From the NCBI GenBank assembly GCA_003164715.1, contig PLTZ01000020.1:1-62322 (forward strand): a DNA stretch of 62,322 nucleotides. Reading direction: 5' to 3'. Positions 1 through 62,322 of this stretch are shown here, piece by piece. The notes under the pieces are model-generated. The model did not search any database. It saw nothing but the letters and a program-made list of their open reading frames with translations, and had not been told where the DNA came from. Source of the stretch: Opitutaceae bacterium. GTDB taxonomy: Bacteria > Verrucomicrobiota > Verrucomicrobiia > Opitutales > Opitutaceae. Position 1 is the stretch's first letter. Every line of letters starts with the position of its first letter. Made by a program: the position numbers and the translations under genes.

Positions 1-1480
1 TCGAATTGCCCGCGTCCACCGTGACTCCGCCGCCAAACGTGCTGCTGCCAGACGTGAGGGCGAGGTAGTAGCTCGAGCCCCCGTTCGTATTCGTGCTGGC
101 CACCTCAAGGGCCGGGTATCCGCTTATCGTGCCGCTCAGGGTGAGCATCGGGCTGCCGTTGTTCCCGTAGAGGAGTTTCACCGTGTCCTCGCTGCTGCCG
201 CAGAGCGTGATCGTGTTGCCGATCGTGTAGCAGTTGCTGTCGACGGTGGTGAAATTGTTGCCGTTGCTGAGCATCAGCGTGCCGGTGCCAAGCGGACCCG
301 CGGTCACATTGTCGCCTGGTCCCGTGCTGCTGGCGCCGACGGCCAGGGTCGTGTTGCCCGCGTCGACCTGAATGCCTCCGCTGAAGGTGCTGCAGCCTGA
401 CGTGAGGGCGAGGTAGTAATTTGAGCCCCCGTAGGACGTGCTGGCCACCTCGATCACCGGGCTTCCGCTGATCATGCCGCTCAGGGTGAGCCTCGGGTTG
501 TTGTGGCTGTACAGGAGGTAGATCCAGTCATCGCTGCTGCCGCAGAGCATGATATCGTTGCCGATCGTGATGGACCTGCTCCCCACGGTGGTGAAGGTGT
601 TGTCGCTGCTGAGCATCAACGTGCCGGTGCCAAGCGGGCCCTTGGTCACATTGCCGCCCGTTCCCGTGCTGCTGCGGCCGACGGCCAGGGTCGTGTTGCC
701 CGCGTCGACGGAGACGCCTCCACCAAAGGTGCTCCAGCGCGACGTGAGCGCGAGGTAGTCCGGGTATTCGCTTCCGCTGGCCACCTCAAGTCCCGCGGAC
801 CCGGTGATCATTCCCTTAAGGGTGAGCATCCGGTCATCGGGCCCGTAGAGGAGGTACACCGTGCCGTCTCCGCAGAGGTTGATCGTGTTGCCGAGCGTGT
901 AGCAGCTGGAATCGGCGGTGGTCAGGTAGGTGCCGCTGCCGAGCATCAGCGTGCCGGTCCCCACGGGTCCCACGGACACGTTTGAGTTCACTCCCGTGCT
1001 GCTGGACCCGATCACGAGCTCGCCCCTGCCGGTTATGCTGGTCCCGCCCGAATAGGTATTGGCGCCGGACAGGGTCAAGCTCCCGCCGCCGCTGCTGGAC
1101 ACGCTTGCGGTCCCGGCGATGGGAACGCTTATGCTTACAGGGCTGAGGCTGGTATCCACCAGGGACGACGAAATGTTTAGCGAGCCCCCGGAGACGCTGC
1201 TCAGGTTCAAGCCATTCGCCACGGCCCCGCAAATCGAGAGCGTACTGATGGGGTAGGTGTTTGCGTCGACCGACGACATTACCGGGCCGTACTCGAAATT
1301 GCCCAGTTTGAAGTCGATCTTAAACGGGCCGGTGAGGCTAAACACCGAGAAATTCGCCCCGTCTGACCAGAGCTCGTTTCCGTCCCCGTTAGTCCAGACG
1401 AGCGTTTGTGCCGCCGCCTTTCCGCAAAAAATCAGTGCGGCCAAGGCAGCGACTACCGCATACCTTCTTACCTGAGGCAT
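1..1480 (-). CDS. Secreted beta-strand repeat protein, 3' end outside window
   Basis: A reading frame stays open from an ATG at 1480 to the window edge (493 codons seen, no stop). It begins with a Sec signal peptide (basic MPQVRRY, hydrophobic core, AAAQT cleavage region). The remainder is rich in Ser, Thr, Gly, Asn and Leu. After a Ser/Gly-rich stretch with SGANTYSGGT, which matches autotransporter-associated beta-strand repeats, it carries three copies of a 114-116 residue repeat containing DAGNTTLAVG, GPLGTGTLMLS, LTLSGMISG and YYLALTS. Such repeats form secreted beta-solenoid passenger domains. The C-terminal anchor (autotransporter barrel or sorting signal) lies outside the window, so the export route is unknown. 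No function beyond a surface or secreted structural role can be given. Confidence 0.85.
   Translation of the reverse strand, partial: MPQVRRYAVVAALAALIFCGKAAAQTLVWTNGDGNELWSDGANFSVFSLTGPFKIDFKLGNFEYGPVMSSVDANTYPISTLSICGAVANGLNLSSVSGGSLNISSSLVDTSLSPVSISVPIAGTASVSSSGGGSLTLSGANTYSGGTSITGRGELVIGSSSTGVNSNVSVGPVGTGTLMLGSGTYLTTADSSCYTLGNTINLCGDGTVYLLYGPDDRMLTLKGMITGSAGLEVASGSEYPDYLALTSRWSTFGGGVSVDAGNTTLAVGRSSTGTGGNVTKGPLGTGTLMLSSDNTFTTVGSRSITIGNDIMLCGSSDDWIYLLYSHNNPRLTLSGMISGSPVIEVASTSYGGSNYYLALTSGCSTFSGGIQVDAGNTTLAVGASSTGPGDNVTAGPLGTGTLMLSNGNNFTTVDSNCYTIGNTITLCGSSEDTVKLLYGNNGSPMLTLSGTISGYPALEVASTNTNGGSSYYLALTSGSSTFGGGVTVDAGNS
8..1040 (-). repeat. Three tandem ~345-bp coding repeats
   Basis: The same DNA anchors recur at regular spacing inside the gene: gcccgcgtc near 8, 356 and 698, and the motif gacgtgag.gcgaggtag at 51, 399 and 741. 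The periods are therefore 348 and 342 bases, whole numbers of codons (116 and 114 residues). The copies are similar but not identical at DNA level, which suggests old duplication with drift rather than very recent expansion. The array may continue beyond base 1. Confidence 0.85.
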
Positions 1481-1576
1481 GCGCGAACGCTGATTCAAGT
1501 AGGTTGCATCGGCAAGGCTGAATCACTCGCCGAGATCCTTTTTAACAATACAACGCAAGATATTAATAAATAGCAC

Positions 1577-2269
1577 CTAATGCAATTTTTTGAGCTCAGG
1601 GAACAATGTTTTCCAGAGCAAACCCGCAACGACGATCTCACCGGATGCATTGGGATGGATGCTGTCGCCCTGATTCAGGTCGGGATTGCCGGCCACGCCC
1701 TCGAGCAGAAATGGAATGAATATGAGCAAGTTTCTTGCAGCAAGGTCCTCATAAACGGAATGGAACGCCTCCCTGTAATCCGAACCCATGCTAGCCGGCA
1801 TGCGCATCCCGGCGAGGACGATCCGGGCCTTCGGATGCGCCGAGCGGACCTTGTCTATAATAGCTTGAAGGTTCGCGCGGGTCACCTCCGGTGCTGTCCC
1901 GCGAAGACCATCGTTGGCGCCGAGCTCCAGGACAAATAGGTCCACGCCCTGCCGCAGGACCCAGTCCACCCGCCGCACCCCCCCCGCGCTGGTCTCTCCG
2001 CTAAGGCCGGCGTTGACCACCCGCCAGGACAGGTGCTGCGCGTCGATCTTCTGCTGGATCAGGGCGGGATACGACTGCGTCGACGGATCCGCCAGCCCGT
2101 AGCCCGCCGTCAGGCTGTCCCCGAAGAACACGAGCGTCCGCGTGGCCGAATCCCCCGCCGGCTGCGCGGGGCATGCCGGCGACCAGAGAAACTGTACGAC
2201 GGCCAGGGCCACCATCCAGCGCAGGGCCCGCGCCCGGGTGCTTGGGGGAGGATTCATCCAAGACGGCAT
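1577..2269 (-). CDS. tesA: Arylesterase / lysophospholipase, SGNH (GDSL) family, TesA-like
   Basis: 230 residues with an N-terminal signal sequence, so probably periplasmic. SGNH blocks occur in order: FFGDSLTAGYG (block I, nucleophile Ser), GLSGETSAGG (oxyanion Gly), LELGANDGLRG (block III Asn) and DSIHPNASG (catalytic Asp and His). This layout is that of E. coli TesA, which hydrolyses thioesters, aryl esters and lysophospholipids. It is divergent from an ABC ATPase and large permease, the same tesA / ybbA-ybbP arrangement as in enterobacteria, which supports the assignment. In vivo substrate is not shown by the sequence. Stop is TAG at 1577-1579. Confidence 0.9.
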   Translation of the reverse strand: MPSWMNPPPSTRARALRWMVALAVVQFLWSPACPAQPAGDSATRTLVFFGDSLTAGYGLADPSTQSYPALIQQKIDAQHLSWRVVNAGLSGETSAGGVRRVDWVLRQGVDLFVLELGANDGLRGTAPEVTRANLQAIIDKVRSAHPKARIVLAGMRMPASMGSDYREAFHSVYEDLAARNLLIFIPFLLEGVAGNPDLNQGDSIHPNASGEIVVAGLLWKTLFPELKKLH

Positions 2270-2368
2270 GGGAGAGGTCGGCCCGCGGTTCCAGAGTTTT
2301 CTGGCCAGGGGGGCCGCGCGGCCTGATCCCGTTTGCGCTTCGCCTCACGGAAAGCTTTCATCTGGGCC

Positions 2369-3067
2369 ATGCCATCCCAAACGATGCTCCGGGTCGAGCG
2401 GCTCACCAAGACCTATTCGACCGCCGCGGGTCCGCTCACGGTCCTTCACGAGGCGAGTTTCGTCCTGGCGGCCGGCGCAAGCATCGCGGTCGTGGGCCCG
2501 AGCGGCAGCGGCAAGACGACCCTTCTCGGGCTCTGCGCCGGCCTGGACCGCGCGACGGGCGGCTCCGTCGAACTCGCCGGGGAGCGCCTGGACGGGCTTG
2601 ACGAGGATGCGCGCGCGAGGGTCCGGAACTCCTCCGTCGGCTTCGTCTTCCAGAACTTCCAGCTGATCCCGACCCTCACCGCCCTCGAGAACGTGCTCGT
2701 GCCGCTCGAGCTGCGCGGCGAGAGCGGCTGCGAGGGGAAGGGCCGGGCGCTCCTCGAGCGCGTCGGGCTCACGGCCCGCGCCGACCACTACCCGGTCCAG
2801 CTCTCCGGTGGCGAGCAGCAGCGCGTTGCGCTCGCCCGGGCCTTCATCAACAGCCCGAAGATCCTGTTCTGCGACGAGCCGACGGGGAACCTCGACGGCG
2901 ACACGGCGGAGTCGATGGTCGAGCTCATCTTCGGGCTCAACCGCGAGCGCGGCACGACCCTCGTGCTGGTGACCCACAACATCGAGCTGGCCGGCCGCTG
3001 CCAGCGCATCCTGCGCCTGAAGAACGGCTCGGTGGCGTCCGACCTGCCGACGCGGCCCGCAGCCTGA
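2369..3067 (+). CDS. ybbA: ABC transporter ATP-binding protein, YbbA/LolD family
   Basis: About 232 residues from the ATG at 2369; an in-frame ATG at 2333 would add 12 residues that do not resemble the family. Walker A is GPSGSGKTT, the Q-loop region is VFQNFQLIPTLTALENV, the signature is LSGGEQQRVALARA, and Walker B is ILFCDEPTGNLD, all typical of the LolD/MacB/YbbA type that partners FtsX-like permeases. The permease gene follows after 8 bases, so the two are one operon. In E. coli the pair is of uncertain substrate, with a link to export or lipid handling. It is divergent from tesA with about 100 bases between starts. Confidence 0.93.
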   Translation: MPSQTMLRVERLTKTYSTAAGPLTVLHEASFVLAAGASIAVVGPSGSGKTTLLGLCAGLDRATGGSVELAGERLDGLDEDARARVRNSSVGFVFQNFQLIPTLTALENVLVPLELRGESGCEGKGRALLERVGLTARADHYPVQLSGGEQQRVALARAFINSPKILFCDEPTGNLDGDTAESMVELIFGLNRERGTTLVLVTHNIELAGRCQRILRLKNGSVASDLPTRPAA

Positions 3068-3075
3068 CCCGCCCC

Positions 3076-5604
3076 ATGGGCTTCATCCTCAACATGGCCT
3101 GGCGCGATTCCCGCGCCTCCCGGCGCCGCCTCGCCCTGTGCTCGCTCTCGGTCGTCCTCGGGATCGCGGCCCTCGTGTCCATAGGCTCGTTCAGCGCGAA
3201 CGTGCGGCAGGCGATCGACATGGAGGCGAAGGGGCTCCTCGGCGCGGACCTCTTCGTGACCTCCCCGGCGCCGCTCACCGCCCCTGTCGTGGACTACATC
3301 GGGGCGCTGGGGGGCGAGACCGCGCGCGAGCAGACGTTCTCGTCGATGATGAGCTTCCCCGCGGCGGGCCGGCTCCGGCTTGTCCAGGTCCACGCGCTCG
3401 AGGGCGCGTTCCCGTTCTACGGGAGGTTTGAGACCGATCCCGCGGGGGCCGCGGACCTCCTGCGGAAGCGGGGGGCGGTGGTGATCCTCGAGCCGACGCT
3501 TCTTGCGCAGTTCGGCCTCGCGCCCGGCGACAGCGTGAAGCTCGGCAGGACGACGTTCCGGGTGGCCGGCTCGCTGCGGAAGGTGGCGGGCGAGTCCCCG
3601 GGGGTCGCGATGATGGCCCCCCGCGCCTACATCCCGATGGGCGCGCTCGCCGCCACGGGGCTCTCCGGGCCCGAGGCGCTCGCCCGCTTCCGGGAGATGG
3701 TCAGGCTGCCCCCGGGCCGCGACGCCGAAGCGATCGTGCGCGACATGAAAGAGCGGTTCTCGCAGCTGCGCCTCTCGTTTGAGACGGTGGCCGAGCGCAA
3801 GCGCAACCTGGGCCAGGCGATCGAGCACCTGGACGGGTTCCTGAGCCTGGTCGGGTTCGTGGCGCTCGTCCTCGGCGGGATCGGGGTGGCGAGCGCGCTC
3901 CACGCCTACATCCGCGACAAGATAACAACGGTGGCCGTCCTGCGCTGCCTCGGCGCGAGCGCAAGGCAGAGCTTCGCCGTCTACCTCGTGCAGGGGTTCG
4001 CCCTCGGTCTCGCGGGCGCCTGCCTTGGCGGGGCGCTCGGCGTCGCGGTCCAGACGGCCCTGCCGGCCCTGGTGAAGGGGATCCTTCCCCTCGACATCGA
4101 CTTCTTCGTGTCGTGGCCCGCGCTCGCGCGGGGGATGGGCGCCGGGATCGTCATCTGCCTTTTGTTCTCGCTCCTGCCGCTTGTCTCCGTGCGCCGGGTC
4201 CCGCCGCTTGCCGCCCTGCGCTCCGCGGTCGCCGAGCGCGCGGCCGTGTCGCCCGATCCGTGGCGCCTGGTGATCGCGTTCGCGATCGCCGCCGCGGTTG
4301 CCGGCTTCGCCGTGTGGCAGACGGGGTCGCTCGCCGTCGGCCTGGGGTTTGCAGGCATGCTCGGGCTCGGGTTCCTCGTCCTTGCCGGGCTCGGCTACGC
4401 CGTGGCATGGGCGGCCCAGCGCTTCGTGCCGCGCAGGCTGCCCTACGTTCTGCGCCAGGGCGTGGCGAACCTCCACAGGCCCAACAACCGGACGGTCCTC
4501 CTGCTGGTCTCGCTCGGCCTCGGCACGTTCCTGGTCCTCACGCTCTTCCTGGCGCGAACGACGCTCCTGCGCGAGATCCAGGGGGCGGACGCGATGGGCC
4601 GGCCGAACCTCATCTTCTTCGACATCCAGGACGACCAGATCGGGCCCCTCGAGGCGGCCGCCGCGGCCGCGGGTTCCCCGGTTGCCGAGCGCGCCTCGAT
4701 CGTGACCATGAGGATCGCCTCGATCCGGGGCAAAAGCGTCGAGGACGCCCTTCGGGAGAAGGGGGCGCGCGTCGCCGCATGGGCGCTCAGGCGCGAGTAC
4801 CGGTCGACCTTCCGGGGGCGGGTCTCGGCGACCGAGAAGGTCGTGCAGGGGCGCTTCACCGGGCGCTTCGACGCCGGCGCGGGCCTGGTGCCGATCTCCG
4901 TCGAGGAGGGCCTTGCGCGCGACATGCAGCTAAGCCTCGGCGACGAGGTCGACTGGGACGTGCAGGGGCTTGCCGTCCGCACGCGGGTCGGGAGCATCCG
5001 CCACGTGGAGTGGCGCCGGCTCGAGCCCAACTTCTTCGTCGTCTTTCCGGAGGGCGTCCTCGAGGGGGCGCCGAAGACCTATCTCGCCGCGGTGCACGCG
5101 GCCTCGCCGGCGGATTCGGCGAGGGTGCAGCGGGCCGTGGTCGACCTGTTTCCGAACGTGACGGCGATCGACCTCTCACTGGTCGTCCAGACGCTGGACG
5201 GGATATTCTCAAAGGTCGCGTTTGCCATCGAGTTCATGGCGCTCTTCACGGTCGTCACGGGGCTTGTGGTCCTCGCCGGCGCGATCCTGGCGGGCCGCCA
5301 CCAGAGGATCCGCGAGACGGTGCTCCTTCGCACGCTCGGGGCCACACGGCGGCAGCTGGCCCTCATCGAGCTGTTTGAGTACGCGGTGCTCGGGATCCAG
5401 GCAGCCGTCGTGGGCGGGCTGCTCGCGATGGCCGGGAACGGGCTCCTGGCCCGGTATGTGTTCCACGTGCCGGCCGCGATGCCGGCCGGGCAGATCGTGG
5501 CGGCGGTCGCCATTGTCTCCGCGCTCGCGGTCGCAACCGGTTTGCTTGCGAGCCGTGGCGTGGTGGATCACCCCCCGCTTGAAGCCCTTAGGCAGGAGAC
5601 GTGA
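3076..5604 (+). CDS. ybbP: FtsX-like ABC permease, YbbP family
   Basis: 842 residues. The N-terminal membrane anchor (FILNMAWRDSRASRRRLALC, hydrophobic to about residue 40) is followed by a periplasmic domain and then two sets of FtsX-type membrane helices, one near residues 255-385 and one at the C-terminus. This duplicated-FtsX layout of about 800-850 residues is the YbbP form. It lies 8 bases after its ATPase. The complex probably extracts or exports a hydrophobic substrate, possibly linked to the neighbouring esterase; this is inferred from conserved synteny, not proven. Confidence 0.9.
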   Translation: MGFILNMAWRDSRASRRRLALCSLSVVLGIAALVSIGSFSANVRQAIDMEAKGLLGADLFVTSPAPLTAPVVDYIGALGGETAREQTFSSMMSFPAAGRLRLVQVHALEGAFPFYGRFETDPAGAADLLRKRGAVVILEPTLLAQFGLAPGDSVKLGRTTFRVAGSLRKVAGESPGVAMMAPRAYIPMGALAATGLSGPEALARFREMVRLPPGRDAEAIVRDMKERFSQLRLSFETVAERKRNLGQAIEHLDGFLSLVGFVALVLGGIGVASALHAYIRDKITTVAVLRCLGASARQSFAVYLVQGFALGLAGACLGGALGVAVQTALPALVKGILPLDIDFFVSWPALARGMGAGIVICLLFSLLPLVSVRRVPPLAALRSAVAERAAVSPDPWRLVIAFAIAAAVAGFAVWQTGSLAVGLGFAGMLGLGFLVLAGLGYAVAWAAQRFVPRRLPYVLRQGVANLHRPNNRTVLLLVSLGLGTFLVLTLFLARTTLLREIQGADAMGRPNLIFFDIQDDQIGPLEAAAAAAGSPVAERASIVTMRIASIRGKSVEDALREKGARVAAWALRREYRSTFRGRVSATEKVVQGRFTGRFDAGAGLVPISVEEGLARDMQLSLGDEVDWDVQGLAVRTRVGSIRHVEWRRLEPNFFVVFPEGVLEGAPKTYLAAVHAASPADSARVQRAVVDLFPNVTAIDLSLVVQTLDGIFSKVAFAIEFMALFTVVTGLVVLAGAILAGRHQRIRETVLLRTLGATRRQLALIELFEYAVLGIQAAVVGGLLAMAGNGLLARYVFHVPAAMPAGQIVAAVAIVSALAVATGLLASRGVVDHPPLEALRQET

Positions 5605-5685
5605 GCCGGTCCTGGCGATGCGCTTCCCCGGGTCCGCCCGCAGGGCGCCGAGGCCCGCCATCCGTCGAGTTGCCCCCGGGATTAA

Positions 5686-5805
5686 GCGGGTAGCGCCGAC
5701 AGCGCCCTTGTCGTCAACCTGACGCCGGGGGCCTTCACGATGCAGATCACCGGGGTGGGTGGCACCACGGGCGCGGCCCTGGCGGAGGTCTACGCAGTGG
5801 CGTGA
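5686..5805 (+). pseudogene. Remnant of the C-terminal end of a secreted protein
   Basis: The frame just after a TAA (5683-5685) reads AGSADSALVVNLTPGAFTMQ and on through ITGVGGTTGAALAEVYAVA to a TGA at 5803-5805. I recognise the pattern LxPGAxTxQxxGVGGTTGxALxEVY as the tail of large secreted proteins in Opitutaceae-type Verrucomicrobia. No start codon context or upstream domain is present: the frame is closed immediately upstream, and the previous 80 bases belong to no gene. It is best read as the stump of a deleted gene. Confidence 0.6.
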
Positions 5806-5810
5806 TCACA

Positions 5811-5828
5811 CGCCGGCACAGGCCGGCG
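5811..5828. repeat. Short GC-rich palindrome, REP-like or terminator
   Basis: Two perfect 7-base arms, CGCCGGC (5811-5817) and GCCGGCG (5822-5828), flank a 4-base loop ACAG. It sits between the dead gene tail and the stop of the convergent glycosidase-like gene (5832). There is no T-run on either side, so it is a poor Rho-independent terminator. Genome-wide copies would mark it as a REP-type element; only one copy is evident here. Confidence 0.45.
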
Positions 5829-5831
5829 CCC

Positions 5832-8123
5832 CTACGGGTTTGCGGGGACGTAGGAGGTCTCGAGGTCCACCATGAGGCGCTCCTGCTCGGACGGGGTCAT
5901 CCCTGCGGGATCGCGCTCGGGCTCCCTGCCCGCGAGCACCCTTGACGTGATCAAAGCGCGCTCCGCCCCGTTTCGGCACCTGCCGAACTGGGCGTAGTAG
6001 TCCCGCGGGTCGACCGTGAAGCGGGTTTCCCCGCCCGCGACCAGCCTGACCACGACTCCCGCCGGGAGGCAGATGGCCAGCGTCCTCGAGGCGTCCGGTG
6101 CGTCGGTTGACGCGACCCTGGCCTCGACCCGCCCGTCCCTGCGGGCGAGCTCGATGCCGAGGTGCCAGTCACGGAAGCGGAACCGGTCGATCCGGGCGTG
6201 GTTCATGCCCGGGGGAAGGCTGGGCGCCAGTCCGAGGTCAGCGCCCTCGGGCTCCAGGTCAAAGCCGAGGAACAGGAGGACAACCGAGGTCACGAAGTCG
6301 CCGTGGGACCACACGATCAGCGGCTTGTCGGGCACGCCCCTGCGGTCCCAGAACTCCGGGAGGTAGAAGTTGCGGGCCTCCATGTCGACCCCGCGCTTGT
6401 TTACGATCCCCGAAAGGAGGTACCGCCACGCCAGGTCGGTCCTTCCGAGGAGCCACTCGTCCTGCGCGGCCCACGCCGTGTTGATGGGCCAGGTGTCGAG
6501 CTCCCCGGCCGGGGCGTGCGGGCTCGAGGCGTTCGGGCCGAAGCGGAAGATGGAGTGGTCGGGATTCTCGAGATCCCTCATGATCTCTGCGTGGGTCGAG
6601 GCGAACCGCGGGTCGTCCACGGGGAGGATGGCCTGGTTCCTCCCGAAGACCTCGAGCCGGGGGATGATCAGCATCCCCGAATCCACCCGGTCGTCGCGCA
6701 GGGGGCCGTTTCGGTTCTCGGCCTTCGGGTACTCCGGGTCGGCGAACGACTGGCCCACGGGCCCGGCCATCGGGATCAGCCGGCCCTTTCCGGCGTCGTA
6801 GGCGAGCTCGTTGAACCGGGCCCTCAGGCGGTCCGCGGCCTCGTTCCACCGCCGGGCCTCGGGCTCGTGCCCGAGCCTTGCGGCGATCTTCGCCGCGGCC
6901 CTGAGCCCGCTGTGGACCTCGGCGTTGGGCCATGTCGAGGGGGCCGGGATAAAGCAGATCCATTCCTCGGCGAGGTTGAGCATGCCCTCGCGCTCGACCC
7001 TCGTGCGGTAGTAGTCGGCGTAGAAGCTCACGTAGGGCCATACGGTCTCGAGGAAGGCCCGGCCGTCGGGCCTTAGCAGCGAGTAGAACCACATCCCGGT
7101 GATGCCGATCGCCGGCTGCTGGGCCTCCCGCTCTCCGCCGACCGAGAAGTCCCGCTGGGCGTTCCAGAAGGCGAAGTAGCGCCCGACCGCGTCGTAGTCC
7201 CCCGCGAGCGAGAGGCCGATCATGGTGTAGGTGCCGTCCCGCAGCCAGGAGTCGCGGTAGAAGAACAGGTCGGCCATGACGTCCCCCGATGCGAACTGGT
7301 GGGACTCGATGGCGTCGATCGAGTATTCAAACAGGCGGTCGAGCTTCGGGTCGTCGGTCTCGAGCGAGATCCGGGCCGCCGCGACCTTCGCGCCGTCCTG
7401 CGCGTAGCCGCCGAGGCGCTCCGCCCAGTCCCTGACATAGGACCCGGGCACCGGATGGGGCAGCGGCGACTCCGTGGCGTCGACGCAGAGCACCACCTCC
7501 CGCGCGGAGTCGATCTCCTTAATGAATCCGCCCGCGTCCACCGAGAGCGTCCGGCCGGCGGGGAGGGTCGCCAGGTTGAGCACGGGCCCCGGGGTTGTCG
7601 TCAGCACGGGGTTCTCGCACCTCCAGAGGGTCGTGAACTCCTCGAGTCCGCTCGTGTCCTCGCTGCGGAAGCGCTGGGTGAACTGCGGGTACTTGAAGCG
7701 CGCGGTGAGCCGCAGGTCAACCGGCGCCGCGAAGGCATACCTCACGAAGACGGGCGCCAAACCCTGGTCGCCCCTCGAGGTGACCTCGATCGTGACGAGG
7801 CCGTTGTCGGACTCGAGGCGGATGTACCCGGGGCGGGTGCCGCTGTGGTGGTAGCTGAGCGAGCGCAGGTCCTGCCAGCCGCTTTCTCCGCGCACCTGGC
7901 CGCAGATCGACGCCTCGAGGAAGAGCGGCACGTGGCGCATACGCTTGGAGTCCATCCCCGACCAGACCTCCTTGATCTCGCCGTCGGCCCCCGCGCGCAC
8001 GAGCATGGTCGGCCCGGTGACATACCCGTCCGTGATCTCGAAGTCCGGAACCTTGTCGACCGCGCGAAGCGGGCCTCCCAGGAGGACGATTCCGGAGACG
8101 ATGAGCAGCTCTTTCATGTTCAT
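5832..8123 (-). CDS. Secreted six-hairpin glycosidase-like protein (GH15-like)
   Basis: 763 residues with a short signal peptide (MNMKELLIVSGIVLLGGPLRA). Residues 20-230 look like a beta-rich N-terminal domain. Residues 255-640 resemble an (alpha/alpha)6 catalytic barrel, with FFYRDSWLRDGTYTM typical of glucoamylase-like clans, AEEWICFIPAP, and WPINTAWAAQDEWLLGR. A C-terminal beta domain follows. It probably acts on a glycoside or oligosaccharide outside the cytoplasm; family and substrate cannot be fixed by eye, and the acid/base residues were not confirmed. It stands alone between a dead gene tail and the thiamine operon. A second possible start is two codons downstream. Confidence 0.7.
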   Translation of the reverse strand: MNMKELLIVSGIVLLGGPLRAVDKVPDFEITDGYVTGPTMLVRAGADGEIKEVWSGMDSKRMRHVPLFLEASICGQVRGESGWQDLRSLSYHHSGTRPGYIRLESDNGLVTIEVTSRGDQGLAPVFVRYAFAAPVDLRLTARFKYPQFTQRFRSEDTSGLEEFTTLWRCENPVLTTTPGPVLNLATLPAGRTLSVDAGGFIKEIDSAREVVLCVDATESPLPHPVPGSYVRDWAERLGGYAQDGAKVAAARISLETDDPKLDRLFEYSIDAIESHQFASGDVMADLFFYRDSWLRDGTYTMIGLSLAGDYDAVGRYFAFWNAQRDFSVGGEREAQQPAIGITGMWFYSLLRPDGRAFLETVWPYVSFYADYYRTRVEREGMLNLAEEWICFIPAPSTWPNAEVHSGLRAAAKIAARLGHEPEARRWNEAADRLRARFNELAYDAGKGRLIPMAGPVGQSFADPEYPKAENRNGPLRDDRVDSGMLIIPRLEVFGRNQAILPVDDPRFASTHAEIMRDLENPDHSIFRFGPNASSPHAPAGELDTWPINTAWAAQDEWLLGRTDLAWRYLLSGIVNKRGVDMEARNFYLPEFWDRRGVPDKPLIVWSHGDFVTSVVLLFLGFDLEPEGADLGLAPSLPPGMNHARIDRFRFRDWHLGIELARRDGRVEARVASTDAPDASRTLAICLPAGVVVRLVAGGETRFTVDPRDYYAQFGRCRNGAERALITSRVLAGREPERDPAGMTPSEQERLMVDLETSYVPANP

Positions 8124-8150
8124 GGATGGAAGGCCGGTCGGCCCGGGGCG

Positions 8151-8948
8151 TTAGCGGGACCCGTAGAAGGCGGGGCCGTGGCCCTCGCCCCAGTCGAGCC
8201 CGCGGCCGCGCACAAGCGCCCGCTGCAGGAAGGAATGCGCGAGCCTGACGGAGTCCGCAAGGCTCGCGCCCCGCCCGAGCCAGGACGCGATCGCGGCGGA
8301 GAGCACGCAGCCGGTGCCGTGGGTGTTGGCGGTGGCGATGCGCTCGCCCTCGAACCACGTCGCGCCCCCGCCGGGCAGCACGAGGCAGTCGCGGCAGAAC
8401 CTGCCGAAGCCGTGGCCCCCTTTCACGAGGACGGGCCGGCCGCAGTCCGCGGCGAGACGCGTGGCGGCGGCCCTGGCCTGCGCGTGCGTGCGGATCCGCA
8501 GTCCCGTGAGGGCTGCAGCCTCGTCCCAGTTCGGGGTGACGAGCGTGGCGAGCGGCAGGAGCTCCGACCGGAGCACCCGGATTCCCGCCTCCGACAAGAA
8601 GCTGGTGCCGCTGGACGACGCGAGGACCGGGTCGACGACAAGCGGCACGGGCGTGAAGCGCCGGAGCGCGGCCGCGACGGCGCGGACCGCGCCCGGCCCG
8701 GGAAGCAGCCCCGTCTTGACCGCGGCGACGTCAAAGCCGCCCATCGCGGACTCGACCTGGGCGCGTATCAGGGCATCGGGTACCGGCTTCCACGCGCTGA
8801 TGCGCCGCGTGTCCTGCGCCGTGACGGCCGTCACGGCGGTGAGCGCGTGGCCGCCCGTCGCGCGGATCGTGCGCTGGTCCGCCTGGATGCCCGCGCCCCC
8901 TCCGCTGTCGGAGCCGGCAATCGTCAGGACGCAGAAGGGGGCATTCAT
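8151..8948 (-). CDS. thiD: Hydroxymethylpyrimidine (phosphate) kinase
   Basis: 265 residues. It phosphorylates HMP and HMP-P to give HMP-PP for thiamine synthesis. The start MNAPFCVLTIAGSDSGGGAG carries the ribokinase-fold substrate loop of ThiD. Other marks are VVDPVLASSSG, TPNWDEAAALTG, VLVKGGHG, and GTGCVLSAAIA with the catalytic anion hole. The frame is open far upstream, but only this ATG gives the family N-terminus, and its ATGA overlaps the thiF stop (8945-8948). It is the last gene of the TPP-riboswitch operon. Confidence 0.96.
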   Translation of the reverse strand: MNAPFCVLTIAGSDSGGGAGIQADQRTIRATGGHALTAVTAVTAQDTRRISAWKPVPDALIRAQVESAMGGFDVAAVKTGLLPGPGAVRAVAAALRRFTPVPLVVDPVLASSSGTSFLSEAGIRVLRSELLPLATLVTPNWDEAAALTGLRIRTHAQARAAATRLAADCGRPVLVKGGHGFGRFCRDCLVLPGGGATWFEGERIATANTHGTGCVLSAAIASWLGRGASLADSVRLAHSFLQRALVRGRGLDWGEGHGPAFYGSR

Positions 8949-10042
8949 TTGCTCCAGGCGGCGATCCCGCCGCGCAGGCTCAAGGCCGAACGGAAGCCGT
9001 GGCGCTCGCGCAGGATCCGGATTCCGCGAAGGCTCCTGACGCCGCCGGCGCAGTACACGACCGTCGGGACCGAGGGATCCAGCGGGGCGAGGTCCGAGGC
9101 GGAGCTGGCCTCGAGCCGCCCGAGGGGCACGTGGGCCGAGGGCTCGATCGACGAGAGCTCGCGCTCCCACGCCTCGCGCACGTCGAGCAGCTGGAGCGGG
9201 GCGCCCGCGCTCATCAGCCGCCTGAGTTCGTCGCTCCCGATCTCGTCCCGGCCCGCCGGTGCCTCGCAGACCTCGCCGTAGCCCTCGGGGGGGAGCTCCG
9301 TGACCGCGCGGGCCTTTGGATCGGGCCTGAGTGCGACGATTGTCGAGGCCATCGTGAGCGCGTCGAGGACGAGGAGCCTGCCCGCGAGCGGCTCCCCGAC
9401 ACCCGAGAGGACCTTGATCGCCTCGCACGCCTGCATCGCCCCGACAAGCCCGGTCACCGCGCCTAGGACGCCCGCCTCGGCGCAGTTGGGCACGGACCCC
9501 GGCTCGGGCGGCTCCGGGAAGAGGCAGCGGTAGGTCGGGCCGCCCCTCCAGTTGAAGACACTCACGTGCCCCTCGAATCCCTGGATCGCGCCGTAGACGA
9601 ACGGCCGGCCGGCGATCACGCACGCGTCGTTCACGAGGTAGCGGGTGGGGAAGTTGTCCGAGCCGTCGACCACCAGGTCGCACGAGCGCACGAACTCGAG
9701 CGCGTTCGAGCGGTCGAAGCGGACCGGGTGCGCGTCGATCCGGATGAGCGGGTTGAGCGCGCGCAGGCGGCGCGCGGCGGTCTCCGCCTTGTTCGCGCCC
9801 CGGTCGACGCTCACGTAGAGGACCTGGCGCTGGAGGTTCGAGGTGTCGACCGAGTCCGGGTCGACGATCGCGATCCGGCCGACGCCCGCGGCAGCCAGGT
9901 AGAGGAGGGCGGGGCAGCCGAGGCCGCCCGCGCCGATCACGAGCACGGAGCCCGCCTTGAGCCTCTCCTGCGCGGCGAGGCCGAAGCCCTGGAGCGACAG
10001 GTGCCGCTGGTAGCGAGCGACCTCCTCTGGGGTGAGCGTCAT
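8945..10042 (-). CDS. thiF: ThiS adenylyltransferase ThiF with C-terminal rhodanese domain
   Basis: 365 residues. An E1-like domain (about 1-255) has the nucleotide motif GAGGLGCPALLYLAAAG, the Asp of DSVDTSNLQRQ, DGSDNFPTRY, and the cysteine region PNCAEAGVLGAVTG. A rhodanese domain (about 270-365) ends with CAGGVRS, an active-site CxxGxRS-type loop. It adenylates the C-terminal Gly of ThiS and probably helps load sulfur. Odd: the zinc CxxC pairs usual in MoeB/ThiF are absent; I see TYRC where CYRC is common and no CPVC after residue 230. Overlaps by 4 bases with thiH upstream and thiD downstream. Confidence 0.92.
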   Translation of the reverse strand: MTLTPEEVARYQRHLSLQGFGLAAQERLKAGSVLVIGAGGLGCPALLYLAAAGVGRIAIVDPDSVDTSNLQRQVLYVSVDRGANKAETAARRLRALNPLIRIDAHPVRFDRSNALEFVRSCDLVVDGSDNFPTRYLVNDACVIAGRPFVYGAIQGFEGHVSVFNWRGGPTYRCLFPEPPEPGSVPNCAEAGVLGAVTGLVGAMQACEAIKVLSGVGEPLAGRLLVLDALTMASTIVALRPDPKARAVTELPPEGYGEVCEAPAGRDEIGSDELRRLMSAGAPLQLLDVREAWERELSSIEPSAHVPLGRLEASSASDLAPLDPSVPTVVYCAGGVRSLRGIRILRERHGFRSALSLRGGIAAWSK

Positions 10043-11205
10043 AACGCGAGCGCCTGCGCGGCGGCGCGGCGGGCGCCGCCGCGCTCCGCGAACCCGTCGT
10101 AGGTCGAGTCCCAGTCCTTCCACACGGGCTCGTACCCCTGCGAGCGCAGGAACGCCGCGACAGCGGCGGGGCTGCGGTTGTCGTCGATCGCGAACTGCTC
10201 GAGCGATTCGGGCGCGCTCGCGTAGCCGCCCGGGTTCGTGCGCGATCCCGCGCTCATCGAGGTGAACCCGAGCCGGAAGGCCCGGTTGCGGAACGCCTCG
10301 CTCTCTCGCGTCGAGAGCGACAGCTCGGTCTCCGGGGAGAGGAGCCGGAACGCGCACGCGGCCTGGACCAGGTCGCGCTCGGAAAAGGGGGTGACCGGGA
10401 TCTCCTCCCCCTCGTGGGGCCTCAGGCGCGGGAACGAGATCGAGGTTCGCGTGCGCCAGTGGACGGTCTCGACGTGGCGCAGGTGAAGCCCGGTGAACCA
10501 GGCGTCCGTCCTCCAGTCGGAGAGCCCGAAGAGGGCGCCGAGCCCGACCTTCTTTACCCCCGCACGGCCCACGCGGTCCGGCGTCTCGAGGCGCCAGGCC
10601 ATGTCCGCCTTGGGGCCGCTCAGGTGGTGCCTCGCGTAGGCGGCCGGCTCATACGTCTCCTGGTAGACCATGACCGCGCTCATGCCCTCGGCCGCCAGGG
10701 CGCCGTAGTCCTCCTCGGGGAGAGGCTGGACCTCGATCCACAGGCCGGAGAAGTGCGGCCTAAGCAGCCGGAGCGAGCCGGCCAGGTAGTCGCGGCCGAC
10801 GCGGCCCGCCTCGCCCGTCACAAGGAGCACGCTGTCGAAGCCGTGCCCGCGGAGCACGCGGGCCTCAGCGAGCGTCTCGGCGTCGGTGAGCACCTTCCTG
10901 CGGATCCTGTTGTGCGCGCTGAACCCGCAGTACGTGCAGACGTTGGCGCACACGTTGGACAGGTAGAGCGGGGCGTACAGGCGCATCGTCGGCCCGAACC
11001 GCTCGAGCGTGTACTGGTGGCTCGCCTGGGCCATGTCCTCCAAGTAGGCGGACGCGGCGGGCGAGAGGAGCGCCGCCAGGTCCTCCAGGTCGACCGATCC
11101 CCGCGGCCTGCCGAGCGCCCGGCGCACGTCCGCGGGCGTCTTTGACGCGATCCTGCGGGAGACCGCCCCGAAGTCGTGCCGGCGCCAGACGTCGGTGAAG
11201 GTCAC
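10039..11205 (-). CDS. thiH: 2-iminoacetate synthase (tyrosine lyase), radical SAM
   Basis: 388 residues. It cleaves tyrosine to dehydroglycine (2-iminoacetate), used by ThiG to form the thiazole ring; this is the anaerobic-type route, replacing ThiO. The radical SAM cluster is C86-x3-C90-x2-C93 (CANVCTYC). FPRLRPHEG and [10 protein letters not shown] in the C-terminal half are typical of ThiH. Length matches the family. Its start overlaps the thiG stop by ATGA (11202-11205). Confidence 0.96.
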
Positions 11206-12002
11206 GGCGCGCCCCCCCCCAGGAAGGACGTGAGCGGCGACGTCGCGCTCGCGCGGGCGGGCGCGCCTGCGGATGCTCGGCCCCCGAGCCCGGCCTCGCG
11301 CGCGGTGCGCCCCGCCTCGACGCCTAGGCGGAACGCCTCGGCCATCGCCACGGGGTTGCCCGCCGCGGCGATCGCCGTATTCACGAGCACCGCGTCGGCG
11401 CCCATCTCGAGCGCGGCGGCCGCGTGGGAGGGGGCGCCCAGGCCCGCGTCGACAACCACCGGCACGCGGCTCTGGGCGATGATGATCTCGAGGAAGGCCC
11501 GCGACTCGAGCCCCAGGGCGCTGCCGATCGGGGAGCCGAGCGGCATCACCGCGGCGGCGCCCGCCTCCTCGAGCCTCTTGCAGAGGACCGGGTCCGCGTG
11601 GACGTACGGCAGCACGATGAAGCCGCGCTTCACGAGGAGCTCCGTCGCCTCGAGCGTCTCGACCGGGTCGGGCATCAGGTATTTCGGGTCGGGGTGGATC
11701 TCAAGCTTGAGCCAGTTGGTCTCGAGCGCCTCGCGGGCGAGCTCGGCCGCGAGGACCGCCTCGCGCGCGGAGCGGGTGCCCGAGGTGTTGGGGAGCAGGC
11801 GGTAGCGCGCGGTGTCGAGGTGCCCGAGGATGTCGTCAGGCTCGCCGCCCGTCCGGACGCGGCCGAGGGCCACCGTGACCAGCTGGGTGCCGGAGGCCTC
11901 GAGGCTCCTGCGCATGATCTCTCCGGAGCTGAACTTCCCGGTTCCGACGAAAAGCCGGGACGAGAACTCGACTCCCGCGATGACTAGGGGGCTTGGGCTC
12001 AT
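11202..12002 (-). CDS. thiG: Thiazole synthase
   Basis: 266 residues, TIM barrel. It condenses DXP, ThiS-thiocarboxylate and 2-iminoacetate to the thiazole phosphate. Seen: [10 protein letters not shown] near the N-terminus, [32 protein letters not shown] with the Schiff-base Lys, [10 protein letters not shown], and [26 protein letters not shown] split across the phosphate-binding end. The ATG at 12002 overlaps the thiE stop (ATGA). The frame is open upstream, but that stretch is the shadow of thiE. Confidence 0.96.
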
Positions 12003-12670
12003 GAAAGGGGCGCCGGGTCGGGCTGCGGCCGGGGCGCCGCCGGCCACGCGGCGAGAAGCGCGCGGAGGTTCTCCTCCAGCCGCCCGGAGCGGTGGAGCGC
12101 CGACGAGACGGCGACGCCTGCGGCGCCGGCCCGGAAGAGGGCGGGGAGGTCCTCCGGAAGGACCCCGCCGATCACCCAGGAGGGGAGCGTGCCGAGTTCC
12201 CCGATGAGCGAACGCACGCCCGCCAGGCCGAGGACGGGCGCCAGGTTCCCCTTCGTCGGCGTGAAGCGAAGCGGGCCGACCCCCGCATAGTCCAGGCATC
12301 CGGACGCGGCGGCGCGGCGGGCGTCCTCGGCCGAGTTCACCGTGCCGCCGAGGATCCTGTCCGGGCCGAGGAGCCTGCGCGCCTCGCGCCAGTCCCCGTC
12401 CTGCCGTCCCAGGTGGACGCCGTCGGCCCCGCACTCGATCGCGAGGGCGACGCTGTCGTTCACGATGAGGACGGCCCCGTGCCGGCGGCAGACCTTGGCC
12501 GCCGCGCTCGCCTCCGCAAGCCAGCCGGCAAAGTGGGCGCCCTTCATCCGAAGCTGGACCCAGCGGGCCCCGGCCGCGCACAGGCGCTCGGCCTGCTCGG
12601 CGTGCGGGACGCCGAGGCCGTCCTGCGTCAGGCACATGAGCGGGAAGCGCCTCTCGGGATCAAGCGGCAT
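11999..12670 (-). CDS. thiE: Thiamine-phosphate synthase
   Basis: About 223 residues from [18 protein letters not shown]. It couples HMP-PP and thiazole phosphate to thiamine phosphate. TIM-barrel marks: [39 protein letters not shown] (family usually GxS), [15 protein letters not shown], and [27 protein letters not shown]. This is the canonical copy; a second, divergent ThiE/TenI-like gene lies directly upstream and its stop overlaps this start by 11 bases. A start at 12721 would add 17 residues of no family character. Confidence 0.93.
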
Positions 12671-13271
12671 GTCGCGCGCCCTCCAGTTTCGCCGCCGCAT
12701 CCCGGATTGCGACGTAGGCATTCACCGGGTCCGGCGCATTCCACACGGCGCCCAGCACCGCGGCGCCGTCGAACCCAAGGTCGCGGCAGCGGGCGAGGCG
12801 GTCCGCCGAGACCCCGCCGATCGCGAGGACGCGGGCTCGGGGCTCGGGCCTCGTTCCGGCGAGGAGGGCCCTTAGCTCCTCCCAGGGAAAACCGGGCGCC
12901 GGGCCGTAGCCCGGCTTCGAGATCGACGGGAACAGCGGCCCGAAGAGGATGGCCCGGTAGGCCGGCAGGTGCCTCTCGAGGGAGGCCAGGTCGTGGCACG
13001 AGCGGCTGAACCCCGCCGGCGTGGGGTTGTCCGCCCGGTCCCTGTCGTGGTGGCCGCCAAGGCCTAGGCTTGCGGCGATTTCCGGGTGGCCGTGGAGGAT
13101 CAGCCTTTTGCGCCAGCCCTGCGGCAGGCGCTTAAGCCACGACTCGAGCTCCGCGCCCGTCCAGGCGGGCTTGCGGACGTGGTAGTGCTCAAGCCCCGCC
13201 GCGAACAGCCCGTCGATCGCCCCCGCCTCGCGGGGGTCCGCCGACTCCGGGGAGATGACGACGATCTGCAT
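12660..13271 (-). CDS. Divergent thiamine-phosphate synthase / TenI-like protein
   Basis: 203 residues from MQIVVISPESADP. The fold is that of ThiE/TenI: HVRKP near residue 30, LILHGHPEIAASLGLGGHH in place of the ThiE ND-x-HLG segment, FGPLFPSISKPGY, and LAIGGVSADRLARCRDLGFDGAAVLGAVW. It lacks the QLRxK and HLGQxD signatures of a true ThiE. Similar proteins accompany thiamine genes in Bacteroidetes. It may be a thiazole tautomerase (TenI role) or a salvage enzyme; the sequence does not decide. Between thiS and thiE in the operon. Confidence 0.75.
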   Translation of the reverse strand: MQIVVISPESADPREAGAIDGLFAAGLEHYHVRKPAWTGAELESWLKRLPQGWRKRLILHGHPEIAASLGLGGHHDRDRADNPTPAGFSRSCHDLASLERHLPAYRAILFGPLFPSISKPGYGPAPGFPWEELRALLAGTRPEPRARVLAIGGVSADRLARCRDLGFDGAAVLGAVWNAPDPVNAYVAIRDAAAKLEGARHAA

Positions 13272-13290
13272 GGGGCCAGGCGTGCCGGGT

Positions 13291-15482
<2,192 letters not shown>

Positions 15483-15518
15483 TCACAGATCCCTCCGCTT
15501 GCCGCGGACGGCCCTGTT

Positions 15519-15606
15519 TTCCCTACGGCGCGGTGAGACGCATCAGGTTCGAAGGATTTGGCAGCGGAGGGTGCCGCCATCTCAGCCCGGGCCCCCGGGC
15601 TCTCCT
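15519..15606 (-). promoter_or_regulatory. TPP riboswitch (THI element)
   Basis: Read on the minus strand the leader shows GGAG, then GGGCTGAGATGGCGGCACCC (the CUGAGA pyrimidine-sensor motif in a helix closed by CCCGGG arms), then GAACCTGATGCGTCTCACCG and GCCGTAGGGA. The order CUGAGA, ACCUGAU and GCGUAGGGA-like end is diagnostic of the thiamine pyrophosphate aptamer. The P3 arm is short. Downstream lies the thiC start at 15440, so it should repress the whole thi operon when TPP is abundant. I could not assign a terminator or a Shine-Dalgarno-masking helix by eye. Confidence 0.95.
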
Positions 15607-15728
15607 AAACGAGGATGCGCAGAACGTATGCGCGCGCCCCGGCTTATCAACTGGAATTGTCGGATTCGCCGCGGGGCCTGAAACCCCGCCGGCCCCGGGG
15701 GCGTCATTGGGTTGCAAGAGCCCGATCC

Positions 15729-17183
15729 ATGCGAATTCCTTCCCACCCGATGCCAGGCGAGCCCCCCTGCTGCGGCGTTTCCACAAACCTCGAGGATTAC
15801 TTCCTCACCCGCAGGAGATTCCTGAACCGGGTTGGCATGGGGCTGGGCGCCCTGGGGCTCGCGACGCTGCTGGACCCCGCGGACCTCCTGTCCGCCGACG
15901 AGGCGGCGGAGGGCTTCTCGCCGGGCTCGAACCCGCTCGCGCCGCGCAAGCCCCCGCTTCCCGCGACGGCGAAGGCCGTCATCCATATCTTCGCCCAGGG
16001 GGCGCCCTCGCACATCGACACGTGGGACCCGAAGCCGGAGCTCGTGCGGATGGACGGGCGCACGATCGGCGACAGCGGCGTGGCGATGGGCTCGCCGTTC
16101 AAGTTCACGCCCATGGGCCGCTCGGGCACCGAGGTGAGCGAGCTCTTCCCGGGCATCGGCCAGCACGTGGACGAGATGGCGGTCATCCGCTCGATGTACA
16201 CGGACATTCCGGCGCACGAGGTGGCGACCGTCTTCATGAACACGGGCTCGCTGCGGATCGTGAAGCCGAGCATGGGCTCGTGGGTCGTGTACGGCCTCGG
16301 CACCGAGAACCAGAACCTCCCCGGGTTCATCTCGCTGCGCAACGGCGGCCTGCCCTCCGGGGGCGCCGCCAACTACGGGTCCTCGTTCCTGCCGGGGGTG
16401 TTCCAGGGTTCGAGCGTCAACACGCAGGTGGCGACGGTCCAGCAGATGATCCAGAACATCCGCAACCCCTACATCGGCGGCGCCGAGCAGCGCCGCCAGA
16501 TGGACTTCGTCAAGCAGCTCGATCTGATGAGGTCGCGCGAACTCCAGCACGACCAGATGCTCGAGACCCGCCTCGAGTCCTACGAGATCGCCTTCAAGAT
16601 GCAGGCGGCCGCGACGGACGCGTTCGACCTGAACAGGGAGCCCGAGGCGGTGCGGGCGGCCTACGGCAACACGCCCCAGGGCAAGCAGCTTCTGCTCGCG
16701 CGCCGGCTGGTCGAGCGGGGCGTGCGCTTCGTCCAGGTCTGGCACGACGGATGGGACCACCACCAGGACCTCCAGGAACGGATCACCAAGAAGGCGAAGG
16801 AGGTCGACCAGCCGGTCGCCGCGCTCCTTGCGGACCTGAAGCAGCGGGGCCTCCTCGGCTCGACCCTTGTCATCTGGGGCGGGGAGTTCGGCCGCAAGCC
16901 GACCCGGGACCGAAACGGCTACGAGAATCCCGGCCGCGACCACAACGCCCGGGCGTTCTCGGTGTGGCTCGCCGGCGGGGGCGTCAAGGGCGGCCTGGTC
17001 TATGGGGCGACGGACCCCTTCGGGGCCGAGGCGGTTAAGGACAGGGTGCACGTGCACGACCTCCACGCGACGATCCTGCGCGCCCTGGGCTTCGACCACA
17101 CCAAGCTCACCTACCGCTTCAACGGGCGGGACTTCCGCCTGACGGACGTGGCCGGAAACGTGGTGCAGCCGATCCTCGCCTGA
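15729..17183 (+). CDS. DUF1501 protein with Tat-type signal
   Basis: About 484 residues from the ATG at 15729; an ATG at 15615 would run through the thi leader region and adds 38 residues of no family type. A twin-arginine signal is visible (TRRRFLNRVGMGLGALGLA). Family marks include AVIHIFAQGAPSHIDTWDPKP, FVQVWHDGWDHHQDLQER, TLVIWGGEFGRKPT, and GRDHNARAFSVWLAGGGVKGG, with His/Asp residues placed as in alkaline-phosphatase-like folds. DUF1501 proteins are abundant in PVC bacteria and nearly always paired with DUF1549/DUF1553 partners, as here. Substrate unknown. Its TGA overlaps the next ATG (TGATG). Confidence 0.92.
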   Translation: MRIPSHPMPGEPPCCGVSTNLEDYFLTRRRFLNRVGMGLGALGLATLLDPADLLSADEAAEGFSPGSNPLAPRKPPLPATAKAVIHIFAQGAPSHIDTWDPKPELVRMDGRTIGDSGVAMGSPFKFTPMGRSGTEVSELFPGIGQHVDEMAVIRSMYTDIPAHEVATVFMNTGSLRIVKPSMGSWVVYGLGTENQNLPGFISLRNGGLPSGGAANYGSSFLPGVFQGSSVNTQVATVQQMIQNIRNPYIGGAEQRRQMDFVKQLDLMRSRELQHDQMLETRLESYEIAFKMQAAATDAFDLNREPEAVRAAYGNTPQGKQLLLARRLVERGVRFVQVWHDGWDHHQDLQERITKKAKEVDQPVAALLADLKQRGLLGSTLVIWGGEFGRKPTRDRNGYENPGRDHNARAFSVWLAGGGVKGGLVYGATDPFGAEAVKDRVHVHDLHATILRALGFDHTKLTYRFNGRDFRLTDVAGNVVQPILA

Positions 17184-19714
17184 TGACAAGAAGGTCCACC
17201 TGGGCGGCGGCCCTGGCCCTGGCGCTGTGCGCCCTGGGCGCACGGCTCGCGGGGGCGGTCGCCGCCTCCCAGGCGGCCCTGTCGCCCGAGGACCTCCTGT
17301 ACTTCGAGTCGCGGATCCGGCCCCTGCTGGTCGACCGCTGCTACAAGTGCCACAGCCACGACGCCGACAAGATCAAGGGGGGCCTCATGCTCGACACGCG
17401 CGAGGGGATGCTCCACGGCGGCGACACGGGGCCGGCGGTGGATCCGGGCAAGCCCGAGGACAGCCTGATCCTCGACGCGGTCAGCTACAAGGACCCCGAC
17501 CTCCAGATGCCCCCCAAGGGCGAGAGGCTCTCCGACACGCAGGTGGCGGACCTGGCCGAGTGGATCCGCAGGGGCGCCCCGGACCCGAGGTCGCTGGTCT
17601 CGCGGGGAAGCTCGCCCACCTACGGCGGCGTCGGCCGCGAGCACTGGTCCTTCCTGCCGGTGAAGAGGCAGCCGGTCCCGGCCGTGGCGGACGCCCCCTG
17701 GTGCCGGACGCCTGTCGACAACTTCATCCTGGCGAGGCTCGAGGAGAACGCGATGAGGCCGAATCCCCCCGCCGACAAGTACACGCTCATCCGCAGGGCG
17801 ACCTTCGACCTGACCGGGCTCCCCCCGACGGAGGCCGAGGTGCAGCGCTTCCTGGTCGACCCGTCCCCCGACGCCTGGGCGAAGGTCGTCGACCGGCTGC
17901 TCGACTCGCCCCGCTACGGCGAGCGCTGGGGCCGGTACTGGCTCGACGTCGCCCGCTACGCCGACACGAAGGGGGACACGCCCCAGCGCGAGGACCCGAG
18001 GTACCCGTTCGCCTGGACCTACCGCGACTACGTGGTCGACGCCTTCAACAGCGACAAGCCGTACAACCAGTTCATCCTGGAGCAGCTCGCGGCGGACCGG
18101 CTCCTGGCGGAGGAGCTGCGCAGGGGCAGGTCCGGGGGCACCCCCCCGGACCAGCGCCCCTTGGCCGCGCTCGGCTTCCTCACGCTCGGCAACCGCTTCG
18201 AGAACAGCGTGAACGACATCATCAACGACCGGATCGACGTGACGACGAAGGCCTTCCTGGGCCTCACGGTCTCGTGCGCGCGCTGCCACGACCACAAGTT
18301 CGACCCGATCCCGACGGCGGACTACTACGCGCTCTACGGGATCTTCGCGAACTCGGCCGAGCCCAGGGAGGAACCCTGGCTCCACCCCGTGCCGAAGACC
18401 CCGGAGCTGGTGGACTACCTGGAAAGGATGAAGGCCGCCAGCGCCGCGAAGGCGCAGGTCGAGGCGCAGTTCCTTGAGCTGCGCCGCTCCGGCCTCCCGC
18501 AGGCCGAGCGGGCCAAGAAGCGGCGCGAACTCGTCCGGCAGCTCGCCCTGGCGGAGAAGGAGATCGCCGACCTCGAGGCCGGCCCCGCGGCGCCGCCTAA
18601 GGCCGACGTCCTTGTCGACGTGGCGAACCCGAGGGACTACCCGATCCTCCTCCGCGGCGAGGCCCAGAACCGGGGCCCGGTCGTCCCGCGCCACTTCCTG
18701 AGCATCCTCTCGCCCGACCCGAAGCGGCCGATCCCGTTCCGCAGCGGCAGCGGCCGCCTCGAGCTGGCGCGGGCGATCGCGAGCCCGTCCAACCCGATCA
18801 CGGCCCGCGTCCTCGTCAACCGGGTGTGGCAGCAGCACTTTGGCACCGGCTTTGTGTCGACCCCCGACGACCTCGGCAACCAGTCGGCGCCGCCCACGAA
18901 CCCCGAGCTCCTGGACTATCTTGCCCTGCGCTTCATGGAGGACGGCTGGTCGGTCAAGCGGCTCCAGCGGCTCATCATGATGAGTAGCGTCTACCAGGAG
19001 GCCGGCGCCGCCAATCCCGCGTACGCGGAGACGGACCCGGACAACCGGCTGCAGTGGCGCTACAATGTCCGACCGCTCGACTTCGAGCAGATGCACGACT
19101 CGATCCTCGCGATCTCGGGCACGATCGACCTCACAATGGGCGGCCGGCCCGTGCCGATCGGCAGCGAGGGCTTCGCCATGCGGCGCGCGGTCTACGCCTT
19201 CATCGACCGGCGAAACCCGGCCGAGGTCCTCACGCAGTTCAACTTCCCGAACCCGAGCGTCCCGACGGGCAAGCGCTTCCTCACCCAGGTGCCCCAGCAG
19301 CAGCTCTTCCTGATGAACAGCCCGCTGGTGATCGAGACGGCCCGCAAGCTCACCCACACCGAGGAGTTCCTCTCCCAGACCTCGGACGAGCTGCGCGTCG
19401 CCCTCCTGTACATTGCGGTGTTCCAGCGCTTCCCGACCCCCGACGAGACGCGGCTCTGCCTCAGGTACGTGGAGTCGAACCCCGGCGGCGCCTCGACCAC
19501 GGCCCCCGGATCGACCCAGCAGTCCGAGAAGGCGTCCCGCTTGGCCGAGGCCCAGGCCAGGATCGCGGAAGACTCGATGCAGAACTTAAGGAGAAAGAAC
19601 GCGCTCCAGGTGGAGCCGGGCGCCGCGGCGTTCCGGAGCCGGGCCCCGCTGGACGCCTGGACGAAGCTCGCCCACGGCCTCTTCCAGACGGACGAGGCGA
19701 TGTTCGTGGACTAG
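17183..19714 (+). CDS. Secreted PSCyt1-DUF1549-DUF1553 protein (Planctomycete-type cytochrome)
   Basis: 843 residues. A signal peptide (to about residue 29) precedes a PSCyt1 cytochrome c-like domain with the haem motif C53-x2-C56-H57 (CYKCH) and KGGLMLDTREGMLHGG. DUF1549 follows (WCRTPVDNFILARLEE, YGERWGRYWLDVARYADTKG, and a second CxxCH in SCARCHDHKFDPI). A Lys/Glu-rich linker near 410-450 separates it from DUF1553 (RLELARAIASPSNPITARVLVNRVWQ split over the start of the domain, HFGTGFVSTPDDLG, ALLYIAVFQRFPTPDE). Likely exported redox or carbohydrate-related machinery acting with the DUF1501 partner; the reaction is unknown for the family. Confidence 0.92.
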   Translation: MTRRSTWAAALALALCALGARLAGAVAASQAALSPEDLLYFESRIRPLLVDRCYKCHSHDADKIKGGLMLDTREGMLHGGDTGPAVDPGKPEDSLILDAVSYKDPDLQMPPKGERLSDTQVADLAEWIRRGAPDPRSLVSRGSSPTYGGVGREHWSFLPVKRQPVPAVADAPWCRTPVDNFILARLEENAMRPNPPADKYTLIRRATFDLTGLPPTEAEVQRFLVDPSPDAWAKVVDRLLDSPRYGERWGRYWLDVARYADTKGDTPQREDPRYPFAWTYRDYVVDAFNSDKPYNQFILEQLAADRLLAEELRRGRSGGTPPDQRPLAALGFLTLGNRFENSVNDIINDRIDVTTKAFLGLTVSCARCHDHKFDPIPTADYYALYGIFANSAEPREEPWLHPVPKTPELVDYLERMKAASAAKAQVEAQFLELRRSGLPQAERAKKRRELVRQLALAEKEIADLEAGPAAPPKADVLVDVANPRDYPILLRGEAQNRGPVVPRHFLSILSPDPKRPIPFRSGSGRLELARAIASPSNPITARVLVNRVWQQHFGTGFVSTPDDLGNQSAPPTNPELLDYLALRFMEDGWSVKRLQRLIMMSSVYQEAGAANPAYAETDPDNRLQWRYNVRPLDFEQMHDSILAISGTIDLTMGGRPVPIGSEGFAMRRAVYAFIDRRNPAEVLTQFNFPNPSVPTGKRFLTQVPQQQLFLMNSPLVIETARKLTHTEEFLSQTSDELRVALLYIAVFQRFPTPDETRLCLRYVESNPGGASTTAPGSTQQSEKASRLAEAQARIAEDSMQNLRRKNALQVEPGAAAFRSRAPLDAWTKLAHGLFQTDEAMFVD

Positions 19715-19881
19715 GCGGGGGTCGGCGGCCAGGTTTCGGGGCGGCCTATCGCGCCCTTGGCGCGGGTGGGCAGGTGGCGAGGCGGCTCCGTGCCGCGCGG
19801 CCCGGGCCGCACAAGGGAAAAAGTTCTCAGGAACGAGGCGATGTTCTTGATCTGGCGGGTCATCGGGGTTGTTTCTCGGGC

Positions 19882-21219
19882 ATGACGAACCGCCCCCTAG
19901 GTCCCGTTCTCCTTGCAGCGCTCGGGTTTTTCGCCCCGCAGCTGCGTTCCTCCCCGGAGCTTTCCGGGGCCGTCGAGGCCCGGATCGCCTCGGAATACCC
20001 GTCGCTTGAGACCCTATACAAGGACCTGCACGCCCATCCCGAGCTTTCGCTCATGGAGGAGAAGACCGCGGCCAGGGTGGCCGCGGAATTGCGCGCCGCC
20101 GGCTTCGAGGTCACGGAGAAGTTTGGGGGGACCGGCGTCGTCGGCGTGCTCCGAAACGGCGCCGGCCCCGTGCTCCTCATCCGCACCGACATGGACGCCC
20201 TGCCCGTGAAGGAGGAGACGGGGCTTCCCTATGCGAGCACGGTGCGCGCCCTGAACCTCTCGGGGGCGGAGGTGCCCGTGATGCACGCCTGCGGTCACGA
20301 CGTCCACATGACGGTGTTCGTGGGCACGGCCCGCATGCTGTCCGGGCTCAAGGATAAGTGGGGCGGGACCGTGGTCCTCGTCGGCCAGCCCGCCGAGGAG
20401 ATGGTGGTCGGGGCCCGCAACCTGCTGACGGCGGGCCTCTACCGCCAGTTCCCGAAACCGGACTTCGCCATCGGGCTCCATGACGAGCCGCTGCTGGCGA
20501 CCGGGTCGGTCGGCTTCTCCGAGGGAAACTTCAGCTCCAACTCCGACTCGGTCGACATCACGGTGCGCGGCATCGGGGGTCACGGGGCGATGCCCGAGAA
20601 CACGAAGGACCCGATCGTCCTCGCGTCGCAGATCGTGCTTGCCCTGCAGACGATCGTCAGCCGGGAGATCCACCCCGGCGAGCGCGCGGTGGTCACGGTC
20701 GGGAGCATCAACGGCGGGACCAAGAACAACATCATCCCCGACAGCGTGAAGCTCCAGCTGACGCTGCGCTCGTACTCGGACCATGTCCGGGAGCACCTGG
20801 TCGCCTCGATCCGGCGCATCTGCCGGGGCGAGGCGATCGCCGCCGGGATCCCGGAGGACCTGATGCCGGTCGTCACGGTCGTCGGCTCGTCGGCCGACTC
20901 CATCTACAACGACCCGGCGCTCACGCGCCGGGTGCGGGCCGCCGTGACCGGCTGGCTCGGGGCCGACCACGTGGCGTCGGTCGAGCCGATCATGGCCAGC
21001 GAGGACTTCAGCCAGTATGGGCGCACGGTGGAAAAGGTGCCGATCTGCTTCTTCGAGCTCGGGGCCACGGCCCCCGACAGGCTTGCCGAGAGCCGCCGCA
21101 CCGGCGTCCCGGTGCCGTCCCTGCACTCGAGCAAGTTCGCACCCGTGCCGGAGCCCACGATAAAGACGGGGGTCAAGGCGATGACCGCGGCGGCTCTGGA
21201 CCTGCTGGCAAGGAAGTAA
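19882..21219 (+). CDS. Exported M20 family amidohydrolase / peptidase
   Basis: 445 residues with a hydrophobic N-terminal signal (RPLGPVLLAALGFFAPQ). The M20D (HipO/AmhX-like) pattern is clear: DLHAHPELSLMEEKTA, IRTDMDALPVKEETG, MHACGHDVHM (metal His and Asp), GQPAEEMVVGARN (catalytic Glu pair), GIGGHGAMPENTKDP in the dimerisation domain, and MASEDFSQYG near the end. It hydrolyses an N-acyl or peptide amide; periplasmic location is inferred from the signal. Not coupled to the upstream gene: 167 bases intervene. Confidence 0.9.
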   Translation: MTNRPLGPVLLAALGFFAPQLRSSPELSGAVEARIASEYPSLETLYKDLHAHPELSLMEEKTAARVAAELRAAGFEVTEKFGGTGVVGVLRNGAGPVLLIRTDMDALPVKEETGLPYASTVRALNLSGAEVPVMHACGHDVHMTVFVGTARMLSGLKDKWGGTVVLVGQPAEEMVVGARNLLTAGLYRQFPKPDFAIGLHDEPLLATGSVGFSEGNFSSNSDSVDITVRGIGGHGAMPENTKDPIVLASQIVLALQTIVSREIHPGERAVVTVGSINGGTKNNIIPDSVKLQLTLRSYSDHVREHLVASIRRICRGEAIAAGIPEDLMPVVTVVGSSADSIYNDPALTRRVRAAVTGWLGADHVASVEPIMASEDFSQYGRTVEKVPICFFELGATAPDRLAESRRTGVPVPSLHSSKFAPVPEPTIKTGVKAMTAAALDLLARK

Positions 21220-21237
21220 ACGGCCTTGGGGCGCGCC

Positions 21238-21855
21238 TCACGATTCAGAGAGCAGATCGTCGCGGAGCTTCTCGAGCTCGTCCAGCCGGGGCTGGATCCG
21301 CTTGCGCAGGGCACGGCGGTTGATGTGCCACGCGAACCAGAAGACCAGGGCAAAGAAGGCGAAGAACGCCAGGAATATGGCGGGTTCGCGCAGGGGGTCC
21401 CACGACGGCAGCCGATGGATGATCACGGCGACCTGGATCGCGATCGCTACGGCGCAGGGCGCGAGATACCAGGCCCACACGGTTCGCAACAGGCGCCTCT
21501 GGTGGCGCAGTTCGGCGATGTCAGCCTCGACCTTGGCAAGCAGGGGCGCGTCGGCGCCAAGCCGCATGCGGCGGGCCCGAAGGCGCTCGCGGACAAAGAA
21601 CCCGCTCACGCCGAGGATGAGCGCGATTGCGATCGCCATGGGCCAGCCCGCCGCCTTCAGCTGCCACCAGAAGAAGACGTACGCACCGACGACGACGAGG
21701 CCGGCTCCGGACTCGGCCAGGTCACGCACGAGCAGGGCGCCATACATCGTTCGGCTCTTGGCTTCAAAAGTCGCCCTGAGCGTTGAAAGGTCGGCGCCAA
21801 TGCCGACCGGCAGTTCCTGCCGCCTCCAGGCGGCCTCGTAGTCACTCCAGTTCAT
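21238..21855 (-). CDS. Four-helix membrane protein, probable partner of the ECF sigma factor
   Basis: 205 residues. Hydrophobic segments lie near 45-67, 70-86, 125-146 and 158-175; the N-terminal 45 residues ([16 protein letters not shown]) are soluble and the end is a charged helix (RKRIQPRLDELEKLRDDLL). Its start lies inside the sigma factor gene (14-base overlap), the usual place for an anti-sigma factor. I see no zinc HxxxCxxC motif and no known anti-sigma domain, so that role rests on context only. Confidence 0.65.
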   Translation of the reverse strand: MNWSDYEAAWRRQELPVGIGADLSTLRATFEAKSRTMYGALLVRDLAESGAGLVVVGAYVFFWWQLKAAGWPMAIAIALILGVSGFFVRERLRARRMRLGADAPLLAKVEADIAELRHQRRLLRTVWAWYLAPCAVAIAIQVAVIIHRLPSWDPLREPAIFLAFFAFFALVFWFAWHINRRALRKRIQPRLDELEKLRDDLLSES

Positions 21856-22372
21856 CGGCGGCTCCTTTCAGTAGCTCGGCGAGGCGCTTTCGCGCGCGGC
21901 TTAGCGCCACGCCCACGTGGTTCTCGGTAAGTCCGGTAACTTCGGCGATCTCGCGGTAGGCGAGCCCGTCGAGCATCAGCAGCACCATCACCCGGTCAAA
22001 CCGGGGCATTTCCTGGATCGCCCTGTAGAGCTGGTCCAGCAGGTCCCTCTGGCCGGCGGCCTCCGCGGGCGATTCGCTCTCCCCGGAAATCTGGGACAGG
22101 TCCGCCGAGGCCTCGATGTGGCGGCCGCGGCGCAGGGCGCCCCTGCGCCAGGTCAGGGCCGTGTTCAGGCAGACCCGGTAGATCCATGTCGAGGGCTTGG
22201 CCTGGCCCCTGTAGGTCGGCAGGGACTGCCAGAGCTGGAGCATGAGCTCCTGCTCGAGGTCGGCCGCGTCGGGAGGCGAGCTGGCAAACGAGCGCGTCAC
22301 CTTCACGAGGACCCCGCGGTGCTCCGCCATCCATTCGGCGAAGATCGATTCCTTCGTGGGGGTGGGGCTCAT
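21842..22372 (-). CDS. ECF-type RNA polymerase sigma factor
   Basis: 176 residues. Sigma region 2 spans about 15-85 ([40 protein letters not shown]) and region 4 about 110-170 ([44 protein letters not shown] across its helix-turn-helix). It directs transcription of a regulon that cannot be read from here; many such operons are self-activated. Divergent from the topoisomerase gene with 145 bases between starts. Confidence 0.92.
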
Positions 22373-22517
22373 TGCAGGATTAGTCGCCGCAGGTGCGCGA
22401 CCCCTTACACCGATCCAGGGGGATTACCGCACGAATCGCGGTCGCCGCGGGTCGCATTCTGCGGTTTCGTCGAGTTTTCGCTTGTCACGAGGTTCGCGGG
22501 CGGAACTCTCAGGAAAA

Positions 22518-24359
22518 ATGGCGTCCGGCTACACCGAAGCGAGCATCAAGACCCTCTCGTCGACCGAGCACATCCGGATGCGCCCGGGCATGTACATCGG
22601 CCGCCTGGGAAACGGCGCCCACGCCGAGGACGGAATCTACGTGCTCCTGAAGGAGACAATCGACAACTCCGTCGACGAGTTCACGATGGGCGCCGGCAGG
22701 AGGATCGACATCGAGCTGGAGGAGCGCCGCGCGAAGGTGCGCGACTACGGCCGCGGGATCCCGCTCGGGAAGCTCCTGGAGTGCGTCTCGGTCATCAACA
22801 CGGGCGCCAAATACGACAGCGAGGCCTTCAAGAAGGCGGTGGGGCTCAACGGCGTGGGCCAGAAGGCCGTGAACGCCCTCTCGCTCGAGTACCGGGCGCA
22901 GGCCTTCCGGGAGGGGGAGATGAAGATGGTCGAGTTTGCCAAGGGCAAGCTGAAGAAGGACTACCGGGTGGCGAAGACCACGGAGCGCAACGGGACCTCG
23001 ATCGAGTTCACGCCGGACGCCGAGCTCTTCGGCGCAAACCTGCGGTTCCGGACCGAGTTCGTGGAGGACATGCTCTGGAACTACGCGTTCCTGAACCGCG
23101 GCCTCACGCTCAACCTGAACGGCAAGCCCTTCAAGTCGGAGAACGGCCTGAAGGACCTCCTTGAGAAGAACCTGATCGGCGAGCCGCTCTACCCGATCAT
23201 CCACCTGGAGGGCAACGACATCGAGATCGCGGTCACGCACGGCTCGCACTACGGCGAGGAGTACTTCTCGTTCGTGAACGGGCAGCACACGACGATGGGG
23301 GGCACGCACCTGCAGGCCTTCAGGGAGGCCTTCGTCGACACGATCCGCAACTTCTACAAGCGCGACCTCGACGCGGCCGACATCCGCCAGTCGGTCGTGG
23401 CGGCGGTCTCGGTGCGGGTCATGGAGCCCATCTTCGAGTCGCAGACGAAGACGAAGCTCGGCTCGAGCGTCATCGGGCCGGACGGGCCCACGATAAAGGA
23501 GTTTGTCGGCAAGTTCGTGCAGCAGACGCTCGACGTCTACCTCCACAAGAACCCGGAGACGGCCGACGCCCTCTTGCGGCGGATCCAGGAGAGCGAGCAC
23601 GAGCGCAAGGAGCTGACCGGGATACGCAACCTGGCGCGCGAGCGGGCCAAGAAGGCCTCGCTCCACAACCGAAAGCTGCGCGACTGCCGCCTGCACCTGG
23701 GCGACAAGGACCCCCGCTCCGAGGACAGCGCGATCTTCGTCGTGGAGGGCGACTCGGCCGCGGGCTCCCTCACGGCGTGCCGCGACGTCCAGACCCAGGC
23801 CGTCTTCGCGCTGAAGGGCAAGCCCCTCAACACCTACGGCCTGTCGAAGAAGGTCATCTACGAGAACGAGGAGTTCCACCTCCTGCAGTCCGCCCTCAAT
23901 ATCGAGGAGGGGCTCGACGGGCTCCGGTACGGGAAGGTCATCATCGCGACCGACGCCGACGTGGACGGGATGCACATCCGGCTGCTCCTCATCTCCTTCT
24001 TCCTGCAGTTCTTCCCCGAGCTGATCGCCCACGGCCACCTCTTCATCTTGGAGACGCCGCTCTTCCGCGTGCGCAACAAGAAGGAGACGCACTACTGCTA
24101 CACCGAGGCCGAGAAGCAGGCGGCGGTCGGCAAGCTCGGGGCCGCCGCGGAGATCACCCGCTTCAAGGGCCTGGGCGAGATCTCGGCCGGGGAGTTCAAG
24201 GCGTTCATCGGGGACGACATCCGGCTGGAGCCGCTGTCGCTGGCCCACGTCCACAATAGCGACCTGCTGCTCTCGTTCTACATGGGCAAGAACTCGCCCG
24301 AGCGGCAGGACTTCATCATCGAGAACCTCCGGGTGGAGAAGGACGTCGTCCAGGCCTAG
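22518..24359 (+). CDS. Type IIA DNA topoisomerase subunit B (ParE/GyrB-like)
   Basis: 613 residues from [20 protein letters not shown], with AGGA 4-7 bases before the ATG. GHKL ATPase: [28 protein letters not shown] and [46 protein letters not shown] and TRFKGLGE. It lacks the long insertion of proteobacterial GyrB and is close in size to ParE and to the second topoisomerase pair known in Bacteroidetes and chlamydiae. With the A subunit 13 bases downstream it forms a strand-passing enzyme. Whether it is gyrase or topoisomerase IV cannot be settled here. Confidence 0.93.
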
Positions 24360-24372
24360 GGCACCGACCGCC

Positions 24373-26349
24373 ATGCCAAAGGAAACCAAGATCCCAGGGT
24401 CGAAGAAGGGCGCCGAGGCGCCCCTTGAGCGCAGCTACCGGGACTGGTTCCTGGACTACGCGAGCTACGTGATCCTGGACCGCGCCGTCCCCCACATCGA
24501 CGACGGGCTCAAGCCCGTCCTGCGCCGCGTCCTGCACACCCTGTGGGAGATGGACGACGGCCGGTTCCACAAGGTGGCGAACATTGTCGGGGCCACGATG
24601 CGGTTCCACCCCCACGGCGACGCGTCGATCGGTGCGGCGCTGGTCGGCATGGGCCAGAGGGGCTGGCTCGTCGAGCCGCAGGGAAACTTCGGCAACGTGC
24701 TCACGGGCGACGAGGCGGCCGCGCCGCGCTACATCGAGGCGCGCCTGACGCCCTTCGCGCGCGAGGTCCTCTTCAACCCGAAGACGACGCAGTGGCAGCT
24801 GAGCTACGACGGCCGCAACCGGGAGCCGGTGACCCTTCCGGCGAGGTTCCCCATCGTGCTCCTCGAGGGGGCCGAGGGGATCGCGGTCGGCCTCGCGACG
24901 AAGATCCTGCCGCACAACTTCAACGACCTGTGCCGCGCGGCGATCAACCACCTTCAGGGAAGGACGTTCAGGATCTACCCCGACTTCCCGACGGGGGGCA
25001 TCGCCGACTTCTCCGAGTACAACGACGGCGAGCGCGGCGGCAAGGTGAAGGTCCGGGCGAGGATCGAGCAGCGCAGCAAGGTGCTCCTCGCGATCACGGA
25101 GCTGCCGTACGCGACGACGACCGAGTCCGTCATCGAGTCGATCCTGGCCGCGAACGCCAAGGGCAAGATCAAGGTGAAGCGGGTGGACGACAACACGGCC
25201 GACCAGGTCGAGATCCTCGTGCACCTGCCGCAGGGCGCCGAGCCTGAGAAGGTGATCCAGCAATTATACGTCTTCACGAGCTGCCAGGTGGCGATCTCGC
25301 CGTCGGCCTGCGTCATCGAGGACGACAAGCCGGCCTTCCTCGGCGTGCGGGAGATCCTTAAGCGCGGCGTCGACCGGACGGTCGAGCTCCTCAAGCGGGA
25401 GCTGCAGATCCGCCAGGGCGAGCTCGAGCAGCAGTGGCACTGGGACTCGCTCGAGCGCATCTTCATCGAGGAGCGCATCTACCGCAGGATCGAGAAGTCG
25501 AGGACCTGGGAGAGCGTCCTTGGCGAGATCCGGGAGGGCCTGAAGCCCTTCGTGAAGCGCCTGCGCCGGGAGATCGTCGACGACGACATCGCCCGGCTGA
25601 CCGAGATCCGGATCAAGCGGATCTCGGCCTACAACCGGTTCGAGGCCGACGAGAAGCTAAAGAAGATCGAGGAGGACATGAAGGGCCTGAAGCACGACCT
25701 GAAGCACCTCACGGCCCACGCGGTGCGGTGGTTTGAGATGCTTCAGGAGAAGTACGGCAAGGGCGTCAGGCGGCGCACGCAGTACGACGAGATCGAGCAG
25801 ATCAGCGCCGCCGAGGTGGTCTCCGCGAACCAGAGGCTCTACGTGAACCGCGAGGAGGGGTTCATCGGGCTGAACTGGCGCCAGCACGAGTTCGTGCAGG
25901 AGTGCACCATCTTGGACAGCGTGCTCTGCATCATGGCCGACGGCTCGCTCAAGGTCTCGAAGGTGGGCGACAAGGTCTTCATGGGGCTCGGCATCCTCCA
26001 CTGCACGGTGTTCCCCAAGGACGGCGACACGTCGTTCTACACGATGATCTACCAGGACGGCGCGAGCGGGAAGGCCTTCGCCAAGCGCTTCCAGATCGGG
26101 GGGCTTTCCCGCGACAAACTCTACCCGCTCACCAAGTCCGACGGCTCGAGGGTGGTCTACTTGGACGTGAGCCCCACGCAGAAGGCGATGCCGAAGCTCG
26201 TCCACGTCTCGCTTGACGGCCGCAGCAGGGCCCGGGTGAGGGAGTTCGACTTCGGGGTCGCCGAGGTCTCGATCAGCGGGCGCGCCGCGAAGGGCATCAC
26301 GGTCACCAAGTGGGCCGTGAAGGAAGTGAAGCGGGTCGACCCGGCCTAG
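24373..26349 (+). CDS. Type IIA DNA topoisomerase subunit A (ParC/GyrA-like)
   Basis: 658 residues. The breakage-reunion domain holds the catalytic Tyr120 in AAPRYIEARLTPFA, the quinolone-region GDASIGAALVGMGQRG, and GLKPVLRRVLHTL. A coiled-coil gate is near 340-450 (EIRIKRISAYNRFEADEKLKKIEED region). The C-terminal 190 residues have a few beta-pinwheel-like strands (NREEGFIGLNW, DGSLKVSKVGDKVFMG) but no GyrA box was found, which favours a decatenase (topo IV-like) role. Follows subunit B by 13 bases. Confidence 0.92.
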   Translation: MPKETKIPGSKKGAEAPLERSYRDWFLDYASYVILDRAVPHIDDGLKPVLRRVLHTLWEMDDGRFHKVANIVGATMRFHPHGDASIGAALVGMGQRGWLVEPQGNFGNVLTGDEAAAPRYIEARLTPFAREVLFNPKTTQWQLSYDGRNREPVTLPARFPIVLLEGAEGIAVGLATKILPHNFNDLCRAAINHLQGRTFRIYPDFPTGGIADFSEYNDGERGGKVKVRARIEQRSKVLLAITELPYATTTESVIESILAANAKGKIKVKRVDDNTADQVEILVHLPQGAEPEKVIQQLYVFTSCQVAISPSACVIEDDKPAFLGVREILKRGVDRTVELLKRELQIRQGELEQQWHWDSLERIFIEERIYRRIEKSRTWESVLGEIREGLKPFVKRLRREIVDDDIARLTEIRIKRISAYNRFEADEKLKKIEEDMKGLKHDLKHLTAHAVRWFEMLQEKYGKGVRRRTQYDEIEQISAAEVVSANQRLYVNREEGFIGLNWRQHEFVQECTILDSVLCIMADGSLKVSKVGDKVFMGLGILHCTVFPKDGDTSFYTMIYQDGASGKAFAKRFQIGGLSRDKLYPLTKSDGSRVVYLDVSPTQKAMPKLVHVSLDGRSRARVREFDFGVAEVSISGRAAKGITVTKWAVKEVKRVDPA

Positions 26350-26454
26350 GCGGATCCATCGGGCATGCGGGATCCCTTCCCGGCCGGCGCGCCCGCTGGC
26401 ACGTGGCCCCCCCCGAGGTCGAGCGCCGGGAAACCCGACGCCGGCCTGCGGCGC

Positions 26455-27204
26455 CTATCGGCCGAAGAACCTGAGGGCCCTCTCGCTCGAGGGGGCGTCG
26501 ATGACCCGGGCCGGGGGGCCCCGCTCGACCACCTGGCCGCCGTCCATGAAGATGACCTCGTGGGCGACGGCCCTCGCGAACCCGACCTCGTGCGTCACGA
26601 CCACCATCGTCCTCCCCTCGGATGCGAGGGACCGCATCACCGCCAGCACCTCGCCCGTGAGCTCCGGGTCGAGGGCCGAGGTCGGCTCGTCGAAGAGGAG
26701 CGCGGCCGGCTGCATCGCGAGCGCGCGCGCGATCGCGGCGCGCTGCTGCTGCCCCCCGGAGAGCTGCGCGGGGTGCGCGTCGGCCTTGTCGGTGAGCCCC
26801 ACGCGGTCCAGGAGGTCGAGAGCGAGGCCCCGGGCCGTCGACCTGGAGAGGTTGCGGACGACCCGGGGCGCCAGCGCCACATTCTCCCACACCCGCAGGT
26901 GCGGGAACAGGTTGAACTGCTGGAAGACCATCCCGACCCTCGACCTGAGGCCGTTCAGGTCCGCGTCCCTCGCGCGCACCGGCCTTCCCGCGAAGCGGAC
27001 CTCCCCCTCGTCGGGGATCTCGAGGAAGTTGAGGCAGCGCAGGAGCGTCGACTTGCCCGAGCCGCTCGGCCCCAGGATGGCCGTGACCCGCCCGGCGTGG
27101 ACCTCAAGGGAGACCCCGGCGACGGCCGTCACCGGGCCGAAGCGCTTCACGAGGCCCCGGGCCTCGAGGACGGCGCCCGAGGGGTTCTGCGGCTCAGGCT
27201 GCAT
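26455..27204 (-). CDS. Polar amino acid ABC transporter ATP-binding protein
   Basis: 249 residues. Walker A GPSGSGKSTLLRCLN, Q-loop VFQQFNLFPHLRVWENV, signature LSGGQQQRAAIARALAM, Walker B ALLFDEPTSALDPEL, switch His in VVTHEVGFAR. The sequence between them is that of the GlnQ/HisP/ArtP class. Its ATG lies 11 bases inside the permease gene, so the two are translationally coupled. Substrate is a polar amino acid or relative; not further resolvable. Confidence 0.93.
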   Translation of the reverse strand: MQPEPQNPSGAVLEARGLVKRFGPVTAVAGVSLEVHAGRVTAILGPSGSGKSTLLRCLNFLEIPDEGEVRFAGRPVRARDADLNGLRSRVGMVFQQFNLFPHLRVWENVALAPRVVRNLSRSTARGLALDLLDRVGLTDKADAHPAQLSGGQQQRAAIARALAMQPAALLFDEPTSALDPELTGEVLAVMRSLASEGRTMVVVTHEVGFARAVAHEVIFMDGGQVVERGPPARVIDAPSSERALRFFGR

Positions 27205-28015
27205 GGCGGCGGTAGCGGTGCTCGAGCGCCTTGACGCCCAGCGCCAGGAGGAGCGTCAGGGCCAGGTAGAGGAGCGCGAGCAGGGTCAGGCTCTCGGTGT
27301 AGCGGAACGTGGCGCTCGCATAGAGGCGCGCCTCCTGGGTCATGTCGCGGACGCCGAGCACCGAGACGAGCGAGGAGTCCTTGAGGAGCGAGATCAGGTC
27401 GTTGCCGAGCGTCGGCAGGATCCGCCGGAAGGTCTGCGGCAGGAGCACGTGCCGCAGGGCCTGGCGCTGCGAAAGGCCGAGCGCGCGGGCCGCCTCGGCC
27501 TGGCCGCGAGCGAGCGATGTGAGGCCCCCGCGAAGGGTCTCCGCCTCGAAGGCGCCGTAGGCGCAGACGAGCGCCGCCACGACCCGCACACCCATCGGCA
27601 CGTCGGAGGCGCGAAGGCCCGCGAAGAGGCCCGTCGCGCCCGCGCCCCAGCGCAGGGCGTCGACGCCGAGCGGAACCAGGACGAACGCCACGATGAAGAT
27701 CTGCACGAGGATAGGGACCCCGCGCACGACCTGCACGTAGAGCGTGGCGACATTCCTGCGGACGGGGTGGGGGGAGACGAGCCCGAGCGCCGTCGCGAGC
27801 CCGAGGGCGATCGCGAGCGGGAACGCGACGAGCGTGACGGCGAGCGTCACGCCGAGTCCGGAGAGGATCATCCCGAGGATCTCCGCGTAGACGGCCGATG
27901 TGGCGGCCCGCCAGGCGAAGACAGTCGCGCCCAGGGCGACCGCGAGCAGCCACCAGGGCGCTCTCGCGAGGCGCCCGACGTTGCCCGGGGAGAGCTGGCC
28001 GTCGGGTCCGATCAT
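27194..28015 (-). CDS. Polar amino acid ABC transporter permease
   Basis: 273 residues, with 5 or more membrane helices (for example near 28-45, 52-80 and 96-118). The HisMQ-type motif is present as VRGVPILVQIF and the EAA loop as EAETLRGGLTSLARGQAEAARALGLS. A single permease gene implies a homodimer channel. Lies between the binding protein and ATPase genes in the same operon. Confidence 0.92.
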   Translation of the reverse strand: MIGPDGQLSPGNVGRLARAPWWLLAVALGATVFAWRAATSAVYAEILGMILSGLGVTLAVTLVAFPLAIALGLATALGLVSPHPVRRNVATLYVQVVRGVPILVQIFIVAFVLVPLGVDALRWGAGATGLFAGLRASDVPMGVRVVAALVCAYGAFEAETLRGGLTSLARGQAEAARALGLSQRQALRHVLLPQTFRRILPTLGNDLISLLKDSSLVSVLGVRDMTQEARLYASATFRYTESLTLLALLYLALTLLLALGVKALEHRYRRHAA

Positions 28016-28028
28016 GCTCGGCGGGGCC

Positions 28029-28892
28029 TCACGGCCAGGCGGCCCCTGCCGCCTTGAAGCCCGGCGAGAACCATTTGGAGTTCAGGCGAGCGAGCGAGCC
28101 GTCGGCCCTCATCGAGGCCAGGGCGGCGTCAACGGCCGGCCGCAGGGCCGATCCGCGGTTGAAGATCATCGCCAAGTCCTGCCCGTCCAGGGCGCCTTCG
28201 AGCAGGCGCAGGCGCCCGGCGCTGGCGCCCACGTAGCCCTGCCCGCCGATGTCGTCGATGATGACGGCGTCCAGGTCGCCGTTGACGAGCGCCTGCACCA
28301 GGTCCCCGAAGTCGTCGTAGGCGACGGTGCGCGAGCGGCCCACGAGCTCCCCGGCCCGGGTGTAGTTCGTGTTGCCCTTCTGCGCCCCGAGCCTGGCGCC
28401 CGGGGTACGCGCGAATTCCTCGAGCGAGGTGAACCGCTTCTCGCCCAGGCGGACCATGAGCCGCTGGTGGACCTGCGCGTAGCTCGTCGAGTAGTCCACG
28501 ACGCGGGCCCGCGCGGGCGTCACCGTGATCCCGTTCGCCGCCATGTCGAACTGCCCGGTCACGATCCCCTGGATCATGCTGTCCCAGGCGATCTCACGGA
28601 ACTCGGGCCGGAAATTGAGCCTGCAGGCGATCTCCCGGATGGCGTCGTAGTCCCAGCCTCCGGGCTTGCCGGTGCCCGGGACCATGTAGTCAAACGGGGG
28701 AAAGTCGTCCTCGACCGCGACGACGACGACCCGGCCCCCGAGGTCGGGCAGCGGGGCGGGCGCCACGGGAGCAGAGGCGGGCGGCCCGCCCCCCTGCATC
28801 CGGGCGAGGCCGAGCCCGAGGGCCAGCGCGAGAGTCGCGGGTATCCGGCAAGACACGAGAGGGACCGTGGCCGACGCGCGAGGGGCTGGCAA
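28029..28892 (-). CDS. Amino acid ABC transporter substrate-binding protein
   Basis: 287 residues, SBP_bac_3 family. Signal or anchor near residues 15-32 (ATLALALGLGLARM), then a Pro/Ala linker. Domain marks: VAVEDDFPPFDYM, DYDAIREIACRLN, WDSMIQGIVTGQFDMAANGITVTPARA across the hinge, RLGAQKGNTNY, DLVQALVNGDLDAVIID, and LNSKWF at the C-terminus. First gene of the transporter operon; 13 bases before the permease. The exact start is uncertain, as upstream in-frame codons are rich in Arg/Ala. Confidence 0.9.
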   Translation of the reverse strand: MPAPRASATVPLVSCRIPATLALALGLGLARMQGGGPPASAPVAPAPLPDLGGRVVVVAVEDDFPPFDYMVPGTGKPGGWDYDAIREIACRLNFRPEFREIAWDSMIQGIVTGQFDMAANGITVTPARARVVDYSTSYAQVHQRLMVRLGEKRFTSLEEFARTPGARLGAQKGNTNYTRAGELVGRSRTVAYDDFGDLVQALVNGDLDAVIIDDIGGQGYVGASAGRLRLLEGALDGQDLAMIFNRGSALRPAVDAALASMRADGSLARLNSKWFSPGFKAAGAAWP

Positions 28893-28913
28893 GTGCGCCC
28901 TGAGGAGGCAGGC

Positions 28914-29423
28914 CTACAGCACCTCGGTCTCCAGCATCGCGGCCTCGATCGCGGAGCGGCGCCTCAGGTAATATATCGCCATTCCCCCCTGGTAGAGCAG
29001 GGTCGCGCCCGCGACGCAAAGGTAGACCAGCCGGAGGAATTCGAGGAGGAACTGGTCGACCGTCATGCCGGCCTGCGCGATCTGAGCGGCCAGCTCCGTC
29101 GTCACGACGGGGCGGATGGCGGATATGTCGGGGTTGGCGACCCGGACGGCCACGTACACGAGCATCGTGGTCATCAGGTAGAGTTGGCTCGAGACGAGCC
29201 AGCGCATGCCGTTGCCGCGGCCCGCGCGCAGGAGCGCCGCCCCGTGGAGCTCGATCGCCCCCGCTCCCGCGACAAGCAGGCCGATTACCGAACCCGAGAC
29301 GTCGCGCGACGCCGCCGAGACGAGCGCGAACGCCCCCGCCACGCCGAGAATGGACATCCCGTCAAAGCGCGCCACGCGGGTGACCCGGCGCAGGACCTCG
29401 GTGGGCGGGAGGGGAGGCTTCAT
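28914..29423 (-). CDS. Hypothetical membrane protein
   Basis: 169 residues I do not recognise. Four hydrophobic segments lie near 24-40, 46-62, 78-95 and 132-153. The short loop NPDISAIRPVVTTELAAQIA is predicted between helices 3 and 4. The C-terminus is charged (RRRSAIEAAMLE). It sits 21 bases upstream of the binding-protein gene on the same strand and may share its transcript, but nothing links it to transport. Confidence 0.7.
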   Translation of the reverse strand: MKPPLPPTEVLRRVTRVARFDGMSILGVAGAFALVSAASRDVSGSVIGLLVAGAGAIELHGAALLRAGRGNGMRWLVSSQLYLMTTMLVYVAVRVANPDISAIRPVVTTELAAQIAQAGMTVDQFLLEFLRLVYLCVAGATLLYQGGMAIYYLRRRSAIEAAMLETEVL

Positions 29424-29584
29424 CGCGGGAGGGGGTCTTCATTCAGGGGTTGGAGGCGAATCTCAAGCTTCTTCGCGACGGCGGCGGCGCCGCCTGCGGG
29501 GCGCGGACATTTTGGGGGTTGCGAACGGGCGGCTTTGTGTGATGTTCCGCAGCAGTCAAAAACACCCCATAATTACCCCACCCC

Positions 29585-30028
29585 ATGGATACCCCGGTTT
29601 CGGCGCTGATTGAGCGCAAAGGGTCAGCTGTGCACGCCGTGCCTTCGACGTTTACGATCGCCGAGGCCGTGGCCGAGATGAACAAGAAGCGGATCGGTTG
29701 CGTCGTCATCATGGATTCGGGAAAGATAACGGGCATCTTCACCGAGCGCGACGTCCTCAGCAGGGTCATCATGGCCGACCTCGACCCGAAAACGGTCCGG
29801 GTCGGCGACGTGATGACCACGGACGTCCACATGATCAGCCCGGACACCACGGTCGAGCAGACGATGGTGCTCTTCGCGGAAAAACGCTGCCGACACATCC
29901 CGGTCGTGGACCAGGGCCAGCTCAAGGGCCTCATCTCGATCGGGGACATCTCGCGCTGGGTCGCCGACACGAGCAAGGCCGAGGCGGACCACCTCAAGAA
30001 CTACATCTCGGGCGGATTCCACGCCTAA
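29585..30028 (+). CDS. CBS-domain protein
   Basis: 147 residues made of two CBS motifs: one about residues 8-65 (AVPSTFTIAEAVAEMNKKRIGC region, ending FTERDVLSRV) and one about 75-130 (MTTDVHMISPDTTVEQTMVL, CRHIPVVDQGQLKGLISIGD). Stand-alone CBS pairs bind adenosine nucleotides and act as energy sensors or regulatory subunits. Partner unknown; the next gene downstream is 105 bases away and unrelated. Confidence 0.92.
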   Translation: MDTPVSALIERKGSAVHAVPSTFTIAEAVAEMNKKRIGCVVIMDSGKITGIFTERDVLSRVIMADLDPKTVRVGDVMTTDVHMISPDTTVEQTMVLFAEKRCRHIPVVDQGQLKGLISIGDISRWVADTSKAEADHLKNYISGGFHA

Positions 30029-30133
30029 AGGCGCGGCCGCGCCCCCGCGAGGCCCGGGGCGGGCGTCAAGAACCCGCGATTTGACGGGTGGAGCGGGGTG
30101 GGCCAAATTCTGCCCGAACCCCGATTCCACTCC

Positions 30134-30943
30134 ATGAAAGCCATCACCACAGCACTAGTCGCGGCCCTTGCCGCCTCCACCATGAGCGCCTCCATCGTCA
30201 CCCGTGAAATCGATTACGAGCACAACGGCGTCAAGCTGCAGGGATTCCTGGCCTACGACGACGCCGGCGTTAAGGGCGGGAAGCTTCCCGGGGTGCTGGT
30301 CGTCCACGAATGGTGGGGCCTGAACGACTACGTGAGGGGCCGCGTCCTGAAGCTGGCGAAGCTAGGGTATGTCGCCTTCGCCCTCGACATGTACGGCAAG
30401 GGGGTGCTCGCCACGGATCCTGAGAAGGCCGGGGAATTCTCCGGGCAGTTCCGGGGGAAGCCCCTCATGGCCGAGCGGGCCCGGGCCGGCCTCGATCAGC
30501 TGCTGGGCACGGGCCTCGTCGATCCCTCCCGCGTCGCCGCCATCGGCTACTGCTTCGGGGGCTCCACCGTGCAGGCGCTCGCCTATTCGGGCGCGCCGCT
30601 CGCGGGGATCGTCAGCTTCCACGGGGGCCTGATCCCGGCGTCCGAGGAGGCCGTCTCGAAGAACAAAGCGAAGATCCTCATCTGCCACGGCGCCAGCGAC
30701 CCGTCGCTCAAGCAGGAGCAGATCGACGCCTACCTGAAGTCGCTTAACGACGGCAAGGTGGACTACAAGTTCGTGGTGTACGCGGGCGCGCTGCACGCGT
30801 TCACGAACCCGGACGCGGACACGATCGCCTCTGAGAATCCGAGCATGAAGGGCTTCGTCGGCTACAGCCCCTCCGCGGACCGCCGCTCCTGGGAGGATAT
30901 GAAGGCGTTCTTTGGCGAGATCTTCGCGCCCGCGAAGGGTTGA
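30134..30943 (+). CDS. Exported dienelactone hydrolase family protein
   Basis: 269 residues from the ATG at 30134, which yields a clean signal peptide (KAITTALVAALAASTMSAS); the ATG at 30098 adds 12 residues without signal character. Alpha/beta hydrolase with VVHEWWGLNDYVRGR, nucleophile Cys in GYCFGGST, Asp in CHGASDPSLK, and His in GALHAFTNPDA, the Cys-Asp-His triad of DLH enzymes. The periplasmic substrate is unknown. Confidence 0.92.
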   Translation: MKAITTALVAALAASTMSASIVTREIDYEHNGVKLQGFLAYDDAGVKGGKLPGVLVVHEWWGLNDYVRGRVLKLAKLGYVAFALDMYGKGVLATDPEKAGEFSGQFRGKPLMAERARAGLDQLLGTGLVDPSRVAAIGYCFGGSTVQALAYSGAPLAGIVSFHGGLIPASEEAVSKNKAKILICHGASDPSLKQEQIDAYLKSLNDGKVDYKFVVYAGALHAFTNPDADTIASENPSMKGFVGYSPSADRRSWEDMKAFFGEIFAPAKG

Positions 30944-30970
30944 CCCCCAAAGGGGTCTGGCCGCGGGCCT

Positions 30971-32563
30971 TCATACGGCGAGCTCGTACCAGCGCTTGGT
31001 CCTCACGCACGCCCGGCAGACCGAAAGCATCACGGGCACCTCGACAAGCACGCCCACGACGGTGGCGAGCGCGGCGCCGGAGGTCGGGCCGAAGAGCGTG
31101 AGCGCCACCGCGACCGCCAGCTCGAAGAAGTTGCTTGCGCCGATGAGGGCGCCCGGCGACGCCACGTTGTGCGGCACCCTGAACCGGCGCATCAGCAGGT
31201 AGACCAGGGCCGAATTGAAGTAGACCTGTATCACGATCGGCACCGAGATGAGAAGCACGACGGGCCATTTCCCGAGGATGTTCTCCGACTGGAACGCGAA
31301 GATGAGAACGAGGGTCGCGAGGAGCGCCAGGATGGTGACCGGCTTGAAGACGGGCAGGAAGGCCCCTTCGAACCACGGGCGTCCCCTCAGGCGAATGAGC
31401 GCGGTGCGGCTCAGCCATCCAGCCGCCAGCGGGATCACGATGAAGACGACGACCGACGTGAAGAGGACCTCGCGCGGCACGGTCACCCCGGCGACGCCCA
31501 CCAGGAACATCACGATCGGGGCGAACAGCACCAGCATGATGAGGTCGTTGATCGCCACCTGGGCCAGCGTGTAGGCCGAGTCGCCGTCCGTGAGGTAGCT
31601 CCAGACGAAGACCATCGCGGTGCAGGGCGCTGCGGCGAGGATGATGAGCCCGGCCGTGTAGCTTCGCGCGGCATCCTCCGGGATGAGGCCGAGGACCTGG
31701 CCGAAGAGCACCCGCAGGAACAGCCAGCCGAGGAACGCCATGCCGAACGGCTTAACGAGCCAGTTTACGAAGAGCGTGATCGCCAGGCCCTTCGGCCTTT
31801 GCATGACGCCCTTCAGCCCCCCGAAGTCGATCTTCAGCATCATCGGGTACACCATGAGCCAGATCAGCACGGCGATGGGTATGCTCACGTGGGAGGCGTG
31901 GCCGAACTCGAGCGAGCTCAGCCAGAGCGTCAGCGACGGGAACATACGCCCTGCCGCCACGCCCACGACCATGCACGCGAGCACCCAGGCGGAGAGATAG
32001 CGCTCAAAGAAGTCCAGGCGCTTCACCGGACCGGCGCGGCCTGATGCCTCGGCGGGAACAAAGGGGCCCGGAGGCGCGTCGCCCTCGATCCCGGCCTCGT
32101 TTCCAATGCCCTGGACCTGCAGCTCCCGCAGCCGCGCGTCCGGCAGGGCGCACAGAAGATCGATGCGCCGCGCGATCTGGGAGGCGACCTGGACAAAGGC
32201 CCATTTCCTCTCGGCCTCCGATCCCTGGGCCGTCGCGGGGTCCGGCGAGCCCCAGTGGGCGAGGATCGGGTGGCCGGGCCAAACGGGGCATGCCTCGCGC
32301 GCATTGTCGCAGACCGTGATGACGAAGTCGAAGGCGACCCCCTTGAACTCGTCCCATGACTTGCTGCGCGCATCGGGCGCGTCGAGGCCGTAGCGGTCCT
32401 TTAGGACCCATAGCGCAAGGGGATTGACGGTGCCGGTGGGCGCTGCGCCCGCGCTATAGGCCTCGAAGCGTCCGCGGCCCCTGTGCCGCAGCAGGCATTC
32501 GGCGATGATGCTCCGGGCGGAGTTGCCGGTGCAGAGAATCAGAACCTTGTAGGGAGGCGTCAC
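30971..32563 (-). CDS. Arsenate reductase ArsC fused to ACR3 arsenite efflux pump
   Basis: 530 residues from a GTG start (32563) whose GTGA overlaps the arsR stop. Residues 1-140 are a thioredoxin-coupled, LMW-phosphatase-type ArsC: P-loop C11-TGNSARS and the relay cysteines C85 and C92 (CDNAREAC). Residues 180-530 are ACR3, with about ten helices, the conserved Cys314 in AAPCTAMVFVW and Glu481 in GASNFFELAVA. A 40-residue Gly/Pro/Ala linker joins them. It should reduce arsenate and pump out the arsenite directly. ArsC placed before the pump in one chain is unusual; no frameshift is needed, as the frame is continuous. Confidence 0.93.
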   Translation of the reverse strand: MTPPYKVLILCTGNSARSIIAECLLRHRGRGRFEAYSAGAAPTGTVNPLALWVLKDRYGLDAPDARSKSWDEFKGVAFDFVITVCDNAREACPVWPGHPILAHWGSPDPATAQGSEAERKWAFVQVASQIARRIDLLCALPDARLRELQVQGIGNEAGIEGDAPPGPFVPAEASGRAGPVKRLDFFERYLSAWVLACMVVGVAAGRMFPSLTLWLSSLEFGHASHVSIPIAVLIWLMVYPMMLKIDFGGLKGVMQRPKGLAITLFVNWLVKPFGMAFLGWLFLRVLFGQVLGLIPEDAARSYTAGLIILAAAPCTAMVFVWSYLTDGDSAYTLAQVAINDLIMLVLFAPIVMFLVGVAGVTVPREVLFTSVVVFIVIPLAAGWLSRTALIRLRGRPWFEGAFLPVFKPVTILALLATLVLIFAFQSENILGKWPVVLLISVPIVIQVYFNSALVYLLMRRFRVPHNVASPGALIGASNFFELAVAVALTLFGPTSGAALATVVGVLVEVPVMLSVCRACVRTKRWYELAV

Positions 32564-32955
32564 GTGGAAAGGGCGCGTCGCGCCTTCAGCGCCGCAGGCG
32601 CGCAGCATATCGGGCCGCGTTGCGCAAGCCTGCGCGTCAGCGTGTTCAACCGGGCCGAGTCCGCCCGGAAGACCGGGTCCTCGCGGGCGCAGTCCTGCAG
32701 GCAGGCGAGGTTCGCCTTCAGCTCCCCCGAAGTGCGGGCGGGCAGGCTGTAGACCATCCAGTTGGCCTGCCTGCGCGCGACTGCAAGGCCGCGCGCCCGC
32801 AGGTAGGCGAGGTGCTTGGACACCTTCACCTGCGGCTCGCCCAGGATCTCCTGGAGGTGGCACACGCAGAGTGGACCCTCGCCAAGCAGGTTGAGGATGC
32901 GCAGTCGTGTCTGGTCGCAGAGGCACTGGTAGATCTGGACAAGTGTCATGTCCAT
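32560..32955 (-). CDS. arsR: ArsR-family metalloregulator
   Basis: 131 residues, winged helix. ALPHA3-type metal site CVCHLQEIL, recognition region QVKVSKHLAYLRARGLA. Further cysteines at the end (GPICCAP) may add to the As(III) site, a variable feature among ArsR types. It represses the arsenic genes until arsenite binds. A second in-frame ATG two codons downstream could be the real start; 4-base overlap with the fusion gene. Confidence 0.93.
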   Translation of the reverse strand: MDMTLVQIYQCLCDQTRLRILNLLGEGPLCVCHLQEILGEPQVKVSKHLAYLRARGLAVARRQANWMVYSLPARTSGELKANLACLQDCAREDPVFRADSARLNTLTRRLAQRGPICCAPAALKARRALST

Positions 32956-32957
32956 AC

Positions 32958-32982
32958 AGGTATATACCTAATTCGGCATATA
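32958..32982 (-). promoter_or_regulatory. Palindromic site before arsR, candidate ArsR operator
   Basis: Immediately upstream of the arsR ATG lies a perfect 12-base palindrome AGGTATATACCT (32958-32969), which is also the left half of a wider inverted repeat TATATACC-N6-GGCATATA (32961-32982, 7 of 8 arm bases paired). AT-rich palindromes near the start are usual ArsR-family operators. Its closeness to the start codon would leave a very short leader or favour the second ATG. Confidence 0.6.
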
Positions 32983-33013
32983 CAAGCGCAATCGCAGCAG
33001 CTCCGTCCCGCCC

Positions 33014-33820
33014 TTAAAGCCACGCACCCGGGCGGCCGCCGTGCCTGACCGTGGTGACGTAGCGGTTGCGCGACCTGCGGACGGCGATCCGGGCGCCGAA
33101 GGCCTCGCTCAGCCTCTTTGAGGTGACGACCCCGGTCCTCGGCCCCGCGGCGAAGGCGCGCCCGTCGCGAAGGAGGAGTGCGTGCGTGAACGCCGGCATT
33201 ATCTCCTCGGCGTGATGGATCACGAGGACCAGGGCCGGACCGTGGCGGCGCTTGGCGATCCCCTCCAAGAACCAGAGGAATTCCTCGCGGGCGACCGGGT
33301 CGAGGCCCGCGCACGGCTCGTCGAGGATGAGGAGCTTCGGCCGCGCCATGAGGGAGCGCGCGATCAGGATCCTCTGGCGCTCGCCCTGGGAAAGGTGGAC
33401 CCACTCGCGGTGCGCCAGGTGGGCGCCCCCGACGAACCGCAGGAGCCTACGGCCCTCGGCCGCCTCGGCCCGCCCCGGCTTAGCCCAAAGGTCGAGCTGC
33501 GCGTACCGGCCGCTCATGACGGTCTCCAGCGCCGTCTCCGCCGCGGGGATCGACGCCTGCAGCGCGCTCGTCACGATGCCGACCTCGAGGCGCAGCTCGC
33601 GCCAGTCCGCCTCGCCGTAGCGCCTGCTGAGGAGCGCGATCTCGCCCGAGGAGGGCGAGAGGTACCCTGTGATCGCCTTCAGGAGCGACGTCTTCCCGCT
33701 GCCGTTGGGCCCCAGGATCACCCAGTGCTCGCCCCTGCGGACGCGCCAGTCGAGCCCGCGCAGGATCTCCGTGCGCCCGCGCACGACGCGAAGGTTGGAG
33801 ACGCAGAGGATGTCGGCCAT
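33014..33820 (-). CDS. Stand-alone ABC ATPase (YlmA/ModF type)
   Basis: 268 residues from MADILCVSNLRVVRG. Walker A GPNGSGKTSLLKAI, Q-loop region VGIVTSALQASIPA, signature LSQGERQRILIARSLM, Walker B LLILDEPCAGLDPVA, switch His in VIHHAEEIMPAFTHALLL. No permease gene lies beside it, and the class (ModF/YlmA) is often encoded alone. Role unknown; possible molybdate-storage or ribosome-associated roles are only family guesses. The arsR gene lies downstream after about 58 bases. Confidence 0.88.
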   Translation of the reverse strand: MADILCVSNLRVVRGRTEILRGLDWRVRRGEHWVILGPNGSGKTSLLKAITGYLSPSSGEIALLSRRYGEADWRELRLEVGIVTSALQASIPAAETALETVMSGRYAQLDLWAKPGRAEAAEGRRLLRFVGGAHLAHREWVHLSQGERQRILIARSLMARPKLLILDEPCAGLDPVAREEFLWFLEGIAKRRHGPALVLVIHHAEEIMPAFTHALLLRDGRAFAAGPRTGVVTSKRLSEAFGARIAVRRSRNRYVTTVRHGGRPGAWL

Positions 33821-33910
33821 GCGGTCCAGGCTGACGCGTCGGCCCCGGGAATTCAACCGGGTCTTGTGCGCCGGCCGCGGATTGCCAAGAGTCGCCGCCT
33901 TCCAGCAACG

Positions 33911-34711
33911 ATGACCCTCGTCGACTCCCACACCCACCTTGATGCGGCCGCCAGGAGCGGCGCGCTGCCGGAACTCGTGCGGCGCGCGCGCGAGGCGGGC
34001 GTCGGCTGGATGGTCGCCGTCGGGACGGAGCCCGGCGACTGGGCGCTCTACCGCGAGCTCGCGAGGGCGAACCGGGACTGCATCCGGCACACGGTCGGCG
34101 TCCATCCGTGCTCGGTGGGCGAGGGATGGGAGGCTGCGGTGGCCGAGATCGAGGGCTACTGGAGGGCGGGCGCGGCGGACGCGCCGGTCGCGCTCGGCGA
34201 GTGCGGGCTCGACCGGTTCCACCTGCCGAAGGCGCCGGCCGAGGCCGCGCGGATCCTCGGCCTGCAGAAGGCGGCCTTCGAGGCGCAGCTCGCGATCGCG
34301 CGGCGGCTCGGCTGCGCGCTCGTGATCCATTCCCGGGGCGCCTTCCGGGAATGCGTGGAGATGATCGACGCGAGCGGCGTCAACTGGGGCCGCGTCGTCT
34401 TTCACTGCTTCTCCGAGGGGGAGCCTGAGATCCTCGAGCTCGCGCGCAGGGGGGGGCGCGGGTCGTTCACGGGCATCCTGACCTACAAGAACGCGGACGG
34501 CGTGCGTGCGGCGGCCAAGGCGCAGGGCCTCGCCCGTCTGATGATCGAGACGGACGCCCCGTTCCTCGCCCCGGCGCCCCACCGCGGCAAGCCGAACGAG
34601 CCGGCCTACCTGCGCCACACGGCCGAGTACGCCGCGGGCCTCTTCGGTGTCGGCTTGGACGAGCTCGCGGACGCCACGACGGCGACGGCGCGGGCCTTCT
34701 ACGGATTCTGA
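33911..34711 (+). CDS. TatD-family metal-dependent hydrolase (3'-5' DNase)
   Basis: 266 residues from MTLVDSHTHLDAAA. Metal ligands: HTH near the N-terminus, Glu in ALGECGLDR, His in VIHSRGAF, His in VVFHCFSEG, and Asp in IETDAPFLAPAPHRGKPNEP. TatD proteins are nucleases acting in DNA repair or RNA turnover. The open frame runs far upstream, but the TatD N-terminus fixes this ATG. Divergent from the ABC ATPase gene. Confidence 0.93.
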   Translation: MTLVDSHTHLDAAARSGALPELVRRAREAGVGWMVAVGTEPGDWALYRELARANRDCIRHTVGVHPCSVGEGWEAAVAEIEGYWRAGAADAPVALGECGLDRFHLPKAPAEAARILGLQKAAFEAQLAIARRLGCALVIHSRGAFRECVEMIDASGVNWGRVVFHCFSEGEPEILELARRGGRGSFTGILTYKNADGVRAAAKAQGLARLMIETDAPFLAPAPHRGKPNEPAYLRHTAEYAAGLFGVGLDELADATTATARAFYGF

Positions 34712-34728
34712 CCGGGGCGGCCCGGCCT

Positions 34729-35028
34729 CTAGGCCTCGTCAAACTTGCGCGCGAAGAGCTGCTCGAGCTCCGTGAGCATCTGCTGCGCGTCGTCGCCGGT
34801 GACGACGAACTTCACCTTGGAGCCGTTGCCCGCCGCCAGCATCATGAGCCCCATGATGCTCTTGCCGTTCACCTGCTCCTCGTCCTTCTCGACGAACACC
34901 TCGGACTTGAATTTGTTGGTGATGCGCACGATCATCGCGGCCGGGCGCGCGTGAATCCCCAGCTTGTTCAGGACGACAAGCTCCTTGACCACGGCCTGGC
35001 CGGGAGGGGTCGTTTCGGTTGGGTTCAT
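34729..35028 (-). CDS. ptsH: HPr phosphocarrier protein
   Basis: 99 residues with a 12-residue N-terminal extension over typical HPr. Phosphorylated His26 in NKLGIHARPAAM and a regulatory-site Ser57 in NGKSIMGLMML, both conserved. It relays phosphate in the PTS, or acts through Ser phosphorylation with HPrK, as is common in bacteria with a truncated PTS. No enzyme I or HPrK gene is in the window. Convergent with TatD; divergent from kdsB. Confidence 0.94.
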   Translation of the reverse strand: MNPTETTPPGQAVVKELVVLNKLGIHARPAAMIVRITNKFKSEVFVEKDEEQVNGKSIMGLMMLAAGNGSKVKFVVTGDDAQQMLTELEQLFARKFDEA

Positions 35029-35126
35029 CGGCAGTGGGTGCGCGGCAGAAGAATGTGGCGAGCAGTGTAAACTCCCCAGCTAGGCCCGGCTTGCAACTCA
35101 AAAACCAGATGGCAGCATCGCCTTGG

Positions 35127-35882
35127 ATGCCGGAATTAGCAATCATCGTGCCGTGTCGTCTGGAATCTAAGAGATTCCCGAGGAAGCTCTTGCACAGGAT
35201 AAAGGGGCGGCCGCTGCTGCTCTGGGTCGCCGAGCAAATCACGCGAGCGGCCCCGGGCGTCGAATTGTGGTTCGCGGTTGACGATCCCCTCCTTGCGGAC
35301 TGCCTGGCCCCAGGGGGCTACCGGACGCTGATGACCAGGACCGACCACGCGAGCGGCACGGACCGGATTGCCGAGGCCAACCGCACCGTTCGGGCCGCAC
35401 GCGTGATCAACGTCCAGGCCGACGAGCCCCTGGTCTCCGCGGGCCAGATCCGCATGCTCGCCTCCCTCATCTCGGGGCCGGCGGACATGTCGACTCTGGC
35501 GACCCGGTTCACGACCGCGGCGGACTTCCGCAACCCGAACCAGGTCAAGGTGGTGTGCGACCGCGAGGGCCGCGCCGTGTATTTCTCTCGCGCCCCGATT
35601 CCCTATCCCCGGGACCTGGGCGGGGAGGTCGACGACCGGTGGGTCGGCGCCCATCCCTGCTACAAGCATCTCGGGCTCTACGCCTACAAGGCGGCGCTAT
35701 TGGACGAGTTCGCGCGGCTGCCCGCGGGCAGGCTCGAGGAGATCGAGCGGCTCGAGCAGCTGCGCGTGATCGAGAACGGGCGCTCGATCGCCGTCGGGCT
35801 GACGGACGATCCGACCATCGGCGTCGACACGCCCGAGGATGCTGCGAAGTTCGGGGCCCATCTCGGCGGGGGGGCCCGCTGA
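35127..35882 (+). CDS. kdsB: CMP-KDO synthetase (3-deoxy-manno-octulosonate cytidylyltransferase)
   Basis: 251 residues from MPELAIIVPCR; an ATG at 35109 adds six residues and is also possible. Activates KDO with CTP for lipid A core assembly. Seen: PCRLESKRFPRKLLHRIKG (CTP loop), RTDHASGTDRIAEA, VINVQADEP (metal Asp), YFSRAPIP, and HLGLYAYKAALL. The gene implies an LPS outer membrane. Its TGA (35880-35882) is followed closely by the large membrane protein gene. Confidence 0.95.
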   Translation: MPELAIIVPCRLESKRFPRKLLHRIKGRPLLLWVAEQITRAAPGVELWFAVDDPLLADCLAPGGYRTLMTRTDHASGTDRIAEANRTVRAARVINVQADEPLVSAGQIRMLASLISGPADMSTLATRFTTAADFRNPNQVKVVCDREGRAVYFSRAPIPYPRDLGGEVDDRWVGAHPCYKHLGLYAYKAALLDEFARLPAGRLEEIERLEQLRVIENGRSIAVGLTDDPTIGVDTPEDAAKFGAHLGGGAR

Positions 35883-35917
35883 CCGGTTCCCCGCCCGACC
35901 GCGCCCCCTTCCCCGAG

Positions 35918-37837
35918 GTGAACGCCCCCCCGGCCCACGAAGGCTCCCTGCGCGGCGACTGGCTCGCGATGGGGTCCGCCGCCCTCCTCTGCATGCTGCT
36001 GTACTTCGCGATAGCCTCGGAGAACCGCGAGGCCTACCGCGCGAAGCCGGTCACGTACAACCACTACAACCTCCTGGTCGAGGGGTTCCTCTCGGGCCAC
36101 CTCTACATGAACATGGCCCTCGACCCGGAGAAGGAGAAGCCCGGGCGCGACCCGATGAGGTACACGCCGAGGGAGCACGACACGAGCCTCTACAAGGGTC
36201 ACTATTACCTCTACTTCGGCGTCGCGCCGGCCGTGGTCCTGTTCCTGTCCCTGAAGGCCCTCGGGTGGGAGCTTCCGCAGTACTGGGCGGGCGCCGTCTT
36301 TGCGAGCGTGGGCTACCTGTTCACCGCGGCGCTGCTCTGCCGGGTGAAGCGGGACTTCTTCCCGCGGCTCCCGCCCGGCGTGCTCTTCGCCAGCGGGCTT
36401 GTCCTCGGGGCCGTCAACTGGTGGCCCATGCTGCTCAGCCGGGTGGGGATCTGGGAGGTCTGCGTCTCAAGCGCCTACTGCTTCTCGTGCGCCTGCCTCT
36501 TCTGCGCCTACCGTGCGATGGAAGGCGGACGGGAGCGGGTGTGGCTCGCGGCTGCGTCGCTCTGCGCGGGCCTGGCGATTGCGTCGCGTCCCAACTACTT
36601 CTTCGGGGCCGTGATCCTCCTGGTGCCCCTCCTTTTCTTCTGGCGGGTCGAGCGGGCCGCCCCCGCGGGCGCGGGGGCGTGGATCGGCAGGCTCTGCGCG
36701 ACGGTCCTTCCGATCGCCGGCGTCGGGGCCCTCCTCGCGCTCTACAACTACGAGCGCTTCGGCAACCTGCTCGAATTCGGCACGAAGTACGAGATCCTGC
36801 TTCGGCCGACGGCGTCGAGCCTCTTCAGCGCCGACTACCTGGGGTTCAACGCCTACATGTACTTCCTGGCCCCGGCGCACTTCTCCCCCTGGTTCCCGTT
36901 CTTCAACCTGTCGCTGATGCCGGAGCTGCCGAAGGGGTACGCCGGCGAGCCCGAGGACATGTACGGGGTGGTGGCGAACATGCCGGTCCTTCTGGCCGCC
37001 GTGTTCGGCCTCGGCCTCCTCCGGATGAGGGGCGGGCGCTCGAGGCTCTGCGCCCTCGCCGCGGCCGCCGCGCTTCTCCTGCTCACCGTGGGCGGGCCGC
37101 TCATGTTCTACGTGGGCGCGAACAACCGCTACATCCCTGACGCGATCTGCGGCCTGCCGGTCCTCGCGGTGCTCGGGATCTGGGCGATCGAGGAGCGCTT
37201 CCGCGGGGGCGGCGCCCGCGGGTCCGCCGCGAGGGCGGCCTGGGGGCTCCTGGCGGCGTATTCGACGGCGTTCGCGCTGTGCGCGGGCATCCAGAGGGAC
37301 GAGATCCTCCGGCACGTCCACCCCCGGGTGTACGGCGCGCTCGCGCACGCGCTCGACTACCCGAGCTACTGGTACGACCGGATCCTCGGCGTGGGCTACG
37401 GGCCGCTCAACTTCGACCTGAAGTTCCCCGCGAACAAGCCCGGCGAGAACGAGCCCCTGGTCGTCACCGGCTGGGGCCCCTGGAGCAACGTGGTCTACGT
37501 GCGCTATTGCGACCGGGACCACCTGCAGTTCGGTTTCATCGGGCCGTTCACGGTCACGCGCAGCGAGGTGTTCGAGATCGACTACGCGAAGCCGCACGCG
37601 CTCACCCTCTCGATGGGGTCCCTCTACCCGCCGCGGGAGAGCCCGTACTTCGACTCCCTGCCGGCGCCGGACGCCGACGCGCTCGCGGGCACGCTCATGG
37701 TCACGGTCGACGGCAAGACGCGGTTCCGGTTCCACACCACATTCTTTGACGCGGCCGCCCGAAGGCCGGAGCTCGGCCGGGGCCCGTCCGTCCTCGACAA
37801 GCGATGGACCTTCACGGGGACGATGTCTGGTGGGTAG
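35918..37837 (+). CDS. Polytopic membrane protein of unknown function
   Basis: About 639 residues from a GTG (35918); an ATG at 35969 would remove 17 residues. An N-terminal helix near 20-36 is followed by a loop with YTPREHDTSLYKGHYYLYFG and about nine further helices to near residue 470, then a C-terminal soluble segment (GFIGPFTVTRSEVFEIDYAK). The pattern recalls GT-C type glycosyltransferases or polymerases, but I find no diagnostic motif. It lies 35 bases after kdsB on the same strand, so a cell-envelope role is reasonable. Confidence 0.7.
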   Translation: MNAPPAHEGSLRGDWLAMGSAALLCMLLYFAIASENREAYRAKPVTYNHYNLLVEGFLSGHLYMNMALDPEKEKPGRDPMRYTPREHDTSLYKGHYYLYFGVAPAVVLFLSLKALGWELPQYWAGAVFASVGYLFTAALLCRVKRDFFPRLPPGVLFASGLVLGAVNWWPMLLSRVGIWEVCVSSAYCFSCACLFCAYRAMEGGRERVWLAAASLCAGLAIASRPNYFFGAVILLVPLLFFWRVERAAPAGAGAWIGRLCATVLPIAGVGALLALYNYERFGNLLEFGTKYEILLRPTASSLFSADYLGFNAYMYFLAPAHFSPWFPFFNLSLMPELPKGYAGEPEDMYGVVANMPVLLAAVFGLGLLRMRGGRSRLCALAAAAALLLLTVGGPLMFYVGANNRYIPDAICGLPVLAVLGIWAIEERFRGGGARGSAARAAWGLLAAYSTAFALCAGIQRDEILRHVHPRVYGALAHALDYPSYWYDRILGVGYGPLNFDLKFPANKPGENEPLVVTGWGPWSNVVYVRYCDRDHLQFGFIGPFTVTRSEVFEIDYAKPHALTLSMGSLYPPRESPYFDSLPAPDADALAGTLMVTVDGKTRFRFHTTFFDAAARRPELGRGPSVLDKRWTFTGTMSGG

Positions 37838-37853
37838 GCGCCGCCGCGCCGCT

Positions 37854-39023
37854 TCAGATCCGGCCGGCCTTGCGCGCCTCCACCATCCGGTAGAAGTCCA
37901 CGAAGAGGGGATCCGCGTCGCTCGGCCCGGGGGCGGCCTCGGGGTGGTACTGGACGCAGAAGACGGGCAGCTCCTTGTGGCGCAGGCCCTCGACCGTGTT
38001 GTCATTCAGGTTGAACTCGGTGAGGACCGCCCCGCGGTCCCTGACGCTGGCCGGATCGGTCGCGAAGCCGTGGTTCTGCGCCGTGATCGACACCTTTCCC
38101 GTCTCGACGTTCTTGACCGGCTGGTTGCCGCCGCGGTGGCCGAACTTCAGCTTGAAGGTCGAGCCCCCCAGCGCGTGCGTGATCATCTGGTGGCCGAGGC
38201 AGATCCCGAACATGGGGTAGCGGGGCAAGAGGGCCGTCACGGTCTTGTAGATGTAGGGCAGCGCGGCCGGGTCGCCCGGGCCGTTGGAGAGGAATACGCA
38301 GTCCGGGCGGTGCTCGTCGAGCAGCTCCGCCGAGGACGCCGCCGGGAAGACCTGCACCTCGAAGCCGTGGCGCACGAGCTTGCGGTAGATGGTGCGCTTC
38401 GCCCCGTAGTCGAACGCCGCCACGCGGAACTTCCTGGCGGGCGTCACCGCCGCGCCGAACGTGGTTCCCGCGGGCACGTAGGGCGGGTTATGGTTCGCCG
38501 GGTCGTCGCCCCAGATGAAGGGCTCCTTGCAGGTGACGTCCTTCACGTAATCGGCGCCCTCCATGTCCTTCCACGCCCGCGCCCGCGCCACGGCCTCCTC
38601 GTCCGAGAGGGCCCGGGTGCTCAGGCAGCACTTCATCGCCCCGTCGACGCGGAGCCTCTTCGTGATCGCGCGGGTGTCCACCTCGCTGATCCCGGGGATC
38701 CCGTTCTGCGCCAGGTAGTCGCCCAGCGCGAGGCGCGAGCGCCAGTTGCTCACGACCGGGGAGAGCTCGCGCACGACAAAGCCGCTCGCCTTCGGCACCG
38801 CGGCCTCCGCGTCCTCGTCGTTGACGCCGTAGTTGCCGATCTGCGCCGCGGTCATCGTCACGATCTGGCCGAAATAGGAGGGGTCCGTCAGGATCTCCTG
38901 GTAGCCGGTCATCGACGTGTTGAAGACGCATTCCCCGGCAATCGTGGCCTCGGCGCCGAAGGCGACCCCGCGGAAGACGCTTCCATCCTCTAGGGCAAGT
39001 ACGGCGGGCTTGGTGGTCGGCAT
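37854..39023 (-). CDS. carA: Carbamoyl-phosphate synthase small subunit
   Basis: 389 residues from MPTTKPAVLALEDGSVF. The N-terminal CarA domain has NTSMTGYQEILTDPSYFGQI; the class I glutamine amidotransferase has the nucleophile in MFGICLGHQMI and the His-Glu pair in VQYHPEAAPGP. It releases ammonia from glutamine for carbamoyl phosphate (arginine and pyrimidine synthesis). The large subunit gene carB is not in the window. Divergent from the aminomutase gene. Confidence 0.96.
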   Translation of the reverse strand: MPTTKPAVLALEDGSVFRGVAFGAEATIAGECVFNTSMTGYQEILTDPSYFGQIVTMTAAQIGNYGVNDEDAEAAVPKASGFVVRELSPVVSNWRSRLALGDYLAQNGIPGISEVDTRAITKRLRVDGAMKCCLSTRALSDEEAVARARAWKDMEGADYVKDVTCKEPFIWGDDPANHNPPYVPAGTTFGAAVTPARKFRVAAFDYGAKRTIYRKLVRHGFEVQVFPAASSAELLDEHRPDCVFLSNGPGDPAALPYIYKTVTALLPRYPMFGICLGHQMITHALGGSTFKLKFGHRGGNQPVKNVETGKVSITAQNHGFATDPASVRDRGAVLTEFNLNDNTVEGLRHKELPVFCVQYHPEAAPGPSDADPLFVDFYRMVEARKAGRI

Positions 39024-39140
39024 CAAGGGTCGAACAAAATCCGCAGAACGGGGCCTGCCAACCAAAAAGGCCCGAAACGGCGATCAAAAGCCGCCATTTG
39101 ACAACGATCCGCAGGTAACTAACGGTGAGTGCCGCCCAAA

Positions 39141-40334
39141 ATGCCCTACACCGAGGATCGATCTACGTGGTTCGAAGGCCAGGGGCTTTGGCAGCATGTT
39201 CCCCAGGCGGACTGGACAGACTGGACCTGGCAGCTGAAACACCGGATCATGTCCAAGGAGCAGTTGGAGAAGTACATGACGCTCACCGAGGAGGAGAAGG
39301 AGGGGTGCGAATTCGCCAACAAGAAGCTGGCCCTCGCGATCACCCCGTACTTCTTCAACCTGATCGACAGGAACGACCCCGACTGCCCCATCCGCAAGCA
39401 GGTCATCCCGCGCGGCGCCGAGATGATCGTCAGCGAGGGCGAGACCCTCGATTCGCTCGGGGAGGACGCCCACTCGCCCGTGCCCGGGCTCGTGCACCGC
39501 TACCCCGACCGCGTGCTGTTCCTCGTCACCGACCGGTGCGCGGCCTACTGCCGGTACTGCACCCGCAGCCGGCTCGTCTCGAACGCGCAGGACTACAATT
39601 TCCATCCCGAATACGAGCAGGGCCTGCGCTACATCGAGGCGCATCCCGAGGTCAGGGACGTGCTGCTGTCGGGCGGCGACCCGCTCCTGCTCTCCGACAA
39701 GAAGCTCGAGCACATCATCAGCCGCCTGCGCGCCATCAAGCACGTCGAGTTCATCCGCATCGGCTCCCGGATCCCCGTGTTCCTTCCCCAGAGGATCACG
39801 CCCGAGCTCTGCGACATATTCAAGAAGTACGGCCCGATCTGGATGAGCATCCACGTGAACCACCCCAGGGAATGCGCGGCCGAGCTCAAGGCGGCCTGCG
39901 ACCGGCTGTCCTTTGCGGGCGTCCCGCTCGGCAACCAGAGCGTGCTCCTGAAGGGCGTCAACGACGACGCGGACGTCATCAAGGCCCTCGTGCACCGCCT
40001 GCTGCGCATGCGGGTGAGGCCGTACTACCTCTACCAGATGGACCTGATCACGGGCGGCAGCCACTTCAAGGTGGGTGTCCGCAAGGGGATTGAGATCATC
40101 CGCGCGCTGCGGGGCAACACGACGGGTTACGCCATACCCCAGTACACGATCGACGCACCCGGGGGAGGGGGGAAGGTCCCCATCAATCCCGACTACGTCG
40201 AGAGCATCACCGACGACGAGGTGGTCTTCCGAAATTACGAAGGCAAGAGATACCGCTACCCGCTGAAGAGCACCCCGGGGGTTGCCGAGACCGATGGGAT
40301 TCCGGCTGCAGAGGCCCCTATTGTTGTGTATTAA
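39141..40334 (+). CDS. Lysine 2,3-aminomutase (KamA family)
   Basis: 397 residues. Radical SAM cluster C133-x3-C137-x2-C140 (CAAYCRYC), preceded by RYPDRVLFLVTDR. The PLP lysine lies in APGGGGKVPINPDYV, and SGGDPLLLSD and HVNHPRE are family stretches. Length suits KamA rather than the shorter EpmB. GGTGAG (39124-39129) is a fair Shine-Dalgarno for the ATG at 39141; a GTG at 39129 would overlap it. It converts lysine to beta-lysine, perhaps for osmolyte or lysine breakdown; no partner gene is adjacent. Confidence 0.93.
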   Translation: MPYTEDRSTWFEGQGLWQHVPQADWTDWTWQLKHRIMSKEQLEKYMTLTEEEKEGCEFANKKLALAITPYFFNLIDRNDPDCPIRKQVIPRGAEMIVSEGETLDSLGEDAHSPVPGLVHRYPDRVLFLVTDRCAAYCRYCTRSRLVSNAQDYNFHPEYEQGLRYIEAHPEVRDVLLSGGDPLLLSDKKLEHIISRLRAIKHVEFIRIGSRIPVFLPQRITPELCDIFKKYGPIWMSIHVNHPRECAAELKAACDRLSFAGVPLGNQSVLLKGVNDDADVIKALVHRLLRMRVRPYYLYQMDLITGGSHFKVGVRKGIEIIRALRGNTTGYAIPQYTIDAPGGGGKVPINPDYVESITDDEVVFRNYEGKRYRYPLKSTPGVAETDGIPAAEAPIVVY

Positions 40335-40339
40335 GTATT

Positions 40340-40365
40340 GATTGGGAACCGGTTATGACCCAATC
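40340..40365 (+). other. Hairpin just after the aminomutase gene
   Basis: Arms GATTGGG (40340-40346) and CCCAATC (40359-40365) flank a 12-base loop that itself contains the palindrome AACCGGTT. It starts six bases after the aminomutase stop. No T-run follows, so it may stabilise the mRNA end rather than terminate it. Confidence 0.45.
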
Positions 40366-40437
40366 GCAATTAGCTTCGGATTTCTTCGGAAATTTTGAAT
40401 GTTTTCCGCGCGCCCACGTCTTACTCCGTGTAGTCAG

Positions 40438-40528
40438 CATCGCTCATAGGAGCGGTGAATGTTTGTAGTTCTTACGGTTTGCTTGGTGTTAGGTCACACG
40501 GGCCGCTTCGAAAGGAGCGGCTCTTGTG
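40438..40528 (+). other. Two strong hairpins in intergenic DNA, candidate non-coding RNA
   Basis: Hairpin 1 pairs CATCGCTC (40438-40445) with GAGCGGTG (40450-40457) over loop ATAG, with one G-T pair. Hairpin 2 pairs 40495-40507 with 40516-40528: 13 positions with one mismatch and one G-T, around loop TCGAAAGG. The surrounding 40335-40560 is visibly richer in A and T than the genes on either side and has no plausible reading frame. It matches no RNA family I can name. It may be a small RNA or a leftover terminator cluster. Confidence 0.4.
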
Positions 40529-40567
40529 TTTATAAGGGGACGCTAGCGGTCCTTGGCGCAGGGGCGC

Positions 40568-40596
40568 AAAAAAGCCGCCTGCTTGCGGCAGGCGGC
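40568..40596 (-). terminator. Rho-independent terminator of the pilin gene
   Basis: Arms GCCGCCTGC (40574-40582) and GCAGGCGGC (40588-40596) form a perfect 9-bp stem with a 5-base loop. On the minus strand it is followed by six T residues (A-run 40568-40573 on the plus strand). It lies about 35 bases beyond the pilin stop, so it ends that transcript. On the plus strand only TTT follows, but some two-way function is possible. Confidence 0.9.
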
Positions 40597-40630
40597 TTTG
40601 GACTTTTGGGAGGTTGCTCCCGAAGGTTGA

Positions 40631-40990
40631 TTACGGTGAGTACGTGATGGTGCGCACTCCGGCGATGCTGCCGATCGTGATCGTCGTGCCCTGCGAGAAG
40701 CCCGCGGGATACGCCTCGTTCGCGACCGAGTTGAGCGCCTTGACGTAAGACGTCGGCCCAATCAGGTCGGTGAGGATGACCGTTGAGACGCCGTTCTCGA
40801 GGTAGTACTGGTCAGCACCGGCCGAGAGCTGGCGGGCGTTGTTGAGTACCGCCTTGTCCTGGGAGTTCGTGCGGACCTTCTGGAAGGCCGGAATCGCCAT
40901 GGCGGCCAAGAGACCGATGATGACGACGACAATCATGATTTCGACAAGGGTGAAGCCCTTGGAGGAGCGAGCTGTCTTCACTGAGTTCAT
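40631..40990 (-). CDS. Type IV pilin / type II pseudopilin-like protein
   Basis: 119 residues. Prepilin signal RSSKGFTLVEIMIVVVIIG with cleavage after Gly12, Phe+1 and Glu+5, followed by LAAMAIPAFQKVR and NNARQLSAGADQYYLENG. The C-terminal domain is short (total mature length about 107), near the major pilin-like proteins of Opitutus relatives. No pilus assembly gene is adjacent, so it is an orphan subunit. The leader before ATG is A-rich (ACAAATACAAAAAT) and lacks a Shine-Dalgarno; its own terminator suggests a strongly expressed monocistronic gene. Confidence 0.93.
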   Translation of the reverse strand: MNSVKTARSSKGFTLVEIMIVVVIIGLLAAMAIPAFQKVRTNSQDKAVLNNARQLSAGADQYYLENGVSTVILTDLIGPTSYVKALNSVANEAYPAGFSQGTTITIGSIAGVRTITYSP

Positions 40991-41462
40991 ATTTTTGTAT
41001 TTGTTGTATGATGTAGCACTTTAACTTCTAGCTAACAGACGGGGATAGACGTAGGGAATTTGCGAAAGGATACAACCTTTCTGGAGGGGAATGTGAAATC
41101 CCCGCCGCGCCGGCCTGCGGGTAACAGGAATTTCTTTATATTTTGTATATAAATGATTTATGCGTTCTTCTGGGCGCCGGGACTTTTTCCGGGGCGGATC
41201 GGGCTACGTAATATTACCACTTTTTTGATTACGCCCGAGCTCCGGAATGGCGGCTTCGGCTTATGCGGGCCTCCCGGGCGGCCTCCCTGCACGGGGCGTT
41301 CTTGGGGGCCTTGGCCGGGCGCACAACCCGTGTGCGGCCGATCCGTTGCGCGAGGTTAATCCAACACCGTTGCCCCGGTTCCTGCGCGTGGGCCTCGCGC
41401 CGCCGCCGACCCAATTCGGCTTTCATCGGGGGGGGCGAGGTGCTGTGCTCCCTCACATCCCC
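40991..41462. other. 472-base intergenic region without a convincing gene
   Basis: The part next to the pilin (about 40991-41230) is AT-rich, with TTTATATTTTGTATATAAAT at 41134-41153, and probably holds the pilin promoter and leader on the minus strand. The second half (41230-41462) returns to high GC. The only frames there are short, Arg-rich and without ribosome site. No RNA gene or repeat recognised. Confidence 0.5.
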
Positions 41463-42179
41463 ATGCATTCCACTCCATTCAGGATTCTGAGCGCGGGCGC
41501 GCTTCTCTGCGCGCTCGCGGCCGCGAAGGCCGAGGGCGACCTCGGGATCTTCAACGATCAGGGCGACATCGGCGCCGTCAGCAAGCCGGGCTCCGGCGTC
41601 TACGACCCGGCCCACGGCACCTACACCGTGGGAGCGAGCGGCGCGAACATGTGGTTCAAGGAGGACGCCATGCGCTTCGTCTGGAAGAAGGTGTCCGGTG
41701 ACGTATCGATTGCGGCCGACATCGAGTTCGCCGGCGCGAGCGCCCAGGCGCACCGCAAGGCGTGCCTGGTCATCCGCCAGAACCTCGACCCGGGATCGGC
41801 CTACGTCGACGTGGCGCGGCACGGCGACGGCCTCACCTCGCTTCAGTTCCGGGACGCGCAGGGGGGCACGACCAAGGAGATCCAGAGCAACGTGGCGGCG
41901 CCGCGGCGCGTGCGCCTGGACAAGATTGGGGACACCGTCTACCTGTCGGTGTCGAGTGCCGGGGAGGAGCCGCATCCGTCGGGCGCCTCCTTCACGCTGC
42001 ACGTCGCCGACCCGTTCTATGTCGGCCTGGCGGTCTGCGCGCACGACGACAAGGCCTTTGAGACGGCGGTGTTCTCACGGGTGGAGCTCGGCGCGGCGTC
42101 GCCGGCCGCCGCCGCGCCCCAGCCGGGGCTAAGGATCATCACGCTTCCCAGCGGCGACCAGCGCGTGGCGGACCGCTGA
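41463..42179 (+). CDS. Exported DUF1349-type (concanavalin A-like) protein
   Basis: 238 residues from MHSTPFRILSAGALLCALAAAKA, a signal peptide. The mature part begins GDLGIFNDQGDIGAVSKPGS and continues with WFKEDAMRFVWKKVSGDVSI, HRKACLVIRQNLD, ARHGDGLTSLQFRD, and YVGLAVCAHDD. This is the jelly-roll domain often found at the front of proteins annotated TolB/TolR-like in Verrucomicrobia and Bacteroidetes. Here it stands without the WD40-like part. Possibly carbohydrate binding; function unproven. Confidence 0.8.
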   Translation: MHSTPFRILSAGALLCALAAAKAEGDLGIFNDQGDIGAVSKPGSGVYDPAHGTYTVGASGANMWFKEDAMRFVWKKVSGDVSIAADIEFAGASAQAHRKACLVIRQNLDPGSAYVDVARHGDGLTSLQFRDAQGGTTKEIQSNVAAPRRVRLDKIGDTVYLSVSSAGEEPHPSGASFTLHVADPFYVGLAVCAHDDKAFETAVFSRVELGAASPAAAAPQPGLRIITLPSGDQRVADR

Positions 42180-42251
42180 GCGCCCCGGCGCCGGCGCCCG
42201 GGCCCCGTTTCGTTTTGCGCGCGGCCGCGCACCGGCATAGGACCCTTAACC

Positions 42252-42845
42252 ATGATTTCACTGCACGAGGGAAGGGGATCCGGGGCCAAGAGGCCCGTGC
42301 CGAGGGTCCTCTGCCTGCGGCTGGTGATCATCGGCACCCAGCCCAAGGTCTGGAGGCGGCTCCTCGTGCGCGAGACGATGTGGCTGTCGCGCCTGCACGA
42401 CTCGATCCAGATCGCCTTCGACTGGTTCGACTACCAGACGCATGCCTTCGCGCTCGACGACCTCAGGTTCGGGAACCCAGTGAAGCGGGACGACCTCATC
42501 GTCGAGGACGACAGGGACGTGACGCTCGCGGACCTCAACCTGGCCCACCGCGACCGGATGACCTATGACTACCAGATCGGCGAGGGGTGGCATGTCGACA
42601 TCCGCGTCGAGAAGAGCGCCGCCCCGGGCAAGGGCGTCCACTACCCGATCTGCGTGGCGGGCGAGCGCGCCGGCCCACCCGAGGACTGCGGCGGCCTCGA
42701 GGCCTTCCACGACATGCTCGCCTGCCTCAAGGAGCCCGAGTCGGATCTCGGCCGCGAATGGCTGGCATGGCTAGGGCCCGACTACGACCCCGGCGTCTGC
42801 GACCTCGACAAGGTGAACCAGGCGCTGCGCAAGCTCGGCAAGTAG
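42252..42845 (+). CDS. Plasmid pRiA4b ORF-3-like protein
   Basis: 197 residues. Family pattern: LRLVIIGTQPKVWRRLLV, LHDSIQIAFDWFDYQTHAF, MTYDYQIGEGWHVDIRVEK, YPICVAGERAGPPEDCGG, WLGPDYDPGVCDLDKVNQAL. The family occurs on plasmids and chromosomes and has no established function. No mobile-element gene lies nearby, so chromosomal residence here appears settled. Confidence 0.88.
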   Translation: MISLHEGRGSGAKRPVPRVLCLRLVIIGTQPKVWRRLLVRETMWLSRLHDSIQIAFDWFDYQTHAFALDDLRFGNPVKRDDLIVEDDRDVTLADLNLAHRDRMTYDYQIGEGWHVDIRVEKSAAPGKGVHYPICVAGERAGPPEDCGGLEAFHDMLACLKEPESDLGREWLAWLGPDYDPGVCDLDKVNQALRKLGK

Positions 42846-42866
42846 GCCGAGGGCCCCGCGGGGCCG

Positions 42867-45098
42867 TCAGGAGCCCGCGCAGGCGGCGAGCTTCTCCCGC
42901 AGGTGCGTGACGCGCAGCTTCGACTCGCCGTTGCGCACGGCCATCGCGTAGGCCGCGGGCTCGCCCACGATGAACACCTTATTGCGTCCCCGGGTGATCG
43001 CCGTGTAGAGCAGGTTGCGCTGCAGCATCATGAAATGGGCCTTCAGGAGCGGCACGATCACGACCGGGTACTCGCTGCCCTGCGACTTGTGGATGCTGAT
43101 CGCGTACGCGAGGGCCATGTCGCCCATCTCGGCCCGGGTGAACGCGTGGCTCTCCCCGTCGAAGTCCGCCTTGATCGCGCCCGCGTCGGGGTCGACGGAC
43201 GTGACCGTCCCGATGTCCCCGTTGAACAGGTTCTTGTCGTAGTTGTTGCGCAGCTGGATCACCTTGTCGCCCGGCCTGAACTCGCCCGACTGCGTCCGGA
43301 TCCCGCGCCCGCGGCCGTTCAGGGCCTCCTGGAGCTGGAGGTTCAGGTTGGCGACGCCGGCGACGCCCTTGTGCATCGGGGCCATCACCTGGACGTCGGC
43401 GACCGGGTCGCACCGGGGGTAGTGCCTCGGGATGAACTCGGTGCAGAGCCGGATCACCTTGCGCAGGCAGTCCTCGGCCGAGTCGGCCGCGAGGAAGGCG
43501 AGGTCCCCGGCCGTGTCGACCTCCTCGATCGTCTGGGCCACCGGTGGCGGGGCCGCGTCGCCCGAGTTGACCGCGTGCGCCGTCACGACGATCCCGCTCT
43601 GGCCCTTCTGGCGGAAGATGACCGAGAGCCGGGTCACGGGCGCGCGCGACGCGGTGATCAGGTCCTGCAGCACGTTCCCCGGGCCGACGCTCGGGAGCTG
43701 GTCGGTGTCACCCACCAGGAGCAGGTGCGCCCGCGCGGGCACGGCCTGCAGGAGCGCCGAGGCGAGCCGGGTGTCGAGCATCGAGACCTCGTCCACGATC
43801 AGGAAGTCCGTGGCGAGCGGGTGCGACTCGTTCGAGGTGAAGCCCACGGCGGGGTCGTACTTGAGGAGCCGGTGGATCGTCGAGGCGAAGCCCCCCGTGG
43901 TCTCGGCCAGGCGCTGGGCGGCCCTGCCCGTCGGCGCAGCCAGGTGGACGCGAACCCCCTTCGCCTTGAGGATGCTCACGAGCGAGCGGAGCGTGGAGGT
44001 CTTCCCCGTGCCCGGCCCGCCCGTCAGGACCGACACCTTGTGCTCGAGCGCGCTTCGGACGGCGTGGCGCTGCAGCTCATGGAACTGGAATCCGGCCCTC
44101 GCCTCGGCCCACCCGAGCGCGGCCTCGACCTTGATGGGGGGCAGGCCGCTCGGGACGCGCCTGAGCCGGGCGACCACCTCCGCGATCTTGGACTCGGCGC
44201 GGTCGAGCACCGGCAGCTGCAGCAGGCCCGAGCCGGGCAGTGGGTCGGCCGCCGACGGCGGGAAATGCCGGACGAGCTGCCGAGTGGCCACGAGCGCCTC
44301 GATGCGGGCCGTCACCAGGCTTGCGGACGTGTCCAGCATCTCTGCCGAGAGGTCGCGCAGCGCCTCCTCGCCAAACGCGGTGTGGCCCTCCTCCTGGAGG
44401 GTCTCCATGGCGAAGAGGATCCCCGCCTCGAGGCGGGGCGGCGCGTCGTTGGCGAACCCGAGGTTGATCGCGATCTTGTCGGCCGTCTTGAATCCGATCC
44501 CCTCGATCTCGCGGGCCACGCGGTAGGGCTCGGTCATGAGGACGGCCTTGGCCTGCGCCCCATACTGCTTGACCAGCTTGACGCACTGGCTCGGGCTCAC
44601 CCCGTAGGTCTGCAGGAAGATGTAAAGCTCGCGCTCGGCGCGCTTGCCGTCCCACGCCTGCTTGATCGCGGCCGCCCGCTTGCGCCCGATCCCGGCCACG
44701 TCCCTCAGGCGGCCGGACTCCTCGCTGAGCACGCGGAACGTGTCGGTTCCGAACTCGTCGACGATCTTGTTCGCGTAGACCCGCCCGATCCCGGGGACGA
44801 GCCCGCTGCCCAGGTACTTGCGGATGCCGTACACCCCCGCCGGCAGCTCGCTCTTGAAGGACGAGATCTTGAACTGGGCCCCGTGCTGGGAGTGGCGCGT
44901 CCACTCGCCGGTCAGGTGCAGGGTCTCGCCGCACTCCACGCCCGGGAGCGCACCCACGATCGTCACCGGCTCGGGCTTCGCACCCCCCTGCGCGGCGTCG
45001 GGCCGGAACTCGGCGATGGTGTAGTGGTTCTCCTCGTTCAGGAAGATGATGCGCTCGACGACTCCGGTGAGCGCTGTGGGTTCGTGGGATTCGGGCAC
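42867..45098 (-). CDS. RecD2-type ATP-dependent DNA helicase
   Basis: 743 residues from a GTG (45098) that starts VPESHEPTALTGVVERIIF; the frame is open further upstream, but that part is not family-like. An OB-like N-terminal domain and helix-hairpin-helix repeats (VPGIGRVYANKIVDEF, VAGIGRKRAAAIKQAW, IEGIGFKTADKIA) precede an SF1B helicase: GGPGTGKTSTL, FLIVDEVSMLD, LLLVGDTDQLPSVGPGNVL, and the UvrD-like end YAISIHKSQGSEYPVV. RecD2 is a 5'-3' helicase of RecBC-less DNA repair. No recB or recC gene lies nearby. Confidence 0.93.
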   Translation of the reverse strand: MPESHEPTALTGVVERIIFLNEENHYTIAEFRPDAAQGGAKPEPVTIVGALPGVECGETLHLTGEWTRHSQHGAQFKISSFKSELPAGVYGIRKYLGSGLVPGIGRVYANKIVDEFGTDTFRVLSEESGRLRDVAGIGRKRAAAIKQAWDGKRAERELYIFLQTYGVSPSQCVKLVKQYGAQAKAVLMTEPYRVAREIEGIGFKTADKIAINLGFANDAPPRLEAGILFAMETLQEEGHTAFGEEALRDLSAEMLDTSASLVTARIEALVATRQLVRHFPPSAADPLPGSGLLQLPVLDRAESKIAEVVARLRRVPSGLPPIKVEAALGWAEARAGFQFHELQRHAVRSALEHKVSVLTGGPGTGKTSTLRSLVSILKAKGVRVHLAAPTGRAAQRLAETTGGFASTIHRLLKYDPAVGFTSNESHPLATDFLIVDEVSMLDTRLASALLQAVPARAHLLLVGDTDQLPSVGPGNVLQDLITASRAPVTRLSVIFRQKGQSGIVVTAHAVNSGDAAPPPVAQTIEEVDTAGDLAFLAADSAEDCLRKVIRLCTEFIPRHYPRCDPVADVQVMAPMHKGVAGVANLNLQLQEALNGRGRGIRTQSGEFRPGDKVIQLRNNYDKNLFNGDIGTVTSVDPDAGAIKADFDGESHAFTRAEMGDMALAYAISIHKSQGSEYPVVIVPLLKAHFMMLQRNLLYTAITRGRNKVFIVGEPAAYAMAVRNGESKLRVTHLREKLAACAGS

Positions 45099-45203
45099 GT
45101 GAGTCGGTGTGACCCCGGAAGCGATGGTCGATAACCCACGGAAAATCAATGGTGCATGTTCTCCGGCGTTGCCCCGTGCGGCGAACCGGTCAATCCTTGC
45201 GCC

Positions 45204-45641
45204 ATGGTCCGCACCGCGTGCGCCGTCGCTGCGCTCTGGCTCTTTGCCGCCCCCCCGGGGCGGGCGGCCGGGCCCGCCGCGCCCGACGAGCCGGCCATCC
45301 GACAGCTCAACGACGACTACGTGCGCGCGTTCCTGGCCTGCGACGTGGCCCGGTTCCGCTCGATCCTGGCCGACGACTTCATCGGGGTCCTGGCGGACGG
45401 GCGGGTGATCGACAAGGCCGAGTTCCTGCGGCAGGCCGCGGAGCGCCCCGACGCCCAGGGGCTCAGGCTCCACGACGTCGTGATCCGGGAGTACGGGGAG
45501 ACCGCGCTCGTGGGCGCCCTGGTGGCGTACCGCAAGGCGGACGGGTCGGATGTGCGGACCCGGTACTCGTGCGCGGCCGTGCGCCGCGCGGGCCGCTGGG
45601 CCATCGTCTGGGTCCAGTGGACGCGGGTCGCGGCCCGTTAA
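45204..45641 (+). CDS. Exported NTF2-like (DUF4440 / SnoaL-type) protein
   Basis: 145 residues from the ATG at 45204, giving a signal peptide (VRTACAVAALWLFAAPPGRA). The remainder is a cone-shaped NTF2 fold: AIRQLNDDYVRAFLACDVARF, LADDFIGVLADGRVIDKAEFL, and RRAGRWAIVWVQWTRV. Such proteins serve as binding domains or small enzymes. It lies 45 bases before the Mla operon, and may or may not share its promoter. An upstream ATG (45156) would add 16 residues. Confidence 0.75.
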   Translation: MVRTACAVAALWLFAAPPGRAAGPAAPDEPAIRQLNDDYVRAFLACDVARFRSILADDFIGVLADGRVIDKAEFLRQAAERPDAQGLRLHDVVIREYGETALVGALVAYRKADGSDVRTRYSCAAVRRAGRWAIVWVQWTRVAAR

Positions 45642-45685
45642 ATTGGACTGGCGCGGGCGGCGCGAAGTGGAGAGATTCCCACAAG

Positions 45686-46813
45686 ATGCCTGCGAGCCAA
45701 GAGCCCATGGAAGCCCGCGCCACGGCGCGGACCGAGGGCGACGTGCTTGAGGTCGCCCTTCAGGGGTCGTGGAGCCTCGGGGGCGCGACCCCGAGGTGGG
45801 GATCGGTCGTCGGCGACGCCGCGCCGAAGGCCGTGCGCCTGCGCGCCGACGGTGTGTCCCACTGGGACACGTCGCTGATCGTGTTCGTGGGCGAGGCCTC
45901 GCACTGGTGCGCCGACAAGGGGATCGCCTGCGACCTGGAGCGGCTGCCCGAGCGGATGCGCCTGCTCGGTGGGCAGTTCGCGAAGTCGCTTGTCACCGGG
46001 GAGCTCAACGACCATTCGCGAAGCCTGTTTGTCGAGGTGGGGCTCGCGACCCGCAACGCGATGTCCCAGGCTCGCGAATTCCTCGGGTTCATCGGGGAGT
46101 GCTGGCTTGCCGCGAAGAGGCTCGTGAGCGGGCAGGCCGGGTTCCGCTGGAACGACTGCCTCTCCGAGATGCAGAAGTGCGGCGCGATGGCGCTGCCGAT
46201 CGTGAGCCTGATCAGCTTCCTGGTCGGGATCACGCTTGCGTACTCCGGGGCCATCGTGCTCCGGCGCTTCGGCGGCGACATCTGGGTCGCGGACCTGATC
46301 GGCGTGGCGATGACCCGCGAGATGGGCGCCATGATGGCGGGCATCGTGCTCGCCGGCCGCACCGGGGCCGCCTACGCGGCCGAGATCGGGAGCATGAAGT
46401 CGAACGAGGAGATCGACGCCCTCACCGTCCTCGGGATATCGCCGGTGCGGTTCCTCGTCCTGCCGCGGGTCCTGGCGGTCGGCCTCATGATGCCGCTTCT
46501 CGCGCTCTACGCCAACGCCCTTGGCATCCTTGGCGGCATGATGGTGGCGTACGTCGACCTCGGCATCCCGCCCGCCGCCTACTGGATCGAGATGCTGACG
46601 ATCGTGGACCTGCCGGACATCGCCGTGGGCGTGATCAAGTCGATCGTGTACGGGCTCATCGTCGGGCTGTCCGGGTGCCTGCGCGGGCTCCAGTCCGAGA
46701 ACAACGCCGCCGGCGTCGGCCAGTCGGCCACATCCGCCGTCGTGACGGGGATCCTCTACATCATCGTGGCGGACGCGATCTTCGCGGTCCTGTTCCAGGC
46801 CATCGGCCTATGA
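45686..46813 (+). CDS. STAS-MlaE fusion, phospholipid ABC permease
   Basis: 375 residues. Residues 8-105 form a STAS domain (VLEVALQGSWSLGG, AVRLRADGVSHWDTSLIVFV), the role filled by the separate MlaB in E. coli. From about 125 on it is MlaE: QMQKCGAMALPI-like start of the first helices, VAMTREMGAMMAGIVLAGRTGAAYAAEIGSM split over the core motif, MKSNEEIDALTVLGISPVRFLVLPR, and SGCLRGLQSENNAAGVG. Retrograde or anterograde phospholipid transport at the inner membrane. ATG fixed by position and by the STAS start. ATGA overlap with the ATPase gene. Confidence 0.92.
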   Translation: MPASQEPMEARATARTEGDVLEVALQGSWSLGGATPRWGSVVGDAAPKAVRLRADGVSHWDTSLIVFVGEASHWCADKGIACDLERLPERMRLLGGQFAKSLVTGELNDHSRSLFVEVGLATRNAMSQAREFLGFIGECWLAAKRLVSGQAGFRWNDCLSEMQKCGAMALPIVSLISFLVGITLAYSGAIVLRRFGGDIWVADLIGVAMTREMGAMMAGIVLAGRTGAAYAAEIGSMKSNEEIDALTVLGISPVRFLVLPRVLAVGLMMPLLALYANALGILGGMMVAYVDLGIPPAAYWIEMLTIVDLPDIAVGVIKSIVYGLIVGLSGCLRGLQSENNAAGVGQSATSAVVTGILYIIVADAIFAVLFQAIGL

Positions 46814-47577
46814 CGACGGACGCCCAGCCCGCGATCGAGGTGACCGAGCTCGCCTGCTCCTACCAGGACTACAAGGTCCTGCAGGGGGTCTCCTTCAGCG
46901 TGAGGCATGCCGAGATCTTCTTCATCGTCGGGGGCACCGGTGTCGGCAAGACGACGCTCCTGCGCAACATGGTCGGCCTCGCGACTCCGGTGCACGGGGA
47001 CGTCCGCTTCAACGGGCGGTCGTTCACGGGCGCGGACGTGGTCGAGCGCCAGGAGATGCTCAAGACGTTCGGGCTCTCCTTCCAGGGCGGGGCCCTCTGG
47101 AGCTCGCTCACGTTGAGGGAGAACATCGCGCTCCCCCTCGAGGAGTACACCCGGCTGCCGGGCGACGAGATCGGGCGCATCGCCGCCTTCCGGCTGTCGC
47201 AGGTGGGCCTCAAGGGCTTCGAGGACTACTATCCCTCGGAGATCAGCGGGGGCATGAAGAAGCGGGCGGGGCTCGCCCGCGCGCTGGCGCTCGACCCGAC
47301 CATCGTCTTCTTTGACGAGCCGTCCGCGGGCCTCGACCCGGTCACCGCCCGCAACCTGGACAGCCTCATCCTCGACATACGGGACACCTTCGGCACGACG
47401 ATCGTCATCGTCTCCCACGACGTGGATTCAATTATGGGGATCGCCGACCGCCTGATCATGCTCGACCGGGACACCCGGGGGATCATCGCCGAGGGCTCCC
47501 CCAGGCAGCTGGCCACCGGCCCGTCGGACCCCAAGGTCCTAGAATTTTTGACACGGCGGAGTGTCCGGTCAGGATAG
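46810..47577 (+). CDS. mlaF: MlaF-type phospholipid ABC ATPase
   Basis: 255 residues. Walker A GGTGVGKTTLLRNM, LSFQGGALWSSLTLRENIALPLEEYT (the FQ(x)GALF/W element of Mla ATPases), signature ISGGMKKRAGLARALAL, Walker B IVFFDEPSAGLDPVT, switch His in VIVSHDVDSIMGIADR. The MKKR signature is typical of MlaF/Ttg2A. Between permease and MCE protein in one operon. Confidence 0.94.
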   Translation: MTTDAQPAIEVTELACSYQDYKVLQGVSFSVRHAEIFFIVGGTGVGKTTLLRNMVGLATPVHGDVRFNGRSFTGADVVERQEMLKTFGLSFQGGALWSSLTLRENIALPLEEYTRLPGDEIGRIAAFRLSQVGLKGFEDYYPSEISGGMKKRAGLARALALDPTIVFFDEPSAGLDPVTARNLDSLILDIRDTFGTTIVIVSHDVDSIMGIADRLIMLDRDTRGIIAEGSPRQLATGPSDPKVLEFLTRRSVRSG

Positions 47578-47606
47578 CGCCGGAACCCACCTCCCGTCCG
47601 CAACAC

Positions 47607-48635
47607 ATGAAAACGAAAATCAGCCCCGCGGTCGTAGGCGCATTCGTCCTCGGGGCGTTTGCGATAGGGATCATCACGCTCCTCGCGCTCGGCAGCCTGA
47701 GCCTCTTCTCGAAGCCGGAGCGCTTCCTGGTGTACTTTGACGAGGGGATAAGCGGTCTCGACCAGGGCTCGCCGGTCAAGCTTCGCGGCGTGCGCGTGGG
47801 GCACGTCGTCGACATCTCGATCCGGTACGACCGGACGACCGGCAAGTCGCTGGCTGTGGTCCTGTGCGAGCTCAACCGGGGGGCGATCTCCGACGAGCAC
47901 GGTGCGAACTTCGACGTCTCCGACCGCGGCGCGCTGCAGGCGCTCGTCGACCGTGGCCTCAGGGCCCAGCTGGAGATCAGCGGTCTGGCGACGGGACTGC
48001 TCTTCGTCGAGCTCGACTTCATGGATCCGCACATGCACCCGGACCTGAGCATGGCGACCGACGTGAAGTACGTGGTGATCCCGTCGGCACCCTCGGAGAT
48101 CTCGGAATTCCGGGCGAGCGCCGCGGCCCTCATGGCCAACGCGACGACGCTCCTCGCGCGGATGCAGGATATCGACTTCAAGGGCCTCTCCACGGAGTTG
48201 AAGGGGCTCGTCGGCGAGACGAGGCAGCGGCTGGACGGCGTCGACTTCAAGGGGCTGGCGGCCCAGTGGAAGAAGACGGGGGAGTCGGTCGACTCCCTGG
48301 CGCGCTCTCCCGACCTGCTGCACTCGCTTGAGAACCTGAACAAGACCCTGGAGGTCCTGCGCACGTCGGTCGCGCGGCTCGACGTCCAGGTCGACTCGAA
48401 CGGGAAGGAGCTGCAGGCGACCCTGATCCAGGCGCGGGCGTCCCTGGAATCGTTCAACGCCGCGGCCCAGTCGGCCCGGAGCTTCATCAACGCCCAGCAG
48501 AACTTCGGGGCGGACACCACCCGCGCGCTCGAGAAGGTCGCAGACGCCGCGGAATCGATCCAGCGGCTCGCCGACTTCCTGGAGCGAAACCCGAATGCCA
48601 TCGTCGCGGGACGCAAGCTGCCCACCAATGACTAA
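47607..48635 (+). CDS. mlaD: MlaD-type MCE-domain lipid-binding protein
   Basis: 342 residues. One N-terminal membrane anchor (AVVGAFVLGAFAIGIITLLALG) precedes a single MCE domain (FLVYFDEGISGLDQGSPVKLRGVRVGHVVDI, about 45-150). The 200-residue tail is helical and Asn/Gln/Leu-rich (for example LEVLRTSVARLDVQVDSNGKEL), longer than E. coli MlaD and closer to PqiB/YebT-adjacent or Mce types. Anchors in the inner membrane facing the periplasm. 29 bases after mlaF. Confidence 0.93.
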   Translation: MKTKISPAVVGAFVLGAFAIGIITLLALGSLSLFSKPERFLVYFDEGISGLDQGSPVKLRGVRVGHVVDISIRYDRTTGKSLAVVLCELNRGAISDEHGANFDVSDRGALQALVDRGLRAQLEISGLATGLLFVELDFMDPHMHPDLSMATDVKYVVIPSAPSEISEFRASAAALMANATTLLARMQDIDFKGLSTELKGLVGETRQRLDGVDFKGLAAQWKKTGESVDSLARSPDLLHSLENLNKTLEVLRTSVARLDVQVDSNGKELQATLIQARASLESFNAAAQSARSFINAQQNFGADTTRALEKVADAAESIQRLADFLERNPNAIVAGRKLPTND

Positions 48636-48642
48636 GCCCGCC

Positions 48643-49290
48643 ATGACTACCCGCACCTCACCCGCAAGGGGACCCCTCATGCCGATCGCGCTGACCGGCC
48701 TGCTTTTCGCATTGAGCGCCTGCAACGTGGTCCAGCCCGCCCAGGAGGACCCCACGCGCTACTTCGTTCTGTCGGATCCCGCCGTGCCCCAGGGCCAGGC
48801 GCCCGCGCCGTCGGCGGGCGTCCGGATCGGACTTAAGGCGGTGCGGCTCGAGGGCTACCTCAGAGGGAAACAGATCGTGGTGCGGACAGGGGATAATGAG
48901 ATCCAGTTCAGGGACTACAGGCTCTGGGCCGAGCCCCTTGACGCCGCGATCGCCCGGGTGCTGCGCACCCGGCTCCTGGCGTCGCCCGAGGTGGCGCAGG
49001 TCTACGCCGAGCCGTTCCCGCCGGACCAGGAACGCGACGTTGACGTGTCGATTGAGGTCCGCCGGTTCGAGGGTTCGGCGGGGGCGGAAGGCCGGTACGC
49101 GGCGAGCCTTTCCGCGGCGATCGAGATATCGACGACCGGCGCCAGTCCGCGTGTCGTTGCGCACAAGGTCTTTGTCGCGCCCGCCGCGGCGTGGGACGGC
49201 CGGGACTTCGACCGGCTCGCGCGCCTGCTGACTGCGGACGTGTCCGCGCTGGCCCAGGACGTCCTCGCAGACCTTCCCGCCCGGAACTAG
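48643..49290 (+). CDS. ABC transporter auxiliary lipoprotein (PqiC-like, DUF330)
   Basis: 215 residues. Lipobox LSAC near residue 28 (LTGLLFALSACNVVQP) makes it a lipoprotein. The body reads RYFVLSDPA, LKAVRLEGYLRGKQIVVRTGDNEI, FRDYRLWAEPLDAAIARVLRTRL, and DVDVSIEVRRFEG, the ABC_trans_aux pattern seen with MCE systems. An ATG at 48628 overlapping the mlaD stop is the alternative start. It should tether the transporter to the outer membrane. Last gene of the Mla operon. Confidence 0.88.
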   Translation: MTTRTSPARGPLMPIALTGLLFALSACNVVQPAQEDPTRYFVLSDPAVPQGQAPAPSAGVRIGLKAVRLEGYLRGKQIVVRTGDNEIQFRDYRLWAEPLDAAIARVLRTRLLASPEVAQVYAEPFPPDQERDVDVSIEVRRFEGSAGAEGRYAASLSAAIEISTTGASPRVVAHKVFVAPAAAWDGRDFDRLARLLTADVSALAQDVLADLPARN

Positions 49291-49293
49291 AGG

Positions 49294-50517
49294 CTACCGG
49301 AGCGCGGCGGCGATGCGCTCCAGCGCCTGCTCCACGTTCTCACGGCTGTTGAAGGCGCTGATCCGGACGTGCCCCTCGCCGCACTTGCCGAAGCCGGCGC
49401 CCGGCGTGCAGACGACCTGGGCCTTCTCGAGCAGCAGGTCGAAGAACTCCCAGGAGTCGCGGCCGACGTTCACCCATATGTACGGCGCGTTTTCGCCCCC
49501 GGCGCACGTGAAGCCGAGGCCGGCCATCGCGGAGCGGATCAGCTTGGCGTTCCCGAGGTAGAAGTCCGTGAGCGCGCGCGCCTGGCTCCTGCCGGCGTCG
49601 GTGAAGACCGCGGCCGCGGCCCTCTGGACGGGGTAGGAGACCCCGTTGAACTTGGTCGTGTGCCGGCGGTTCCAGAGGCCGTGGAGCGCGTGGGGCCGCC
49701 CCTGCTTGTCCCACGCCGTCACCGTCTTCGGCACCACCGCGTACGCGCAGCGCATGCCCGTGAAGCCCGCCGTCTTCGAGAAGCTCCGGAACTCGATCGC
49801 GACGTCGCGGGCCCCCTCGATCTCATAGATCGAGTGCGGGATCTGGGGGTCGCGGATGTAGGCCTCGTAGGCCGAGTCGAAGAGGATGACGGCCCTGTTC
49901 CTCCTGGCGTAGTCCACCCAGGCGGCAAGCTGGGCCTTGGTCGCGACCGCACCGGTCGGGTTGTTCGGGAAGCACAGGTACACCAGGTCGGCCGGGGCGG
50001 CGGGGACGGCGGGCACGTAGCCGTTGGACGGGGTGGAGTCTAGGTAGAGGATCCCCTCGTAGCGGCCGTCGACGCTCGGCCCGGTCCGCCCGGCCATGAC
50101 GTTCGTGTCGACGTAGACAGGATACACGGGGTCGGGTATCGCGAGGCGCGCGTCAGTGGCGAAGATCTCCTGGATATTGCCGCAGTCGCACTTCGCCCCG
50201 TCGGAGACGAAGATCTCGTCCGGCTCGATGTGGCAGCCGCGCGCCGCATAGTCGTGCGCGGCGACGGCCTCCCGCAGGAAGGGGTAGCCCTGCTCCGGCC
50301 CGTAGCCCCGGAAGGTGGCCCGCTTCCCCATCTCGTCGGTCGCCGCATGGAGGGCCTCGATGCACGCCGGGGGGAGGGGTTCGGTGACGTCGCCGATGCC
50401 GAGCCGGATCACGGGTCGGCCGGGGTGCGCCGCCGCGAAGGCGCTGACGCGCTTGGCGATGTCGGCGAACAGGTACGAGGCCTTGAGCTTCGTGTAGTTC
50501 TCGTTTATTCGGATCAT
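49294..50517 (-). CDS. dapL: LL-diaminopimelate aminotransferase
   Basis: 407 residues. Starts [21 protein letters not shown], very characteristic. Marks: [62 protein letters not shown] lysine in [17 protein letters not shown]. It converts tetrahydrodipicolinate to LL-DAP in one step for lysine and peptidoglycan. This route occurs in chlamydiae, Verrucomicrobia, some other bacteria and plants. Convergent with the Mla operon. Confidence 0.97.
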
Positions 50518-50614
50518 TGCTACGGACGTAAATAGGGCGTGAAGAAGGCGGTCGGTGGCCGAAAACCTTGAACAAACCGGCCGGGACCGCTTTGTTCAAG
50601 CCCTCGTTAACCCC

Positions 50615-51457
50615 ATGGAGACTATTGGCTCGGTATCCGACATGCGAGCCCTCGCCGCAAGGCTCAGGGCCGAAAGGGGAGGGTTGTCGCTCGTTCCAAC
50701 GATGGGGGCGCTCCACGCCGGGCACGAGGCGGTCATCGGCGCGGCGCTGGCGGCGGGCCGCCCGGTCGTGGTCTCGATCTTCGTAAATCCCCTGTCGTTC
50801 GGCTCGAACGAGAACTTTGCGGGGTATCCCCGGTCGCCGCAGGAGGATCTGGAGCTGTGCGCCCGGCTCGGGGTCGACGCCGTCTTCATGCCCACCGCCG
50901 AGGACGTCTACCCGCGCGGCTACTCCACCTACGTGACGGAGGAGACGGTCAGCAAGCCGCTGTGCGGCCGGTCCCGCCCCGCCCATTTCCGCGGGGTCAC
51001 CACGCTGGTCGCAAAGCTGCTCAACATCGTGGCACCGACCCACGTCTTCCTCGGGCAGAAGGACGCCCAGCATGTCGCGGTCCTGGTGAAGATGGTGGCG
51101 GATCTGAACTACAGCGTGGACCTGGTGGTCGTCCTGACGGTGCGGGACCCGGACGGCCTTGCGGTCGCGGTCCGCAACCGCGAGCTCACCTCGGCCCTGA
51201 GGCAGGAGGCGGCCGCCATCAACCTCGCGCTCAAGAGGGCCAAGGAGATGGTGGACTCCGGGGTCCGGAGCTCGGACCGGCTCGTGGCCGAGGTCACCCA
51301 CATCCTCGGGGCGCACTACAGGCTGCGGATCATCTACGCCTCGGTCGTCGACCCGGCGACCATGCAGGCGATGCGCGAGGTCGTGCCCGGCAGGACGCTC
51401 CTGTGCATCGCCGCGTGGCTGGACGAGGTCAGGCTCACCGACAACGCGCTGCTTTAG
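50615..51457 (+). CDS. panC: Pantothenate synthetase
   Basis: 280 residues from METIGSVSDMRALAARL; the ATG at 50555 adds 20 residues of weak character. Ligates pantoate and beta-alanine with ATP. Seen: LVPTMGALHAGHEAVI (HxGH), VSIFVNPLSFGSNENF, CGRSRPAHFRGVTTLVAKLLN, HVFLGQKDAQHVAVL, and RIIYASVVDPATMQ. Followed after 13 bases by panE, which makes pantoate. Confidence 0.96.
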   Translation: METIGSVSDMRALAARLRAERGGLSLVPTMGALHAGHEAVIGAALAAGRPVVVSIFVNPLSFGSNENFAGYPRSPQEDLELCARLGVDAVFMPTAEDVYPRGYSTYVTEETVSKPLCGRSRPAHFRGVTTLVAKLLNIVAPTHVFLGQKDAQHVAVLVKMVADLNYSVDLVVVLTVRDPDGLAVAVRNRELTSALRQEAAAINLALKRAKEMVDSGVRSSDRLVAEVTHILGAHYRLRIIYASVVDPATMQAMREVVPGRTLLCIAAWLDEVRLTDNALL

Positions 51458-51470
51458 AACGCGCGCCGGA

Positions 51471-52415
51471 ATGCCCGCTCCATTTCCCAGGATAGGCGTG
51501 GTCGGTTCGGGCGCCGTCGGCTCCTATTACGGGGCCCGCCTTGCGCTCGCGGGCGCCGACGTCCGCTTTCTGATGCGGGGAGATTTGGCGGCCGTCCGCT
51601 CGAGGGGCTCAATCCTGATCCGGGACGCGTCCGGCACCACGGAGGTGCGGCCCGTCGCCGCATACGGCGCGGCCCGGCAGATGGGGCCCGTCGACCTGGT
51701 CGTCATCGCGCTCAAGACAACGTCGGAGGGGGTGGGGGGGCTTGTCGAGCCCCTCCTCGGCCCCGCGACCGTCCTGCTCACGCTCCAGAACGGCCTCGGC
51801 GCCGACGAACTCCTTGCGGGGCTCTTCGGGGCAAGCCGCGTCATCGGCGGCCTCGCCTTCGTGGCGGTCACCCGCGTCGGCCCCGGCGAGGTGAAGTGCT
51901 TCCATCCGGGCTCAATCACGATCGGCGAGTTCGGCCGGCCGCCCGAGGCCAGGACGGAGGCGCTGGCGGGGCTTTTGCGGTCCGCGGGCGTCAAGACGCA
52001 GGTCGTCGAAAACCTCGTCGAGGCTCGCTGGCGGAAACTCGTGTGGAACATTCCGTTCAACGGCCTTTCCATCGCCGAGGGCGGCATCACGACCGACCGG
52101 ATCTGCTCCGATCCGCGCCTCGCCGGCGAGGTGCGGGCCCTGATGGGCGAGGTCCAGCGCGCGGCCACGGGGCTCGGGTTCGCGATCTCCGACGACTTCC
52201 TCGCCCGCCAATACGACGCGACGCCCCCGATGGGCCCCTACCAGCCGTCGAGCCTCGTGGATTTCCTGGCCGGCCGGGAGGTGGAGGTCGAGGCGATCTG
52301 GGGGGAGCCGCTGCGGCGCGCCCGGGCGGCCGGCGTCCCGACCCCGCGGCTCGAGTGCCTCTATTCGCGGCTCGTCGCGCTCTGCCCCGGGGCGCGCAGG
52401 GCACCGGCCCCCTAA
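51471..52415 (+). CDS. panE: 2-dehydropantoate 2-reductase (ketopantoate reductase)
   Basis: 314 residues. Rossmann motif VGSGAVGSYYGARLALAG, VVIALKTTSEGVGGLVEPLL, LTLQNGLGADELLA, catalytic Lys in VEARWRKLVWNIPFNGLS, and C-terminal DFLAGREVEVEAIWGEPLRRA. It uses NADPH to give pantoate for PanC. The panC-panE pair gives a short coenzyme A precursor operon; panB and panD are not here. Confidence 0.94.
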   Translation: MPAPFPRIGVVGSGAVGSYYGARLALAGADVRFLMRGDLAAVRSRGSILIRDASGTTEVRPVAAYGAARQMGPVDLVVIALKTTSEGVGGLVEPLLGPATVLLTLQNGLGADELLAGLFGASRVIGGLAFVAVTRVGPGEVKCFHPGSITIGEFGRPPEARTEALAGLLRSAGVKTQVVENLVEARWRKLVWNIPFNGLSIAEGGITTDRICSDPRLAGEVRALMGEVQRAATGLGFAISDDFLARQYDATPPMGPYQPSSLVDFLAGREVEVEAIWGEPLRRARAAGVPTPRLECLYSRLVALCPGARRAPAP

Positions 52416-52597
52416 AGGCCTCACCCCGGGGCCCGCAGCGGCGCGGCGCCGCCATCATCTCGCTTGCGATCATCGGCCCCACCGGGATCATCGTGCCCCA
52501 TGCCGAAGCCCCCCGTCACGGCCCCGATGGCTGCGAGCCACGACCCGGAAGGCCCGCCCGCGGGTCGCCTGCCGGCCGGCGGCACCGCGGCGTGACG

Positions 52598-53359
52598 ATG
52601 CTCACGTCCCACCGCACCCCGGTCACGGGCAGGCGCGTCCAGCTGATGGCCACGTGCCTGTGCGACGCGTTTCATGACGACGTGGCGGCGGCCGCGGTTG
52701 AGGTGCTCGAGCACCTGGGCTGCGAGGTCGCGTTCCCCGAAGGCCAGACCTGCTGCGGGCAGCCGGCGTTCAACGCGGGCGACTGGCCGGCGTCGCGCAG
52801 GGTCGTGCGGCACGCCGTGCGCACGTTTGCATCACCGGACCCGATTGTGGTCCCCTCCGGCTCGTGCGCGGCGATGCTGTTCCACGGGGCGCTCCTCGAG
52901 TTCGAGAAGGAGGCCGATCTGGGCGAGGTCGACGCGCTTGGGCGGCGCACGTGGGAGCTCGGGGATTTCATCGTGAACGGCCTTGGCGTGCGCTCGTGGC
53001 CCGGCCGGTTCGACGCGGTCGTCGCGCTCCACCGCTCCTGCCACACCCGCGGGACGGGGAGCAGCGACGCCGCGGCGCTCCTCCTCGGCTCGATCGCGGG
53101 GGTGCGCCTAGTCGAGCTGGGCGAGGGCGAGCAGTGCTGCGGCTTCGGCGGGACCTTCTCGGTGGCGTTTCCGCACATCTCCGCGGCCATGGGCCGCCTG
53201 AAGCTCGACCACGTGCGGGCGGCGAGGCCGGACGTCCTGGTTTCGGGCGACATGGGCTGCCTCATGCACCTCGGCGGCATGGCCGCCCGCCAGGGCGCCC
53301 CGGTGCGTTCGATGCATTTCGCGCAGGTGCTGCGCGAGGCGCTCAGGGGGGCCGCGTGA
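52598..53359 (+). CDS. lutA: Lactate utilisation protein A, CCG-type iron-sulfur protein
   Basis: 253 residues from MLTSHRTPVTGRRVQLMATCLCD. Two cysteine-rich CCG domains: CLCD..QTCCGQPAFNAG..SGSCAAM and HRSCHTRG..EQCCGFGGTFSV..GDMGCLMH. This is the LutA/YkgE type, part of the LutABC L-lactate dehydrogenase. The frame is open far upstream over panE and the 182-base gap, but there is no earlier family-like start (a GTG at 52592 is possible). Stop overlaps the lutB GTG. Confidence 0.93.
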   Translation: MLTSHRTPVTGRRVQLMATCLCDAFHDDVAAAAVEVLEHLGCEVAFPEGQTCCGQPAFNAGDWPASRRVVRHAVRTFASPDPIVVPSGSCAAMLFHGALLEFEKEADLGEVDALGRRTWELGDFIVNGLGVRSWPGRFDAVVALHRSCHTRGTGSSDAAALLLGSIAGVRLVELGEGEQCCGFGGTFSVAFPHISAAMGRLKLDHVRAARPDVLVSGDMGCLMHLGGMAARQGAPVRSMHFAQVLREALRGAA

Positions 53360-54780
53360 GGACCCAGAGGATCGACCAGGCCGCGGCGCGCCTCGGCGCC
53401 GAGACGCGGGCCGCCGTTTACGACGGGGCCAAGATCGGGCACGAGAAGCGCACGAAGCTCCTGTTCGATCACTACGCCGACCCGAACCGCTTGAGGGAAC
53501 TCGCCGGCGAGATCAAGCAGCACGTGGTCGAGAATCTCGACACCTACCTGCCGGCCGTCGAGGCGAGGCTTGTCGCGAACGGCGTCAAGGTCCACTGGGC
53601 CTCGACGGCCGAGGCGGCGTGCGAGGCCGTGCACGCGATCCTGCGGGCGCGCGGCGCCACGAAGCTCGTCAAGGCCAAGACGATGGTGAGCGAGGAGATC
53701 GAACTCGAGGGCTACCTGCGCGAGCGAGGGATCGAGTCGCTCGAGACCGACTTGGGGGAGTTCATCGTGCAGCTGGACCACGACCGGCCCTCGCACATCA
53801 TCAAGCCGATCATCCACAAGAACCGCAGGCAGATCGCGGAGCTCTTCGAGAGGAACGGACTGGGCGCCTACAACGACGAGCCCCAGGTGATCACGCAGCG
53901 GGCCCGGCAGTTCCTGCGCCACAAGTACCTCGGCGCGGACGCGGGCCTGACGGGGGCGAACTTCATGGTGGCCGAGAGCGGAAGGCTCGTCGTCGTGACG
54001 AACGAGGGGAACTCGAGGTTCTGCCTCGCCGCGACCCGCTGCCACATCGCGCTCGTCGGCATCGAGAAGATCCTCCCGAGGGACCGGGACCTTGCGCTAT
54101 TCCTCAACCTGCTCGCCCGCTCGGGGACGGCCCAGCAGCTGTCGGTGTACAACGAGTTCATCCTCGGGCCGCGCGCGCCCGGGCAGCCGGACGGGCCCGA
54201 GGAGATGCACGTCGTCTTTGTAGACAACGGGCGGACGAACGTCCTGGCGAGCTCGTGCAGGGAGATCCTGCGCTGCATCCGCTGCGGCGCGTGCCTGAAC
54301 GTCTGCCCCGTCTACCGCCAGGCCGGCGGGCACGCCTACCGGAGCGTCTACCCGGGGCCCGTGGGGGCGGTGCTCTCGCCGCTCCTACTCGGCCGGCGGT
54401 TCCCGGAGAAGGCCGACCTGCCGAAGGCCTCGAGTCTGTGCGGCGCGTGCAACGAGGTCTGCCCGGTGAACATTCCCATACCGGACCTGCTGCTGCGGCT
54501 GCGCGACCGGGCGCACACCGAGCGCGTCCCGTCGCCCGGGACGCCGCCCATGGGGGCCTGGTCGATCCTCGCGTCCCAGCCGGCCGCGTGGAAGGTCGCG
54601 CTTTTCGGCGGGCGCTTTCTCGACCATTTCCCGAGAAGCCTCGTGCCCGTCCCGGCCCTCCGGGCCTGGGAGTCGTCGCGGGACCTCCCGAAATGGCGGG
54701 GAGGGGAGTTCAGAAGATGGCTCAAATTGCGTCGCAAGCGCCCGGGCGCCGGGCAGAGTTCGCCGGGGATAACACCTTAA
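53356..54780 (+). CDS. lutB: Lactate utilisation protein B, iron-sulfur LUD protein
   Basis: 474 residues from a GTG (GTGA overlap with lutA). LUD domain with KAKTMVSEEIELEGYL, DLGEFIVQLDHDRPSHII, and LTGANFMVAESGRLVVVTNEGN split over the core, then two 4Fe-4S sites CIRCGACLNVCP and CGACNEVCPVNI. It passes electrons from lactate oxidation to the chain with LutA and LutC. Arg/Trp-rich C-terminal end. Next gene begins 2 bases after its stop. Confidence 0.94.
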   Translation: MRTQRIDQAAARLGAETRAAVYDGAKIGHEKRTKLLFDHYADPNRLRELAGEIKQHVVENLDTYLPAVEARLVANGVKVHWASTAEAACEAVHAILRARGATKLVKAKTMVSEEIELEGYLRERGIESLETDLGEFIVQLDHDRPSHIIKPIIHKNRRQIAELFERNGLGAYNDEPQVITQRARQFLRHKYLGADAGLTGANFMVAESGRLVVVTNEGNSRFCLAATRCHIALVGIEKILPRDRDLALFLNLLARSGTAQQLSVYNEFILGPRAPGQPDGPEEMHVVFVDNGRTNVLASSCREILRCIRCGACLNVCPVYRQAGGHAYRSVYPGPVGAVLSPLLLGRRFPEKADLPKASSLCGACNEVCPVNIPIPDLLLRLRDRAHTERVPSPGTPPMGAWSILASQPAAWKVALFGGRFLDHFPRSLVPVPALRAWESSRDLPKWRGGEFRRWLKLRRKRPGAGQSSPGITP

Positions 54781-54782
54781 GC

Positions 54783-57113
54783 ATGGATTCACCCAAGAAC
54801 CCAAAGCCCAAGCACGAGCCCTTCATCCTGCCTGAGACCACCATGCGCGAGTTCACGGCGCGCTCTCTCATCGTCGGTACGTTTCTGGGGGTCCTGTTCG
54901 GAATGTCGTCGCTCTACCTGGTCCTCAAGGTCGGGCTCACCGTCAGCGCTTCCATCCCGGTGGCGGTCATCTCGCTCGCGCTCTTCCGGATGCTCTCGAA
55001 GGTTGGCCTCAGGGACGCCACGATCCTTGAGAACAACGTCAGCCAGACGGCGGGTTCGGCCGGGGAGTCCCTCGCGTTCGGTGTGGGCGTCACGATGCCG
55101 GCGATCATGATCCTCGGCTTCGATCTCGACCTGACCCGGGTCCTCCTCGTGTCGGTGCTCGGCGGGTTCCTGGGCATCCTGATGATGATCCCGCTTCGGC
55201 GGGCGCTGATCGTGAAGGAGCACGGCGTGCTCAAGTACCCCGAGGGCACGGCCTGCGCCGCGGTGCTGATCGCCGGCGCGTCCGCGGAGGACCGCAAGCA
55301 CGCGTCGCCGGGCGCGACCGCGGGGATGCGGGCGGCGGAGGCTGCGGGCCTCGGGAAGGCGCCCGGGGCGAAGGCCATCTTCGCCGGGCTCGGCATCGGG
55401 ATCGTCTACAACGTCCTGAACCGGGTCGCGCGCCTCTGGAAGGACACGCCGGAGAAGGTCTTCGGGGCTCCCTTCAACGGGGCCTCGGTCAGCGCCGAGA
55501 TATCGCCCGAGCTGCTCGGGATCGGCTACATCATCGGCCCGAAGATCGCGGCGCTCATGTGCGGGGGCGGCGTGCTCTCGTACCTCGTCCTCATCCCGAT
55601 GATCAAGTTCTTCGGCGAGAGCATGCCCGGCGCCGTCGCGCCGGGCAAGATGCCCATCTCGGGGATGGGGCCGGACGAGGTCCGCGAGGCCTACATCCTC
55701 TACATAGGGTCCGGCGCCGTCGCGGCGGGCGGGATCATCAGCCTGTTCCGGAGCCTGCCCACGATCTGGCACGGGCTGCGGGAGGGCCTGCGCGACGTCG
55801 GGTTCCTCAACCTCCGGGTCGACGGTGGGGAGGCTGCCGGCCCGGCGCCGCGCACCGAGAGGGACCTCTCGATGAGGTTCGTGGGGATCGGGATCATCGT
55901 GCTCATGGGCGCCGTCGTGGCCGCCCCAACCCTCCTCGACGCGGGGATCTGGGCCAAGGCCTTGAGCGCGGTCCTGATCGTCGTCTTCGGGTTCCTCTTC
56001 GTGACCGTGTCGTCGCGGCTCACCGGCGAGATCGGCTCCTCGTCAAACCCGATCTCCGGCATGACGATCGCCACCCTCCTCCTGACGTGCCTGATCTTCC
56101 TCATCGTGGGGTGGACCGGCAGCGCATACTACGTGACCGCGCTCTCCGTGGGCGCCATCGTCTGCATCGCCTCGTCGAACGGCGGGAGCACCTCCCAGGA
56201 CCTGAAGACCGGCCATATCCTGGGCGCGACGCCCAAGTACCTGCAGGTCGCCATCCTCTTCGGGTCGTTTGCTTCGGCGCTCGTCCTCGGGCCCTTGCTC
56301 CTGGTTCTCAACGACTCGCAGTCGGTCTACGTGCCGGTCCCCGCCGCGGAAGCGGCCGCCCTGCACGTCGACGTATCTAGCCTCACGAAGACCGAGCGGC
56401 TCTCCGGTCCGCAGGCTCGCGACGACTCGAGGACCTACCTGGTCTGGCACAAGAGCGACCCGGCGGGGGGCGCCTCGGAGAAGTACCTCGTGGACGCGGG
56501 GGGCACCGCCGTCTGGCTCGTCGATCCGGGAATCAACGGCACCCACGAGACCCGGCCGGACGGCAGCTCGGTCAAGAAGTTCAACGCGCCCAAGGCCGTG
56601 CTCATCTCCTACATCATCAAGGGCATCCTCGGGCACAAGCTGCCGTGGTCGCTCGTGCTGCTCGGCGTCATGATCTCGATCACGCTCGAGATGTCCGGCG
56701 TGCCCTCCCTCGCCTTCGCGGTCGGCCTCTACCTCCCGCTCTCGTCCTCGAGCCCCATCTGGGCCGGCGGGATGGTCCGCTGGCTTGTCGACGCGTACAC
56801 GAGGCGCAGGCACGCGGGCAAGGACCTGACCGAGGAGCAGATGGTCGCGGAGACCGACAAGAGCCCCGGGGTCCTCCTCGCGTCGGGTTACATCGCCGGA
56901 GGCGCGCTCGCCGGGATCGTCATCGCGCTGCTTGCGGGCGCCATGAAGCCGCTCGACGACGCCTTGAACGCGTGGGCGACGGACCACAACCCCGTGTTCA
57001 ACGGGCCGTACGCCGACGCCCTCTCGATGCTGTTCTTCCTGGGGCTGTGCACCTTCCTTTACTTCGTCGGGCGCGAGAAGATCCTCGTGCCGAGGCGGCT
57101 GCCGCCCGGATAG
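54783..57113 (+). CDS. OPT-family oligopeptide transporter
   Basis: 776 residues, about 15 hydrophobic helices. Family marks are TMREFTARSLIVGTFLGVLF, TILENNVSQTAGSAGESLAFG split across helix 2, YPEGTACAAVLIAGA, GSSSNPISGMTIATLLL, and SSNGGSTSQDLKTGHILGATP. A soluble segment of about 90 residues (near 515-605, YLVWHKSDPAGG, VDAGGTAVWLVDPGI) lies before the last helices, a feature of one bacterial OPT branch. It is wholly inside the lut operon (2 bases after lutB, 7 before lutC), so it may import lactate-yielding peptides, or lactate itself. Substrate unproven. Confidence 0.92.
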   Translation: MDSPKNPKPKHEPFILPETTMREFTARSLIVGTFLGVLFGMSSLYLVLKVGLTVSASIPVAVISLALFRMLSKVGLRDATILENNVSQTAGSAGESLAFGVGVTMPAIMILGFDLDLTRVLLVSVLGGFLGILMMIPLRRALIVKEHGVLKYPEGTACAAVLIAGASAEDRKHASPGATAGMRAAEAAGLGKAPGAKAIFAGLGIGIVYNVLNRVARLWKDTPEKVFGAPFNGASVSAEISPELLGIGYIIGPKIAALMCGGGVLSYLVLIPMIKFFGESMPGAVAPGKMPISGMGPDEVREAYILYIGSGAVAAGGIISLFRSLPTIWHGLREGLRDVGFLNLRVDGGEAAGPAPRTERDLSMRFVGIGIIVLMGAVVAAPTLLDAGIWAKALSAVLIVVFGFLFVTVSSRLTGEIGSSSNPISGMTIATLLLTCLIFLIVGWTGSAYYVTALSVGAIVCIASSNGGSTSQDLKTGHILGATPKYLQVAILFGSFASALVLGPLLLVLNDSQSVYVPVPAAEAAALHVDVSSLTKTERLSGPQARDDSRTYLVWHKSDPAGGASEKYLVDAGGTAVWLVDPGINGTHETRPDGSSVKKFNAPKAVLISYIIKGILGHKLPWSLVLLGVMISITLEMSGVPSLAFAVGLYLPLSSSSPIWAGGMVRWLVDAYTRRRHAGKDLTEEQMVAETDKSPGVLLASGYIAGGALAGIVIALLAGAMKPLDDALNAWATDHNPVFNGPYADALSMLFFLGLCTFLYFVGREKILVPRRLPPG

Positions 57114-57120
57114 GAGCGCC

Positions 57121-57735
57121 ATGGCCGACGACCGCGAGGAGATTCTGTCGAGGGTGCGAGGCGCGCTGGCGCCGCTCAAGGAACGCGCCCGGATGCCCGA
57201 GTACGACGGGGGCCTCGTGCTTGCCCGCAGCCGGCGCGACGCGGGGGACCCCATGGCCGAGTTTGCCGTGCGCCTTCGGGCGGTGAACGGCGAGGTCGCC
57301 GCGGATGCCGCTGCGCTGGCGGCGCTCCTTAGGGCCCGCGGGTGGACCCGCGGCTACTGCGATCCGGCGCTCTGGCCCGGTCTGCGGGCGCACTTCGGCC
57401 CGGAGTTCAGGGTCGAGACGGCGTTCGACCGCACCCGGGTGGACGACTTCCAGTTCGGGATCACCCGGGGGGCGGGCGCCGTTGCCGAGACCGGCACGAT
57501 CATCCTGGCGGACGCGACCACCTCATCGCGCCTCGGCGCGCTGGCGCCGTGGGCGCATGTGGCGGTCATCTCCCGCAGGGACCTGCTTTCGGACCTGACC
57601 CAGGCGGTCGCGGCGCTCGGAAGCGACCCGAACGTCATCTGGTGCACCGGGCCCTCGAAGACCGCGGACGTTGAGGGCATCCTGATCGAGGGCGTCCACG
57701 GCCCCGGGGTGCAGATCGCGCTCTTCGTCGACTGA
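57121..57735 (+). CDS. lutC: Lactate utilisation protein C (LUD domain)
   Basis: 204 residues. LUD fold: RVDDFQFGITRGAGAVAETGTIILAD, SRLGALAPWAHVAVISRRDLL, and CTGPSKTADVEGILIEGVHGPG split at the end. It is the third subunit of LutABC. Starts 7 bases after the OPT gene; operon order lutA-lutB-OPT-lutC. Confidence 0.94.
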   Translation: MADDREEILSRVRGALAPLKERARMPEYDGGLVLARSRRDAGDPMAEFAVRLRAVNGEVAADAAALAALLRARGWTRGYCDPALWPGLRAHFGPEFRVETAFDRTRVDDFQFGITRGAGAVAETGTIILADATTSSRLGALAPWAHVAVISRRDLLSDLTQAVAALGSDPNVIWCTGPSKTADVEGILIEGVHGPGVQIALFVD

Positions 57736-57754
57736 GCCCCTTCGCTGGGCCGCC

Positions 57755-58558
57755 TCAGACGCGCTCCTCGGTGACCGGATTGACGAGGGCCCCGATCCCC
57801 TCGATGTCGATCGTGACGATGTCGCCGGCCTTCAGGAACACGGGCGGCTTGCGCGCATAGCCGACGCCGTGCGGCGTCCCGGTGAGGATCACGGTGCCGG
57901 GCAGCAGCGTCTTGCTGCCGCTCAGGAACTCGATCAGCGCGGCGACGTCGAAGACCATGTCGTCGGTGTTCCAGTCCTGCATGGCCTGGCCGTTGAGCAG
58001 GGTCCGGATCCGGAGCTTGTTCGGGTCAGGGATCTCGTCGCGGGTCACCAATACCGGGCCCATCGGGCAGAAGGTGTCAAAGCTCTTGCCCTGGCAGAAC
58101 TGGCCCCCGTTCCACTTCATCTGCCAGTCGCGCGCCGACACGTCGTTCGCGGCGGTGTAGCCCAGCACGTAGTCGAGTGCGCTGGCGCGCGTCGCGTTCT
58201 TGCAGGTCCTGCCGATGACGACCGCCAGCTCGCACTCGAAGTCAACCTCGGTGCTCACGAGCCCCCGGGGAATCTCGATCGGGTCGCCCGGGTTCTGGAG
58301 CGAGCTCGTGGCCTTGATGAAGAGCATGGGGCGCTCGGGCACGCCCTTGCCGCCCTCGGCGGCGTGCCTGCGGTAGTTGAGGCCTATCGCCAGGATGTTG
58401 GGGGGGGACACGGGCGCCAGGAGCTTGCCCGGCGTGACGACGCGGTCCGTGACCCGGAAGGAGCCAAACAGGTCCCCGGAGATTTCGCGGGCGGAGCCGT
58501 CCGGCTGCAGCGCGGCGTAGGCGGGGCCGGAGGGCGAGAGGTGGCGGAGGATCTTCAT
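57755..58558 (-). CDS. Fumarylacetoacetate hydrolase family protein
   Basis: 267 residues from MKILRHLSPSGPAYAAL. FAH fold: ILAIGLNYRRHAAEGG, STEVDFECELAVVIG (metal Glu/Asp), GYTAANDVSARDWQ, QGKSFDTFCPMGPVLV, GTVILTGTPHGVGYARKP. Enzymes with this pattern act on acylpyruvates, ureidoglycolate-like or 2-keto-3-deoxy sugar acids. It lies 13 bases after gcvP, so probably cotranscribed; the reason is not clear. Confidence 0.9.
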   Translation of the reverse strand: MKILRHLSPSGPAYAALQPDGSAREISGDLFGSFRVTDRVVTPGKLLAPVSPPNILAIGLNYRRHAAEGGKGVPERPMLFIKATSSLQNPGDPIEIPRGLVSTEVDFECELAVVIGRTCKNATRASALDYVLGYTAANDVSARDWQMKWNGGQFCQGKSFDTFCPMGPVLVTRDEIPDPNKLRIRTLLNGQAMQDWNTDDMVFDVAALIEFLSGSKTLLPGTVILTGTPHGVGYARKPPVFLKAGDIVTIDIEGIGALVNPVTEERV

Positions 58559-58571
58559 AGGGTCGGGAAAC

Positions 58572-61448
58572 TCACGGTAGGGCCTCGGCATAGGCCTCCA
58601 TCCCGACGCAGGTGCAGACGAGGTGGCGGTCGCCGAAGACGTTGTCGACCCGGCCCACGGCCGGCCAGAACTTCGACGCCCGGGTCCACGGCGCGGGAAA
58701 CGCGGCCAGCTCGCGGGAATAGGGGCGGTCCCACGCGTCCGCGCACACCACGCGGGCCGTGTGCGGGGCGTGCTTCAGGGGGTTGCTTACCCGGTCGGAC
58801 TCCCCGTTCGCCACGGCCTGCATCTCCCCGTGGATCGCGATCATCGCGTCGCAGAACCGGTCGAGCTCCGCCTTGGCCTCGCTCTCGGTCGGCTCCACCA
58901 TGAACGTGCCGGGCACGGGGAAGGAGAGGGTGGGCGCGTGGTAGCCGTAGTCCATGAGCCGCTTCGCGGCGTCCTCGGCCTCGACGCCGTGCTTCTTCCA
59001 TGCCCGCAGGTCGACGATGCACTCGTGGGCCACGAGCCCGGAGGCCCCGCGGTAGAGGACCGGGAAGAACCCCTCGAGGCGCTTCGCGACATAGTTGGCG
59101 TTGAGGATCGCGGCCTTTGTCGCCGCAGCGAGGCCCTCGGGCCCCATCATCCGGATGTACATCCAGGAGATGACCAGGATGCCGGCGCTGCCCCACGGGG
59201 CGGAACTCACCGCGCCGGGGTGCGAGCCGAGGACGTTCGCGAAGGGAGGCACGACGACGTGGCCCGGAAGGAACGGCGCCAGGTGGGCGGCGACCCCGAT
59301 CGGGCCCACGCCCGGCCCGCCCCCGCCGTGGGGGATGCAGAAGGTCTTGTGGAGGTTCAGGTGGCAGACGTCCGCGCCGATGTGGCCGGGCGAGGTGAGG
59401 CCCACCTGGGCGTTCATGTTCGCCCCGTCCATGTAGACCTGCCCGCCGTGGGCGTGCACGATTGCGCAGATGTCCTTGATCGAGCTCTCAAAGACGCCGT
59501 GGGTCGACGGGTAGGTGACCATGAGGGCCGCGAGCCTCTCCGAGTGGGCCTGCGCCTTCGCCTTCAGGTCCGCGACGTCGATGTTGCCCTGCGCATCGCA
59601 GGCGACGGGGACGACCGCGTAGCCGCACATGGTGGCGCTCGCGGGGTTCGTCCCGTGGGCGCTCGTGGGGATGAGGCACACGTTGCGGTGCCCGTCTCCC
59701 CGGGAGTCGTGGTAGGCGCGGACCGCCAGGAGCCCGGCGTACTCCCCCTGCGAGCCGGCGTTCGGCTGGAGCGAGACCGCGGAGAAGCCGGTGATCTCGG
59801 CGAGCCAGGTTTCCAGGTCGCTGAAGAGCCGCCGGTAGCCGCGGGCCTGCTCCTCGGGGGCAAACGGGTGGAGCCGCGAGAACTCCGGCCACGAAACGGG
59901 GAAGAGCTCGCTCGCCGCGTTGAGCTTCATCGTGCAGGAGCCGAGCGAGATCATCGACTGGCAGAGCGTCAGGTCCTTGGCCTCGAGCCGTTTGATGTAG
60001 CGCAGCATCTCATGCTCGGTGTGGTACCTCTGGAAGACCGGCGCCGTCAGGAACGCGCTTGTCCGGGCGTGGGGCGCGTCGAAGCCGTCCTTGGCGGAGT
60101 CCGCGGAGGGAAGAGGGGCGCTCCCGAAGATCCCGAGGAGCGCCCGCACCTCCTCGAGCGTTGTCGTCTCGTCGAGCGAGATTCCGACCCGGCTCCCGTC
60201 GATCCTGCGCAGGTTGAAGCCCTTGGCCTCCGCCGCCGCATGCACCCTCGCGGGCGCGACATTGCTGGCCGTGAGCGTATCGAAGAACGGCTCAGGGCCT
60301 AGCCTTGCCCCCGCGCCGCGCAGGCCCTCGGCGAGCATCGCGGTGAGCAGCTTGATCCGGCGCGCGATGGCCGCGAGGCCCGCGGGGCCGTGGTAGACGG
60401 CGTACATCGAGGCCATCACCGCGAGGAGCACCTGGGCCGTGCAGATGTTCGACGTCGCCTTGTCCCTGCGGATGTGCTGCTCGCGGGTGCCGAGGGCGAG
60501 CCTCAGGGCCGCGTTGCCCTGGGCGTCCTTTGACACGCCGACCAGGCGCCCCGGCATCTGCCGCTTGAAGGCGTCCCGGGTCGCCAAGTATCCCGCGTGC
60601 GGCCCGCCGTAGCCGAGGGGCACGCCGAGGCGCTGGGAGGTGCCGACCGCGACGTCCGCCCCGAACTCCCCGGGAGGCCGCAGGAGCGCCAGCGCGAGCA
60701 GGTCGGCCGCGACGATGCAGAGGGCGCCCGCACCGTGCGCCGCCTCGAAAAAAGCGGTGAAGTCATGGATGGCGCCCCAGGTGTCGGGATACTGGACCAG
60801 GACCCCGAAGCAACCCGGTCCCGGCTTGAAGGAGCGGTGGTCGCCGGTCACGACCTCGATCCCGAGCGGCATCGCGCGGGTCCGCACGATGTCGATCGTC
60901 TGCGGGTGGCAGGCGTCGGAGACAAAGAAGGTGCGGCGGGACTCGGGCGGGCCGTCCTTCAGGCGGTGGCACATCGTCATGGCCTCGGCGGCCGAGGTGC
61001 CCTCGTCGAGCATCGACGCGTTGGAGATCTCCAGGCCCGTCAGGTCGCAGACCATCGTCTGGAAGTTGAGCAGCGCCTCGAGGCGGCCCTGCGAGATCTC
61101 GGACTGGTAGGGCGTGTACGCGGTGTACCAAGCCGGGTTCTCCAGGATCGTCCGCTGGATGACCCCGGGGACCCGGGTGTCGCTGTAGCCCATCCCGATG
61201 AAGCTCCGGAAGACCTTGTTGCCGGCCGCGATGGACTTGAGTTCGGCCAGCGCCGCGCTTTCCCCGGCCGCCGGGGGCAGCCGGAGCGGCCCCGTCCGGA
61301 TCTGCGGGGGGACCGCGGCGTCGACCAAGGCGTCCACGCTCGGGTACCCGAGCTCCGCGAGCATCGCCGCCGTGTCGGCGGGATTGTCACCCAGGTGCCG
61401 GCGGGCGAAGGAATCGTTCGAGTTCGCGAGTTCGCTTGGCGAAGACAT
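58572..61448 (-). CDS. gcvP: Glycine dehydrogenase (aminomethyl-transferring), P-protein
   Basis: 958 residues, the fused single-chain form (the alpha and beta halves joined). From [20 protein letters not shown]. Marks: [40 protein letters not shown] split over the N-half core, PLP lysine in [20 protein letters not shown], and [17 protein letters not shown]-like [15 protein letters not shown]. Decarboxylates glycine in the cleavage system; gcvT and gcvH are not in the window. An upstream open frame exists but only this ATG has the family start. No glycine riboswitch seen before it. Confidence 0.96.
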
Positions 61449-61550
61449 GCGGCTTCGAGGGTAGGCGGTCGCGGGGGTCGCGCAACCGCGTTTTGTTGAG
61501 CAAGGCGAGGGTTTGATTCCCGGAGGAAACTCGTTTATCAGGGATCCTGC

Positions 61551-62204
61551 ATGCGGAAAAAACCCTACTCGACCCGGGAGGCGCGCGCTGCATTTGTCGA
61601 TCGGAAGCTCGAGGAGCTCTACCCGCAGACGCCCATACCCCTGGCCCACAGGAACGCGTTCACGCTCTTGGTCGCCGTGGTCCTGTCGGCCCAGTGTACG
61701 GACAAACGAGTCAACCTGGTGACCCCCGAGCTCTTCAAGCTCGCGGACACCGCCGAGACGATGGCCAAGGTGCCCGTGGCCGAGATACGGAGGATCATCC
61801 GGCCGTGCGGGCTCTCGCCCCAGAAGGCCAAGGCGGTTTCCGGCCTATCCAAGATGATCGTGAAGGAGCATAACGGATTCGTCCCCGGGACGTTTGGGGA
61901 GCTTGAACGCCTTCCCGGGGTGGGGCACAAGACCGCAAGCGTGGTCATGGCGCAGGCCTTCGGGGTCCCGGCTTTTCCGGTAGACACGCACATTCACCGG
62001 CTGGCGAAACGATGGCGGCTCTCAAACGGCCGCAATGTCGGGGAGACGGAGCGGGACCTGAAGGCGTTGTTTCCCGAGGCGCGATGGAACAAGCTGCACC
62101 TAAGGATGATATATTTCGGGAGGCAGCACTGCACGGCTCGCGGGTGCGACGGACACCGGTGCATGATTTGCTCTTGCTTCAATCCAAGGCGCGGGTCTTG
62201 CTGA
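61551..62204 (+). CDS. nth: Endonuclease III
   Basis: 217 residues. DNA glycosylase/AP lyase for oxidised pyrimidines. Hh[16 protein letters not shown] with catalytic Lys127, FPVDTHIHR with Asp145, and early ALL-alpha start [18 protein letters not shown]. Odd: the 4Fe-4S loop spacing differs from E. coli. Instead of C-x6-C-x2-C-x5-C, I see C194, C199, C204, C207, C209 and C217, so ligands may be chosen differently. Divergent from gcvP. Confidence 0.95.
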
Positions 62205-62217
62205 CCTTTCTCTTGTT

Positions 62218-62294
62218 CGGGCCGTAGCGTAGCCTGGTAGCGCGCTTGCATGGGGTGCAAGAGGTCGAGAGTTCGAATCTCTCCGGCCCGACCA
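62218..62294 (+). tRNA. tRNA-Pro (anticodon GGG)
   Basis: Acceptor CGGGCCG (62218-62224) pairs with CGGCCCG (62284-62290), followed by discriminator A and encoded CCA (62292-62294). Anticodon stem CTTGC/GCAAG encloses loop ATGGGGT, with GGG at 62252-62254. T arm GAGAG-TTCGAAT-CTCTC. A run of T follows at once (62295 on), a likely terminator tail. Reads CCC and CCU proline codons. Confidence 0.98.
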
Positions 62295-62322
62295 TTTTTT
62301 GGGCTCTCCACCATGAAGTGGG

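Follow-up and report, generated by a model that had tools for sequence, protein, structure and literature searches.

An open reading frame joining an ArsC arsenate reductase to an ACR3 arsenite pump, reductase first, in an Opitutaceae genome

The window, that is the whole 62,322-nucleotide stretch of Opitutaceae DNA analysed here (contig PLTZ01000020.1), encodes an ArsC arsenate reductase and an ACR3 arsenite efflux domain in one frame of 530 residues, which runs from 32563 to 30971 without an internal stop (Table 1). An initial annotation had described a single chain with the reductase first; this description holds, with domain matches at residues 7-110 and 183-516, respectively, and the strand, unstated there, is the minus strand. 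The stop of the upstream arsR gene and the start of the fused gene share one GTGA tetramer (32563-32560). Just before arsR lies a dyad reading GTATATGCC-GAATTA-GGTATATAC, which together with an overlapping palindrome (joint element 32958-32983) is a likely candidate for the ArsR operator. No match to the sigma-70 promoter consensus or to a terminator consensus was found at the ars operon. Downstream, the fused gene is followed by a convergent dienelactone-hydrolase gene. The genome to which the window belongs (G000; 3,788,902 bases in 92 contigs) gave 1 SBF-family match.

Table 1. Features of the ars locus, in coordinates of the window
Feature	Position	Strand	Details
Fused arsC-acr3 gene	30971..32563	-	GTG start 32563-32561; TGA stop ending at 30971; 530 codons plus stop
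ArsC domain, residues 1-140	32144..32563	-	C11, C85 and C92; CX5R loop C11-R17
Linker, residues 153-180, predicted disordered	32024..32107	-	pLDDT <50; contains the junction
GTGA	32023..32026	-	read as GTG (codon 180) in the fused frame and as the stop TGA in the +1 frame
ACR3 arsenite efflux domain, residues 181-530	30974..32023	-	TIGR00832; alignment; C314 and E481
arsR, 131 aa, CVC motif	32560..32955	-	TGA overlaps the GTG of the fused gene by 4 bases
Imperfect dyad, two 9-base arms	32960-32983	-	just before arsR
Perfect 12-base palindrome	32958-32969	-	overlaps the dyad

The catalytic and transport residues C11, C85, C92, C314 and E481 were found intact at the positions claimed for them. 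The CX5R loop with two further redox cysteines, the mark of thioredoxin-linked reductases of the LMWP fold, is present as C11-R17, C85 and C92; the ArsC domain may use thioredoxin. Residues 7-110 score 40.8 bits with the Pfam profile LMWPc (cut-off 23.2), while the pI258-type profile TIGR02691 gave the ArsC half 79.1 bits and fell short of its cut-off of 174.3. In a sequence search the closest solved structure was ArsC2 of Deinococcus indicus (8p5n, E 2.3e-26), to which this half is closer than to the pI258-type TIGR02691; Foldseek aligned the two with 43% identity and a TM-score of 0.94 by target. For the pump, TIGR00832 (ACR3) matched residues 183-516 with 366.1 bits (cut-off 282.8) over positions 1-324 of its 327. 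In its predicted fold the pump corresponds to bacterial bile-acid symporters, the fold class of its Pfam family, SBF. C314 and E481, presumably the conserved Cys and Glu of the ACR3 transport path, are invariant across 32 aligned sequences. The AlphaFold model of the fusion was built on a 32-row alignment, in which 13 rows come from other bacteria and read through a stop codon, and has a mean pLDDT of 87.8. Its residues 153-180 fall below 50 and are predicted to be disordered between two confident domains, in agreement with the flexible linker proposed earlier. With two conserved domains as its halves, the frame is hardly open by chance; the doubt centres on the correct sequencing of the 42-codon junction.

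The fused order is rare. Classification of 194 distinct ACR3 loci, selected by their similarity to the fusion, placed ArsC and ACR3 in one frame in only 2, both ArsC-first. A separate arsC lies upstream within 200 bases in 77 loci and downstream of acr3 in 27, and 88 have none within that distance, a part of these lying close to the end of a contig or stretch. Among the 77 upstream pairs, 50 share a frame with a stop between the genes and 27 do not share one, with a 4-base overlap in 19; same-frame pairs are over-represented because of the way in which the loci were picked. Such same-frame junctions with an intervening stop are widespread in other bacteria and are seen at L004, L005, L007, L012, L015, L017 and L019, and further ones at L021, L027, L028, L032, L034 and L053. 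The order itself is not exceptional: arsC before acr3 as separate genes is common, and only the missing stop is unusual.

In genome searches with the fusion as query, the window was the only full-length row without a stop among the matches listed for the family (252 genomes, 193 matching). The same order had been suggested as something to look for in other Verrucomicrobia, and among the matches listed for 387 genomes of the phylum (226 matching) no second full-length stop-free row was found. Likewise, no other such row was found among the matches listed in the groups of L035 (249 genomes, 170 matching), L003 (398, 313), L077 (246, 196), L024 (149, 120) and L037 (149, 121). Divergent fusions are missed by this survey, as was the second fused locus, in genome G065, which was found only by reading individual loci. 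Of 1130 matching plasmid records, 362 cover 80% of the query; in 23 of the best 30, ArsC and ACR3 are annotated as two features and 7 lack one or both names, and no fused feature appears by name in a further spread of 60 rows. Two candidates were rejected: Lucifera butyrica (G604) has separate frames with an arsR-like frame between them, and in G1510, of the L024 group, a query spanning the junction shows one TAA, with the stop-free G065 as positive control. Both had misled through an equal open-frame value for the two halves, which is no evidence of fusion. At G1560:C27:217202-218614, also in the L024 group, an ArsC match begins no more than about 20 bases after an ACR3 match; their open lengths differ, so that they are probably two genes.

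Four genomes of the same genus (G532, G533, G537 and G538) carry arsC and acr3 as adjacent, separate genes in different frames with 4-base overlaps (GTGA, TTGA, GTGA and ATGA, respectively). Their identity to the window halves is 73-83% for ArsC and 70-74% for ACR3, the ACR3 of G538 being truncated where its contig ends. Counted from the codons for ALPD (ArsC) to those for KRL (ACR3), the junction has 126 bases in the window and 104, 98, 107 and 107 bases in the four congeners, an excess of 19-28 bases. Modulo three these lengths leave 2 in all four congeners and 0 in the window, and it is this net +1 that merges the two frames. In the genome with the nearest ACR3 (G542, 86%) arsC is located further upstream; by eye, a transporter-like open frame lies just before acr3 there (L128, G542:C19:36500-40500). 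Since the congeners have two overlapping genes, the fusion is private to the window lineage as far as seen, and on these comparisons we read it as recent and as probably created by a frame-changing indel.

Our preferred reading, to which we assign a probability of roughly 50%, is that the locus encodes a one-chain ArsC-pump membrane protein under ArsR control, derived from a recent indel near a 4-base arsC/acr3 overlap. The indel would have brought both genes into one frame recently in the window lineage. ArsR would hold the operon repressed until arsenic enters, and a ribosome translating arsC would then continue into acr3. In the resulting protein a cytoplasmic ArsC domain, supplied with electrons by thioredoxin, would turn arsenate into arsenite next to the pump, and ACR3, attached through the loose linker, would export it. 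With the N-terminus of ACR3 proteins in the cytoplasm, an N-terminal ArsC would suit the presumed topology. Ten membrane helices are given for ACR3 proteins in the available text of PMC6205960. The reading is consistent with the single frame holding both domains and their key residues, the predicted disordered linker between confident domains, the ArsC and bile-acid symporter folds, the overlap with arsR and the 4-base overlaps of the congeners.

The main rival is a sequencing or assembly indel, in which case the true locus would be arsR-arsC-acr3 with a 4-base overlap and one wrong base at the junction. We regard this as a serious contender, though on balance doubtful. The congeners have two genes with the junction lengths described above, and local codon usage points the same way. 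With a log-odds table trained on seven other window frames, the fused frame is supported at codons 1-163 and 180-530, but at codons 164-179 the +1 frame is favoured by 12 bits (-3.4 vs -15.4), with a GC3 of 0.88 vs 0.62 in the fused frame. Beyond codon 54 the +1 frame stays open up to the GTGA at codon 180, which would give a normal overlap. Taken alone the latent GTGA is weak evidence, since other window frames contain 53 in-frame NTGA tetramers in 3065 codons and about 0.4 would be expected by chance in 25 codons. In combination, the +1 preference and the GTGA end suggest an indel near codon 163, recent or erroneous; a recent natural indel would leave an identical codon signature. Two features of the junction speak against an error of one base: it contains no run longer than CCCC, and its overall length exceeds that in the four congeners by 19-28 bases.

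The G000 assembly itself was examined for frameshifts by comparing 450 ORFs, taken from 40 stretches of the congener G533, with 1,416,243 of its bases (80 stretches plus the window). Of these ORFs, 171 matched; 60 were set aside because their identity was below 50%, and 33 because they were rich in arginine and histidine and likely out of frame. The remaining 78 genes, whose alignments span 37,667 residues or about 113 kb, gave no clear frameshift: 59 had at least 85% of their length covered in a single frame, 3 matched in several frames and 16 only in part, 9 of the latter at stretch ends and 7 elsewhere. An earlier run, with a smaller target and no identity or composition filter, had tested 62 genes and given 6 multi-frame cases; 5 of these and 1 new case were judged by eye to be antisense or out-of-frame extensions, and the sixth consists of overlapping matches to two copies. 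If the 7 other partial matches, which count against our reading, are not frameshifts, the frameshift rate of G000 is below about one in 38 kb, and an error falling within the roughly 120 bases of the junction is therefore unlikely a priori. A fusion is likewise unlikely a priori. The finding named at the outset as one that would undo the fusion, a sequencing error somewhere in codons 140-180, may apply here, and the codon usage at 164-179 points towards it.

The only other fused locus adds to the doubt. L138 (G065:C18, 271-1779, minus strand) is an ArsC-first open frame of 503 aa, in which the junction reads GAG-A7-TGAGC; the congener G118 (L089) has A6 and two genes. This one-A difference means that a single base can create a fused appearance, and from the sequences compared the G065 frame may reflect a slip, an error or phase variation.

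It is also conceivable, though unlikely, that the frame is truly fused while GTG codon 180 initiates a free ACR3 as well, beside the fusion or replacing it. The product would begin MKRLDFFERYL, close to where other ACR3 frames begin, and GTG180 is the sole ATG, GTG or TTG codon between 136 and 193. However, no clear Shine-Dalgarno sequence was seen by eye ahead of it, and since no stop ends arsC translation there, reinitiation would be unnecessary. The GTGA at 32023-32026 is possibly such an internal start, possibly a relic of the arsC/acr3 overlap, or a chance occurrence. That selection has shaped a bifunctional machine, with ArsC passing arsenite straight into the entrance of ACR3, is highly improbable: both parts are intact and a review argues, in its available text, that such fusions produce the substrate right at the transporter and favour its export (PMC12838822), but the linker is predicted to be disordered and within the genus the fusion is seen in the window genome alone, with no signs of long conservation. 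That a natural, expressed ArsC-ACR3 protein from a frame-merged overlapping pair, with its reductase on the N-terminal, cytoplasmic side, would raise arsenate tolerance over that of separate proteins, through arsenite supplied where the pump opens, is decidedly unlikely in our estimate. If the fusion is real, its close two-gene relatives make such a tethering effect testable against an almost matched unfused pair.

A search limited to open-licence papers, in the text available from them, found no ArsC-first ACR3 fusion; the fusion in the window is uncommon, and its parts and purpose are ordinary. Separate arsR-arsC-acr3 operons, including those of the same genus, have the same order and the same style of 4-base overlap but yield two polypeptides. 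According to the portions of the sources available, arsC precedes acr3 in all five main cluster forms of Burkholderiales (PMC3954881), and the verrucomicrobial Methylacidiphilum has an arsCR-acr3 cluster, described there with no mention of a fusion (PMC6688271). The same type of text describes ArsR-ArsC fusions in several genera, in which ArsC is likewise joined to an ars-operon neighbour but the partner is the repressor (PMC6205960). In AqpS-ArsC of Salinispora tropica an arsenate reductase is tethered to an arsenite exit route as in the window, but this route is an aquaglyceroporin instead of an ACR3 pump and, by the order of the name, the reductase is at the other end (PMC6205960, PMC12838822; excerpts). 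The mycobacterial fusion named in the initial annotation, with ArsC after the pump, is indeed written ACR3-ArsC in the text available from PMC6514093; it has 498 aa in M. tuberculosis (PMC6205960, PMC6514093) and, within the actinobacterial set of that study, is reported from Mycobacterium and Mycolicibacterium alone (PMC6514093). If real, the window fusion also shows how readily a single indel can turn a 4-base gene overlap into an actual or apparent fusion. It would then be the reversed-order counterpart of mycobacterial ACR3-ArsC, which, as excerpted, combines the same two activities in one chain but has the pump first and the reductase last.
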